From NCBI GenBank assembly GCA_021292105.1, contig CM037870.1, positions 44,100,576 through 44,164,575 of the forward strand: a stretch of 64,000 bases of DNA, read 5' to 3'. Positions 1 to 64,000 of the stretch are shown here, piece after piece. Under the pieces are notes generated by a model. That model searched no databases, was not told where the DNA came from, and was given only the letters and a program-made list of their open reading frames with translations. The translations under genes were made by a program, and so were the position numbers. This DNA is from Anadara kagoshimensis. Lineage: Eukaryota; Mollusca; Bivalvia; Arcoida; Arcidae. How positions within the stretch are numbered: position 1 is the stretch's first letter; each line of letters opens with the position of its first letter.

Positions 1-711
1 TCAGTATCTTTTTCTATTTTGATGGTTGCAATATAAAAATGTTAAGATTAATTATTTCAAGGTCAGGATTCTATATCAGTATATCGATGATGAAAATTGG
101 TATTCCTATTTCTAATGTTTAGGTTGATCCATTAATTAATCCAAATTTATTTAAAATATATAATTTCTAAGTAAAATGTTCTTTGATCTTGTTAAACAGC
201 ATCTGATAATTTTTACAGGGCTCTCTAACCCTTATGTGAATGGGGCCAGGGCTTCTGCAATTTTGAAAATAAACATCACAGTGGCCAAAATTGTGAAAAA
301 GAAAACTACAAATGTAATGATTTAAAGCTGAAATTTCCTAAATTGTGAAAGATTTTGAATTATTAATGACGCAGAACATGGGCCCCAAAAGTATCCAACA
401 AGAACTCTGTTTCATAACAAAAATTACTGGTAACTTTAATTTTCTGGTTTTTGGACTACATTAAAGAAATATCCTTTTATTGACCATCATTGAACAAAAC
501 ATTCTCTTGGTATAATAATATGCCTTGCAGTTATTTGATAATTTGACAAATATGCAATGAATAACATTTAAAAACAACTAAGGCAGTAATTGTCAATTTG
601 ATAGTGATAGAATTATATAGACAACTAATGTGTAATTAGTATAACCTTAAGTTAGAGTTAAGATTAGGATAGACTGAAACATCAGATTTATCAAGGGATA
701 TATTTAGTCAC

Positions 712-1530
712 ATTAAGGGTGTCTGTCCAATTAAGGCATTTGGCACCTGTAAGATTTAGGCATTCATATTAAGGGGACCTGTACAATTTAGGTATTCACA
801 TTAAGGGCACCTGTACAATTTAGGCATTTACATTAAGGGCACCTGTACAATTTAGGCATTCACATTATGGGCATCTGTACAATTTAGGCATTCACATTAT
901 GGGCACCTGTACAATTTAGGCATTCACATTAAGGGCACCTGTACGATTTAGGCATTCACATTAAGGACACCTGTTCAATTTAGCCATTCACAATAAGGGG
1001 ACCTGTACAATTTAGGCATACACATTATGGGCACTTTACAATTTAGGCATTCACATTAAGGGCACCTGTACAATTAAGGCATTCACATTAAGGGCACCTG
1101 TTAATTTAGCCATTCACAATAAGGGGACCTGTACAATTTAGGCATTCACATTATGGGCACCTGCACAATTTAGGCATTCACATTATGGGCACCTTACAAT
1201 TTAGGCATTCACATTAAGGGCACCTGTACGATTTAGGCATTCATATTAAGGGCACCTGTACAATTTAGGCATTCACATTAAGGGCACCTGTACAATTTAG
1301 GCATTCACATTAAGGGCACCTATCAAATTTAGGTATTCACATTAAGGGTAGCTGACTAGTTTAGGCATTCACATTAAGGGTAGCTGTCCAATTTAGGCAT
1401 TCACATTAAGGTCACCTGTCCAATTAATGTATGATTCAAATTAAGGGCACCTATTCAATTTTGCACATTTGCTTTACATTTAGGATACCTGTTTTATTTA
1501 CACATTCACATTAAGAGCACCTGTCTATAT
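712..1530. repeat. 32-bp minisatellite (about 25 copies)
   Basis: Head-to-tail copies of a ~32-bp unit built on ggcattcacattaagggca and cctgtacaattta. Units differ by point changes and 1-3 base indels and become degenerate at the right end. It lies left of the first tensin exon seen. Confidence 0.9.
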
Positions 1531-3148
1531 TATGGGCAACTGTCTGATTTACATATCTACACAAAGAGCACCAGTACAAGTTCCCTTGGAGATGAGTTTC
1601 CATATATCATTTAGGCCATCATTATTTAGAAATAGCATCTTTATTAAAATTTCTGGGCAAAACTACTGATACATATATTTATATTTCAATTTAGAGGTAT
1701 TTTGTGCTTGGTGATGGATATATAAACTTTTTTTTCGGTATTCATATTTTATTTTCATCCATCATCCTGATTGAATAATTTCTTAATTTTGGGTACCTGT
1801 AATTATGGAAAACGGTATCTTGATTTTATAATATCGTTATATGACAAATGCTCCTCTCTAACCCCCATTCCCTCATAATTATGTGGTTCTAAGCCCTTGA
1901 TTACTGTTGTCCCTATATTGATGTTTGTATTATTTCCTTTACCAATACCTGGTATATTTAGGTCATTCACATATGACACTTAATTCTATAGTTTAAAGTG
2001 TATTTTAAGTGATTTGTAATATTTTATTCAACATGTACAGATATTTGGATTCTGCTCAGTCAGATATGAATTTTAATAATGAATAATTGATGTTTGAATT
2101 TTAGTATGCATGTTTTTTCTCTTTCCTTTTATAGCCATAATGAAAATTGCATAACATGTATACAGATATTAAGCTCCTTTCCTAAATTTCAATTTCTGTG
2201 TCCTTTTCAAATTTTTCTCTATTTTGAGCCTATAAACTCATTAGGTTGGTGTTAATTCAAGTTCCAGTGGCTTCTGCTGGCTTCCATTTTATTGCAAGGT
2301 TAACAAGCAACATTTTGCCATAGTCAATTTATTAATCAAATAGAAAGACTGTTGCACTATGAAATGAAATGTTTTATATTTTAACAAATCTAATTAAGCC
2401 TTTAGCCAAACTCCATCATAGACCATATTTCTACAAAAAAGATTCATTTGTGATATTTGTGAAATGTGTGCATATTTCAAAATGGCTATAAAAGTTTTAT
2501 TGAAATGTTTCTTTCTTTTTGATGTTCTTTCAACATCATTGATATTCCGAAATATCTAGTTGTCAGTAGTTCTAGTTTTAATACTGGTACATTTAAAAAA
2601 GCTACCATATTACCTCAAAAACTGAATTGGATACAAATCTAGGTTTACTTGAATATACCATAAATTCCATACCTTGCAAGAAGAGTTATTGAATTGTCTT
2701 AATTATTATGGCATCTTAAAGCTGGCTAACTTAATGAATTAGAGTCAACAATAAGATTATTCCTTGAACAAATTAAAGATATCCACAGGAAATTTTGAGA
2801 TGATAGTGGAAGAACATTCATTGCACTGATAATTATAAAACAGTTAGTTTAGCATCTAAGTAGTATAGACAGAACAAATCAACCCATAGGTTTCCATAGA
2901 GACAATAACAGAAATAGGTTTCCATAGAAACAAGATATAGGAACTAGAATATTTTGTATCAAACTGAAAATACATGATGGAATCTGAAAAATTATCAATC
3001 ACATCTGTCTTTGAAATAGTAATTCTTTGTTTGAGATAAGGAAATATTTGGAAGCACATAGAAATTTATTTACACTGTATGTTGAATGATCCGAGCACCA
3101 TTTCATAGCAATGATATGTCCAGTTACATGTACCCATACCAACCAACC

Positions 3149-3900
3149 CATAGGCGTAGGAGGGTTTTTAATATTGGGGGGGCCAAACCGAAGCTATGTC
3201 TTATGTCGTGCCGCAGGTACGACCTCGTGCCTATGGCACGAGGCGGGGAGAGTATGAGAGGGGTGCTAAACCCCTCGCATAGGTGGGGGTCCGGGGGCCT
3301 CTCCCGAAAAATTTTCAAAACTAAGTCCTGTCTAGACGCATTTTCAATGTATTGCGCATCGTTTTGATAGGTTTAAAATGCTGTGGTATCAAGGCAAGGT
3401 TATAAAAAATAACCGTATGACACAAGTTCCATAATCACCCCCTCATTGGAGACGGATATCAGAGGCTGATCCAGAATTTTAGAAAGGGGGCGTATAATGT
3501 GAGATTTGAAGGCTCGAACCTTCTAGGGGGGTTCGGGGGCATGCTCCCCCGGAAAATTTTGAAAAAGTGGCGCAAAAATCCTGCATTCTGGTGCAATCTG
3601 AGCTGAACAATATGTATTATTAGCGACATAAAGGGGGGTGCGTATTCCCCCTACGCCCCCCGCTGAATCCGCCACTGGATATGGGGTACCCCGGAAAATT
3701 TTGACGCCCTTTTACAAGTATAATGATGAAATTGATAATTGATTGGTTACCAGATGGACATTTCCTGTTAAAGCTCTTGTTTTTGTTTTTTTTTAGCATG
3801 ATACAAAATTTCACACAATATATTGCGGGGGCCTGGCCCCCCCTTCTCTGACATTGGGGGGGCCCGGCCCCCGCTGGCCCCCCCTGCTCCTACGCCTATG
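3149..3900. mobile_element. Non-autonomous DNA transposon with terminal inverted repeats
   Basis: The ends are exact inverted copies: CATAGGCGTAGGAG and CTCCTACGCCTATG. They are flanked by near-identical 9-bp sequences (caaccaacc and caaccaatc), a plausible target-site duplication of MULE-like length. The interior is G-run and C-run rich with no transposase. Confidence 0.7.
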
Positions 3901-4877
3901 CAACCAATCTGATTGATAAAGTGTCATCTCGCCTAGCTTGTGAAGACATGATGAAACAAGATGTCAGACTCTGTTGTCAGATTTGGATTTATGACAAAAT
4001 CTCTCTAACCTCTCCCTATCTCTGTCTTATTTAATTGCATGCATTTTGCAAGGTTTTTAAAAAAAATTAATATGACGCTGGTGAATGTAAATAAAAGTGT
4101 TTGGTTTGGGAGGTTTTGGGGTAAAGCATGACGGAGAAACTAGGGTTGAACTGGTCTTATCTATACTACTTATATTACACTTATATACATATATATATAT
4201 TGTGAATGTTTTATAGTCAACACATATTTATTTATACTGCCTGTACTTTTGTTTTCAAGACAAGAAAAAGTCTGCTGCCGTAACATTTGGTATGTGTAAT
4301 TCACCACTAAATTTAGTGACAAGAAACATTTGCTTTATTTAGGCTAATATTAGAATTGTAGATATTGTAGTTTATGTCAAAGAAAGCTTTCATGATAAGG
4401 TATCACTTAGATATAAAAAAAAATTAAAAATTTGAGCGCCATATTGGAAATTTTGAACAGCCCCATTTTGAAATTCGGTAAGGACTCCATCTTGGAAATT
4501 CTGAAGCAGCCCTGTTTCTTAAAGAAAATAAAATTCAGATTCAGGCCCCTTTTGTGAAAAAAGAAATTTTAAAAAAAGAATAACATTTTTTTTTTAAAAT
4601 CCCGAATATTTTCAAAGTCAATAATAATTGTCATGACTTAAATAAGACCCAAATGAATGCAAAACTTGAAAAAAATATTGAATTTGCTATGCCTTATGTC
4701 TTGCATTGCTTATGCTATCTGAAATCTTTTATCTTGAAAAGCTGCTTCTTGAAAACAGGTACAGAGCCAGTAACAGTTAATTGTAAATAATGTTAGAATT
4801 TAGAATGACAACAAGCTTCATGCCGTTGTCTTGTTTTGACTTAACTAACTGTGCATCTTGCCTCTTTGTGTCTTCAG

Positions 4878-5024
4878 CTTCCACGCCAAGTTTGTCGCCC
4901 ACTTCTCCGCCGACTAGCTATGGCCGAGAGGATACGTACAATCGCATCGTGTCTCGACAGCTAAGTCGTGTATCTGATCCACTCTATGCTTCCATACCTG
5001 AGGATCTAGGGGGCATGACTAAAG
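4878..5024 (+). CDS. TNS: Tensin exon a (linker)
   Basis: The acceptor is tgtcttcag and the donor is AAAG/gtagat. It starts with two bases of a split codon and ends with one. It encodes a Ser/Pro/Thr-rich stretch ([15 protein letters not shown]) followed by [20 protein letters not shown]. It is probably a disordered linker upstream of SH2. Clearly exonic by frame and composition, though linker sequence is poorly conserved between phyla. Confidence 0.8.
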
Positions 5025-8000
5025 GTAGATAACTCATATTAAATGGGGACATGTTGTACATTTACTTGTGGTGCAGCATTTGTAAAAAGTATCATGACCC
5101 CGATCTTTAAAGTTTTAAATTTGATTAGTTTTGCACTAGCTTTCTCAAAGTAAAATTTTAATTAAAAAATATTAGATAAATGATATGTAAAGCATGCTTT
5201 GATAATGAAAGAATGAGATCTTCTGCACCACATTTATTTTGCATGGCATGTTCCATTTGTTGAAATGTAGATTATATAAAGAGTATTTATTAGATGTGCA
5301 TAATGCATACAATGTCTTGTGGTTCTGCTGGTCTGCTGGTCTGCTGGTTCAGGCTTACTAACAAAAATCTGAAAAGTTGTGTTCATCTCACCACTCCCAC
5401 CCCTAACTGAATAAAACACAAACAGGACAATTTCAGTACCCAGTTCATGATGTCACTGCATCCTTTTGTTGTAATGATTGTGCTTTTCTCTTATTTATTC
5501 TATTTTCACATTGATGATTTTTCATCCAAATTTTCTAAAAGGCCTTAAAATGTACTACCAAAAATACGCAATCTGCTGCATGATTTCAAATCTATACAGC
5601 ACAATGGTGTTACATCATTATCTTTTAATCTTTTCACGAATGAAACATTTGTCCAGTAAGCTATTGTCTGTCTTCATTAATATTATTTTGGAAATGTTCG
5701 AATAAGTCCGAGTTTTAGGACTTACTTGTGAATTTTACACTTCTTATACAATGCAGTTTGATGCACAGTATGATAATAAAAACGTCTCCTTAGTACTAAC
5801 TATGTGTTTTAGGTAGTTTGCAAACATTAACATGTATAGGGCAATGGTGTGTATTAACAACTGGCCATGCAGCCAGCTGGAGGGGGGCTATGTTTGTGTC
5901 CTGTTGTATCTATTTGTTTTGCTTCAAGTCAATGTTAGAGCCAGCCACTGCACATTGTTGTTAACACAGCTCTGCTGAACACACTTCAGAAGCACCTTTA
6001 GTTTACACCAGCACATTGTGTGGCACTCATTGTCTGGGCAAAATCCATGAAAAATATAATGTGACATGTGTTTCCTGGGCAAAATCCATGAAAAATGTTG
6101 TGTGGCACAAGTTTACTGGGCAACATCCAAGAAATATATTGTGTGGCACATATTTACTTGGCAATCCCTGGAAAAATATTGTGTGGCACATGTATATTGG
6201 GCAAAATTCCGAGAACATTATGTGGCACATGTTTATTCTGCAAAATCCATTAAACACACATGTGGCATATGCTTAGTGAACAAAATTTTAAAAGATTTAA
6301 TGTATAAATTATTTCATTTATTAGACAAACTCCATTAAATGCACATTCTGTGCATTCTATAGGAAAGCCAGTTTGTGGCACATATTTTACTGGGCAAAAT
6401 CCACGAGGTGCTTCATGTGGCACAAATTTAATCGTCATAGTTGATAAAACATATTGGATACAAACTACTAACTAGAATTAAGGAGTCACACTTATTACTG
6501 AGCTGTTTGTTATCCTGTAATTAATGATCCGTCAAATAAACAACTTCATTCAATATGTTTGCTCCATTTTGGATTCTAGGTAAAGCATAAAATTAATCAT
6601 TCCATCATATTTATAATGCTGTTGTCCACTTATACAGATAAAGGGAATAAGAAGGCAATGAGCTGAGAAAATCGGATAAATGGTCAGCCATGCTTATGAT
6701 ATGTCAAGATCAGATCACATAAATAAAAGTGATAAAAGAGTCACACATTGAGAAGTGAAAAAAACTTAAAATTATAACAAACTTCAAAAAACTTTTTTTT
6801 TTAAATTGTTTGGGTTCAAAAAATCATTCTCAACAAAGGTGCTTGTATGGTGTTTGTAAATGAAGCCAAAGCTTATAAAGTGATTGCATTGGCTTTTAAA
6901 AGCTGATTAGAGCAGAGTCAATGATGTGTCTGTAGAAATCTCCACAACACTAATTATTTGGTATTTGAAGTTGAGTGTGATTGGCAGTTACGTTCATTTC
7001 CCATGATAGTGGGTTTGCAGTTGCAAATAATAACTTAGATTTGACATATTTCTTACACAAATGCATGTTTTGATTTACAGCAGGTGGCAGTGCCGTAACC
7101 AGTCCTACAGGAACATTGACATCCCAGCATTCACAGTTCCAGAATCAGCAACAGCAGCAGACACAACAACACCAGTACCAAACACAACAACATGAGTACC
7201 GTACACAACAGTATAACACACAGTACGGTACCGAGGGTAGAACTCATCACGGAGAAGCCCTCCAAATCGACACAAGTCCAAGGATGTTGTCACCAGGATC
7301 AACCATGACAAGAAGCCCACCATCTGTGGGAAGGTAAGTTGTTAATAATTCAGATCTAAAGCCCTTCACTTACATACCAAGTGAAGTGTCATATTCTTTC
7401 CGTTAATTCTTTTGTTTAGATATTATGCAACATTGGATTAGATATGTGTTGCAAATTTCTAGTAACTCGGGCTTTCCTTGTGTTCCTTACCATTCTCATG
7501 TTATTTGGTATCTAACTATGTATAGAGTATTGGAAACTGTATAGGGAAAATGCATTGGCTCAAAGCTAAGGATCTAAAATTTGACCATGTCCAAAAATTA
7601 TCAATGTCTAATGCTGTCTTTGTGCCTATAAAAAGGAAAGCAGGAACATTTCATCTGTCTCAAGAGATTTGTGGATTCAAAGAGTTTAATTTTTGCCACT
7701 AAATTGTAACAAGTCACAATGCAGGGTTGGACCAGGGATCAAACCTAGGATCTCTCATACTCCACACACAAATGCTCTACAAACTGAGTTACCCAAACCA
7801 CTACAACATCAACTTAGTACAGGATTGCATTGTAAATTTTATCGAAACTTTTACATTGTATCGACAGAAATAATATGTTGGTTGAAGAGGTAGTTGACCA
7901 TTTTAAAATGACAAATTGACAGGTCTCCTGCCCAGTACATGTTATTTTCCAACATTGTATTAATTATGGTAGTAATAAAACTACCCACACACATAGCCAT

Positions 8001-11000
8001 GCCCATGTAAGATTAAATCTCATTATTGGTCATTTACTAGTCACATTAAACATTAGAACTACAAGTGTTATTATCCATTATTCAGACCTATTGTTGACAT
8101 ATATAAAAAGACCTTCACATGATATCATATTACTATATACATATACAGGCAAACAATTTTGACTTGTCCGTTTGACCTTTAATAAGTATTACCAGTATTA
8201 ATATTCAAATAGGAGGATCCACCCAACACATGGGTTAGTAGTGTTATCTCACCCAGTTAACTAATACATACACAATGCGCATGTTTAGTTACTATGTACA
8301 TGATAAAAATGTTCCCTATAGGTAAATTTAGTGTGTTCCCCTATGGGTAAATGTAGTGTGTTCCCTATTGGTAAATGTAGTGTGTTCCCTGTGGGTAAAT
8401 GTAGTGTGTTCCCTATGGGTAAATGTAGTGTGTTCCCTATGGGTAAATGTAGTGTGTTCCCTATTGGTAAATGTAATATGTTCCCTGTGGGTAAAATATG
8501 GGTAAATGTACTTGTCCACAATAAATATTTAAATTAAAAGGTCAAGCCGTCAGGTCAATGTTGTTTGCCTATACATGTCAATCCTTTAATGACTAGTAAG
8601 ATAATTTTTATACAATCTTACACATTTTGTATTTATGAATTAAACTTTTCTTATTATATTTTCTCCACATGGCATATTATTTCACCTACACACCAGGTGA
8701 CCTGTCTACCTGGCTAAAACTGTTACACAAATATGGGTAATATTATTTACTTATAATCATAAAACAATAAACAAACCAGGTGCAAGTTTAAAAAAAGAAT
8801 TTTGTCAACATGACCCTTCCAGTGAACCAGACAATTTCTTTTCTTACCCAGAGATAAGTATTGAATTAAAGACCCTCTTATCATACCATACTGGGTGTTT
8901 GGTTACCTGAAAGAATGTGTACACATATAAAAATGTGTAAAATATAGGTAAAAATTTGCATTCATAGTTGTGATTTGGGTTAATAAATTTCTGTCAATTT
9001 TTTCTTGTTTGAAGGAAAAAACTTGAAAGTTAAGGTGTCCCTCCCAGACAAATTAATTCATTTATCAAAAGAATGAATAAAGACATGTGATGTTTATCAT
9101 CACTTTCTTGTCTTCTTATTCACTGGATTAATGAATGCCCTAAGGGGCACCTGCTTGACATTTAAGGCCCCCATACAACATTAAAATATACATTCCAGTT
9201 CACTGTTATATATTAACAACAACATGGTGAGATAGTAGAACTTTTTAGTTTGTTCAGGTAAAATTTATAAAACTTTTTTTGTAGTCTTAAACTTCGCTTT
9301 TAAATTTACATATAAACCATTTGTTAAAACTTTAAAATAAAGTTGTTTTTAAACAGGTAGGGTAAAATGTTAATTAGTTTTTAACTTTGAAATTTAAAAC
9401 CAAAGGTAAAACTAAGGGACAGGTATTACAAAGTTCAAACTTGTTAAAATGAAAGTACTAAGGTAAACTTTTATCAAATCTTGTTTTTGTCATAAATTAG
9501 AAATCACACAAATCGTAAAACTGCCCTAGAGGAAATAAAACTGAGGCATTAACAACATGCTGATCTAACTTTTTAAGTTTAAATAAAAAGTTTTTATGGT
9601 GAAGTTTTGTAAGACAATTTTATTTTATTATAAAAACCATGTTTTATGTGTCTGTAAATCCAGGTATTTGATGCTTCATTACTAAGTATTTTATACTGTA
9701 AATAATTTACCTTTCAGGTGAGAATATATACCTTAATCAATTTTAGAATTTTTATTTTGTCTCAACAAACCTTTCTAAAGTTATCAGTCTTATTTTGCCT
9801 TATGTGTATATATAACAAAGGTGTGATATATTTTTACCTGACAATTTTTGATTTATTGAATCAGGTATGAATTTTTTATTGCATTAAAAGTATAACATTT
9901 ACATTTGTCATTATTATACCTGCCATATTGTCTAGGTACATGATCTGATTGAAGTATTATTGATTTAACTTCAGATATAGAACAGTGTCAGCCAGTAAAC
10001 AGACATACAGACAGACTGACAGACATCCTCATAGTTTTTGTATTTCTTTTTGATCATTAGAACATACATTGTATGTAAATCCCTGCATTTTTAGGAATTT
10101 TTATAACTTCTCTATAATAACGATGTCATTTTTATAACAGAAATGAAATATATTTAACTATTACTAAATCCATTTTAATTTTGCAGCACTTAGACGACTG
10201 TTTCTGAAGAAAATTTCTCCTCAGTAGTGTTCAAACCAAAATTTTGGATATACAGATATTTTTAAGATGTTTAAATCAGAAGAATACCATGACCAAAATG
10301 TATTTTACCAAATCCACTGTAGCCAGTGCTTTGAACGCTAAAGCACAACTTAGTTTTTTGATGATATTTTTTCATTTCATTCATTCTTTATGACATTGTG
10401 ATGTAAGTTTACCATTTTGTATTTTACAGTCCACCCTCTCCAGGAAGCCTGAACACTCTTCGTCAACAGTTAAATGTAGCCCACAGTATGTCTTCATCAG
10501 GAGGTGCCATGAGCCCTGGCCCTCACTCCATGACGGGTCAAAGTTCACCCAGCGTTTACTTTGGTATGTCCAGACGTGGAAGCCTCTCCTCTATAGCAGG
10601 TAAGATGACCAATGTCCATAGTGCCATATTTTATTAGTTTAGGGGTCCATGCATGTGACTTGTCTATTATGATGCTGGAAGTTTTAAAAGATGCCATGTT
10701 AATGAGGTTTGCCAGTATTGGCCATGTGTGTAGTACCCTTGGCATTTATGCTAAATTTTGGTAGTATCTTGAAGACCAATTTAGACCCTGTACATGTATA
10801 ATAATTGCGACCTTGTATATGTTCAGTCATGGTACCTATGATTTTGATACAGATTTTTGTTAGTGCCTAAAATGCACTTTTCATCAGTTGTGGACGTAAT
10901 AGCAAAAAAACATTTTTTTAAAAAACTAAATAAAAAAAAAAACGTAAAAGCACATTTTGACTGAATTGTTTTATATTTATTTTGCAAGCAATTAGCTCTC

Positions 11001-12420
11001 CCATCGATGAGTAAAAAATCATATATAAATGATGTAATGGTTTTTATATATGTGTATTTTTCTCCTTGAAAAACCAAACTGTTACAATATGTGTGGGTTA
11101 GGTTATCAGGTTTATGTGCAATCTTTTTCAAATTTATATTACTTACTGACACCTGCTTCTTAAAACCCTTTGATCAGCATATCATGATGAACGTACATAT
11201 TTTCAAATCAAACCAAATGAAAAAAAAACCATCAAGTATTGAATGTAGTTTTTGCACACTTGACTGGGTCAGCCATTAGAATGTTTTTGCCTTTGCCAAA
11301 TATTTATAGTGTTTGAACATAGCATACATAAATGTATTACCAGGTATATTGAAGTCTTAAAATGCAAATTAACTTCTTTAAATATAATGTTAAAATTCAC
11401 CTAAAATGGTTCTTGAATTGTATTCTCTGGTTTTACATTCATCTGATTTGTCAGATATTTGAAATCATCTATTCATATTAACATTATGCCCCTGTAGTCA
11501 CAAAGGCATGTTATTTGGTTCATATTTAAATCAAATATGTAGTTTTGGTTTTTTTTTTGGGGGGGGGGGGGCAACTCATCACAAGGATAAGGATCACAGC
11601 ACCTCTCACTGCCTACGTTCAAATCCTGCTTGGGACAGTTTATCAGTTCCCTTCTGAAAAGTCAGTTGTATTCTCCAGGCACTCTAGTTTTCTCCACTAT
11701 ACTTGAACAGACCACCTTAAATAAGCGAAAAACTCCATAACTCCACTTTACTCCAAACATCACAAGGCCTTGCTTTATTGGAAGTGCCAAGAATCAATGT
11801 TTCACAGGAAGCATTTGCATAACGCCACCTATAATCATTTATAAATCAAACACACTTCAAGTATGGTCAGGTATGATTTTAATGTTTGATATATATGTTG
11901 TATATATATAATCATCCACAGTGTTTTTCATCATAATGATCTAGTGACCTACTAATAGTGACCTGGCTGCAGTGACCTACTTAGAGTTACCAACTTATAG
12001 TGACCTTCTTACAGTACTTTCAGTAATTTGGTTTAATATTTCTATTTTCAGATTCTGTAGAGGTACATACTACACCAAGATTTGTCAAGGATACATCAAA
12101 GTTCTGGTACAAACCAAACATAACCCGTGAAGAAGGTAAATTAATTTTCTTTCATTACTGAGCAAATCAAAGCTAGTTCACAGGTGTACAGCAGGCTTCT
12201 TGCTGGCAGAGTTTGATTGGCACTTTCCACCACCAAAAATCAATATTCTGAGAGATAGAAGGTGGGGAGGTATTGATAGTAGATGTTTTCATTAGTAATT
12301 GCATATATCTGCTATAAGAGTTGAACGAGTAAATTTTCTATATTCTATATACCCATTTGATCACATTGGAGTGCTAAATAAGTGATTTAATATCATGAAT
12401 TTTTCATTCATTCATTGTTG

Positions 12421-12454
<34 letters not shown>

Positions 12455-15400
12455 ATTTATTCTTATTATCTTTCAGCAATACAACTGTTAAAGGACAAAG
12501 CACCAGGAACATTCGTTGTGAGGGACAGTAATTCCTTCCCTGGAGCTTTTGGTTTGGCCCTTAAAGTCTCCCAGATTCCGCCAAATGTTCAGACCAAATC
12601 CACTGGAGACCCTTCTGCAGATCTGGTACGACACTTTTTGATTGAACCTACACCAAAAGGTGTTAGACTGCGAGGATGTAGCAACGAACCTGTATTCGGT
12701 AAGATTTTTTTTTCAAATATTAGAAATGTACAAAGATTACTATTAACCAACTTTTATTGATGGATATTAACTTTAGCAATTCTCTTACCACAACCTTTTC
12801 TATTAACTGTCACGTTACGAACTATAGCTGAATAATTAGTATAAATAATACCATTTTTGTAAAGATTAAAATTGGTAATTAGTTTGAGTGAAAAATTATA
12901 TGCAAATAAAAGTTGGTTTACAGTGTGCATTTCTTTCAAAACTGCAAAATGCCCCCTTGTTTGGTATGTATTACTTAATTATTTTAACATAGAACTTGTT
13001 TTTTCTACTTGCAGGTAGTTTAGCATCACTGGTGTATCAGCATTCGATCACGCCTCTAGCGTTACCTTGTAAACTTGTTCTTCCAGAGGCAGGTGAGTGG
13101 TCTAGTGTTGGTAAGATGTCACCCACCACTATGACATCATCACAAACAGTCACCCAAAGTAAGTAATTCAAACTTACATCATTATAAAGCCTGTTTGCAG
13201 TTGCTTCCCTTGCATCATACTCGGGTGTTGTCTAGTCATCAAACAGCTTCAAAAATATCAAAAATGATTTTTTTTTATTTTTTTTTTAAAAATAAGAATT
13301 ATTTGTATTTATTTACCAGTATTTGTTATTTTATTATTGACATATTTTTTTAATTTTATTTTTTCAATTTTGATATATTTGATTTTTGAGAGATTTTTAT
13401 TTTATTACAATTTGTTAAAATGACTAGATTTCACCTTTCTGGAATGGTGAGTTCACGGTAGCGGGTTTAACTGTCACATTCACACAATTACTTATAATAG
13501 GCATTAATGGGACAAATATATGGGAAAATAATTCACTAAAATTTTAATTCATTTTGACATTATTTATATCAAACCTACTTCTTATTTGATTGATTTTGAA
13601 TAAAGTTTTTGAAAAGAAAAAGAAAAGAAATTGATTCAAAATTATTTATTTCAACCAATGTTTTCTGTAGCCTTGTGAGCATCCTTTTGATTAGAATTTC
13701 AAAGTCCTTGCCCAGTGTTCAGGGTAGGTGTTTCACCTGTTACTGGTATCGTCTCGATATAAGTGAAAGATTAATCTTGACAGAAATATAAAACACCATT
13801 GACTTTCATGTTCTTTTTTGGGTGAGATTGTTTACTACTTTTCCAGGTGTATTCTTGCTTGTGTTTAGTTTTACATTTTGGTCTGTTCCACAGTGATAAA
13901 TTTTGGATTGCAGAACTTGCTTCACCTGCTCTGCAGCTCAAAAAACTGTCTTTCTGAAAATAGTTTAGCATGAATGGCATATTATACTTCACCAAGTATT
14001 TTATAATTTTTCTAGTTGTTTCCACACTTTAAAGCATCACCATATTGTATCTTTACTCTGTGCACTCATACACACATGATTTGGGCATCTTGTAACTGGT
14101 TTTAGTTCATTTAGCACACTTCTTAGTTTTAATTTATATTTTTACATTTTTACACTTTTCTTTAAAAAACAAAATTTTGAAATTATCCTTCAGTGATGTG
14201 AAATTGCTTGACATTGTTTCATTCATTTTCTAAAATTGTTTTATTCATTTCTTAAGGATTTGTGGTAAAGGGATGAGATCAAGTCTGAAATTGTTTTATT
14301 TTGTTTATAAAAGTTAAGGATTTGTAGTAAAGGGATAAGATTGTCTGAAATGGTTTTACTCTGTTTATAAATATTAAGGATTTGTAGTTAAGGAAGGGAT
14401 TTAGCTGTAATATATTCATTTAGTTAGATGTTTTTTCACAATTCTGAAAGGAATGTCACATTCATATCTACAGATCACACATAATCACACATTTATTTGG
14501 TGAAGGGCATACATTTACACATACTAGGTCACACATATACATGTTTAATTGGTGGCTGGGTTTGACATATTAGACAACTTAAAATTGCACTGCATGACCA
14601 CATTTTCTTTATTATTTGTAATATTGCTTCATGATGCGAGAATGGCAGTCAGTGTGTGTGTTTTGTGTGTCACTGTGTTTTGTGTGCTGGTGTGTGCTTT
14701 ATGTGTGACAGTAATGTTTATTATCATTTATCATGCTCAAATGTGTGATTCAAAGGAAAACCATATTAAAGCATCATTAATGAGTGTTTTTGTCATAAGC
14801 TTTTCTGGGGTTTTGTAAAATACAATAATTTAAACATCAACATGGTTTAATAATTAATACTAATTTCACCAGTGATTAATGTTAACACATGATATTAAGT
14901 GAAATTGACTTTTAGTATTCTAATTTAATTAAAAGACTAATGTTGCCAAATATGATTTTATTGCCATTTCATCATAGATAAAACGGAGACCACTATGTGA
15001 TGCATCCCAACTAAAAAACAGGATGTTGTAATGGGTTCGCCGCTGAACCACGTAATACCCTCAAACGGTTGTGCGGAATACTTATTTCCAATGGATATGT
15101 AATTCCATAAGACGACGTTTTCTTGTAAAAACGGCGTCATTCCAGGAAAACCATATTTTGTGACGTATTCCAAAGCGTTTCGTACAAACGTTAAGAGGTA
15201 TTGATCAGGTGGTACGGCGGCGAACCCCATTGAGAGCATTATATAATTCTAAAAAAATCTCTTTTCCCATAATGATAATATCATTAGAACTTGTATAGAA
15301 ATATTTTATAGATATGTAGAACCTCTATTGGGTATAACATTATCCCAATGTGTGTGTTAATCAATGTGTTTTGTTGAAAGTTACCTAAGATTTTAGTTCA

Positions 15401-18400
15401 TTGCCCAGAAAATTGTATATTATCTCTGTAAATTGTAAGTTGTCAAGGTATTTATATATGTTATGAGATTTTGTTTTAATTATTGGAATTTTATTGTTTT
15501 AACAGATCAGGTTGTTGGCATGGATACAACAGACAACACTATGTCAACATCAGAGGTACCCAGCTCTGCTGCAGCTTTACTCGCTCAAGGAGCAGGTTAG
15601 TAGATCTATATAATTTATACATATGTTTTGAAGAACAGGTTATTGAGATCTAGGAATTCATGTAACCTTAAACTCGCCACAAGATGACTTGTATTCCAGA
15701 AAAGGGGAAGTAATAGAATAAACTTAGGTTATTTATGGTTCAATAATAATAATTCAAAATCTTTATCAAAAAAGTCCCAGGCATTACATTTATTTATGAT
15801 TCTTTATTTCTATTAACGATTGTTATACATCAAGTTTATATTTTGTTCCACTGAGCTGGGTTATACAGAAATTTTGGTTCAGGTTCTTAGATAGTTCTAA
15901 TGAAATACGTTGTCTGTTCTTTTAAAGTTTGCAGCAATTTAGCTGATTTTTGGTATACAAGTCTACCATGGGAGTTACATATGAATTTATGTTCAATTCC
16001 ACTCCACTGATTTATATTATACATGTAGGTTCTTTTTGTTATTGAAGTATAAAAGAATTGGACATTTTGCACACTGAATAATTCCCAAATTATTTAACGT
16101 GCGCAAATTGTCCAATTCTTTCATACTTCCATAGCAAAATGAAAAAATAATTTCATTTCTTATAATTCAATTTTAAGAATTTTTCAAACAACAAATTAAC
16201 AAGTTAAACAACAATATAGCTGTAGCAAGTAAAAAAATAGCAATGCTATGACATAGGAATTCAAATGCCTCTGTACTTCATCCATAAAGAAATGATGTCA
16301 CTGAGAGCCAATCCAATTATGCAAAGGTAACAGAAAAATCTGACCAACTAAAATATTTATTAATAATTGTTATTTTTATGTTTTCAGCTTGTAACGTATT
16401 GTACCTAAACTCAATAGATACAGAATCTCTGACAGGTCCACAAGCTGTGTCCAGAGCGGTCAAGATGACCCTAGAATCACAGCAGCCAAAGACGACAGTA
16501 GTACACTTCAAAGTGTCTAACCAAGGCATAACTTTAACTGATAACCAAAGAAAGTAAGTACAAATATAACTCATCTTTATCATAAATTATTTTGATTAAT
16601 TCATATACAGTCAAACCTGTCTATAAAGGCCACCCAAAGGAACCAGTAAAAATTACCTTTATGGGCAGGTGGCCCTTATATAGAGGTCCAAATAACATGA
16701 TGAAAGAACAATTAGGATAAAATTTTACTGGCCTTTAAAATCAGGCAGCCCTTTTATAGAGATGTCCTTTAAGGCAGATTGAACTGATCTTTATCATAAA
16801 TTATTTTTCTTTAGATTATGATTTATTTATATATTTTGTTTGGTTGTTTTGTGTATGTAGAATTTCCTCATGGGGTTTTCAAGTTTTGGGATGAAAATTT
16901 TAGATACCAGAATGCTGGAAGTTTTGGTTAATATTGCCTAGATGTCTTGAATAATTATGCTTAATTTTGACAGATCTTATTAGTCTATTTCTGTCATGGC
17001 AGTATCTAATTTCTAGCTTGTCTCTATGGAGTATAGGCAGCTTTAGCTTCTTTTATGAAAGAAGAGTTAGCATAAAAATGTAAGGTTGTATTTAATAAAA
17101 CAATCAAATCAAATTTTCCTGTATTTTTAGGTTGTTTTTCCGCCGCCATTATCCAGTTTCAGCCGTAACATACTGTGGAATGGACCCAGAGCAAAGAAAG
17201 TAAGTTATCATACTAAAATAAACTCTATCTCTTCAGTAATTTCATGTACTAGGATTAGTTAATTAAGGTAGAGTAGATTGACCAAAATCTAGTACAATTT
17301 CATTTTTTTGTGGAAAATACAATTAGTAAAGTTTTAGCCATAGAACAGGCAGTACATTGATGCCCATGGAGATGTGGTATAATACATTCTATGTAGTTTG
17401 ACAGTAAGAATAGAGTGAAGTAATCATGTTATATGTCCAGTTAAAATTCTTTTACTTATATCGAGGAAGTCGGTTCAGGGTGGTGGAGGAAACTAGAGTG
17501 CCGAGAAAACCACCAACAATCGACAAGTGAACTGGCAGACTCTTTCATACTAAGATCTGTCTAGAATGGGACTAGAACCTTAGAGACATTGAAATCCACT
17601 GTAATCCATAAGTGTGGACCATAGACCACTCTGCCACTAAGGCAGCCTCTTTGACAGTAAGATGTGGTGAAATTTTATGCAGTTTTATAGCAAGCCATTT
17701 GGAGGTTCTGCCATAGGTGAACTGACAACACATCGTCAATAGAGCCTGTGTATTTGTATTCAAACATGTCTGTATTGTATGAAATTTATTTTGTAAAATC
17801 AAGATGAGTAAATACACCATGAAATGAAATCTTAAACACTGATATACAGTGATCTCTTTTGTGTGGAAATAGGATTTTTAAACTTTTTTTTACTTGTTTA
17901 ATTTTTACAGATTCAGAAGAGATGCTGATGGTGCATTAGTAGAAGCAAGGTAATTAATGTATTGAGAATATAAAACATATTTCAAATCTCTGTATGATCA
18001 TCAACATCTTGTGTTTTAAAAATTGCCAAGTCTGTGAATGGTGTATTTACATGCAGAAATGCTAAAGAACTTTTGGTTAAATATTTATTTGATGGTTTAG
18101 GTGTCTTTGCATTTTATGTTTCATTGTGACAACTCATGCAGTTTCTGTCTGTCAATGCAATATCTCATTTCTAATTTACAATTACAGAGTATAGAAGACT
18201 GCTTCAGCAATGATGCTCAATGTTAATTTATTGTGATGACTGGATATGGAGGTTAGGTGCAATCTTCTACTGATAATCTGTTACTCTTATCACCACATTT
18301 GCAAAGTGATATAAAGTGCCAGGTTATGGATAACAACACCTCTCACTGCCTAGGTATGAATCTCACTCTGGACAAATCCTAGTGCAAGAAAGTTTGTCAG

Positions 18401-18751
18401 TTTGCTTGCTGAAGGCTTGTAGGTTTCTCTGAACACTCTGGTTTCCTCTCCATTCCCCAATATAAGTGAAAGAATCTTGACAGGAGCATAAAAACCCATT
18501 GCTCAACTCAACTCATTACTTAATCTACTTCATTTTTCCTCCAATTAATTTCATTTTATTATTGTTTTAAATTTGTTATTTTTTATAATTTCTTCAGGAT
18601 GTTCGGGTTTGTAGCAAGAAAACAGGGAGGTGTTTCGGATAATGCCTGTCATTTGTTTGCTGAACTTGATCCTGAACAACCAGCATCTGCCATAGTTAAC
18701 TTTGTAACAAAGATAATGATTGGACAAAGCAAAATCAAATTAAAGAGCTAA
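4878..18751 (+). CDS. TNS: Tensin, C-terminal half (partial gene, 11 exons)
   Basis: Tensins are cytoplasmic focal-adhesion adaptors that link beta-integrin tails to actin. The SH2 domain binds phosphotyrosine proteins and the PTB domain binds integrin NPxY motifs. The exons join in consistent phase into 489 codons before the stop. In order they give a Ser/Pro/Gln-rich linker (first ~200 codons), an SH2 domain containing the FVVRDS motif (FLVR arginine kept), a variable linker, and a PTB domain with runs shared with vertebrate tensins: [28 protein letters not shown] [22 protein letters not shown] and [10 protein letters not shown]. The TAA follows IKLKS. The actin-binding and PTEN-like N-terminal parts are not in the window. 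Invertebrates usually have one tensin gene, so no vertebrate paralogue number is assigned. Recognition is from conserved sequence and is secure. Confidence 0.95.
6010..6435. repeat. ~40-bp degenerate minisatellite
   Basis: About nine copies of a unit like tgtggcacatgtttactggg + caaaatccatgaaaaatat, with a diverged gap near 6.27-6.37 kb. The overlapping ORFs on both strands follow from the repeat and are not genes. Confidence 0.8.
7081..7333 (+). CDS. TNS: Tensin exon b (Gln-rich linker)
   Basis: The acceptor is tgatttacag and the donor is GGAAG/gtaagt. It enters with two bases (joining G/CA to Ala) and leaves with two. It encodes a Gln/Tyr/Thr-rich low-complexity segment ([15 protein letters not shown]) and then [20 protein letters not shown] second acceptor three bases downstream (cag/GTGG) would drop one residue (NAGNAG-type choice). 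Confidence 0.85.
7728..7804 (-). repeat. tRNA-derived SINE head
   Basis: On the - strand the segment reads as a Pol III promoter pair: A box around TAACTCAGTTTGTAGAGCA and B box GGTTTGATCCC. It lies in a tensin intron. Confidence 0.6.
8145..8578. mobile_element. MITE with an internal minisatellite
   Basis: The left end (ggcaaacaattttgacttgt, ccgtttgacct) is inversely repeated at the right end (aggtcaagccgtcaggtcaa, tgttgtttgcc). The same element occurs at 47.4-47.66 kb without the internal repeat. Confidence 0.75.
8311..8500. repeat. 24-bp minisatellite inside the MITE
   Basis: About eight copies of gggtaaatgtagtgtgttcc + ctat. Because the unit is a multiple of three, artefactual ORFs are open on both strands. 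Confidence 0.9.
10186..10330 (+). repeat. Interspersed repeat family R, copy 1
   Basis: Begins cagcacttagacgactgttt and continues with a fixed order of motifs (cctcagtagtg, accaaaatttt, ttttaccaaat). Related copies are at 25.7 kb (+) and 51.7 kb (-), with a fragment near 59.09 kb. Class unknown. Confidence 0.6.
10430..10599 (+). CDS. TNS: Tensin exon c (Ser/Pro linker)
   Basis: The acceptor is attttacag and the donor is GCAG/gtaaga. It encodes [15 protein letters not shown] and further Ser/Gly/Met-rich sequence ending in [17 protein letters not shown] is a basophilic kinase-type site by pattern only. The phase joins exactly with the exons on both sides. Confidence 0.85.
11547..11572. repeat. 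Poly-T/poly-G run
   Basis: About ten T followed by twelve G, in a tensin intron, directly before SINE-like sequence. Confidence 0.9.
11575..11800 (+). repeat. Degenerate SINE-like repeat
   Basis: Contains a B-box-like cgttcaaatcctgc and then ctccaggcactctagttttc. The same body occurs at 18.3-18.5 kb and inverted at 17.46-17.65 kb. Confidence 0.5.
12052..12135 (+). CDS. TNS: Tensin exon d (start of SH2)
   Basis: It encodes [20 protein letters not shown] followed by KPNITREE. The FWYKP..TREEA pattern is the first strand and helix of the tensin SH2 domain. The acceptor is ctattttcag and the donor is GAAG/gtaaat. Confidence 0.93.
12424..12452. repeat. (TAT)n microsatellite
   Basis: About ten TAT/ATT triplets, ~25 bases before the acceptor of the SH2 core exon. 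Confidence 0.9.
12477..12698 (+). CDS. TNS: Tensin exon e (SH2 core)
   Basis: It contains the phosphotyrosine-binding core [20 protein letters not shown] and continues through [18 protein letters not shown] and NEPVFG, typical of tensin SH2 domains. The acceptor is tctttcag after a (TAT)n run and the donor is TTCG/gtaaga. Confidence 0.97.
13015..13158 (+). CDS. TNS: Tensin exon f (end of SH2, alternative donors)
   Basis: The exon opens with [20 protein letters not shown], the end of the SH2 domain, then LVLPEA. Three consecutive GT donors are all in phase 1: after 13092 (GCAG/gtgagt), after 13110 (GTTG/gtaaga) and after 13158 (CAAA/gtaagt). Use of the second or third adds 6 or 22 codons (Ser/Thr/Met-rich, including [11 protein letters not shown]) to the SH2-PTB linker. 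The extent given is the longest form. Which donor is used cannot be read from DNA. Confidence 0.85.
13690..13795 (+). repeat. SINE tail fragment
   Basis: Contains gtctcgatataagtgaaaga and ataaaacaccattgac, the common 3' part of the SINEs in this window. Confidence 0.5.
14230..14400. repeat. ~62-bp tandem repeat, three copies
   Basis: Unit contains ttaaggatttgtagtaaagg and ctgaaattgttttatt; copies are diverged. Tensin intron. Confidence 0.7.
14958..15239 (-). other. Unidentified exon-like ORF in a tensin intron
   Basis: A 93-codon ORF on the - strand, richer in G+C and CG dinucleotides than the surrounding intron. The central part reads smoothly as protein ([20 protein letters not shown], then [20 protein letters not shown], then [14 protein letters not shown]). 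A tttttttag stands upstream and could be an acceptor. I do not recognise it. It could be an exon of a nested gene, a transposon or retrocopy fragment, or chance. Confidence 0.3.
15506..15595 (+). CDS. TNS: Tensin exon g (SH2-PTB linker)
   Basis: It encodes [20 protein letters not shown] and then AAALLAQGA, matching the tensin 'ADLLKQGAACNVL' entry into the PTB domain. The acceptor is ttttaacag and the donor is GCAG/gttagt. Confidence 0.92.
16044..16129. repeat. Imperfect hairpin (~30-bp arms)
   Basis: Left arm gaagtataaaagaattggac + attttgcacac pairs with gtgcgcaaattgtccaattc + tttcatacttc across a ~25-nt loop. A small MITE or other foldback. Confidence 0.75.
16388..16553 (+). CDS. TNS: Tensin exon h (PTB, first half)
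   Basis: It encodes [20 protein letters not shown], then a helix, then [17 protein letters not shown]. These are near-identical to vertebrate tensin PTB strands. It ends with two bases (AA) of a split Lys codon. Confidence 0.97.
16607..16785. repeat. Interspersed repeat family C, copy 1
   Basis: Begins cagtcaaacctgtctataaa and contains tttatgggcaggtggccctt. A similar copy lies at 37.3 kb and a looser one at 28.8 kb. Repeats of this wording are common in invertebrate genomes; class not determined. Confidence 0.55.
17131..17199 (+). CDS. TNS: Tensin exon i (PTB)
   Basis: It encodes [20 protein letters not shown] followed by QRK, the conserved PTB strand pair. The acceptor is gtatttttag and the donor is AGAAA/gtaagt. 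Confidence 0.97.
17455..17648 (-). repeat. tRNA-derived SINE
   Basis: On the - strand: A-box-like TTAGTGGCAGAGTGG, B box GGTTCTAGTCCC, then a body with ggcactctagtttcctccac and cgatataag. Shares its body with 18.3-18.5 kb. Confidence 0.6.
17911..17949 (+). CDS. TNS: Tensin exon j (39-nt exon in PTB)
   Basis: A 39-nt exon encoding [12 protein letters not shown] plus split codons, at the place where vertebrate tensins have KWMKTEGGAPAK. It is a multiple of three and symmetric in phase, so skipping it would keep the frame. The acceptor is atttttacag and the donor is GCAAG/gtaatt. Confidence 0.9.
18300..18515 (+). repeat. SINE body, 5' truncated
   Basis: Contains ctctgaacactctggtttcc, aatataagtgaaagaatctt and a tail aaaacccattgctcaact. 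The same tail occurs at 13.7-13.8 kb and 23.28 kb. Confidence 0.5.
18598..18751 (+). CDS. TNS: Tensin terminal exon (end of PTB, stop)
   Basis: It encodes [40 protein letters not shown] and [10 protein letters not shown], then TAA. The [11 protein letters not shown] and SAIVNFV motifs mark the end of the tensin PTB domain. The acceptor is tttcttcag. Confidence 0.97.
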
Positions 18752-19290
18752 GTATTTGCTGATGGAAGAATTATTACTTAGGAATAGAGACAAGAGGATG
18801 GCTAAGAATGCTTGGAGAAATGTTGACGGAAAGGGCAAGGAGTTGTCTTGGTTGTATTAACGGAATGTGGAATGTAATTTTGGTTGCTACTGGTGACAGG
18901 AAGGATGGATTTTATTGCATATTGAAAAAATTATATTGCTACAGTTAAGTCTATGAAATTTAAGCTTGAGTTTGAATGTGTATATATAAAGCAGTCATAG
19001 AATTGTGTAATAGTTTTTAATCTGGTAAATTATTATCGTGTTTTAAATATAGTTATTCATCTTGTATCATATTTGAAAATAATGCTCTGTAACGTATTTA
19101 TTTATCATGCTTTTATTTTTGTTATTACTGTGAATGTATTTGTGTAAATACAATATGGTCCCTCTTTGTATAGACATCTCGTATATATATATAATAAATA
19201 TATATATATATAAAGGCGGGAGCTTTTAATCTGTTACAGAAGACAGTAGTTTATCTCTTAATAAATAAAAATGGATGCAAAAATGGTTGT
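18752..19290 (+). other. Probable tensin 3' UTR
   Basis: Non-coding AT-rich sequence after the stop. Overlapping AATAAA hexamers at 19193, 19260 and 19264 are the nearest strong polyadenylation signals. Later AATAAA or ATAAAG motifs near 20245, 20945 and 21230 would allow longer 3' UTRs. Confidence 0.5.
19193..19269 (+). terminator. Candidate polyadenylation signals of tensin
   Basis: Three AATAAA hexamers within 80 nt, about 440-520 nt after the tensin stop and followed by a T/G-containing stretch. Cleavage position is inferred only. Confidence 0.4.
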
Positions 19291-21439
19291 GCCTGTATCT
19301 GCTTCCGTCAAAAATGAAAATTATGATTTTATATTATTCATGTTATATGAAATTGTAGACAGATATATAGATTATACTGCTTTAATATATAAAACCACAA
19401 ATATGTTTTTGTTTAAAATTTTAAAGGGTACATATGTATAAATATAAGATTATGACATTTATTATGTGTATAAAACACCCGTATGTGTGGTTATAAAGTT
19501 CTGCAACAATTAATAATGTAAGATCAGATGGAAAAAAGTTGTATTAAAATAAGAAGTGATATGATGACCTCAGTGACCTTGACTAACAAAATGTCAAAGG
19601 TCATGTGTAAGAGATACCTATATAAAAGGTTGGGATTGTAGGGGTGTATATCTTATCTGACACAAGGCTGTGCTGCTTCAATGATCCGACTGCCAAGCCA
19701 GCGAGGGACTCGTCTATTGACACTGCTTCATCAAGTAAAATCATTGTTAAACGGTGTGAAGATAGGTGGTAGATATTTGTGATGTGTTGATATAAGCAGG
19801 TTTTGCTGCATATTGTGCTCTAAAACCATCAGGGTGTAGTGTTAACCTTTCAAATAGCAACAGCATGTTTGCAGAAAGAGTTAACCTGTGTCAAGTATAA
19901 TATGCAAAAAAGAATATTATCTTTACTTGTTTAAATCTTTAGTAACGGTCGTGTCGCCCAGCCCGACCACCTGCCAGTTGTGGCCTTTAGATATGTCTAC
20001 TAGAGTTATCTGCCTTGTATAAAAGTGCCATATCTTACAAACTGAAAGGTTAACTGGCTGCAATGTGTTGATGTTTAATTTAATAGTGGTATATATATAA
20101 AGTTTATTTTTAATGTTGATAATTTTCAGATCAAAGTTATGGACAATTTAAGAATTAGTAAGAAGTTAGTTCAGCCCTCATTTCAAACATTTTTTTGTTT
20201 TTGATTGTATAATAATTACAAATTTTTATTCATATATTAGATATCAAATAAAGATGAGCTTATAAAGAACTTATGTTTAAAGTTCATACTCTTAAGAGAT
20301 CAGAAAATAAGGATCTCCTTAGAGAATTATTAATTAGTGCTGTACATGATAAGCATTAAAAGGAGTATTCTGCAAAAGATTCATCAGTGCTGTTTACAGA
20401 TTTTGTTCCTAATTTCAGTATCAGTAATGATTTGCAATAATGTGTTCATATTAAACCTATTTTTAAAGATATTGATTTTAACTATTTTGAGTGGTGTCTG
20501 TAGTTTCAAATTTTTAAAACAAAACCTATATTTTTTGTTTTTTGTGTTACTTTTGAGCTTTTTTTTTTGTTATTGTAATTTTATTGGTTATGTTTGTCCC
20601 GTTGAGATGATACTATATATAGAATTATAAAAAACCGACGTTAAGCATTTTAACTGCTAGCTAATGATTGGTCATCCGTATGTACATGTTTATATAAAAT
20701 ACATTGTATGTTTTCGTTGTTGTAGGATTACTATTTTTAGTACATTTGTTGTTATTATTATAAATGTCATATTGGGCAGTACATCTTACTTAACTTAGTG
20801 AATATATTTTTATATTCATAATTATAAGAAAAAACTTCAAAACCTCAGAACTTGCCTTTTATATTAGTTTTTATATAGCGCCAATAGTACACATAGAGAG
20901 CTGTATAAATGTATGCTTTAATATAAGTCAGCTGTCATCTAAAATAAAGTTTCACATTTTCAGTTCTTTTCAATGATTTTTTAACTTTACAATTAACAAA
21001 ATGAATCTCAGCAAATTTTACATTGTATCTGAGTAACTGTCATGCTTCATTGTTGTTAGCATGGCGTGTCTGAAGATGTGGCATTGTCTTGTATCTTACA
21101 GAGTAATTCATGATCATACCAGCCCGGATTTAAATGAATTTTTTATTAAGAATCAGGAGAAATGTTTAGATAATTGTAAACTGAAAAATATGTGCTTAGG
21201 AACAGCCAATGCAACAAAATAATACGACTCAATAAAGGTTAAAGGTCAATACAAGTAAACTAAATAATTGTACAACAAATGTGTTGACTAACTTTTGTCA
21301 AATCATTTATTTAAAGTTATCTCCACACCATGGACTACAGACAAATGGTCTACAGTAGAAGATTGATATACAAGATTGATGTATATCCAAACCAACAGTT
21401 GTAAACTTTTGATAAAATTTCATGTGATCAGCAACATCG

Positions 21440-21665
21440 TCACTAAAGAGCTTGGACAAACATTTCGTGTTGTACCATCAAGCATGTTTTTAGAGCTTGG
21501 CCAAACATTTCATGTTGTACCATCAAACGTGTGAAGAGATTCGGCAAACATTTCTTGCTGTACCATCAAGCATGATTTTAGAGCTTGGGTAAACATTTCG
21601 TTGTACCATCAAACATGTCTTAAGAGTTTTGGCAAACATTTTGTGTTGTATCATTAAACATGTCT
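21440..21665. repeat. ~45-bp degenerate minisatellite
   Basis: Five copies of a unit like agagcttggacaaacatttc + gtgttgtaccatcaagcatg. Intergenic. Confidence 0.75.
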
Positions 21666-22744
21666 TACCAACCACATGTTTCATACTGTTTTTCATTATC
21701 TATTTTGAATCTACATTTAATATTAAAGTTGAACATATATATATATCAGCAGCTTGATGTAATGGTATATACAAATGGCTATTTATAATCTTTAATGTAG
21801 CCCTTTATTGTCTTGTGTAGAAAACCCTTCTTATGTGTTTAAAGCCTTAAATGGTTTCAATCAGAGAAAATTACTGGTAAATCAAATATTTTTTGGTGAA
21901 TGTTTTGATAAAAAAGTTTTCTGTGTTAGGAACAACTCTTTTTCCTTAAACTCCATGCTATATTCTTCATTTTTAAACTGTGTAAATTTGGTTTGAAACA
22001 ATAAATAAATGTTCAAATGAGTTCCATCATTCAGGGATATTTCTTGTTCTATTAATCCCATAATGCCACTGGAAAAACAAAAGTTAGCTGAAAACCTGAG
22101 ACAAAAATGTAGTATTCTTGTAATGAAATAGTTCCTCTCTTTCCATCTTCTTTTTCCTAATTCAGGAATGAACATAGTGATATTTGGTTAAATTTTAATT
22201 ATATTGCTTCAGGTTTTAGTTCTAGATTTAATTTGCTTTCTTCAGATTGCAGAGTCCAATTGGCGTTATTTTAATTGGCATTAAGACACACGAGATTAGC
22301 CAATTTACCTCAGAAATTATTGTTAGATATATGAAGATATAGTTATTATTTTAGTTAGTAAAATAAGCTTCTAAAAATTAACAAATAGTGCATTTATAAA
22401 TGTTATCTGGTTTTTCTTCTAAATATGAGGAATATAACCTTTATGAAGCATTTATAGGATGGTTCTGGGGTCTTTTTTCTGAACGAGGATTTGTTAAGAG
22501 TTACTGTTTAGGTAAATGCTAATTCAATATTGTTATAGATAAATTACAGTTGCTCTTCTTCTAAATAAGAAAAATTAGTCAGTTTGTCATGTGAATTGTT
22601 GTAATCTGATAATAAAGTTGATGACTCTTTAGGATTGTTATATGCACAATATGCTACAAACATTTGTATGTGGTTATATTAAAGACAAATAAATTCAGAT
22701 ATTTATTAAGTGTCTTCATTATTTTGTTGTCTCAAACATTCAAA

Positions 22745-23300
22745 AGAATGAATATCAGGACCCCTAAAAAGTTTTATGGTCATCATCACAATATTGTTGA
22801 TATTATAAGTATGATGTCTCTGTATCCAAAATTATCCTGGATATATTTAGCATCCGTCAGTTCCATGCTTCTTTCATTCTCAATTTTGATTTCACACATG
22901 GCGGGTGTAGCTAGCTTAACAAGAGGTGCTTATCCTCACCCTTCTAGAGAACACCAAATCACTGTGATAGCAGAGTCGGTAGAGTGCTCGCTCTTTAAGT
23001 GGGAGTTCGTGAGTTTCGAACCCCAACTGGGTCTGACCCAAGACTTGAAAATGGGTAGTTCTTTCACCAAGCACTCAGCATTATGAAATGAAAGTCATGG
23101 TTCTTTGGGATGGGAATCTAAAATAAACGAGGTCCCGTGTCACGTTAGGCTTGAAACGAGAAAAAAACCTACTGTATAATTCCATCAGCGCAATGCACAG
23201 GCAAAATTTCTGCACCTTCGCCTATATTTTGCGACTTCTTGATATACGTGATATATTCTTGACTGGAACGTTAAAAACCATTACTCAACTCAACTTTAGA
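22745..23300 (+). mobile_element. Retroelement 3' fragment with an inserted SINE
   Basis: The first part translates as FYGHHHNIVDIISM...PKLSWIYLAS, the C-terminal coding end of the reverse-transcriptase element. At ~22960 a tRNA-derived SINE begins (cggtagagtgctcgctcttt, then gtttcgaacccc). It ends near 23300 with the shared tail. Near-repeats agagaacac and agagcacac on either side may be the target-site duplication. Confidence 0.6.
22962..23298 (+). repeat. tRNA-derived SINE, near full length
   Basis: A box cagagtcggtagagtgctc and B box gtttcgaacccc are followed by a body (ctttcaccaagcactcagca) and a tail with gatatattcttgactggaac. The ORF across it is not a gene. Confidence 0.65.
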
Positions 23301-23475
23301 GCACACAAGCCTACTTCCTTGGTGGGGGTTTATATGTTTAACATATAGCTAGCTTTACTGGAGGTACTTGCACGTCAGGAGCACCCAGTCACATTTCCTT
23401 GGTGGAAGCTCATTTTGTCAGTTTTCAAAGATTTTACTTTGCTTTTGCAATTATAATCTGGACATGGACCAGTAT
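23301..23475 (+). mobile_element. Two retroelement 3' tails in tandem
   Basis: Sequence like agcacacaagcctacttcct, tggtgggggtt, then a second tail with ggagcacccagtcacatttc and ending tctggacatggaccagtata, tttgtgtttgat. Non-coding 3' end of the reverse-transcriptase element. Confidence 0.55.
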
Positions 23476-24342
23476 ATTTGTGTTTGATTTGAGCTGAAAT
23501 CTGTATCTGCATTCTTGCAGCTACAGGTTGCACATTTGCCAGCAGACAACATAAGATGTTAAACCAATCTCCTGCTGATCATCATTTTTGCAGCTATTCA
23601 CAGTGATACAAAAACATCAAAATTCAATAGAAACTTGAGTACACACAAACTAGATGTATGTCATATTTAATAATCAAACTTGTTCCTTACAGTTTATTTT
23701 CACAATTCCAATGTTCAGAGAAAGTATATGATAGTAGATAGCATGCTATAGGTGTCCAAGATCTCATGGCAGAGTTTACAGTGAGTTTATTTTAATTTTC
23801 GGGTAATTACAACTGATGATGCATAAGCCGGCGTGATTATACACATACCGCGATTACACCTACATGCATATATGCGTTATTTAAACCCATCTGTGTTTAT
23901 AAACACACTGCCATCAGATCATGGTCGACCTATGATAAAGTTGGTTTACAATAACTATTGGGACCATGATGGTTGAGTTGTAAAGTGTTATCCTTTAAAC
24001 CAAAGGAGTCTTACCATGGTCATGGTAGGTTCAACCTTCAATTGAGAACAAGTTTCTCCTTGTGGACCTTTACTAGTTACTCTGTGATGTTTATCTGGTA
24101 CATGATGGATGAGTATACTAGCACTCTAATGTTTGCCATAAATGCATACACGTACGAAGCAGATCAGAAACATTTGTACAAACTCGCACACCATAATTAT
24201 GAACTTGTGTTAGTTTAAAAAATTGCCAGGAATAGTCGGAACATTTGTTGATGTGACCTTAAATACTAGTATGCTGTTTATAACATGTTAACATACTTTG
24301 ACTGCTCTTGATAATGGTTTAGGATTTTGATACTGTTTTGGA

Positions 24343-24640
24343 GTTAATCAAAAACAAACATACTAATTCATATCCGAATCACAATCCAGAAGGTCAGGTT
24401 ATAAACCTGAACTTCGGAAGGGTAAGCATCTACTGTTTCGCTAGCTACACCCGCCACGTGTGTAATCAAAATTGTGTGAAAGGAACATGGAACTATGGGA
24501 CGTCAAATATATCCAGGACAATCCTGGACAGGGAGACATCAAACTTATCAAAATACTGTGATGACGACCATAAAACTTTTTGAGGGCCTTGATAAGTCTA
24601 AGCTTGCAATATCCCTGAGTCAACAATTAACTTGTAAGCA
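24343..24640 (-). mobile_element. Retroelement 3' fragment
   Basis: On the - strand it reads LTQGYCKLRLIKALKKFYGR then HHSILISLMSPCPGLSWIYL, the thumb end of a reverse transcriptase, followed by its 3' tail ending tagtatgtttgtttttgat. An internal part of the tail is missing. Confidence 0.65.
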
Positions 24641-25186
24641 GCCTGCTTTGAATGGTATGTAAACTGCTGTAGCTGAATTGCATGTACAGTGTACATTCCA
24701 CAACAAATTAAATAGAACATGTCACTTACTGATGAACACAGAAACACTGGACAAGGACCTGGTACTGTTACTGCTGTCGCCAGGCTTAATTACAATATAT
24801 TCTGCACTATGAATTTGATTCAATAGAGTATAAGACCATAATTGAGGCACTAAACCTTACCAGTAATGGACACTCTGACGTTTATATATTGAGATTAAAT
24901 TATTCACGACAACATTAACTTGAGGATTAATTAAATGATGCCCTGAGATGAGTTTGTGCCATGATTTATAATGTTTTGTAAAAGAAGGCAATGCCGGTGA
25001 CTCGGTTTCCAAACTGGCAACATCACTTCTGTAAAATCAGTATCTTGTATATCATTAAAAAGCAAATTGTCCAGTCTTGTATATGAACCAACAGCAGTCA
25101 CTGGGATAAAAACCTTAATTGCATACTCTTCTCGTTGCTATTCATGATTTCCACGAAAGATAGTACATGAGGTAGTATATACCGTA

Positions 25187-25192
25187 TTTATT
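25187..25192 (-). terminator. Candidate polyadenylation signal of MGAT5
   Basis: AATAAA on the - strand, about 157 nt after the MGAT5 stop. It is the first such hexamer downstream. Cleavage not shown. Confidence 0.35.
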
Positions 25193-25348
25193 GGCATCAA
25201 CCCAAACAATCCTTACAAAGAAACACCAAATTAACTTAAGTGTTCTCCATTCTTCTTTTAACCAATTCAATCCACTGATCCATTCACAGTAAAACTTTGT
25301 ATATTTTATGAAATCCAACCAACTCGTGTAGTTTTAAGTCCTTGTGTA

Positions 25349-25608
25349 TTATTTGTCACAGCCTATACATAAAGCAGTTTGACCCTTGATATAAGTCCTA
25401 CAAGGACAAAGACGTCTTAAATTTAAATGTTCCCCAACACAGCTATATAGAAGATCATCAGTCTGCAATATACACTTAGAGCTTATTGTATCAAAGGCCG
25501 GTACTAAAATGTCCGGAATTCCATAATTACCAGAGCAGGAAACATTCTGATGTTTAAAGGCATCCACAGAATTTATTTCTCGGAAATAACTCCGCTCACA
25601 TATTAAAC
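25349..25608 (-). CDS. MGAT5: MGAT5 terminal exon (Cys-rich C-terminus)
   Basis: It encodes LICERSYFREINSVDAFKHQ, a middle part with DILVPAFD, then LLYSCVGEHLNLRRLCPCRT, YIKGQTALCIGCDK and TAA. It matches human CVFQGDLLLFSCAGAHPRHQ and RVCPCRDFIKGQVALCKDCL. The acceptor is ctttggcag. Confidence 0.97.
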
Positions 25609-28600
25609 CTGCCAAAGAAACATATTACATTAAGAAGCAAATGTCTAATATTTTACAGTAAGAGTTAAATATACCAGTTTTTAATTTTACAGCACTAGAC
25701 GGCCGTTTCGGATTGCAATTCCTCATCAGTAGTGCTTGGACCAAAATTATGAAACCAAAATTGTTTTCAATATGTTGAAAAGATGTCCAAAGGACCAAAA
25801 TCTTTTACCAAATTTAGCTAAGGAAATACTTAGCATGAGGGAGTATACCTTAGTTTTTAAGGATGCAAATCTGATTAGAAAGAAAACAAAAAGTTAATAT
25901 TTTACTATTCAGAAATATGTAAGGTTGACTAGCAATATAGCAAATCTCAAACAAATTCATTTTTGTTTGAAAAATATAAAGGCCACATTTGCAATTATTT
26001 CGTCCATAATTTTTTACAGTTATGGTGTTACCCCTTAAATCGTTTCTGCTTTAAATGCAGTTTATTATACGGGGTGATGAGCTGTTCCAAAAAGTTTCAA
26101 CTTTGTTTTTATTTTATTTTTGCGCTGACATTAAGTTTACCAGGCTACCGACTAGATGCTCATTTCCTATCAGATGGTATACATAATTAGTTACATGAAT
26201 GGTTTTGGTTTAGATCCTGTTATTTGGTTAGCATTTTTATCTTAGATTAAAATCAGAACTTTCTCTGCTAAATACTCTCAGAAATCAAGTCTTTCGAACG
26301 AGACTCAAAACCGAATCCCTGCGATTCAATGCAAGTGTAGAGTTCGAAAAAGCGTTAACCACCCATCTATAGCCGCTACAGAGACCAGCGATTGGCACAG
26401 ACCGGCCAAAGTCAGTAAGAAAAAACCGCTATTAAGCACAACCAAACTGTTCGCACATGGTCTCCGATTCAGCTGAGTCTGAAAGACCTCTTGTCCTGCT
26501 AGATAAATTCCTAGTGAACATGTTTATTGAATAAACAAAAGTGCAAGAACGGCAGTGTTAGATATTGTGAAACATTTCTATGCGAGGATTTGTTGGTATT
26601 TCGTTTCCCGGCATTGGCAAAAACATGCTCACAGGAAATTATGTGGTATTTGTAAAATCAGAACATATATGTATCTATACAATAAGTCTAACTAAATATA
26701 TAAAGTTATTAACAATTTATATCATATTTTAATTAATCTGGAACAATTCTGCTATATAATAGGTAGTGATTTAAATAAAAGTATCTTCACTTATATAAAC
26801 CTACCTTTTTGCGAACAAACATCTTTACAGGACATTCCTTTTTGACCCAATAAATAGCTGACTGCCTCAGGAGGCGGCCATTTTGATGGTTGTCTTTGAA
26901 ACATACAGAAGTTTTGATTTTCAACATATGCATTCATTCTTTGTAGCATCCCTTCTTCAGTATATTCGTATGGTAAATATGGTTTAAACTATATAAAGAA
27001 GAACTTTGAATGTCAATTTTACAATGCTTAAGTCTTTATGATCAATGATTTTTAAAAAATTGTGTAAATATTCAAACTACATGCACTTTCTCTTAAGTCT
27101 GATGGAAGTTTTTGATCATATAATGTAATTTAAACGAATAAAATGGATCTATTCAATATATCAAATGTTTTATACGAGCTAACATATTGATATGAATAAG
27201 TAACACTCTAGAACAATTCTAGAATAATACATTTGTTGAACATACAAGTATATACAAATGAGTTCTGTTCAAATTTAGCATGTTTAAATGTGCTTCTTAT
27301 CCTTGGGAAGAAAGACAGTCGTCCGTATTCAACTCAGAAATGTTGATAGAAATATTGCATATAGAATCTTATTTCACATAGAGGCTACGAGGTGTTCAGA
27401 AAAGTGAGACACCAATTTTAATGGGACTTAATTTGGTCAAGCTATGAATATCAGCACCACGTTTTCAAAAAGGTCAACATTATAACATGACTTGATGCAC
27501 TTTGTCATTAAAGTTATAATGTTGGCCTTATTTGAAAACGTGGTGCTGATATTAAAGATCAGTAATAAGTCAAATTAAATATGAATGATAAAAGGTAGGA
27601 ATGAATTTATTTAGACTGTACTAAAGGTGGGTAAAATTTGGCAAACTATTTTTGTAGGACAAATTTATTATTTGGGGCGTAATCTTTTGGATTGAACACC
27701 ATGCTACCAACTGAATATTAGAGCTGGCTATGTATGTAGCTAATAGTGAACAAGTCGACTGACCAGCCAATAAAACCCATCCTCATATTCTTACCTTAGT
27801 TATTTGTTTTATTTTGTTTAAGGCTTCCATCACGTCGTTGTAACTATAAATGTTTACTGTATACACATATGGTTCTCCAATAAACTGTTCAGCATAGGGA
27901 TGTTGACTTGTCAGCTAAACACAAGCATTACGAAAACAATAGCAAATTATATTAAACATGAAGCTTGATTTACGATCGCCAGTGTTAGCGAAGATTTAAA
28001 ATTTATCTTGTTTTATTAAATATTAGGATACCGATTTAATTATGTATTTAGATATGTTACTTAGGTAAAGAAAATCACACATCTGAAATTATTTTTGAGA
28101 AATATTTGAAATTTATATTGTAATATGATTTTAATTGACATTTTAGGGCCTCCGTGGCAAAACAGTTTTTGTTGTGAGGACTGAGCAAAATTTAAAATAT
28201 AGTTAACAAATCAATGAGTAAAAAAATCCATCTAGCACATAGAGGTCAGAGTTCGAAAACTGGACGACTCATGGTTGAGGTCTTCTACGATTTATTTGTC
28301 ATCTGAAACTGTGAAAAAACGTGACATTCATAATCCAAATTACCAACGGTCCAAAATACAGCAAGTCATAAAAAGAACATGGTTACACAATACTGTTCTA
28401 AAGATTTAAGGTGCAATTGTGTAATATGAACAATGCTGACCAATATATAACTGAATATGTCTAACATAAGTTAAAGGATACACAAACGTAGCATTTATAA
28501 TCTGTACTTGGATCGTTAGTAGCCTTAGAATACGAGGTATTAGGCCTGGTACACGCAGTTTTAGACAGCAAACTAATCAAAGCAGACCTCGACCATAAAT

Positions 28601-31600
28601 ACTTTATTTTAAATTTTGCTCAGTCCTCGCAACAAAAATGGTTTTGCCCCGGAGGATCTAATAATGGTCAATACAATTTATAATTTCAAAGATTTTTTTT
28701 AAATGAGTACAAAGTGATGTTTTCTTATCATTAAGTAACAAATCTAATGACTAAAATTCAGAATCGGTTTTATACAGTAAAACCTCGATTCATCGCCACC
28801 ATTTGTTCAGTCATATTTTGGTGTTATAAATAAAGGGGTTTGGCGATAAATTGAGGGAGGCTCATAAAGAAAAACATAAACAAAATAGATTTTGGGACTT
28901 CAAAATAGTGTGGCGATAAGCGAGGTGGAAAGTTATCGAGGGGCATTATAACGAGGTGTTACTGTATATGAAAATATTACGAAATTCCTTCCTTGCTGAT
29001 GCCTATTTTAATCCCCATATAGTAATGTATCTATGATGTCTTGTCAGTGTTATTGTTAACTCTGACAACTACTTGAGAGTTTCATGTAGAGAATGATAAC
29101 CATTCTTATACTTACCCCACGTCTTGTAGGTTTATCATTAAAAGCCTCAATATTGTCTCTATTCCGTGGAGGCTCAAACTTAGGATTGATAAATACAGCC
29201 CCTTCCGCTATAGCTTCCAATGGAGCAGGTCCCTCATAGGGAAATCCCATACCGACGAATACCTTAAATAAAACAGAACTGATTTACTGTGCAAGATTTT
29301 GTATTTGGATTGAAAGTTGAACCAATGTCTTAATTACAATCTCAAAGCGAAATAAAAATTTTTAACTAAACACATGAAGTTCCACCAGGGCATTGAACCA
29401 CGAGAGCTCCGGAAGGGTAAGCACTAGCCTCTTGTTTAGCTAGCTACAATGAAACTATTGCATGTCAAATATACTTTTTATACATACTTCCGCCTCACTT
29501 TCTATATATGCACAGTTAGAAGACTACACGCAGTGAAACGTCTTTTTCAGTTAAAAATTTATGAACATACGGCACCACAGTGTAGGTTTAATATAACATA
29601 CTTATATGGCTAATGCATGAAATTATTTAAGTTTTGCCTTGCAACTCCTTTATAAGCAATTAATGTTGCACAATGTTCTAGGTCAATTAGGTCATGTTTT
29701 ATCAGCCAAGCCCATGATCACGTGATGTGCCACATACTTGTTAGACAAGATATATTTAGTATAGGCATTTAGCTATTCAAACTTTATCCAGTTTCCACAA
29801 GTAATCTACTATTTTAGAATATATTGTAATTCCTTATCTCAATCTCGCGATTTTAATTCTAACTCGGTTTCTTCTTGTATATTGTAGCTTTAACCACACT
29901 TAGAATTATGAGTTTGCCGGTTATAACGTCTGTAAGCAGATTTCGGATGTGAGACAGAACATAGAGAGTCAGGTATTACAGAAAACAAAAACGTATAAGG
30001 CTTTCATGGTTATTTGAGACAGTCCATTCTACTGCATAACTCCATGCAGTACAGTCAAAGCAAATGTCATTCCTTATATTTACAATCCTTTGTAACGTTT
30101 TCAAATAAACACAAAATATAAACTGACATTTTAACACTTTTCACAAAAGAAAAACAACTATAACTACCTCCTTAAAAATTGACTGTTCCAACTGTCCAAC
30201 TGCCATCGATCATTCAATAGACCACGCCCACACAACAATTGACATACGTAGCAAGAAAAATAACTCCTTTACTAAGCTTTAATTCTTTTATTATTCCATA
30301 ATCAATTAATGTATAACTGTTACATTTTCATATTAAAATTAAAACTACAATTATTGAACGATGAATTTGTAAGCATCGATGGCATGACTGAAAAATCTAC
30401 TTGCGGATTTACATGTGTATTGGTGATGAGGCCAGCTGTTGGCGGGAAAGTTGAAGGATTGTTGTCAGTTGTGATGAGCGGCATGGCGGGTGTTGACGTG
30501 TCTGCTGTGTTGGCCAAAAGTGAGCTAATAGATTGTTTTTGTGCAGTGGATATATCCCTAGAATAACTCCTTACAGATGCTTCATTTCTATGGCCGCTGT
30601 AGAACATTATTTTGCGTGTTTCCACGCCAGCATCACTTAGTGATTGGATGCATGTGGCCCGGACACAGTGAGCAGTGTAGCGGTTTGTGCATTGAGCACC
30701 CTTGGAAATATCCGGCATAAACATTTAAAGGAGTGTTTACCAAGTGCTTCAGATGAATACCAAATATTGTGTAAGTGGGGTGATTTGATTGCTTCAGGGA
30801 TGCATTTATTGAACAAACTACCAGCTTTTTTATCGGTTTTTTGGAGAAATAACCTCAACATTTTCACTGGACAAGAATCGGACCCTGTTGCGTACATTCG
30901 TTTATCGAAAATTTCTTCAGAATTTGTTAGCCCACCCTGGTAGTTTTTTTGTTGGGTTTCGTGTGTTAAGGTTACGTATTCAACGTCATTTTCGTCAAGC
31001 GAAATTTTCAAGGAATCTATATTCAATTGACGATGAAATTCCAAGCCTCTTGTAATAAAATGAATGGATATATTATACCACAGACACTGCCTGAGGACCA
31101 AGGGATTTCTAGCTGCGTCAGAAAAGTAAGTACTGATTTTATTTAAATCGTGTGGTGTAATAATAGTTTTATGTTTTGTGGGTTTTGATTTTCCAGTTGC
31201 AACTCTTTCTTTTAATATGCCATTTAATGTTTCATTTGCAAAAGAAAAATCACTGTCATGAATTATATCAAATCCCCTTTTGAGATCTTTATGGAAATGT
31301 CTGTTAATGGCCCCTCTAATATTTTTCATTGAGTTTTTTCCATAATCTTCAGATTTGTCAGTTAGTGTTCCTTCTGACTCGGTCTCGGATTTCATTTTTT
31401 TGCTTTTTGGTGGCTGTGGTTTAATTTCGGCATAAAACTTCGATAATTTATCTGCTAGCTCTGTTTTCGGTATATTCTCTGTATCCATGTTGCTCCCATA
31501 CTTCTCATTGTGCCAGTCTGAAAAAAAATATTTCTTCTGTTTACCGTCTTATAAAATCTCTCTCGCTCTCTCAAGAATTTTAAAGACATTTTACACTCGC

Positions 31601-34600
31601 AGTGGAGTATACATTATTTATTGCGCAATCACCGAGCCTAATATTGTGACAGATATTTATTTTGATTTGTCTGCATTATATTAGTAGCGATGTATTGTGT
31701 CACATATGCAGCCAGAGGTGCGGTTGTTGTTTTAAGTGTATTTTGGAGATTTTTCATTATTTTCTTACTTGAAACTGTTAAGTAAAATTAGTAAAAAGAA
31801 ATTTATTGTAAACACTATCATGTATCACATGTGCAGGACAGTTGTACCTTGCACCTATGGCTGGTGACTTCCCGATATAAGTGAAATATTCTTGAATGTG
31901 ATGTTAAATACCAACAAAAATGTACCTTGCAAAATGTTCAATCCCCATTTAGTATTAAATTTTGTGGATTTGCTCTGGTTCATGTTCTTGTATTCTGTCA
32001 GTTTCTCGTCCGAAACATCTCTGAATCTTTTTCTTCCTTGCTTTTTCTGTGCATAATCTTTCATTTGCTGTGGTACGGTTGTGGGTGCTGAAGGTGTTTC
32101 AGGTCGAGGGAGGTCCGGAATGGCTGACTGACCAAAGGCATCCAACATTTCTTGAAGTTCTGACACATTTGTCACCTCTGAAACCTGAATGTCATTCCCA
32201 AGATACTCATCTAAATCTGTACCGAAATCTACAATTTGCTGGAGTTCAGGGTCTCCATAAGTTAAGAAGAAATCGCCAAACTCCTCCATATTGGCCATAG
32301 AAAATGACCGGAAGTAACGATAATTATTTTAGCAGACGATTTTTACCTACTGGGAACCTCATTTCATCAAATTTTATACGTTTATTATTTAGTGAATTAT
32401 TGTACGTAATTTTATTTTATAAACATTTAAAATGTTTTGTAATTTTAGTTAATATTGAATGGACTATAAATGGTTTTATTAATGTTTAATTTCAATTAAT
32501 ATTAAATGGACTATAAATGGTTTTATAAACGTTTTATTTCATCTTCAATGAACAAGGTATGCATGCAATACACAACCATAATCAGCTGATTGACCGCAAT
32601 CATTGCAGAGGTTAAAGGTCAGGGTCGCTGTTGTAGTGTATTCCTACGCTGCGAAAAATCTCGCGTGCTCCATTCAACTGCATCGAGCCATGCAGTAGAA
32701 TCGAGGTCAAATACTGCATTGAAGCAAAAACAATGTGATTGTAAATATGATTGTATAATGAAACCCAAACATACAGGAGCAAGATCAATAACAACACCAA
32801 AGGCGAAGTAAATACTTTAAAAATTGGCAAGTAAAGTAAAACAGTGAAGTGAGATCGAGGGCTACAGAAGGGTTAGCGTCTCCTAATTAGTTAGCTATAC
32901 CAAGTATGTCTGAAATCAAAATGAAAATCTAAGGAACATGGATCTATAGAACGTCAAATATATCTAGAACAATTTTGGGTATGGCAACATCTATTATACT
33001 TACCAACAATTTTGTGAGGACGGACATATACAACATTAGTTCTAATAGACAAATTGCACTTATATATTTTAATACACTTAAAACGTTCTAGTAGTTTGCT
33101 TAACTTAGTTCATCATTTACTAATACAATTTTTTTTATTTAATATAAAAGGCTGAAATGTTGTACCTTTGCGGCACTCAGTAACTTGTGTAATTGATGCC
33201 CCGGTAGAAGACCATGGTTCTTTACAAATGGTGGTATAAATGGGCCGCCGTATGGTACTGTTGTGTGGATCTCAAAGAACTTGCTGATTAAGTCCAAGTA
33301 TGAACCCTTGTTCTAAAAAATGTAAAATACCAATACTAGTAATAATAAACCTCTATTTACCAAGCGTCTATGACCCACCACTAAACCTGAGAATTTTTGT
33401 ATTGTAACTGTAATCAATTACATTCTGAGCATTATATTTCAACAATGAAAATTATTCTTGGTAAAACTTCAGAAAAAAGGGTTGAAATTAGTTTCGGGTT
33501 TGTATTGTGTAGTGTTCTGGACTGTGCTGAATGATAACATTGTAATGTACATATGTTTTTCAGTTGAAAATTCTTCTCTTTTACTTAAACGAGGCTTATA
33601 TTTAACTGAAACAAATCATGTACATTTGAACATTTGTATTGGTTTATATTTATGGCACAATAAGGTATATATAATGCTATAGTTCAAAGGGGATTCAGAA
33701 AATACTTTCTTCTGCTTTGTTGGTATTACTTGTCATTATTTTTCAAGTTCCTTTGGCAGATATCAGTGCTTAAACCCAACTTTATGTATAAATGATACAA
33801 CTGACAAAATAACCATCCGAAATTAAAAATGCAACACAAACATACCGACCGTGTCCAAATCACAATCCAAAAAGCAAAGTAAAAACTTTGTAAGCTGGCA
33901 AATTAATTTAAACACGATGTGTGATAATAAGAGTAAAAACTAAATTACTTGAAAGAATTCTGGCTTTTTACCATAAACAAGTGCTATGTCTTTCTTCTCT
34001 ATTGTTTGTTCTGATTTTTGCCTTTGTTCAGCGACAAATCCCATGAATGAATTATCTGGTGAGTGAGCTATGGTAGAAAATAAAACGGAATATTGTTTTT
34101 GAAAAGAATATTCAAAATGGCTTGATTCAGTCCGAATTAAAAAACTACTGGAATTATTTTCGTCCTTTCCAAACCGTCATGGCGGTTGCTCTATGAACGG
34201 GTCCTATAAAACTGAATCTCGTATAATGTCTTATGAAGATTTTTCTTATTAATACTACTTTCAAACATTGATTTAAACTATTAAACGGCACAGTGCCTTT
34301 TCGGGTATATGTTGAACCATTCATTGTACCAATACGATGTTTAAGTCAGAGTTATCACCGGCATACAATGGATGTGTATTGGTTTGCAAACTCACGCGGC
34401 AAGGAATCTTTGTTACTAATTTTACGAAATCCTCAGTAAATGTATCTTAAATGGTGGTTTAATGTAAAACCGGAAATTCATTGTCAACTTTAAAAATGAC
34501 AACAACATCTATAATATTAAGTAAACATCATCGAAGTTCATTTGTGACTCAATGAACTTAAAACAGAGATAGATAGATAGATAGATAGATAGGTAGATAG

Positions 34601-37600
34601 ATAGATAGATTGGAAGGGGTTTTACATCCGAGTCAAGAATATTTTTCTCTTATATCGAGATGTCGAGTGAAGTGCCAGATTTTTTTTAATTTGCAGCGCA
34701 ATATACAGGGAGGGTGCTTTATCGCGCATCGCCTGTTGTAACAAATAGTATCTGTTTTTAAGATCTCTTCCAAAGAATCTTGTTCATTTCATTTTTAAAT
34801 GCTGAGTGCTTGGCAAAAGAACTGTCACTACTTATTTTGAAGTCTTGGTCAGACCCGGCCAGAGTTCAAACACATTACCCCAACATATGAAGCAAGCACT
34901 CTACCATCTGAGCCACCGTGGTGGTAGACAACAGATCGAGAGACAGGTAAGATTGGTGCACAAAGGAAAGTATATCATAACTTACGAAAAAATGTAAAGA
35001 ATTGTTGTGTATCCAATTCCAAGCCTGTCCAAGGAGATACAAGTTTTCTAACTTCAGAAATCATTGCACTATTAAACTCTGGTTCTGTGCCAAAACTGTC
35101 AAGGACTCTTACAAGACACCTGGAATTAAATGAATAAATATAACAAAAGTCACTGGTTAAAACGAATAGCTTGACAAAACATCTTAAAATAATCAGAAAT
35201 CAGCATACTAATCCATATCTTAATTACAAGCCCAAAGCGAAATAAAAAGTTTGAAACTGACACATTTAGCTTAACACGTGAACTTCCACCAGGGAAGTTA
35301 GGCTGGGTGCTCCGGAAGGGTAAGCAACTCTTGTTCTCTTGTTCACTAAGCTACAACCGCTATGTGACGTCAAACATATCCAGGGTAATCAAAGGCAAAT
35401 CCATTATAGCAGTAGGTGCTTACCCTTCCGGAACACCAGGCCACACTTCCCTGGTGAACATTCACGTGTTTAACCTAGTTTGTCAGTGTCAAAGTTTTTA
35501 CCTTGCTTTGGGATTGTGATTTAGACATGGATTAGTACGTTTGTTTTTGTTCTCTATTCCAAAACGATTTAAAAACAATAGACAATTTCGGCATTTGAAT
35601 AAGATGGATGATCGTTGCGGTTGAAAGTAAAAAAAATGACAGCAAAATAGTATTTACAGTAAGCTAAATGCACTCTTACTTAAATTTAGGATATCCATCT
35701 TTAACAATGTCTCTGAACTGCTTCAATCCGACTATGTCAATGTATATAATGTCTATAGGAAGCTGGTGTAAATTCTGACATGGTGCATTTACGGCTGGTA
35801 GTTGTTCAAGGATACTGAAAATACAAAACAAAAAATGTCAATAAATGGAAAATATATAAATAGTTACGGCATGCTTTAAGCAAAATTCCTGCATATGTAC
35901 ACAGTATAATAATCTCATCGAAAATAAACATGCCAGTTCATGTCCAAATCACAATCCGAAAAAACTAACCAAAACATTTGAAAAGACAAATAAAGTCAAA
36001 CTCGTGAACTTTCAACAGGAAAGTCAGGCTCGGTGCCCTGGAAGGACAACACTTCCCATTTATAAGTAATGAAGATACTTTCTGAAACAGATCACATAGA
36101 TAAATATGAACCATATCAAACTACCTACGAGGACGTGACAAGGAAAAACAAGTCCCGGCACAATATACAGCATCAAAATTTCGAAATTGACCGATATGGA
36201 CCCGATAAGACCCGTTATATTAGCCTGCGATCTCGTCGATTGAGGTGGTAAATTGTTGAAAAAATTTGAATCGACATTACACAAGCTCAAATGTTTGCAT
36301 TCAGAGGAACCCCAAATCAAAGAGTGCCATTTTAATTGCGTGTTATTCAGGGTTAGTCTAAACTTTTATTCATAATCAATGCTATACAAATGCTTGCTCT
36401 ATTTTCGTTCTGACTACCTTTGTAAATCCTCCAACTCGCTGGTCACTATAATGTCGTGCCCCAGGATATACAGAGCTGTTATTAGGTCTGTCCACTGTAA
36501 CATTTCTCCTAGTGGCCCTCCTTTAATCAATGAAATAAACAAATACATGTACTTCATAAAAAGTGTAGTAATTAGTATTTGAATGTAGACACATGACACA
36601 CAAAACAATGTACAGGTCAAAAATAGACAAAGAACACGAAACAATAACAAACAAACAAGCAAAAAAAATCGACGAGAGGAGATTGAATATAGTGCGTCAA
36701 GTTTGATATGGCCATTTGACCCTTTATATAAATATTAGATTGAGCTACTTTAGTAATAGACTGAGTAGCACCATTATTAAACAATGTATGTTGTCTGTTT
36801 GAATATTCAAATTAAAGATCAAATGACCAGGGCAAACTTGACGAACTATACATATTGTAGCAACTAATACCGGTCCATTTCCCAATCAAAGTTAAGAAAT
36901 TAAAACTGGAAAATTGAGTGCCGGTGCTCCGGAAAGATAAGCGTCTCCTGTAAAGCTGGCCGTACAATCGACTATGGTTAATCTAGACAGGAATGATATA
37001 TATATATATATATATAATATATATATATATATAATATATATATATATATATTGTGATCACCAACTATAAAATTTCCCACTCTTAGCAGGGTTGAATGTGT
37101 TATATTTTGATTCAGGTACGTACTTTTAGAGAGATCTACATTATCCTTCAATACGCCAATTATATAAACTATTACATTAAAAACATTGAGAATATTTTCA
37201 ATTTTAATAGTGGAAAATAAGAATTGTTCATCTGATAATGTTAATTCTGCAACACTAAACAATTCCTAGACAGTAAAGTGCTTGGACTACTATAGAATAA
37301 ATCAAACTTGTGAATAAAGTTCACACAAGGGAACAAGTAAAAAGGGTCTTTATGGGCAGGTGACCCTTATATACAGGTTCAAATAACATGAACAAAGAGC
37401 AATTGGGATAAAATGTTACTTGCCTTTAAAAGCAGGTGGGTCTTATATAGACGTGGACTATAATACAGGTTGACTGTAATACATGGCAAAAAAATTGGTA
37501 TTTTCATTTTCAATCTTTGATTATAAGCACAGCAGTGACCAATCCTTCTAGTGTTGAATTTAATTTACATACGTTATAACATATATGTCGGAATTTATTA

Positions 37601-40600
37601 TTGGCCGGGTCTGACCAAAACATGAAAATAAATAGTGGCTGTTCTTCGCCAAGCACACAACATTTAGAAATGAAAGTTACAAAGTTTTTCGGAATAGCTT
37701 ATGCCCCCATGACACAGTAGGCGTTGCACACTAAAGACACCCCGGCACATTGCTCTGAGCGCACTGAAAAAGTAGAAATTTCTTCCACTTCACCTATAGC
37801 CCGGTGACGACTCGATATAAGTAAAATATTCTTTACTGGATCGTAAACTCTCCTATCTAACCAATTAATAATCCAGAATTGATCTCTAAAATAAGTAAGC
37901 ATTCTATCCTTGATTACTCGTACCTGTTGACTGTCCTTCAACGAAGTTCCAACCGGTTTTGTTTGCTGCAAATCCCAGATAAAGAAGGATCTGTATGTGT
38001 AAAGTATGCATTATATTAAACATTTAGCACAAGTAAACATACACAATAAAGCAAACTAGCACTTGTATTTTACAAATATAAACTACTATGAGTAAGTAAT
38101 ATTACATGCATTGCCAACAAGGATTCGCCTATGACAGTTGACTGTCTAATATGTCCTGCTGATGGTTGAATTTGAGCATCATCATTCACATCAATTTCAT
38201 GTTATTTACTTTGCTCAGAATGGAGCATTGTTGCAATTTAAATATTGTTGCAACTTTGATCAATTTACTCTCGATAAAGGTTTTAGCTTGGTCTTTTTTG
38301 GACTTGCATCATGACATTCAGCCATAAAGAAAAGGCATTGAGAGAAACAACACGGCGCAAAATAAACAAATACTTTACCAATAATATCAGCGATAATGTA
38401 TAAAAAGAGACGAACAGTTTACAAATTTAACATTGTATTGATTGAGCTAAATCATCAAACTAAGCATACCGGTATTTTTTTTTCCAAATCACAATACAAA
38501 AAGCAAAGTAAAAACTTTGAAAAGTGCCAAAAACCCCCATGAACTTCAACCAGGAAAATAAGACTAGGTGCTCTGGAAGGGTAAGTACCTCTAGTTTAGT
38601 TAGCTATGCCCGTCACATGTGACATCAAAGTTTGGTGGAACTATGCGATGTCAAATATAACCTTGAAAACAGAGACATCATACTTATTAATAATATTGTG
38701 ATGACGCCCATAAAACTTTTAAAGGTCTGGAGAAGCCTAAGCTTGCAATTTCCCCAAGTATAAAAGTGTACTTTCCGTTTTGATATCATTTAGATAACTC
38801 ACTTTTTTCTTCACTCTCCTAGACAAATCTTGTTTCTTTTCCAGCGAGAATATGGCGCTGACCCATCCACTCCACATACGACGGACCCTTCGTCTAATCC
38901 AGGTGTAGGCTTCTCTCTCATTGGGATCCACTAATATACACATTAATCCTTTCAAATCGGTTGTCGTGTTCGCCTATATAATAAATTCTTTGTTAATCAG
39001 GAAGTTGTAGATTCGAATCCCGGCCGGGTCATATTAAGACTTAAAATAGGTAGTGACTGTTCTTTCGCCAAGCAATTGGCATTTAAAAATGGATGTCACG
39101 GGGTCCTTTGGAAGTTACTTTAATAGCCGATGTCCCATGTCACCCTCCATGCACATTGCCCTAAGCACTCTGCAAAGGTCACAATTCTGTCACTTCACTT
39201 ATAACTGGTGACGTCTCGGTATCAACGACAACCCAATTCAATCAATCAATCTGTTTATCAGTGTTTATTATCAACTGTTGTCTTACATTACATCGGGTTT
39301 TTTTTTAACTGAAGGATTTTTTTATCTTATATTGCAATGTTTACAATGCCATGTACTTGTTTTTTGGCTAATCGCATAGCAACCACATATGAATTCATTA
39401 CAATATTCGTAGTTCAAACTGCATTGAAGCAACTGTCAATTAACAAATAATTGAAGCCGACACGTGACACTATATCTATTTGTCAAGAGTCGATGTTCCT
39501 TGATATGTTGTGAATTTACAAAAGAGACTGTCGTTCGTCGTTACAAATAAACAAATGGAAGTATACGCTTACATATACGATATTTGACTTCGCCTTGGTG
39601 ACCATTGGTTTTCTTTGCCAGTTCTTTTTCGGACACCATCCTTCAACCTGTATATAAATTTAGACCCAGTAAACATTATTCCCAAATTATTTCAACAATA
39701 TGTTTTAGCCAGTTTCTAAAAACCAAATATAAATATATGTAACAACAATGCAATGGCAAGGATCAAATAGAATTGTTATAGTACATAGGCACTAGAAGTC
39801 TTCTGAAGTTTTAGGTTGTAATCTTTCGAGAAGGTATAATTTGTCAAGAACTTGTCCTTAATGGATAGCTGTGGTGTTCTGGTGCACTAGAAGACTTCTG
39901 GGTTTTTTAGGGGTAACCTTCCGAGAAGGTATAATTTGTCGAGAACCTGTCCTTAATTGAGAGTTGTGGTGTTCTGTTAAATGCCAAATTCGCATTGTCG
40001 CTCCTTAGTTCTTTTCGACTTAGCGATGAAGCGAAGTTACGATGCCGAAATTGCGAATTTCGAAAGAGCTAAAAGAATTTTTGCAACTTCGTTCCTTCGA
40101 CATCGTATCTTCGCGACTTCGCTTCTTCGTATTCAGTTCGAAGGAGCGATGATGCGAATTAACTCTATCAGAAACACTGTAGATAACCAATCGATCAGGG
40201 ATACCCTGTAAGGAAAGATACAATGCCGAGGAGGGATAACTAGGACACAATGGGGAAATCTACTGAGAATGGACACCCTGTCAAAAGGGGGAACATGTCG
40301 AAAAAGAATAGGCAATGGATTTAATAAGAGATTTGATAATTATGTATTTCAAAGGCAATGCTTATACACAGCTGGTAGAAAATACGATTACTCAACTTTT
40401 ACTACAAATAAATGAAATTAATATTTTTGTGGGAGTGAAGAACAAAAAAAACAAACAAATCAATCCATGTGCAAATCACATTCCCAAAGCAATGTAAAAA
40501 CTCTGAACCTTGCAAAAGAGAATAAACAAGTGAACTTCCATACGGGAAGCGATGCCTGGTACGCTGGAAGAGTAAGTACAACCCGACACGTGTGTAATCA

Positions 40601-43381
40601 AAATTTGAAATGGAAGGATTATTGAACTATATCCAGGGTAATTTTGGATACTGAGACATCAAACATTATCAACAATATTGTGATGACGGCCATACCTCAC
40701 TAAGGTAGTTCAGGATAGAACAGTCAGATCCGTCCACACCATATGATTTGTAACACGGATCAACTTGCCACATTCCGCGCATCCACTGAAATGAAATATA
40801 CATAGTTGTACAAGTACCTACAATATAGGACAGTACAAAAGAAGATAAAAGCAGAAAGTGACAAATTAAAAAAGTGACGGGCACTGGACGTAACGATAAA
40901 ATATACAACATCTATACTAGCGTCATGTGCTACTTTTGAATTTTTATGAAATAATACATTCAAAAGTTGCACATGACACTATGATATGTTTGCAATTTGG
41001 ACATTTAACAACAGGAAGTTAGGATAGCTACAGCTTCATTCAAATGTAACTTCTTTAACAATAGCAAAAAGTTAAAAAAAAATTAATATGCATGCTTATT
41101 GATATAGCTAGTAAAATTATAACGCACTTCTTTACAGTAAAAGAAAGACATAAAATAGACATTGGCTAATACCATTTCATGTATTTCAGATCACAAACAA
41201 ACTGTAACACGTTTATTCAAGTTTTAAAAATTCAAGTTTTGAGACGCAATAATTTTAATTTCGCACAATATGATTTCATTTTGAGTCGTATAAATATTTA
41301 CCCCAATTTTCTCTTGGCAATTTGGGAACAGCCGCATGTCATATTTTGATAAAGTACAGTTGATAACTTTATTTATTCCTTCTGTAAAAGTAAAAATACC
41401 CGTGTCTATATCAAGTACAATAAAACCCCTCTACCTAATTGAAATGTTCCTCGTTAATTTTGCCAACAAGGTTAAAGCTGACCACTGCGGTAGCTCAGTT
41501 GGTAGAGTTCTCGCTCCGTAAGTGAAAGGTTGTGGGTTCGATCCTCGGTCGGGACTGACGCAAGTTTTGAAAAAGGGTGGTGACTGTTCTTTAGGCAGGC
41601 ACGCATTCCCATAATCATCAAAAACAAACATACTAATTCATGTCCGAATCACAATCCAGAAGCAAAGTAAAAACTTTGGAACCAACAAGCCAGGCTAGAC
41701 ACGTAACCTTCCACCAGGGAAGTCAGGCCGGGTGCTCCTGAAGGGTAAGCACCTCCTGTTTAGCTAGCTACACCCACCACATGTGTAATCAAAATTGTGT
41801 GAAAGAAACATGGAATTATGAGACGTCAAATATATCCAGGGCAATCCTGGACACAGAGACATCAAACTTATCAACAATACTGTGATGACTTCCATAAAAC
41901 TTTTTAAGGGCTTGATAAGCCTAGGCTTGCTTGCAATATCCCTGAGTCAACAATTTATTTACAAGTAGCCTATACTACTTCGTTGTACAAAGTCCCCGTA
42001 GTGGGAACAAGCTCTACTATAGCGTATTAATTGGGAAACAAATACACCATAAGCAGGAGAAGCAGGTATATTGCTGCATAGAAAAGGAAAGTTGACAATA
42101 GAAAAATTGAAGTCATCACGTTTGTCATAAAGTTTCAAATGTAGCCTTTCGTGTGCGTCATAATTCAGGTATAAGTCTAAATATGAAGCAGAACTTGAGG
42201 AATCAGTCGTGTCTTTTATTTCACGCTCACTAGGATAGATGACATTTACATAGTCTCCAAATTTAGGATTGTTAAGAGACAGAACGTCATCTATATATCT
42301 GTATGTTTAATTGAATGATTTGGCGACAGTCTCCTCTCCAGCATGCACATTTGAAATAAAAGCATCAAAGCCGATTCATTGATCAATTAACAAATCCTGC
42401 AACAGTTATAGCAAAGACAAAAAGTGGGCATCCTTATGTTACTGTCTCATATACATGTATACGGTAAATAAAGCAAGCTTAGCAGTTATTTCACGTTATC
42501 TTACCATAAGCATAGTTTGTTAAAACTTTCTCGTTGGCAATAAGTCTATTCTGATCAAGTTCACTGGAGCCATCCTGAAATGTATTACAATACAATAAAA
42601 TTTCATGAAATTTGAAAGATATATATTTGTGGCCGATCTACAGCGTATACAAAAAGGGACTTTGGGGCATTTTCAACATGGAGAACAACCATTTGATTAG
42701 AAAATCTAACAAAAGGTGGATTCACCTTACTTAATGAGTTGGTAAAACGCTTTAAATGTTTCTTCTTATGACTGGTAATGTTAATGGATAAGAAATCATT
42801 GATATGCTTCATATGACATTTTACTGTAATATTGACAGTTTTTAGATATTTTTATATGGCAGTTTTAGAGATCATCAGACTTTCGTTAGTAGCAGGTTTT
42901 AACTTCATGGGCCAGGATTAAGAGCAGTGTCTAGGCTCACTCGGGGAGATCCTAGTCCAAGGTATTTTGATTGCTGAAGGTAGGTTAATTTCTCCAGGTT
43001 CTCTGTAATTACTGTTAAAAATGTAAAAATATTGGTAATAAAATTTCTTTAAATAGAAAGTCTCCGAGTTAAAGCAGGGGTTGATGGTAAGCATTTGTAC
43101 ACAGTGTAAAAAGGAAGAGCCAAAATAAATAAGCATGATATTTAGAACAAGAAAGAAAGAAGTACTTAAAATAAAATTAATTGAATTAGAAATAGAAAAA
43201 CACGTGTAACATGCTATACCCGTACCACTGGTGCTTTGCCTTTGTCATTTTCACATCCAACGAATACTGAAAAATTCAAGGCAATGAAAAATGCCCAATT
43301 AGCCACAACAATAAGTCCACATGCTGATACCACTAACAGGCGGAATGCACGTGTGGATAATCTGCAAGACGACAACTTCAT
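25349..43381 (-). CDS. MGAT5: Alpha-1,6-mannosylglycoprotein 6-beta-N-acetylglucosaminyltransferase (GnT-V)
   Basis: A type II Golgi enzyme (CAZy GT18) that transfers GlcNAc from UDP-GlcNAc in beta-1,6 linkage to the alpha-1,6-mannose arm of N-glycans, opening the branch used for polylactosamine. Sixteen coding exons join without phase conflict into 685 codons; human MGAT5 has 741, the difference being mainly a shorter stem. Residues ~1-14 are a basic cytoplasmic tail (MKLSSCRLSTRAFR) and ~15-41 a signal anchor. A short stem with an NCT glycosylation site follows, then the luminal catalytic region. Matches to human MGAT5 include DPCYKSYGVDG, the GGPLGE motif (its Glu, ~residue 242, aligns with human catalytic Glu297), IYIDIVGL, RVLDSFGTEPEFN, FPYEGPAPLEAIAEG, PYEYTEEGMLQRMNAY and the Cys-rich C-terminus LCPCRTYIKGQTALC. 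It could equally be the common ancestor of MGAT5 and MGAT5B. Very secure. Confidence 0.96.
25690..25830 (+). repeat. Interspersed repeat family R, copy 2
   Basis: Starts cagcactagacggccgtttc and shares the motif order of the copy in the tensin intron. It sits just upstream of the last MGAT5 exon on its strand. Confidence 0.6.
26805..26988 (-). CDS. MGAT5: MGAT5 exon (YEYTEEGMLQRMNAY)
   Basis: It encodes FKPYLPYEYTEEGMLQRMNA, YVENQNFCMFQRQPSKWPPP, EAVSYLLGQKGMSCKDVCSQ K. It matches human YMPYEFTCEGMLQRINAFIEKQDFC...WPP...SCKQVC. The acceptor is tatatag and the donor is AAAAG/gtaggt. Confidence 0.97.
27448..27552. repeat. Hairpin with ~38-bp arms
   Basis: atatcagcaccacgttttca + aaaaggtcaacattataac pairs with gttataatgttggccttatt + tgaaaacgtggtgctgatat, loop ~26 nt. 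MGAT5 intron. A foldback element is likely. Confidence 0.8.
27795..27914 (-). CDS. MGAT5: MGAT5 exon (LTSQHPYAE)
   Basis: It encodes LTSQHPYAEQFIGEPYVYTV, NIYSYNDVMEALNKIKQITK. LTSQHPYAE is identical to human. Phase 0 on both sides. Confidence 0.97.
28775..28970. repeat. Interspersed repeat related to family C
   Basis: Opens acagtaaaacctcgattcat and closes cattataacgaggtgttact, with ggcgataaattgaggg inside. Same layout, diverged sequence. MGAT5 intron. Confidence 0.45.
29116..29262 (-). CDS. MGAT5: MGAT5 nucleotide-sugar-site exon (GFPYEGPAPLEA)
   Basis: It encodes VFVGMGFPYEGPAPLEAIAE, GAVFINPKFEPPRNRDNIEA and FNDKPTRRG. This is the most conserved block of the GT18 family and part of the GT-B donor site. 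The acceptor is tatttaag and the donor is GGG/gtaagt. Confidence 0.98.
29375..29470 (-). mobile_element. Retroelement 3' tail fragment
   Basis: Carries the family motifs cacatgaagttccaccaggg and gctccggaagggtaagca and then ttgtttagctagctaca. MGAT5 intron, same strand as the gene. Confidence 0.5.
30320..31517 (-). pseudogene. Recombinase exon 2 (catalytic part, frameshift near 30.73 kb)
   Basis: The upstream frame runs to about codon SSEALGKHSF and then drifts to a stop at 30637. The downstream frame resumes at MPDISKGAQCTNRYTAHCVR and ends after SFNFNMKM. Both frames carry family motifs, so they were one ORF. The N-terminal part has a Lys-rich linker (KPQPPKSKKMK). Confidence 0.7.
31845..31915 (+). 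repeat. SINE tail fragment
   Basis: Reads cacctatggctggtgacttc + ccgatataagtgaaatattc, the shared SINE 3' part. It lies inside the recombinase gene's intron. Confidence 0.45.
31926..32298 (-). CDS. Recombinase exon 1 (N-terminal DUF3504-like part)
   Basis: 124 codons plus one base. An acidic start (GDFFLTYGDPELQQIVDFGT) is followed by a Pro-rich segment, a basic QGRKRFRD segment and the DUF3504-like STKFNTKWGLNIL. The ORF runs through the donor into intron before stopping, so the donor was placed by domain logic and phase. Confidence 0.7.
32795..33045 (-). mobile_element. Retroelement 3' fragment
   Basis: Degenerate copy with agcgtctcctaattagttag, acgtcaaatatatctagaac and caacaattttgtgaggacgg. 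It lies between the recombinase gene and the preceding MGAT5 exon. Confidence 0.5.
33166..33312 (-). CDS. MGAT5: MGAT5 exon (YLDLISKFFEIHTTV)
   Basis: It encodes NKGSYLDLISKFFEIHTTVP, YGGPFIPPFVKNHGLLPGHQ and LHKLLSAAK, aligned with human KNKKIYLDIIHTYMEVHATV...YVKNHGILSG. The 3.9-kb intron that follows contains the recombinase gene. Confidence 0.96.
33835..33925 (-). mobile_element. Retroelement tail fragment
   Basis: Only the extreme 3' end: aaatcacaatccaaaaagca and agtaaaaactttg. Confidence 0.45.
33949..34067 (-). CDS. MGAT5: MGAT5 exon (HSPDNSFMGF)
   Basis: It encodes HSPDNSFMGFVAEQRQKSEQ, TIEKKDIALVYGKKPEFFQ, matching human HTPDNSFLGFVVEQ...SLVYGK. The acceptor is ctaccatag and the donor is TTTCAA/gtaatt. 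Confidence 0.96.
34562..34612. repeat. (GATA)n microsatellite
   Basis: About eleven AGAT units with one GGAT variant, MGAT5 intron. Confidence 0.9.
34620..34925 (-). repeat. tRNA-derived SINE
   Basis: On the - strand: ggtggctcagatggtagagt (A box), tgtttgaactctggccgggt (B box and start of body), then cttttgccaagcactcagca and a tail with cgatataagagaaaaata. Close to the 23-kb and 39-kb copies. Confidence 0.65.
34986..35119 (-). CDS. MGAT5: MGAT5 exon (LDSFGTEPEFN)
   Basis: It encodes CLVRVLDSFGTEPEFNSAMI, SEVRKLVSPWTGLELDTQQF and FTF. RVLDSFGTEPEFN is identical to human. The acceptor is aattccag and the donor is TTC/gtaagt. Confidence 0.97.
35205..35372 (-). mobile_element. Retroelement 3' fragment, left arm of an inverted pair
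   Basis: Tail plus part of the coding end, oriented like MGAT5. It faces the next entry head to head. Confidence 0.55.
35400..35548 (+). mobile_element. Retroelement 3' fragment, right arm of an inverted pair
   Basis: Reads ggtgcttacccttccggaac, then cacttccctggtgaacattc and the tail gtgatttagacatggattag + tacgtttgtttttg. Opposite orientation to its neighbour, so the pair could fold. Confidence 0.6.
35680..35814 (-). CDS. MGAT5: MGAT5 exon (IYIDIVGL)
   Basis: It encodes ILEQLPAVNAPCQNLHQLPI, DIIYIDIVGLKQFRDIVKDG and YPKF. IYIDIVGL is identical to the human enzyme. The acceptor is attttcag and the donor is TTTAA/gtaaga. Confidence 0.96.
35930..36060 (-). mobile_element. Retroelement 3' tail fragment
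   Basis: Contains gttcatgtccaaatcacaat and gaactttcaacaggaaagtc. Truncated at the coding end. Confidence 0.5.
36418..36520 (-). CDS. MGAT5: MGAT5 catalytic exon (PLGE)
   Basis: It encodes GPLGEMLQWTDLITALYILG and HDIIVTSELEDLQ. The Glu of PLGE corresponds to human Glu297, known as the catalytic base of this family. The donor is AAAG/gtagtc. Confidence 0.97.
36697..36843. mobile_element. Small MITE (~147 bp)
   Basis: Ends cgtcaagtttgatatggcca + tttgac and gtcaaatgaccagggcaaac + ttgacg (with one variable base inside) are inverted repeats of about 26 bp. MGAT5 intron. Confidence 0.65.
36865..36968 (-). mobile_element. Retroelement 3' tail fragment
   Basis: Degenerate: catttcccaatcaaagttaa, ggtgctccggaaagataagc, gtctcctgtaaagctgg. 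Confidence 0.4.
36997..37051. repeat. (TA)n microsatellite
   Basis: Three TA runs separated by AATA interruptions. Confidence 0.95.
37318..37478. repeat. Interspersed repeat family C, copy 2
   Basis: Shares tctttatgggcaggtgaccc, aataacatgaacaaagagca and the closing caggttgactgtaat with the tensin-intron copy. MGAT5 intron. Confidence 0.6.
37600..37848 (+). repeat. SINE body, 5' truncated
   Basis: Starts at ggccgggtctgaccaaaaca and includes gttcttcgccaagcacacaa and gactcgatataagtaaaata. It ends about 75 bp from an MGAT5 exon. Confidence 0.6.
37924..37990 (-). CDS. MGAT5: MGAT5 exon (67 nt)
   Basis: It encodes ILLYLGFAANKTGWNFVEGQ then STG, aligning with human VLVHLGLLTKESGFKIAETAFSG, and carries an N-K-T sequon. 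The acceptor is acatacag and the donor is ACAG/gtacga. A different frame through this region is also open and must not be mistaken for the coding one. Confidence 0.92.
38475..38762 (-). mobile_element. Retroelement 3' fragment
   Basis: Tail (aaatcacaatacaaaaagca) through coding end (aatattgtgatgacgcccat, aaaacttttaaaggtc). It lies in the intron just downstream of the WIRRRVRR exon. Confidence 0.6.
38803..38973 (-). CDS. MGAT5: MGAT5 exon (WIRRRVRR helix)
   Basis: It encodes ANTTTDLKGLMCILVDPNER, EAYTWIRRRVRRMWSGWVSA and IFSLEKKQDLSRRVKKK. It aligns with human TDFNILYSMM...FRWMRLRIRRMADAW...AEKQNLEKRKRKK. Its acceptor (tattatatag) lies about 15 bp from SINE-derived sequence. Confidence 0.92.
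38985..39250 (+). repeat. tRNA-derived SINE
   Basis: B box gattcgaatcccggccgggt, body gttctttcgccaagcaattg, tail ctggtgacgtctcggtatca. Its head reaches to within about 15 bp of an MGAT5 splice acceptor. Confidence 0.6.
39573..39647 (-). CDS. MGAT5: MGAT5 exon (VEGWCP)
   Basis: It encodes VEGWCPKKNWQRKPMVTKAK then SNIVY. VEGWCP matches human VENWCP. The acceptor is tatatacag and the donor is TAT/gtaagc. Phase 0 on both sides. Confidence 0.9.
39786..39977. repeat. ~100-bp tandem duplication
   Basis: Two copies of gcactagaagtcttctgaag...gagaaggtataatttgtc...ctgtggtgttctg, about 85% alike by eye. Confidence 0.75.
39989..40158. mobile_element. MITE with ~20-bp inverted ends
   Basis: Ends ttcgcattgtcgctccttag and cgaaggagcgatgatgcgaa are inverse with two mismatches. 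The interior is CG-rich and repeats cgaagttac/gcgaattt motifs. ORFs across it are artefacts. Confidence 0.65.
40465..40694 (-). mobile_element. Retroelement 3' fragment abutting an MGAT5 donor
   Basis: Tail (caaatcacattcccaaagca) to coding end (caacaatattgtgatgacgg, ccata). Its 5'-truncated end coincides with the donor GTATGG of the DPCY exon. Confidence 0.6.
40696..40785 (-). CDS. MGAT5: MGAT5 exon (DPCY...YGVDGS)
   Basis: It encodes WMRGMWQVDPCYKSYGVDGS, then DCSILNYLSE, close to human WMKDMWRSDPCYADYGVDGS. The donor GAG/gtatgg lies at the edge of a retroelement fragment that supplies the intron side. Confidence 0.95.
40921..40982. repeat. Short hairpin
   Basis: gtcatgtgctacttttgaat and attcaaaagttgcacatgac pair with one mismatch across a ~16-nt loop. 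MGAT5 intron. Confidence 0.7.
41302..41381 (-). CDS. MGAT5: MGAT5 stem exon with Cys motif
   Basis: It encodes GINKVINCTLSKYDMRLFPN followed by CQEKIG. It matches the human segment ending HCEGKIK just before WMKDMW. It contains an N-C-T N-glycosylation sequon. The acceptor is cttttacag and the donor is GGG/gtaaat. Confidence 0.88.
41480..41602 (+). repeat. tRNA-like SINE head
   Basis: Reads ggtagctcagttggtagagt (A box), a loop, and ggttcgatcctcggtcggga (B box), then a body fragment gtgactgttctttaggcagg. The pairing of a tRNA acceptor stem is not evident, so not called a tRNA. Confidence 0.65.
41629..42318 (-). mobile_element. Reverse-transcriptase element, longest 3' fragment
   Basis: On the - strand the RT domain is readable from RYIDDVLSLNNPKFGDYVNV (YIDD active-site box) through SASYLDLYLNYDAHERLHLK, FSIVNFPFLCSNIPASPAYG, VFVSQLIRYSRACSHYGDFV, with breaks, then the thumb region and 3' tail. 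The RT resembles retroelements with this YIDD...SNIPxSPAYG arrangement; I suspect Penelope-like but cannot confirm. All other fragments of this family here are 5'-truncated copies of its last ~350 bp. Confidence 0.65.
42505..42574 (-). CDS. MGAT5: MGAT5 stem exon
   Basis: It encodes DGSSELDQNRLIANEKVLTN and then YAY plus a split codon. The acceptor is catttcag and the donor is TATG/gtaaga. Low conservation is expected for the stem; phase with both neighbours is exact. Confidence 0.8.
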
Positions 43382-43417
43382 CTGACGGATCCAAGTGAGA
43401 AGTCGGTCCTCCTTTTT
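43226..43417 (-). CDS. MGAT5: MGAT5 first coding exon (tail and signal anchor)
   Basis: The acceptor is actttcag and the donor is CCAGTG/gtacgg. The ATG at 43381 was chosen because MKLSS aligns with WKLSS near the human N-terminus and a hydrophobic anchor follows at once. The 36 nt upstream in the exon are also open in this frame, but the 5' exon joins in another frame. Confidence 0.92.
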
Positions 43418-44378
43418 CTGAAAGTAAACGATAGTTTTTGAATGTTATTAACTCTATATGTAGTTCTTTTGAGTTTGTTCGTGTTCGTACTAAAGATGTA
43501 TATAAAACTAATAAGAACCTTTTCCTTTTTGTTTAGAATTACAACACGCTTTAAGATATTTGACAATTTAAGTTGTTTTTTCTTGTTGTGGTGTTCTTGA
43601 TTGAGTATTGTAAATTATAACATGTTATTGCCGTGTTGTGTTTTTGGTTGTCCTGACTATTGTCTTGTGTATGTTAATAGTATTTCGTTCCAATTTTTGT
43701 TTGTGTTGTGTTGTTAGATATCCTGTCTATTGTCTAGTACTTGTGTTTATGTTTCTATGTTTTGTGTCGTGTTTTGTTCATGTTGTTATGACTATTGTCT
43801 AGTAGTTATTCATAGGTTTTCGGGTCATGTTGTGTTTCTGGTTGTTCTGGCATTTGTCTAGTACATGTTATTCCTTTCCTTTGTTTTGTCGTGTGTTCCT
43901 GATTGTTCCGGCTATTGTTTAGTACATGATATTTCTATCCTAGTTTTGTGTAAAACTGTCTTCTTGGTTACTCTGTTTATTCTCTGTTACAAGTTATTTT
44001 GTTCGGATGTTTCTTTGCCATGCTGCGTTCTTGATTGTTCTTGCGGTTGTCAATTTAATACATTGTATTATTTTGTTGTTGTGTCAGATTGTGTTCTTTC
44101 TTCGCCCTAAGTATTGTCAATTATATGTCAATTATATATTATTCCGGTCGAATTGTTAAGCTGTGTTGCTGTGTACTTGATTGCTGTGGCAATTACTAGT
44201 TTTATGTTCTTGATGAATTTATGTTTTATATTCAGCTTCGACATATCCGACATGTAGCATTACACATAATTATACTGCGTTAATGTGACGGTCAAAATAC
44301 TTGCGTTTTGTTTAAGTCAATCAATGCAACTTACCTTTGCCGTTTAATTCCGGTCCACAAGACACTCGACTTCTTCAT
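43378..44378 (-). other. Spliced upstream ORF overlapping the MGAT5 start codon
   Basis: Starting at ATGAAGAAGTCG in the 5' exon, the frame crosses the intron (AG/A junction) and ends at TGA after 27 codons. It encodes MKKSSVLWTGIKRQ, then RKRRTDFSLGSVR. The TGA shares bases with the MGAT5 ATG (sequence ATGA). The geometry suggests translational control by termination-reinitiation. Exists only if the 5' exon is spliced as inferred. Confidence 0.45.
43590..44215. repeat. Degenerate ~65-bp T/G-rich repeat tract
   Basis: Recurring phrases such as gttctgattgtcc, ctattgtctagtac and gttttgtgt at roughly regular spacing suggest an old tandem array. It lies in the first MGAT5 intron. Confidence 0.5.
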
Positions 44379-44382
44379 GCAT
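44335..44382 (-). other. Probable 5' UTR exon of MGAT5
   Basis: On the - strand a TTTTACAG acceptor-like end precedes ATGCATGAAGAAG..., and a strong donor CAAAG/gtaagt closes it. If this is the first exon, its 5' end is a transcription start and not a splice site. It carries two ATGs: one stops within the exon and the other opens the spliced upstream ORF described separately. Assignment to MGAT5 rests on position, strand and donor quality. Confidence 0.5.
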
Positions 44383-44732
44383 CTGTAAAATCACTATCGA
44401 AACTGAAATTAAGATTTTGTTCAATTTATCAGCTATTCTTTTTTTATATCATCTCATTTAATGAAAACGGACAAATAAGTACTTGGGTAACAATCGTCAT
44501 TATCATGTTATAGAATGTTTCTTACTGTATTAACGTGTTAAGATACGACTTATGGGTTTGTCATGAATATTTAAAACATATTTCTCAAAAATGAAAATAT
44601 AATTATTGTTCTCAAGACAAAATAAACTAGTTTCTTATTGATATAAGTAGATTATACATGTTGTCTTGTTCCATAGATCATATTAATTATGATAGTCACT
44701 TTATGATCGTTACTTCTATGAATGTTGTGCTT

Positions 44733-44751
44733 AGTCGTCGTCGTCGTCGTT
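44733..44751. repeat. (TCG)n microsatellite
   Basis: Six TCG/CGT triplets about 350 bp upstream of the MGAT5 5' exon. Confidence 0.9.
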
Positions 44752-45145
44752 GCTCAACTTGAAATAGCAGAACGGAAAATGTTCATTTGAATCCTCTACA
44801 ATAAAAAAAAGCCAAAATAGAACACGTTGAATAATAATTATTTTAAATTTTTACTACGAAAATCCCCAGATACCTATGTTTTAAGTTCGATTTAGAAGAT
44901 AATCAACTAGCGATTGATTTTTCTGTGTAAAGTTTGGTACATTTATCTATAGGGATTTTCACCATTTTACTTTAAACATTGTCTACATTGCCTGCACAAT
45001 GAATAATGGATGTTCTCGATTCTTACAATCAATGGTTCAAACATGATGGTGGACATACAGTACAGTGAGACCTGTCGAAAGTTTAACATTGGGCCATGAA
45101 GAGTCTGCCGAGTCATGGAGTTGTCAATATATAGGTAGCTTGTAC

Positions 45146-46046
45146 CCGAAATGTCCTGAGAGATAGAAACTGCCGAAATGTCCCGAGAGATAGCAACTAC
45201 CGAAATGTCCCGAGAGATAGAAACTGCCGAAATGTCCCGAGAGATAGAAACTGCCGAAATGTCCTGAGAGATAGAAACTACCGAAATGTCCCGAGAGATA
45301 GAAACTGCCGAAATGTCCCGAGAGATAGAAACTGTCGAAATGTCCTGAGAGATAGAAACTACCGAAATGTCCTGAGAGATAGAAACTACCGAAATGTCCT
45401 GAGAGATAGAAACTGTCGAAATGTCCTGAGAGATAGAAACTACCGAAATGTCCTGAGAGATAGAAACTGTCGAAATGTCCTGAGAGATAGCAACTACCGA
45501 AATGTCCTGAGAGATAGCAACTACCGAAATGTCCTGAGAGATAGAAACTACCGAAATGTCCCGAGAGATAGCAACTACCGAAATGTCCCGAGAGATAGCA
45601 ACTACCGAAATGTTCCGAGAGATAGCAACTACCGAAATGTCCCGAGAGATAGCAACTACCGAAATGTTCCGAGAGATAGCAACTACCGAAATGTCCCGAG
45701 AGATAGAAACTGCCGAAATGTCCTGAGAGATAGAAGCTACCGAAATGTCCTGAGAGATAGAAACTGCCGAAATGTCCTGAGAGATAGCAAGTACCGAAAT
45801 GTCCTGAGAGATAGCAAGTACCGAAATGTCCTGAGAGATAGCAACTACCGAAATGTCCTGAGAGATAGCAACTACCGAAATGTCCTGAGAGATAGCAACT
45901 ACCGAAATGTCCTGAGAGATAGCAACTGCCGAAATGTCCTGAGAGATAGAAACTGCCGAAATGTCCTGAGAGATAGCAACTACCGAAATGTCCTGAGAGA
46001 TAGAAACTACCGAAATGTCCTGAGAGATAGAAACTGCCGAAAAGCT
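45146..46046. repeat. 27-bp satellite (about 33 copies)
   Basis: Unit cgaaatgtcctgagagatag + aaactac with a few alternating variants (cct/ccc, aaac/caac, tac/tgc/tgt). Stops occur in the unit; non-coding. Confidence 0.95.
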
Positions 46047-47411
46047 GTCGAGACCTATAGCTTAAAATGGGTAGAGTTGAGCTGACAGTTCGATACTTAT
46101 TCGTTAAGTTTTTAACAGGCCTATACTATATATAGATATACCTTTTCAAGGTCTTTGACCTATATATGGAAATAACAATTCAATAAGGTGAACTATCAAT
46201 ACAATCAATTCGACGCTTCATCACATGATTTAAAAATTTAAACAGTCATAATTGTTAAAACATGTTGTTTTTGTCACGTATATTGGTATGGGTGCATATG
46301 TACAACATTGTGGCGGCAGGTAACTATATACCCTGTTTACAAAATCAAACAAGTTATGCACGTTTATTTAAAAATAGCAACCCCAAACGATTCAAAATGA
46401 ACGTACATGTAGGGTAATAAAACTAGGTAAATAGGTTTTTTACTGGTCCCGGTTAGAAATCAAATTTAAAAAAATTAAAAGGGACAATAGGTTAATTTAC
46501 TGCATAATCAGATTTCATTTATAATATTTAAAATTGGCAAAAGGTATATTTTGTTTCATTTCTCTTCAAATTTAAAAAATAATTAATTGATGCCAATCAC
46601 GGTGCTACTGTTTAATTTTTATAAAGAAAATAATGTTATTCAAAAATAGAAAACAGAAGTAGGCAGAAAAATTAGTAAAAATCATTTTTAAATTACAAAA
46701 AGTTTCTCAACCGCAATAACTAAGCGTATAACAAAATTGTATATTTTCATCCTCTTTAAAATGTGTCTTCTGGTATTAAAGAAACTGGGAATTCCATCTC
46801 ACGGATACCGAAGACCAAGAGCTGACATGATACAATGTATAAGATATCATCAAACATAGAAACAGTAAAACATCCCAAAGGAGTCATGATAAAAAACTGT
46901 CAAAAAAAACAACAAAAAAACAAAAACAATAAGACTGAAAAAATGTCAAAAAGACCACCGGAATAGTCTAAGTGCCGATATAGTCGATGCGGACTCTAAA
47001 TAGTTTTAAAAGCAAATTAAGTATTGCCATATACCACTTTTTGAATGTGTTTTATGATTAAATTTAAAAAGTGGTGTATGATAATTGTCTAAACAATAGA
47101 GTTTAAAATTACATACATTGTACTGATTTTTTCCAAAATGATACATGTCCCGCAATGATGTTTTCTGTCGATTTGGATGCCTTTTCAGTAAATTAAGAAC
47201 TGAAGTATTAAAAAAAATTTAATTTAACATGAATATAACGTATCCGTCTGTATCATTTATGGTAAAATATTCGTTATGTCATTCTCTTAAATACATGAAA
47301 TATAACGAAAAAATAACTTACATTGTCTCGCAGGTCGACCGTTACATCACCAGGACTATATATCGGGTATATATTCGTTATTCTCCATACAATTGAAATC
47401 ATGACCCTATA

Positions 47412-47664
47412 TACGTATGGTCAAACAACATTGACCTGTCCGTTTGACCTTTCATTAGGAAAATTCTTATATGAGGGTCCACCCAATACATAGGTAGCGT
47501 TAGGATTCACAGTTAATACATATACTTATTGTCCATGATTAGTTTTCACATCATATAGGCGAAATATACACGTGTGATTCCTATTACTTAAATTTACCTG
47601 TCCATAATGAATATTTAAATCAAGGGTCAAACGGACAGGTCAATGTTGTTTACCTATATATAAA
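47412..47664. mobile_element. MITE with ~27-bp inverted ends
   Basis: caaacaacattgacctgtcc + gtttgacc and ggtcaaacggacaggtcaat + gttgttt are exact inverse repeats. Same family as the 8.1-kb element. Confidence 0.85.
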
Positions 47665-47689
47665 ATGTCCGAGTTTTGTTATGAACTAA

Positions 47690-49375
47690 ACAATGGATCA
47701 TTGTCTTTGATTTGTAATATTCACTAGGACAGCTACAGTACAGACCTGTCGAAAGTTGATTATTGTCTCTGATTTGTTTTGATCACTAGGACAGCTACAG
47801 TACAGACCTGTCGAAAGTTGGTCATTGTCTCTGATTTGTATTGATCACTAGGACAGCTACAGTACAGACCTGTCGAAAGTTGATTATTGTCTCTGATTTG
47901 TATTAATCACTAGGACAGCTACAGTACAGACCTGTCGAAAGTTGATCATTGTCTTTGATTTGTTTTGATCACTGGGACAGCTACAGTACAGACCTGTCGA
48001 AAGTTGATCATTGACTCCGATGTGTATTGATCACTAGGACAGCTACAGTACAGACATGTCGAAAGTTGATCATTGTCTCTGATTTGTATTAATCACTAGG
48101 ACAGCTACAGTACAGACCTGTCGAAAGTTGATCATTGTCTTTGATTTGTTTTGATCACTAGGACAGCTACAGTACAGACCTGTCGAAAGTTGATCATTGT
48201 CTCTGATTTGTTTTGATCACTAGGACAGCCACAGTACAGACCTGTCTAAAGTTGATCATTGACTCCGATGTGAATTGATCACTAGGACAGCTACAGTACA
48301 GACCTGTCGAAAGTTGATCATTGTCTCTGATTTGTATTAATCACTAGGACAGCTACAGTACAGACCTGTCGAACGTTGATCATTGTCTTTGATTTGTTTT
48401 GATCACTAGGACAGCTACAGTACAGACCTGTCGAAAGTTGGTCATTGTCTCTGATTTGTATTGATCACTAGGACAGCTACAGTACAGACCTGTCGAAAGT
48501 TGATTATTGTCTCTGATTTGTATTAATCACTAGGACAGCTACAGTACAGAACTGTCGAAAGTTGATCATTGTCTTTGATTTGTTTTGATCACTAGGACAG
48601 CTACAGTACAGACCTGTCGAAAGTTGATCATTGACTCCGATGTGTATTGATCACTAGGACAGCTACAGTACAGACCTGTCGAAAGTTGATCATTGTCTCT
48701 GATTTGTATTAATCACTAGGACAGCTACAGTACAGACCTGTCGAAAGTTGATCATTGTCTCTGATTTGTAATAATCAATAGGACAGCTACAGTACAGACC
48801 TGTCGAAAGTTGATTATTGACTCTGATTTGTATTGATCACTAGGACAGCTACAGTACAGACCTGTCGAAAGTTGATCATTGACTCTGATTTGTATTGATC
48901 ACTAGGACAGCTACAGTACAGACCTGTCGAAAGTTGATCATTGACTCTGATTTGTATTGATCACTAGGACAGCTACAGTACAGACCTGTCGAAAGTTGAT
49001 CATTGACTCCGATTTGTATTGATCACTAGGACAGCTACAATACAGACCTGTCGAAAGTTGATCATTGTCTCTGATTTGTATTGATCACTAGTACAGCTAC
49101 AGTACAGACCTGTCGAAAGTTGATCATTGTCTCTGATTTGTATTGATCACTAGGACAGCTACAGTACAGACCTGTCGAAAGTTGATCATTGTCTCTGATT
49201 TGTATTGATCACTAGGACAGCTACAATACAGACCTGTCGAAAGTTGATCATTGTCTCTGATTTGTATTGATCACTAGTACAGCTACAGTACAGACCTGTC
49301 GAAAGTTGATTATTGACTCTGATTTGTAATAATCACGAGGACAGCTACAGTATCGACCTGTCGAAAGTTTACTAC
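47690..49375. repeat. 62-bp satellite with higher-order structure (about 27 copies)
   Basis: Unit ggacagctacagtacagacc + tgtcgaaagttgatcattgt + ctctgatttgtattgatcac + ta. Variant units recur in the same order 620 bp apart. Confidence 0.95.
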
Positions 49376-49637
49376 TAAGCTAACGAATTTGTGCCGAATT
49401 GGCAGCTCATCTCGGCTCCTCGAGAGCTTTCAATAACATCTATCTGTCTGCCTTTCGGCAGCTTTTCATCTCTAGCTATCGGTCGCTCGGTCACTTAATA
49501 TCCGAGCTTTGATTTTTTTTTATTTGTTAAACCTTCGACAGGTCCGTATGTAGTAACATGTAAAAAGGAGATGAGCAGTGATAATTGTAAGGTATAACGC
49601 TTTACTCAATGCCATACTCAAACACGATTCAACAAGA

Positions 49638-50640
49638 GACCCATGGGCCTGATACGCTCACCTGATAACTAATGGCTAGCTGATAGATTTAAAGAAACCA
49701 TAATTAATGAAACCCCAATGACTTTTTTCTTTACATCATAATGACCGTTGTTTCAATACCTACAACATTCTAATATACATGCCTATACAAAAAGTTTATA
49801 GTTTTTGAGATAATTAACCATTTTGGTATTGTTTTGCATCTGTGACCTTGACATTTGAACCCATGACCTTTTTCTATACATCAAAGTGATCGTTCTATCA
49901 ATACCTACAACATTCTAATATACATGCCTGTACAAAAAGTTTATAGTTTTTGAGATAAATAACCATTTTGGTATTGTTTTGCATCTGTGACCTTGACCTT
50001 TGAACCCATAACCTTTTTCTATACATCAAAATGATCGTTGTATTAATACCTACAACATTCTAATATAAATGCCTATACAAAAAGTTTATGGTTTTCCAAT
50101 AATAATTATAATCAGAGGTAAAAAAAATTAGGTCACGACCTTCACAATTGACCTTGACTTCATTTTGAAGATACTAGCAAGAAGATGTCAAAACTGAAAA
50201 CTCCATTCATTATCTGGTCAAATAGTCAAGTTATAACAATTTGAAGCTATTTAAAGGTTTTTTCAAAATTTAACGCAAAAACGCGTAACCCATTTTTTGT
50301 CCGAATTTCACAAAATGAACAAACTATAGGCTTAAGACCCTAGAAAAGCGAAATATCACATCAGATTTTTTCTCTCATCAACACTTTCGGAGAAGAAGAT
50401 TTTTTTAAGATTTTTGCACCCTAGGTCATTTTGACCTAGTTATGGTAGCCATGGCAACGCCATGAACAAATCTGAATTGCACCGACCCAAACATGCTTCT
50501 GGCCAAGTCTCGTTGAAATCTGCCAAGTACTTTCAGAGGAAAAGTCGAAAATGTGTTAACGACGCACGCACGCACACACGCACATACACACGCTGCACCA
50601 TACCATAAGCTTACATGACCTTTGGTCAGGTGAGCTAAAA
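49638..50640. mobile_element. Bivalve-type interspersed element
   Basis: Starts aagagacccatgggcctgat + acgctcacctga and ends gacctttggtcaggtgagct, with inverted ends. Inside are three ~145-bp direct repeats around cctacaacattctaatatac and gaccttgacctttgaaccca. I know elements of this wording from bivalve genomes. No ORF of note. Confidence 0.6.
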
Positions 50641-50641
50641 A

Positions 50642-50805
50642 CCAAAGTAAAAACATTAGAAGCTGGCAAATGAAAGTAAACACGTGAATTTCCACCGGGA
50701 AAATGAGACCGTTTGCTCCGGAAGAGTGAGCACTTCTCGTCTAGCCAGCTACACTCAAAGGAACATAAATTATGGGACGTTATATATGTCCAGGGTAAAT
50801 AGAAC
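50642..50805 (-). mobile_element. Retroelement 3' fragment
   Basis: Contains caaagtaaaaacattagaag, aatttccaccgggaaaatga and tgctccggaagagtgagcac. Confidence 0.5.
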
Positions 50806-51568
50806 AAGATGTAACAAACAATACTGTTTTGTTCAGAACACTTATTTGCAAGTATTGGGCCAAACTTTGAATTTTCGACTTTTTAATATTTTTGGTGGTA
50901 GGGAAAACATATTTATTTGCTACCACCGTCATTAAGGTTCCGTATTTAATAATCTACATACAACTGATTTTTACATAACTACCAGAGCTTTTTAAAAATA
51001 CATATGACATTACCAGTTTTAATACGTTTTATGATTAAAATCAAAAATGGTATGTGACACATAGTATGAAAGGATTTAACGAATAAATAACATCTTTACA
51101 AGAATCGAAATGCGGAAGAATTGATGAAAACGCAATTTGCAATGCTGTTGCCATTTCTTATTTCAACATTTTGACTCATAATCGTAAAATTATCAAGATG
51201 TTTTGCATTTCAATCTATCATACGCAACATTGAAATGTAGAATAAACATTGTTGTGCTGGTTTTACCACAGAATACTTCTCTTTGTTTACAGGAATTACA
51301 AATTCACATACATCTAATTTTCATTTAAAAATTGAAGGCGTTGAGTTAATTTGCAAGAATGATTAGAAAGGTGTTTGAATTCAGCATATTTCAAAAAGGT
51401 AAATAACTGTTACACCAAAATACTTTTAACTTGTACATGTTAGAATTTTTAAATTGCATCTAGTCTATAGAACTTGTGGTGCATATGTCCTTTTTAAGCA
51501 AGAGAAAGGTAGTTTTAAACAGAGACAAAAGTTGGTATTTTATTATCACTTGGTCCTTTTAGAAAACT

Positions 51569-51569
<1 letters not shown>

Positions 51570-51606
<37 letters not shown>
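51570..51606. repeat. (GA)n microsatellite
   Basis: About 17 GA units. Confidence 0.95.
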
Positions 51607-51608
<2 letters not shown>

Positions 51609-51714
51609 CGTTGATCAATACACTTCATCGTCACCATTGTTTGTGCTCGTAGTTTTCACGTTTTCACGTCGAGGAGTTAAATTTTGTGAAGGTTTATTCC
51701 CTAATGCAAAATAC

Positions 51715-51855
51715 TTCCTCTGCTAAAGGTAATATATTTTGGTCTTTTGGTAGCTTTTCAACATCTTGAAAAAAATTGGTTTTACAAGTTTGGTCCAAGC
51801 ACTTCTGATGACAAAGTGTATTCGGAAACGACCGTCTAGTGCTTTAAAATTAAAA
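51715..51855 (-). repeat. Interspersed repeat family R, copy 3
   Basis: Reverse-complement copy ending gaccgtctagtgctt, with ttttggtctttt and cacttctgatga internally. Confidence 0.55.
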
Positions 51856-52084
51856 CTAGTATAATATGTTGTTACACCAATACGATGTGTACGTTTCAGA
51901 CGAACGTTTAGTTTTGTCTTGAAAAGCGAATTACCTGAGAGAATACATTTAAATACATTAAATTACAGCTAGGTAATAAATTTCGATGTCTCAATACATT
52001 GTACATATTCCTATTTTCATCCATAGTTGCTGTTTACACAAAACATAAGGTACTTAATGGCTGCTTCATGATCAGCACCGTATA

Positions 52085-52190
52085 TACTAATTCATGTTAA
52101 CATCACTATCCAAAGCAAAGTGAAAAGTTTGAAACTGGCAGTTGATTTTCTACCAGGAAAGAAAGACCGAGTGCTCCGGAATGGTGATTA
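52085..52190 (-). mobile_element. Retroelement tail fragment
   Basis: tactaattcatgttaacatc, then gcaaagtgaaaagtttgaaa and gtgctccggaatggt. Confidence 0.45.
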
Positions 52191-53334
52191 TTTTACTTTA
52201 CAGGGTCTGTAATTGGTTGTCATATTGGCGAGTTTTGGTGTCAAAATATGAGGAACGTTCTGAGTACCCAGTGCCATTTTTACAATCATTCCTTGACTGA
52301 GACTTTCCTTACCTAAAATCTGGCAACTATTTAGAATATATTATGGTGATGCAAATAAAAAGTTAAAATAAAGATATACTAAGCTAAGTGTGATATTCTG
52401 AATTACACAATAAATTCACGAATATTTTGAAAACTAACACAATTTTTCAGTTTTCAAATTTGTAAGGAAATTCTTAGCTAAGAAATGATTGTGAAACTGC
52501 ATATACTGCCATTTATGTGTGCAGAGTAATGTTGTTATATATCATTTTCTTGAATGTGGTTAACCAGATAATTTTTTTTAAACAACTGAATTCAGTGAAT
52601 TAGGATCCCATGCCAGCAGTTTCTTTTGTGACTTTCACTTATGTTCAAAGGGCAATAACTACCAGGAAAGTACAAAGGGCAATAGCTACCAGGAAAGTAA
52701 GCAAACCAACTCGTGTTAACGAAATGTGCATCTATCTCTTATCAATGTTGATGCTTTGCACCAAATTTCGTGAAAGAGTGCCTCATAAAATTTGAAAAGT
52801 TGCGCAGACAAGAATATCGGATGGACGGACGAAAGGAAAAACGGGCGGATACTTGGAAGTTTATATCTCCTTTTCTTTAAAAGACGGGGAATAAAAATGG
52901 TCTATGACCATATGTTTATTGATAACAAACAAAAACAAAGTCTCTGATATTTATTTCGATGAAATCTACTGACAATTAAAGACAAAAAGATTGCTAATTA
53001 GATTTGTAAAATGTATTATAACAAAGCCTTAATTTTACATAACACAAGGACTTATGTTTATTTTACTAAGAACTACAGAACAGTCTACAACAGAAGCATA
53101 GATAAGCCGTCGTGTACGATAAGGTAGGTGCATAAAATTGAGGAGACGGTAACTTGATTTTTACGGTTCACTTGTTTTTAAATCTGAAAACAATATTGAA
53201 GATGGCTTTGGTTTTTCTTTAGCACATATCTACACAGAATGTATTAAAATTAGCCTCATTAAACATAAACTAGGTCTGCTTTTATTTCTGACGTGTTTAT
53301 TTATCTATATCACCTATAGATTTGTTATGTTAAA

Positions 53335-53510
53335 ATTTTATCACGTGGCAGGTGTAGCCAGCCAAACAGGAGGTGCTTACGCTTTCAGAGCACCCATCCT
53401 CACTTCCCTGGTGGAAGTTAACGTGTTTACGCTAATTTGTTAGTTTCAAACGTTTTTACTGGATTGTGATTCGGACATAGATTAGTATGTTTGTTTTTGA
53501 TTAATTGAGT
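53335..53510 (+). mobile_element. Retroelement 3' fragment
   Basis: ggtgtagccagccaaacagg, aggtgcttacgctttcagag, and tail gattcggacatagattagta + tgtttgtttttgat. Confidence 0.6.
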
Positions 53511-53718
53511 TTTATACATTATGGTGTTCTAGGCATTGCAAATAAAACAACTATTTAAAGAAATTGAATTGACACATAAGTTTAAAATAGTTTTTTAATG
53601 TTATGTTAATTCCTATATACCAAATGCAAAGCTTAATTTTAAAACAATATGTATATTGATACAGGTAGCACATGACCACTAGATAAATATATTTATCACC
53701 GACATGCTTTACTGTAGT

Positions 53719-53756
53719 TTTTTTTTTTGGGGGGGGGGGAGGGGGGGAGGGGGAAG
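53719..53756. repeat. Poly-T/poly-G run
   Basis: About thirteen T then G runs broken by single A. Confidence 0.9.
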
Positions 53757-53914
53757 CAATACGATTTGTAAGTAATTTGATTTTAGTTATATGTTTATGT
53801 ATGATAAAATATAAACAGCAAAAAACTTGTAGTTACAATACGAAAGGAATTAAAAAATATATTGAAAAACAATGTCTATATAATCAAATATAGAAGAGTT
53901 TGTTCTCACAACGA

Positions 53915-54278
53915 GAACTTTATACAACGAAGCTATCTGCTAACAAATGAATTGTCGACGCAAGAGTATTGCAGTCTAGGCTAATCAAAGTCCTCCAAAA
54001 CAGTTTTATGGCCGTCATAACAACATTGTTGATGTTGATAAGTTTGATGTCGCTTTATACAAAATTACCCTGATATATATTGACATCCCAAAGTTCCATT
54101 TGATTACACACGTGGAGGTAAAGCTAGTTAATCAGGAGGGACTTACCCTTCTAGAGCACCCGGTCTCACTTCCTTGGTAGAAATTCACATGTTTACCTAA
54201 TTTGTCAGTTTTCTTAGATTTTAATTTGCTGTAAGATTGGTATTTGGACATGAATTGCTATATTTGTTTTTGATGATT
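53915..54278 (+). mobile_element. Retroelement 3' fragment including thumb-coding end
   Basis: Contains the equivalent of the ~41.95-kb copy (tttatacaacgaagctatct, gctaacaaatgaattgtcga) followed by ttatggccgtcataacaaca and the tail ending tatttgtttttgat. Confidence 0.55.
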
Positions 54279-54339
54279 ACATAATATCAGATTATCATAC
54301 ATTTTTATACATATTACTGTTTCCTTTGAAACCGAAACA

Positions 54340-54432
54340 TAAGGTTAAACAGGTGAACGTCCACCAGGGAAAATAGGCCGGGTTCTCTAGAAGGATAAGC
54401 ATCTCCTGTTTAGATAGCTACACTCGCCACGT
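54340..54432 (-). mobile_element. Retroelement tail fragment
   Basis: aacaggtgaacgtccaccag, ggttctctagaaggataagc, ctcctgtttagatagct. It ends in a poly-T run. Confidence 0.45.
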
Positions 54433-54589
54433 TTGTTTTTTTTTTTTTTTTACTAAACTTTGGTCTCAGTAAACCGATTAGAATTTTTATTTGAGTTTAA
54501 CACCGAAAAATTTATTGAGGGATTTTTTTTTATTTCAACGTATTGACACATTAACGTATATCATTCTTTGAATCTTATATTAAACCTTC

Positions 54590-54592
<3 letters not shown>

Positions 54593-54641
<49 letters not shown>
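54593..54641. repeat. (GA)n microsatellite
   Basis: About 24 GA units. Confidence 0.95.
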
Positions 54642-54643
<2 letters not shown>

Positions 54644-55159
54644 CTTTTGCAAGCACTAATTAAAATATTTTTATTTTGTACATGTCCGTAACAAAGAAAT
54701 ATTTAATCTTAATTAAATAGTATTGACACGCTCGACCAGTAAATTTCATATTCTTGAATCCAACCGTTCTTGTGTAAATTACATTTTTCGCAAATTTAAA
54801 CGCTACATAATGTATTAGAGATACTATATTTAGTCTTTTATTTTATATTTTCCTTGTGTAAATATGATATTTAACATTTATAAGAAACCAATTTAATAAT
54901 CTATTTTCTTTATTTTGCATTATGTTACCAAAAAGACCAGTGTTGTTGTCTAACTCCATTGGAATATGTGATTTACTCTCCAGCTACGTTTAAACCTGTT
55001 TTCATAAGAGTTGAAAATAGAAAATTTGAAGTCAAATTAGTTGTAAAATTAATTTTTTAGATTCTTATAGCTATAAATTTTCTTTATAATCAGGACATGT
55101 TAGTTCACCATAATATGTGTGTAATGAAAGATGAAAAAATATGACAGAAACTTAATTTT

Positions 55160-55452
55160 TATTCCCAATTTATATCTGAAAATATATAGAACACTTATAA
55201 AATGTCCATTTCGATTTCAACATTTTCTGATATAGATTACAATGATACGTTTTAATGGTCGACTATATCAGTAAAATGACAATAATAGTGAAATTTAGTT
55301 TTTATGTGTACAACAAAACATTAATATTTGAACATTATTTGTGAATAATCTGATTATGTTTCTTCGAAATAGAACAGAATCTGTTCAGGGAGTAAACAAA
55401 CATTGAATCTTTTCATCTGTATCTTCATCTTTATGTTGGTTTTAGCATGTAC
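55160..55452 (-). other. Possible 3' UTR exon of the micro-exon gene
   Basis: An acceptor-like atttacag precedes this AT-rich stretch, and AATAAA on the - strand occurs near 55160. Assignment is by position only. Confidence 0.3.
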
Positions 55453-55788
55453 CTGTAAATAAAAGTGTTTATATCAATATATTTTCATATATACTTCACT
55501 TTCATGCAATTTTAATATTGTATTATTTCAAATTGATAACTTTATTGGTCGGTAATAAATCAAATTGTTACCACATAGATAATTTTTATTGATTTTTATT
55601 TTTATAAGATTGTATGGAAACAAAAAGGTTACATGCCTATTATAAAAAATATAAGGTAAACATTGCTATGTTTTTTTCTTATTGTGGCTTAAATATTTCT
55701 TTATTCTTTTCTCAGAGTAAACACGATACAATTTTGCTTCTGCCTATATAATTAATTAATCACATTATGCCTATCCGTATCAACTTAC

Positions 55789-55818
55789 CTTCATAGGATT
55801 CAGCTGCTTATTCATGAT
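55789..55818 (-). CDS. Micro-exon gene: exon carrying the stop codon
   Basis: A 30-nt exon between atattccag and gtaagttg. In the common phase it adds DHE and then TAA at 55808-55810; the remaining 19 nt would be 3' UTR. Read in phase 0 it is open (IMNKQLNPMK), so another isoform is conceivable if phase changed upstream. Confidence 0.6.
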
Positions 55819-57029
55819 CTGGAATATAAAAAAATCAGAAAGATAAAAGACGTACTAGTATTTGAATTTAACATAGATTACTGTGACTGAAAACAATGTC
55901 TTTAATTAAATTTAAAACTAAAAGATGAAATAATTGACAATCTAGTGCTTGTTGAATGTGATTATAGAAACATTACATCATATAGCAGTTTGTTGAAGAT
56001 ATTAGTATATTTATCATAATACTTATACTTGTTTATATAACATTTTAATGGGTTATCATTTAAAAGAATGAAAAAATACTTATTTTATGACATATCTAAA
56101 AATGTTATAAATGGAATGACAAAACAGGCAGTCAAAAACAAACTCACGATCCCAAAAGCAAAGTAAAAACTTTGAAAAATCAATTACTTGACCTTCCAGT
56201 AGGGAATTTATTCCGAAAGGGTAAGCATCCCCTGTTCAGCTAGCTTTTTCTCGCCACATGTAAAATCGAAATGGAGAATGAGAAAAAAATGGGAACATAT
56301 CCAGGATAATTTTGGATACAGATATAATACTTGAACAATATTTCCATATTTCAACAAAAGAAAATAATCAGTTGTAAAGGATTGTGGCACTTCTTGTATA
56401 ACATAAAAATACTAAAACTATATTTATCCAAATCATGAAAATGTTAAACTGCAAATTTATACTTAATATATTTATAGTAAAAGATAAGGCGACAAGTCAT
56501 GCATTGACAATTCATTGAATCAATTTCGGTAAAATTTTTGGGTTTGCTTTTTATTTAAAACTTTTTTCTGCTGCCCAGCATATTCTGATTATGTACTAGA
56601 AACAAATATAAGTTAAGATGAGAATCAACTTACCCACCGATCCTTTCTCTAACCCGCCTGATAAATATAAGAAGAAAAAGAATAACGATAAAGATGACGT
56701 ATTACTTTCTTTGTTTTTTTGTTGTTTTTATGAACAACAAGGACGGATTACGTTGCGAAAGCAAAATAAATCTCAGAAGAATCAAATCATAATGCAGAAA
56801 CAGCAAATAAAAAAGATATAAGTTTGTTATTATTATAATGTTTTGTTTTTTTTACAATTTCCAATTAATTTGCATTACCAAATGTCATTGGTTTAAAAAT
56901 ATAATAAAAAGTGAAACACTCAAAATGTTTGCCTAAGAGCCCTATAATAATTGTTTATTTTTATTTTATTTTTGGAAATCAGGACCGGACTGTTTTTGTG
57001 ATTATATGTATTTGTATTGTTTTTTTTTT

Positions 57030-57090
<61 letters not shown>

Positions 57091-57845
57091 CTTGATTAAT
57101 ATAAAATTTTAATGCGAAGATGACAACTATAAAGAAAAATATATAGCTTAGTAAGTATAATACACGTGTGCGTGTACAAATGTTTGGGATTAAAATCGTA
57201 CTTACCAGCGTAACCACCTAGAGCTGAAATTTAAAAGGTATCCTAATTACAAACAAATATATTGTAATAAGGTCAGAAAAATGACCAAAATAACAAACAA
57301 CTAAAAATACTATTTTAACAACCAAACAATTTGGGTTTGCATTTTTATTTTTTTTTTTCTGCCGTCTTACATATTTTGATTATGTAATAGAAACATGAGA
57401 GTCAACTTACCAAACGCTTTTTTCTCTAACCCACCTGATAATTATATGAAGAAGAATAATAACAATAAAGATGACGTGTTATTTTATTTTTGTGATTTAT
57501 GTAAACAAAAAGGACAGATGATATTACGAAAGCAAAAATGAGGCTTAGAAGAATCAAATCATAATGCAGAATCAGTAATTAGAGAAAACATATTTATTAT
57601 TATTACAATGCTTTGTTTTTTACAATTTCTCTACAACTACCAGATTAATTTCACTTTTATACTTATTTTGCAAAACCCAATGTCATTGGTTTCAAAATAT
57701 AACAAAAAGTGAAATACTCAAAATATTTACCTAAGGGACCTATAATGATCGTTATTTTTTTTAATTTGGAAATCAAGACCGGATACACGTTTCAATACTC
57801 TGGATTTGTGATTTTATCGATTTTTATTGTTTTGTATGATGACAT

Positions 57846-57882
<37 letters not shown>

Positions 57883-60304
57883 CTTGAAAATGATAATTAA
57901 TATTAAATATGTATGCGAGGAATCATAAACCCTAAATTTATTTTGATTACAAAGATGACAACTATAAAACTATTAAAATGTATAGCTTGGTAAGTATAAT
58001 ACGCATGTAAGTGTACAAATGTTCGAGATTAATGGATGTAAAACTTTGTTATAACTTTTGTTAACAAAAAGATCGTACTTACTAGCGTAACCTAAATCTG
58101 AAATATAAAAGGTATCCTAATTACAAACAACTATATCGTTATAAAGTCAGACAAATTACCGAATTTACAAACAACTAAAATACGATTTTAACAACCAAAA
58201 AAGAAAAAAAACAAAGCAAAATGATAATAAAACAACAAGAGATGTTGATTAGATATTGATAAAGATGTGAACTGTTTTCCATTTATAAAACAACATTTTG
58301 CGATATTTCTACATCTTAGGACTTACGTGAAAGATAAATAGAGTACAGCATATTGACTTAAACAAGTCATCTATTAACAATTTTTTATTCTTATTTCTGA
58401 AATGCAGATTAATGACTTACTGCAGTAACTATGTTAGTATTAAGTACAATTGATGCCTATTCCATATTTTCTTCCGTAATCTTTATGCAATGTAGAATTC
58501 ACTTGAGCGTATACAACAAGTTTTAAACTACTCTTTATGGAGTTTATAGAGTTTTTTGTTTTGTATATCGGTATGTTAAATAATTGTTCTGGTGCAAAAC
58601 TATTTAATTTTTTTGCTAAGAACACTTTTGTCAGTTTTTAAGCTTTAAGCCGTAAGGTTCAATTCATTTCCTTCTGTGTATCGACTACTTTATACTGACC
58701 AGGTACATGAACATCTTCAATATACAATGGGGTTCAGCAGTGTATCATGTGATATCCTATAACATTGGTGTGGAATAATAGTTTCCATTGGAGATAGAAT
58801 CATTTCAGTCCACGTAGAAATGATGTTATTTCAGAAAATTTTGACATACAACTGTTCCAAAACTTTTCATACAAGCTTTGTGGGTATTAATTGCGTGTAA
58901 CGCTGGCGAACTGCATTAAGTGAGAATATTCCAAATATTTATTAGACCGTAGCCACTACAAACATTTACGTACCCTACCTTTCATAGAAAAAAAATACTA
59001 GTACATTTTCATCTTTTTATTGATTCTTTCTTTAATAGTTATTCATTAACAATACCAAACAAGCATATTACTATGCCTGTTTTCATTTTGCAGCACTGGA
59101 TGATTCTGTCGAAATTATGTAATAATCATATTAATTGATAACATTATCTTAAACAATCGTGTTTGCATTTTAAACTGAATTACACATTTTAAGCAGAATA
59201 TATCATCTTGCTAAACGCTAATGTTTTTGTTAAATGTAAACATAAGTTTATATAATGATCAGCTTACCTCCTGCTCTTTTCGCTAACCTTCTTCCTGTGT
59301 AATATATATATAAATATACTGTATCAGATACGTTTGTAGATAATTTACATATAATGATTTTTAATTTTTGAAAAATTAAAATCACGAATTTGCAAACATC
59401 TCAAACCTAGTTAAGTAGGTAAATTTATATTTGTTTCGCAGATATTTGGTTGCAAAACAGTTACTCTCATGAACGTACGCAATTTATCTGAATACCAAAA
59501 CAGTTGATATTAATGTTTGAAAGGCAGAAAAGCTTCAGCAAATCAAACACAATAATATAATCCGTGTCCATGCTCAAAAAACAATCACAAAAAACTAAAG
59601 CCCATCGACTCTAATTGTGTTGGTAAAAATAATATGTTCTCGGAGAGAGAGAGAGAGATTTATTTCTTTGTACATGATAATTGACTGGTGATAAATATGT
59701 TTTGAAAGAAATGTATAACAAGTCAAATACTCGTTTTAGTTTTCATCTTTTCTTGGAAAATGAATTTGTCCTGTTATGTTTGTCAAAACACCTTCACTTA
59801 CCTTTCCTATCCTGCTTTGGCACTAGAAATGAAATATAGAAGAATCAATACAAGAAAGAATATGGAATAAAGCCAGAGAATTTACCAAAATCTATAAAAA
59901 CTTAAGAATGTATGATTTATAACAAAAACAATAACAATAAAGATCATATATTGATTGTTGGGATTGTGATTTTAATGTGAACTCATATGTATGGTTTTCT
60001 TCCTAATCAAAATATTATTTTCTAAACAATAAACTTCAAGCATAAAATCATGCTAAGATTTGATATGTTTCAAAACATTTTTCATTTTTCATGTTGTCTT
60101 TCAAACCAATTTCAAGCTTTTTAGAGGCAAATATATTATATTTGATTTTTCTCAACAAGTTTTAATTGAATCTGTAATGAAAGAAAAAGTTTATATTACG
60201 GTCAAGTACATAAATTTGAAGTTCTATATTTCCTGTTCCTTCCATTCTTTATTTCGCTCTTACACGTGGTGCAGATGTAGCTAGAAAAATAGGAAGTGTT
60301 TACC

Positions 60305-60386
<82 letters not shown>

Positions 60387-62915
60387 AGAGGGAGGCATTT
60401 TGTTTTTCTAGTACATGAGAATTTTAAACTTTCCTTAAAAACTGGAATTTACATACTACGTTTCGTAAAAAAGGCCGTACTTACAATGGGTTCCCCCTAA
60501 AATGAAACAAAATGTATACAAATATAAAAGAATAAAGGAAAAAAGCCAGAAATCTAAAATAACTTAACAAAATATGATTTATAACAAAAGCGAAGATCAT
60601 TTATTGTAATTTCAACACCAACTGGTATGTTTGGTTTCGATTGATAAAATTGAAAACTATTAAAGACCGATTTAAAACAGATCTTGTCGATATTTGCAGA
60701 TATTTAATAGAAAAACAATGAAAAACTTACTAACGTAAGCAGTATACCTAGATACCAAAGCAGTTGATGTTTGAAGAACAGAAAAGGCTCAGCAAATAAA
60801 ACATGAACATATTTTATGAATATATTCATACTCATGTTCAAATTGCAATTATAAATCAAACTAAAAACTTTGAGATTTTACGTGGTTCAAATTCGCCGGA
60901 TTTTATGAAAATGTCATGTTTTTGCGTTTGAATTTCACCATCTTGCAATATTTCATAATGTTTCTAATTGTTCAACTTACCTGCCGCTCTTTTCGCTAGC
61001 CCTCCTGTGAAAAATATAAATATTACATATCAGTTACTACACATTGCCTATAATGACTTTTAAATTTGCATAATAAAAATCGCGACCTCGCAGATATCTT
61101 AATCCTGTAGTGTAGAAGAGTTCTGTCTTATCGACTTAACTGTATTTATAAATATAATAATATAATATGTTCTGAGAGAGATTTAAAAATTCTTGTGCAT
61201 AATAATTCATGCGATTGTTGATAAACACAGAAATTTGGTTTGATCATAAATATGTTAAATACATTTAACAGAAATGTATAGCTTGGCAAGTATAATTCTT
61301 ATTCAAATTCTTAACTATACAAACTAGGATAAATTTTTCATGTTATAGTTGTCAAAAAGGTCGCACTACCAAAGGAGCCACCTAGAACAAAAACAAATAA
61401 AAACGTATTATGGAATAGCACCTAAAGACTAAATAAAGTAACATTTCTAACTAACACAGATCATATATTGATTGTAGAGAGCGTGATTTATGTTTTATTT
61501 TAATTATTTCGTTTTGTATCGATTTATGTCACGTGTTAAAGCCAGTAAAGTACGCATATTGTAACGTACCGTTCATTTTCCACAATAAATATATTATCTG
61601 ACGATTTCTGGATAATAAACTTCAATCAAAAAACAAATGTTTCATCATTTTAAAATTGGTTGTGTAACGTCATAAAAAATCTTTCAAAGTTAATTTTTCT
61701 TTTAAACTAATTTCAAGCTTTTGGAAAGCTATATATATATACTTTAGATAACTGTTTCTTTCGGTTGTCTTAACAATTTTTCAGTGTAACTTTAATAAAA
61801 TAATAAGCTGATATAATACGTTTAAATATAACTTATACTGAGTTACATGCAAGAGGTGATAAACCAAATTTGAATTTGAATCACTTGGTGACAAACAAAG
61901 CTTTACAATACAATACACGGTTGGGCAAGTCAATTTTCAAAATTATATCCAAATAAACAAAAAATGAACATTCAAAGTTACTGTTATTTTGCATCTGATA
62001 TTCCAGTCTCGTTGAAATCTCCTTTGAAATTTATTTAGAAAATACGTAAACTGGAATGAATTGTGAATAAATTCAAGTATTATTATGTAAAAAAATTGTA
62101 TTTATGACATGTAGTTTTAAATAAAAATATTTTTCAAGTTTTAAAACTATAAAGAAAAATGGTGTTTGCCAAAGTATGGAGAAAATGGTGTAGGTGTATA
62201 AAAATTCACTTTACAAAATTAATTCACATCACATGTCAATTTTAGCTTTTCAAAACTCTGTGATATGCATTTTCACAATCATTTATCTACAAAAAAGTTG
62301 TATTTAAACCGAATAACATTGAAAAAGCACGATTTTAACAAAAGGTTTTCATCATTGAATTTGGCCATGAAAAACAACAAAAAATGTAGAAACTGAGTTT
62401 TTTTTAAAGCAAATGGATGTGTAACGTGTGGATTTTATGAAAATGTCATGTTTTTGCGTTTGAATTTCACCATCTTGCAATATTTCATAATGTTTCTAAT
62501 TGTTCAACTTACCTGCCGCTCTTTTCGCTAGCCCTCCTGTGAAAAATATAAATATTACATATCAGGTACTACACATTGCCTATAATGACTTTTAAATTTG
62601 CATAATAAAAATCGCGACCTCGCAGATATCTTAATCCTGTAGTGTAGAAGAGTTCTGTCTTATCGACTTTAACTGTATTTATAAATATAATAATATAATA
62701 TGTTCTGAGAGAGATTTAAAAATTCTTGTGCATAATAATTCATGCGATTGTTGATAAACACAGAAATTTGGTTTGATCATAAATATGTTAAATACATTTA
62801 ACAGAAATGTATAGCTTGGCAAGTATAATTCTTATTCAAATTCTTAACTATACAAACTAGGATAAATTTTTCATGTTATAGTTGTCAAAAAGGTCGCACT
62901 TACCAAAGGAGCCAC
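55789..62915 (-). CDS. Micro-exon gene, 3' end (Gly/Leu/Ala/Lys-rich peptide), unknown function
   Basis: Fourteen small exons on the - strand, thirteen internal ones of 9 to 27 nt. Each is a multiple of three and each joins in the same phase (two bases in, one base out). Twelve of the fourteen have clean GTAAG/GTAAA donors, and all have AG acceptors, mostly after T-rich tracts. Joined, they stay open to a TAA in the terminal exon. The product runs GSFGGLAKRAA twice, then GTHLPKQDRKGRRLAKRAG, DLGYASPLG, GLEKKAF, ALGGYAGLLG, GLEKGSVDHE, stop. Repeated LAKR and RR could be dibasic processing sites, and the composition suggests a secreted repeat peptide, but no signal peptide or start is visible; the 5' part must lie beyond 64 kb. 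I do not recognise the family. The organisation resembles micro-exon genes described in schistosomes, by architecture only. Confidence 0.7.
56130..56335 (-). mobile_element. Retroelement 3' fragment in a micro-exon gene intron
   Basis: On the - strand it reads YPKLSW followed by the degenerate tail. The only clear family member between the micro-exons. Confidence 0.45.
56634..56657 (-). CDS. Micro-exon b1 (24 nt)
   Basis: Between atttatcag and gtaagttg. Encodes GLEKGSV. Confidence 0.7.
56934..56942 (-). CDS. Micro-exon c1 (9 nt, GC donor)
   Basis: GGCTCTTAG between attatag and gcaaac. The donor has GC in place of the GT in its paralogue c2, so it may be used weakly or be dead. Omission keeps the frame. 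Confidence 0.35.
57031..57087. repeat. (GA)n microsatellite
   Basis: About 27 GA units inside unit A, between exons c1 and a1. Confidence 0.95.
57206..57223 (-). CDS. Micro-exon a1 (18 nt)
   Basis: Between aaatttcag and gtaagtacg. Encodes LGGYA with split codons. Confidence 0.7.
57411..57434 (-). CDS. Micro-exon b2 (24 nt)
   Basis: Between aattatcag and gtaagttg. Encodes GLEKKAF. Paralogue of b1. Confidence 0.7.
57731..57739 (-). CDS. Micro-exon c2 (9 nt)
   Basis: GTCCCTTAG between attatag and gtaaatat. Encodes PL with split codons. Very short; supported by phase, a paralogous copy at 56.9 kb and position in the module. Confidence 0.45.
   Translation of the reverse strand, partial: VP
57848..57880. 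repeat. (GA)n microsatellite
   Basis: About 15 GA units at the equivalent place in unit B. Confidence 0.95.
58083..58097 (-). CDS. Micro-exon a2 (15 nt)
   Basis: ATTTAGGTTACGCTA between atatttcag and gtaagtacg. Encodes (D)LGYA. Paralogue of the 18-nt exon at 57.2 kb, one codon shorter. Confidence 0.65.
59268..59294 (-). CDS. Micro-exon b3 (27 nt)
   Basis: Between attacacag and gtaagctg. Encodes RRLAKRAG. It is a diverged relative of b4 and b5 with one extra codon. Confidence 0.7.
59802..59822 (-). CDS. Micro-exon a3 (21 nt)
   Basis: Between catttctag and gtaagtga. Encodes PKQDRK, the most polar segment, with split codons in the common phase. Confidence 0.65.
60306..60381. repeat. Compound (TG)n(AG)n microsatellite
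   Basis: About 25 TG units followed by about 12 GA units. The ORF starting MCVCVCV is an artefact. Confidence 0.95.
60485..60496 (-). CDS. Micro-exon (12 nt)
   Basis: GGGGAACCCATT between cattttag and gtaagtacg. Encodes GTH with split codons. It shares the donor type gtaagtacg with the exons at 57.2 and 58.1 kb. Confidence 0.65.
60981..61004 (-). CDS. Micro-exon b4 (24 nt)
   Basis: Identical exon and splice sites to b5, in the left copy of the 1.53-kb tandem duplication. Confidence 0.7.
61370..61381 (-). CDS. Micro-exon a4 (12 nt, weakened donor)
   Basis: Same 12 bases as a5, but one T is missing on the genomic + strand just outside the exon, turning the donor from gtaagtgcg into gtagtgcg. 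It may be skipped; skipping would keep frame. Confidence 0.5.
62513..62536 (-). CDS. Micro-exon b5 (24 nt)
   Basis: Between tttttcacag and gtaagttg. Encodes GLAKRAA plus split Gly codons. Identical to b4. Confidence 0.7.
62904..62915 (-). CDS. Micro-exon a5 (12 nt)
   Basis: GTGGCTCCTTTG between ttgttctag and gtaagtgcg. Encodes (G)GSF with split codons. Rightmost exon detected. Confidence 0.65.
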
Positions 62916-64000
62916 CTAGAACAAAACAAATAAAAACGTATTATGGAATAGCACCTAAAGAACTAAATAAAGTAACATTTCTAACTAACAGATCATATAT
63001 TGATTGTAGAGAGCGTGATTTATGTTTTATTTTAATTATTTCGAACATGTTTTGTATCGATTTATGTCACGTGTTAAGCCAGTAAAGTACGCATATTGTA
63101 ACGTACCGTTCATTTTCCACAATAAATATTTATCTGACGATTTCTGGATAATAAACTTCAATCAAAAAACAAATGTTTCATCATTTTAAAATTGGTTGTG
63201 TAACGTCATAAAAAAATCTTTCAAAGTTAATTTTTCTTTCAAACTAATTTCAAGCTTTTGGAAAGCTATATATATATACTCTAGATAACTGTTTCTTTCG
63301 GTTGGCTTAACAATTTTTCAGTGTAACTTTAATAAAATAATAAGCTGATATAATAAGTTTAAATATAACTTATACTGAGTTACATGCAAGAGGTGATAAA
63401 CCAAATTTGAATTTGAATCACTTGGTGACAAACAAAGCTTTACAATACAATACACGGTTGGGCAAGTCAATTTTCAAATTTATATTCAAATAAACAAAAA
63501 ATAAACATTCAAAGTTACTGTTATTTTGCATCTGATATTCCAGTCTCGTTGAAATCTCCTTTGAAATTTATTTACAAAATACGTAAACTGGAATGAATTG
63601 TGAATATATTCAAGTATTATTATGTAAAAAACATTGTATTTATGACATGTAGTTTTAAATAAAAATATTTTTCAAGTTTTAAAATTATAAAGAAAAATGG
63701 TGTTTGCCAAAGTATGAAGAAAATGGTGTAGGTGTACAAAAATTCACTTTACAAAATTAATTCACATCACATATCAATTTAAGCTTTTCAAAACTCTGTG
63801 ATATGTATTTGTACAATCATTTATCTGTAAAAAAGTTGTATTTAAACCGAATAACATTGAAAAAGCACGATTTTAACAAAAGGCTTTCATCATTGATTTT
63901 GGCCATGAAAAACAACAAAAAATGTAGAAAAATGTAGAGTTTTTTAACGCAAATGGATGGGTAACATGTGTAAAAAATGGAAACATTGTCAAAACAGAGG

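What the first reader, a model, noticed from the sequence alone, without database searches (positions are those of the whole stretch)
55789..62915. A gene made of in-frame micro-exons (9-27 nt)
Seen directly: thirteen tiny segments on the - strand, each bounded by AG and (with two exceptions) GTAAG/GTAAA, each a multiple of three, each open in the same phase, joining into one ORF that ends in a TAA. Chance would break length, phase or frame somewhere. Inference: a repeat peptide of the form GSF-GLAKRAA ... LGYA-PL-GLEKKAF ... LGGYA-LL-GLEKGSVDHE, possibly secreted, with dibasic LAKR sites. Because every exon is symmetric, any subset can be skipped without frame loss, so one locus could yield many peptides. 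Micro-exon genes with this design are known from schistosomes; I know of no such bivalve family with these motifs.
Basis: partly seen in the sequence, partly recalled or inferred. Interest (0 to 1): 0.92.

Follow-up and report, generated by a model that had tools for sequence, protein, structure and literature searches.

The report
Secreted peptide-precursor gene of micro-exons
The tiny segments are the tail end of one long animal gene cut into about 35 very small coding pieces, which joins into a probably secreted protein with regularly spaced cutting sites, an unusual design that would let one gene make many different short peptides.

Summary
The 13 micro-exons plus a stop exon at 55789-62915 (- strand) are the 3' third of one gene model that runs about 49 kb past the right edge of the window. 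It has a TATA box, a signal-peptide-like exon, 35 coding exons (median 24 nt) and one reading frame of 346 aa across 34 introns: the first phase 0, the others phase 1, allowing for two adjacent exons whose length changes cancel. A paralogue 1.55 Mb away keeps the architecture in 36 exons (399 aa); a partial third copy keeps the last four. Introns between copies carry many indels; exons keep frame. The protein is a signal peptide, then units mostly of 18-26 residues closed by KR/RR, then a Gly/Ala-rich end. Unit exons differ between A and B faster than flanking introns, almost only by amino-acid changes; all dibasic sites but one (lost in A) persist. Best reading: a fast-evolving multi-peptide secreted precursor whose micro-exon modules multiply by intragenic duplication. 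No homologue was found. Expression, isoforms, function and species are not shown. It works like schistosome micro-exon genes and aphid bicycle genes but lacks their sequence signatures.

The parts
62904..62915 (-). micro-exon GSF, copy 1 (12 nt), donor gtaagt
   Evidence: identical in paralogue B (B 12453-12442)
62513..62536 (-). micro-exon GLAKRAA, copy 1 (24 nt), dibasic KR
   Evidence: pattern found only in A and B loci in the genome
61370..61381 (-). micro-exon GSF, copy 2 (12 nt), weak donor gtagtg
   Evidence: product of a recent tandem duplication, absent from B
60981..61004 (-). micro-exon GLAKRAA, copy 2 (24 nt)
   Evidence: B has one such exon
60950..63900 (-). stretch holding the two tandem copies (about 1.4 kb each) of the GSF + GLAKRAA exon pair
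   Evidence: introns 22 differences in 1372 sites, exons 0 in 36
60485..60496 (-). micro-exon GTH (12 nt)
59802..59822 (-). micro-exon PKQDRK (21 nt)
59268..59294 (-). micro-exon RRLAKRAG (27 nt), dibasic RR and KR
58083..58097 (-). micro-exon LGYA (15 nt)
57731..57739 (-). micro-exon PL (9 nt)
57411..57434 (-). micro-exon GLEKKAF (24 nt)
57206..57223 (-). micro-exon LGGYA (18 nt)
   Evidence: also in partial copy C as LGGYG
56933..56941 (-). micro-exon LL (9 nt), GC donor (gcaaac) in A and B, GT donor in copy C
56634..56657 (-). micro-exon GLEKGSV (24 nt)
55789..55818 (-). exon with last codons DHE and stop TAA (30 nt; stop 19 nt before the donor)
55145..55452 (-). terminal 3'-UTR exon; AATAAA at 55163; its 3' end is inferred
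   Evidence: acceptor and AATAAA conserved in B

Best explanation
A real spliced gene encodes a secreted prepropeptide. It runs from about C14:44213774 (start codon) to about C14:44155720 on the minus strand. A signal peptide sends the chain into the secretory pathway. Subtilisin-like proprotein convertases (furin/PC type) then cut after the KR/RR doublets that close nearly every unit, releasing a set of peptides, mostly of 10-38 residues. Each unit is coded mostly by one or two symmetric phase-1 micro-exons, so units can be gained by intragenic tandem duplication, lost, or skipped in splicing without breaking the frame. Some unit exons are under diversifying change while signal peptide and cleavage sites are held. 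The most likely role is a gland or epithelial secretion of variable bioactive peptides (defence, chemical or reproductive signalling) rather than a conserved neurohormone. Shown: exon chain, phase, frame in two full copies, unit copy-number change, divergence pattern. Inferred: transcription, splicing, secretion, cleavage, alternative splicing, role.
For: One frame from ATG to TAA through 34 introns in A (346 aa, 35 coding exons) and 35 introns in B (399 aa, 36 coding exons); first intron phase 0, the rest phase 1 apart from the A pair below. TATAAAAG 86 bases before the ATG in both copies, AATAAA after the stop in both. In A two adjacent exons are 16 and 17 nt where B has 18 and 18, and the changes cancel, so the full chain stays open. 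The only other exon indel among 1:1 exons of A and B is 3 nt in the PRPP exon; partial copy C has 0 gap columns in 81 exon sites against 127 gap columns beside 1453 aligned intron sites (p=0.002). [KR]R doublets: 12 in A (shuffle mean 4.2; 3 of 20000 shuffles reach it), 17 in B (mean 5.2; 0 of 20000). Unit exons A vs B: 30 differences in 579 sites against 142 in 5528 flanking sites, p=8e-4; over the 1:1 exons pN 0.040, pS 0.008, p=0.04. AYEP/AFEP duplicate exons: 14 of 51 against 63 of 640 in introns, p=6e-4. Unit numbers differ: the 63-nt exon is 1 in A, 4 in B; GSF+GLAKR is 2 in A, 1 in B.
Against: No transcript or protein was seen. Two searches of 5.8 billion predicted proteins gave nothing (7996 and 7993 candidates scored), although a neighbouring single-exon gene had a 99% match there; a spliced message, if held there, should have matched. 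Copy A lost one KR site through the 16+17-nt pair, which leaves a 65-residue piece, and has a weak donor at 61369, so A may be decaying. The C-terminal exons' conservation (0 of 309 against 52 of 4533) is not significant (p=0.077), and in copy C the exons differ as much as the introns (8 of 81 against 100 of 1453). pN>pS is only marginal (p=0.04), and gene conversion makes local divergence uneven. One intron is 25.8 kb among a median of 662 nt, and 4 of 6 signal-like starts in it are open in both copies, so two genes are not excluded. Signal peptide and cleavage were judged by eye, with no predictor. Some pieces are too short to be peptides (LA between RR and KR).
Confidence: 0.6

Rival explanations
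1. Neuropeptide or hormone precursor: the C-terminal and signal parts, unchanged between A and B, hold the active peptides (for example AAGGSFGGLA or AGDLGYASPLGGLEKKAF...), and the fast units are mere spacers.
For: Signal peptide plus many KR/RR sites is the classical plan. C-terminal exons are unchanged between A and B (0 of 309). AAGGSFGGLA-KR stands once as a free unit in A, and GGSFGGLA-KR ends the piece before it; one possible amidation site (G-RR).
Against: No other glycine precedes a doublet; units differ strongly from each other; no Pfam match and no homologue, whereas many neuropeptide precursors are conserved across a phylum (recalled).
Confidence: 0.22
2. Structural extracellular protein (ligament, shell or thread matrix) built, like elastin, of small phase-1 exons; the lysines serve cross-linking and the doublets are incidental.
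For: C-terminal part is Gly/Ala/Leu-rich with GGLAK/GGLEK repeats; small symmetric exons multiplied by duplication are known from elastin (recalled).
Against: Only the last third or so is Gly-rich; the rest is charged units closed by KR/RR, above shuffle, and those sites survive fast change of the rest with one exception.
Confidence: 0.15
3. Two adjacent genes: an upstream KR-unit precursor (SP to GGFG exon) and a downstream Gly-rich gene, separated by the 25.8 kb gap.
For: The gap is far longer than other introns. Of six signal-like starts in it, four are open in both copies (A 75769, 71754, 68867, 68733), two of them followed by dinucleotide repeats.
Against: Phase runs through; KR-AAGGFGG before the gap (copy B) matches KR-AAGGSFGG after it; the two other signal-like starts (A 87223, 81939) are broken in B; the gap has few strong phase-1 exons (2 at score >=14, 0 at >=16); no stop exon for an upstream gene was identified.
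Confidence: 0.15
4. Chance arrangement of splice-like signals without a gene.
Against:: density far above null, one frame through 34 and 35 introns in two copies, indels in introns, genome-wide exon patterns confined to these loci with control 0.
Confidence: 0.02

Closest known systems
Schistosoma micro-exon genes (MEGs)
   Same: 10-20 very short exons, mostly multiples of three, 6-81 bp, introns to almost 5000 bp, N-terminal signal peptide (PMC10526429, passages); accelerated evolution (PMC4350168, listing only)
   Different: Here 35-36 coding exons, KR/RR at unit ends, 346-399 aa (longest MEG there 189 residues); no Trp, so not the MEG motif; no sequence match
Aphid bicycle genes
   Same: Many tiny internal exons nearly all starting at codon position 2, signal sequences, fast protein change, structure better kept than sequence (PMC9168663, passages)
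   Different: No CYC motif (Cys almost absent outside the signal peptide); dibasic units; three copies found, against 121 homologues in the pea aphid
Multi-peptide prohormone and antimicrobial peptide precursors (general, recalled)
   Same: Signal peptide, repeated units closed by KR/RR
   Different: Coded by micro-exons; no homology found; one possible amidation signal only
Pedal peptide/orcokinin-type precursors
   Same: Short units ending in ...FGGLA-KR look alike (recalled resemblance)
   Different: No repeated [F/L]D-x-[I/L] start; no family match
Elastin-type genes
   Same: Small symmetric phase-1 exons, Gly-rich repeats with Lys (recalled)
   Different: Dibasic units and only a partial Gly-rich region

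Membership tests
Schistosome MEG family | Most exons very short, multiple of three, long introns | tested here: met
   32 of 35 (A) and 35 of 36 (B) coding exons multiples of three; exons 9-69 nt, A median 24, A introns median 662
Schistosome MEG family | N-terminal signal peptide | tested here: inconclusive
   MTGFGVAALCGVLFLCFIQ-N(A/V)DA looks like one, hydrophobic score 2.94; no predictor run
Schistosome MEG family | Hydrophobic/aromatic motif with Trp soon after the signal peptide (PMC10526429) | tested here: not met
   0 Trp in either protein
Schistosome MEG family | Alternative splicing of micro-exons | not testable with these tools
   no reads
Aphid bicycle genes | Many short internal exons starting at codon position 2 | tested here: met
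   34 of 35 introns within B's coding part are phase 1, so the exon after each starts at codon position 2
Aphid bicycle genes | CYC motif(s) | tested here: not met
   0 CYC in both proteins
Multi-peptide prohormone (general plan) | Repeated dibasic sites above chance | tested here: met
Multi-peptide prohormone (general plan) | Cleavage into peptides in the animal | not testable with these tools
   needs peptidomics
Pedal peptide/orcokinin | Repeated [F/L]D-x-[I/L] peptides (recalled) | tested here: not met
   [F/L]D occurs once in A (LDGSMG) and twice in B (LDVIQK, LDGSMG); no Pfam family
Elastin-type | Alternating hydrophobic and Lys cross-link domains along the whole chain (recalled) | tested here: not met
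   only the C-terminal part is Gly/Ala-rich (by eye)

The most novel reading that the evidence does not exclude
An independent origin, in a mollusc-like animal that is not a parasite, of the micro-exon effector design known from schistosomes and aphids, here fused with a prohormone-like plan: each micro-exon pair codes one convertase-released peptide, so duplication and exon skipping turn one locus into a combinatorial, positively selected peptide library.
Probability: 0.35. Interest if true: 0.82.

Novelty: new variant of a known kind. Interest (0 to 1): 0.66.

Why it matters
Genes of this kind are easily missed by ordinary gene finders. Micro-exon designs have turned up in secreted host-facing genes of schistosomes and aphids; a case in another lineage with peptide-precursor logic would test whether symmetric micro-exons are a general solution for fast peptide diversification. 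The A, B and C copies give a ready natural experiment on gain and loss of units and on frame-saving changes.

Tried and rejected
A first gene start at A 102357 (MMWMCLILMVILF...) was taken as signal peptide, then rejected: strong exons lie upstream, a better signal exon with a TATA box exists at A 113199, and a similar T-rich stretch precedes sister exons as intron. A 78-nt candidate at A 98412 is read differently in B. A 60-nt candidate exon at A 101064 (VYEPNLVNHMEAFPHPLNE) is in both copies with a weak donor; it was left out of the models and may be a cassette. Pfam gave nothing meaningful (none; best COG3_C, E 0.12, below cut-off). Text search for six peptide strings found no paper. Distant paralogues of the 5' part were sought by DNA similarity, but that search did not complete.
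Full report
OBSERVATION. The minus strand at 62915-55789 was read and cut into exons. A scanner with splice weights set from general knowledge (not trained on this genome) finds 10 strong phase-1-open micro-exons in 7.3 kb; 300 first-order Markov sequences give a mean of 0.25 and at most 3. Real sequence of window 1-55 kb gives 2.18 (-) and 2.73 (+) per 10 kb at that cut-off, against 13.7. The finding is not chance.

EXTENT. The window is C14:44100576-44164575 of a 1.115-Gb genome in 36 contigs. Below, 'A' coordinates continue the window's numbering to the right (window + L009-L018). The exon series goes on: LLLGGGA 64136-64113, SLDGSMGPSNH 65548-65513, then a 25.8-kb intron, GGFGGAA 91324-91301, 17 coding exons between 92692 and 106278, and the signal-peptide-like exon at 113199-113143. 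TATAAAAG stands at 113285 and a 3'-UTR exon with AATAAA follows the stop. Full chain in A: 35 coding exons (9-69 nt, median 24; 22 of 35 are at most 27 nt), introns with a median of 662 nt, 346 aa with no stop. The first intron is phase 0 and all others phase 1; inside the 16+17-nt pair described below the phase shifts and comes back.

COPIES. A stretch of about 90 kb (A 55049 to at least 144203) recurs at C14:45.705 to at least 45.795 Mb, in collinear blocks of 88-99% identity, most above 93%, one of 82% (80 of 95 rows shown). The fetched B stretch has no N and a sharp left border just past the gene's 3' end, which speaks for a true segmental duplication, though a haplotype artefact was not excluded by read depth. 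Copy B reads through 36 coding exons to 399 aa. It has four copies of the 63-nt unit exon where A has one, and one GSF+GLAKR pair where A has two. In A two neighbouring exons are 16 and 17 nt against 18 and 18 in B; the losses sum to three, so A stays open (VFPNRCHSEEG instead of VFPELDVIQKRA), at the price of one KR site. A third, partial copy C at about C14:45687641-45689141 keeps exons LGGYG, PL, GLEKGSV and DHK-stop with splice sites at all four (the last donor read); its introns show 100 differences in 1453 sites plus 127 gap columns, its exons 8 differences in 81 sites and no gap: frame is kept, but the exons are not more conserved than the introns. Genome-wide searches for six exon types (seven patterns) hit only these loci, with 0 control hits each; C appears in two of them. 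More distant relatives could escape such patterns. A DNA search with window 60000-61000 found A, B, A's own duplicate and repeats (40 of 92 candidates scored).

PROTEIN. Signal peptide MTGFGVAALCGVLFLCFIQ-N(A/V)DA (by eye), then units mostly of 18-26 residues each closed by KR or RR (for example GLSVPNIEESSLLTETSRQ-RR, SVAYEPTLNKHMIEVQPNYMH-KR, SVAFEPKVESNVEAVQPNYMQ-KR), then Gly-rich pieces ending GGSFGGLA-KR, and a 38-residue Gly/Leu-rich tail. Cut at [KR]R, A gives pieces of 23, 19, 26, 23, 21, 21, 18, 19, 65, 10, 14, 2 and 38 residues; the 65 is where A lost a KR, and B has 27 and 37 there. [KR]R doublets: 12 in A against a shuffle mean of 4.2 (3 of 20000 shuffles reach it); 17 in B against 5.2 (none of 20000). 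There is no Pfam family, no relative in two searches of 5.8 billion proteins (about 8000 best candidates scored each time), and no paper of the held library with any of six peptide strings.

HOW IT EVOLVES. Between A and B the 15 unit exons with a 1:1 partner (NAD to IQKR, without FPEL and the 63-nt exon) have 30 differences in 579 sites against 142 in 5528 flanking sites (p=8e-4). Four of them, picked after the fact, carry 26 of 187 against 49 of 1409; many of the others are unchanged. The 15 C-terminal exons have 0 of 309 against 52 of 4533, with the flanks of three exons dropped as misaligned, p=0.077, so not significant. The signal exon has 0 of 57 against 7 of 382. Over the 1:1 exons, leaving out FPEL, IQKR, the 63-nt exons and the second GSF/GLAKR pair, pN is 0.040 and pS 0.008 (28.3 of 700 against 1.7 of 206; p=0.04 on rounded counts). 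One of the changed codons lies in a dibasic site and keeps it (RERR to REKR). The older duplicate exons AYEP/AFEP differ at 14 of 51 sites against 63 of 640 in their introns (p=6e-4; with their KR exons pN 0.26, pS 0.11). The older triplet LGYA-PL-GLEKK / LGGYA-LL-GLEKGS differs at 11 of 48 sites against 110 of 571, with 3 gap columns in an exon: no excess there. Gene conversion between copies is likely (six exon flanks have 0-1 differences in about 380), so rates are uneven.

MECHANISM. Shown: exon chain, phase, frame in two complete copies, unit duplication, dibasic excess, fast amino-acid change in some units. Inferred: transcription, splicing, secretion, convertase cleavage, exon skipping. 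I hold a fast-evolving multi-peptide secretion most likely; a conserved neurohormone and a structural protein are the main rivals. The doublets argue against a purely structural protein; the lack of any relative and the near absence of amidation signals argue against a standard neuropeptide. The 25.8-kb intron leaves room for a two-gene reading (four of six signal-like starts in it are open in both copies), but phase and the KR-AAGG(S)FGG motif run across it.

KNOWN KINDS. Schistosome MEGs (PMC10526429: abstract start in the listing, passages) and aphid bicycle genes (PMC9168663: abstract start, passages) share the architecture, the latter even the codon position at which exons start: in B all introns of the coding part but the first are phase 1 (34 of 35). 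Their sequence signatures (the Trp-bearing motif; CYC) are absent here. Full-text searches pairing micro-exon words with bivalve, mollusc or Crassostrea (listings only, 10 of 20 shown) listed no paper whose title or abstract start describes such a gene in a mollusc; most subscription papers are not held.

LIMITS. No reads were available. The 5' DNA-similarity search and a COX1 search stayed unanswered.

Noticed in passing
window 30637-31488 (-): 283-aa ORF with Pfam DUF3504 (E 3.6e-9), probably part of a mobile element (recalled association).
   Followed up: partly
C14 right flank, A coordinates 124854-123229 (-): Open frame without introns for a 7TM receptor (PF10324, E 5.5e-17 for a 399-aa part), upstream of the micro-exon gene; one 99% match in a public contig.
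   Followed up: partly
L015 7718-8215 (-): Reverse-transcriptase-like ORF with a YADD motif, a LINE-type element by eye.
   Followed up: no
A coordinates about 151.9-161.5 kb, right of the window: About 3.73-kb block present three times in tandem, seen as exactly repeated candidate exons.
   Followed up: no
window 60300-60400, 57030-57095, 57850-57880: CT and CA microsatellites inside the short introns of the gene.
   Followed up: no
window about 60206-60307: Short repeat in an intron that matches 47 other listed places in the genome at 74-82% identity, one array of them on C8.
   Followed up: no
A coordinates 101064 (B 55764), minus strand: Possible further 60-nt in-phase exon VYEPNLVNHMEAFPHPLNE with a weak donor, present in both copies; may be an extra cassette.
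   Followed up: partly
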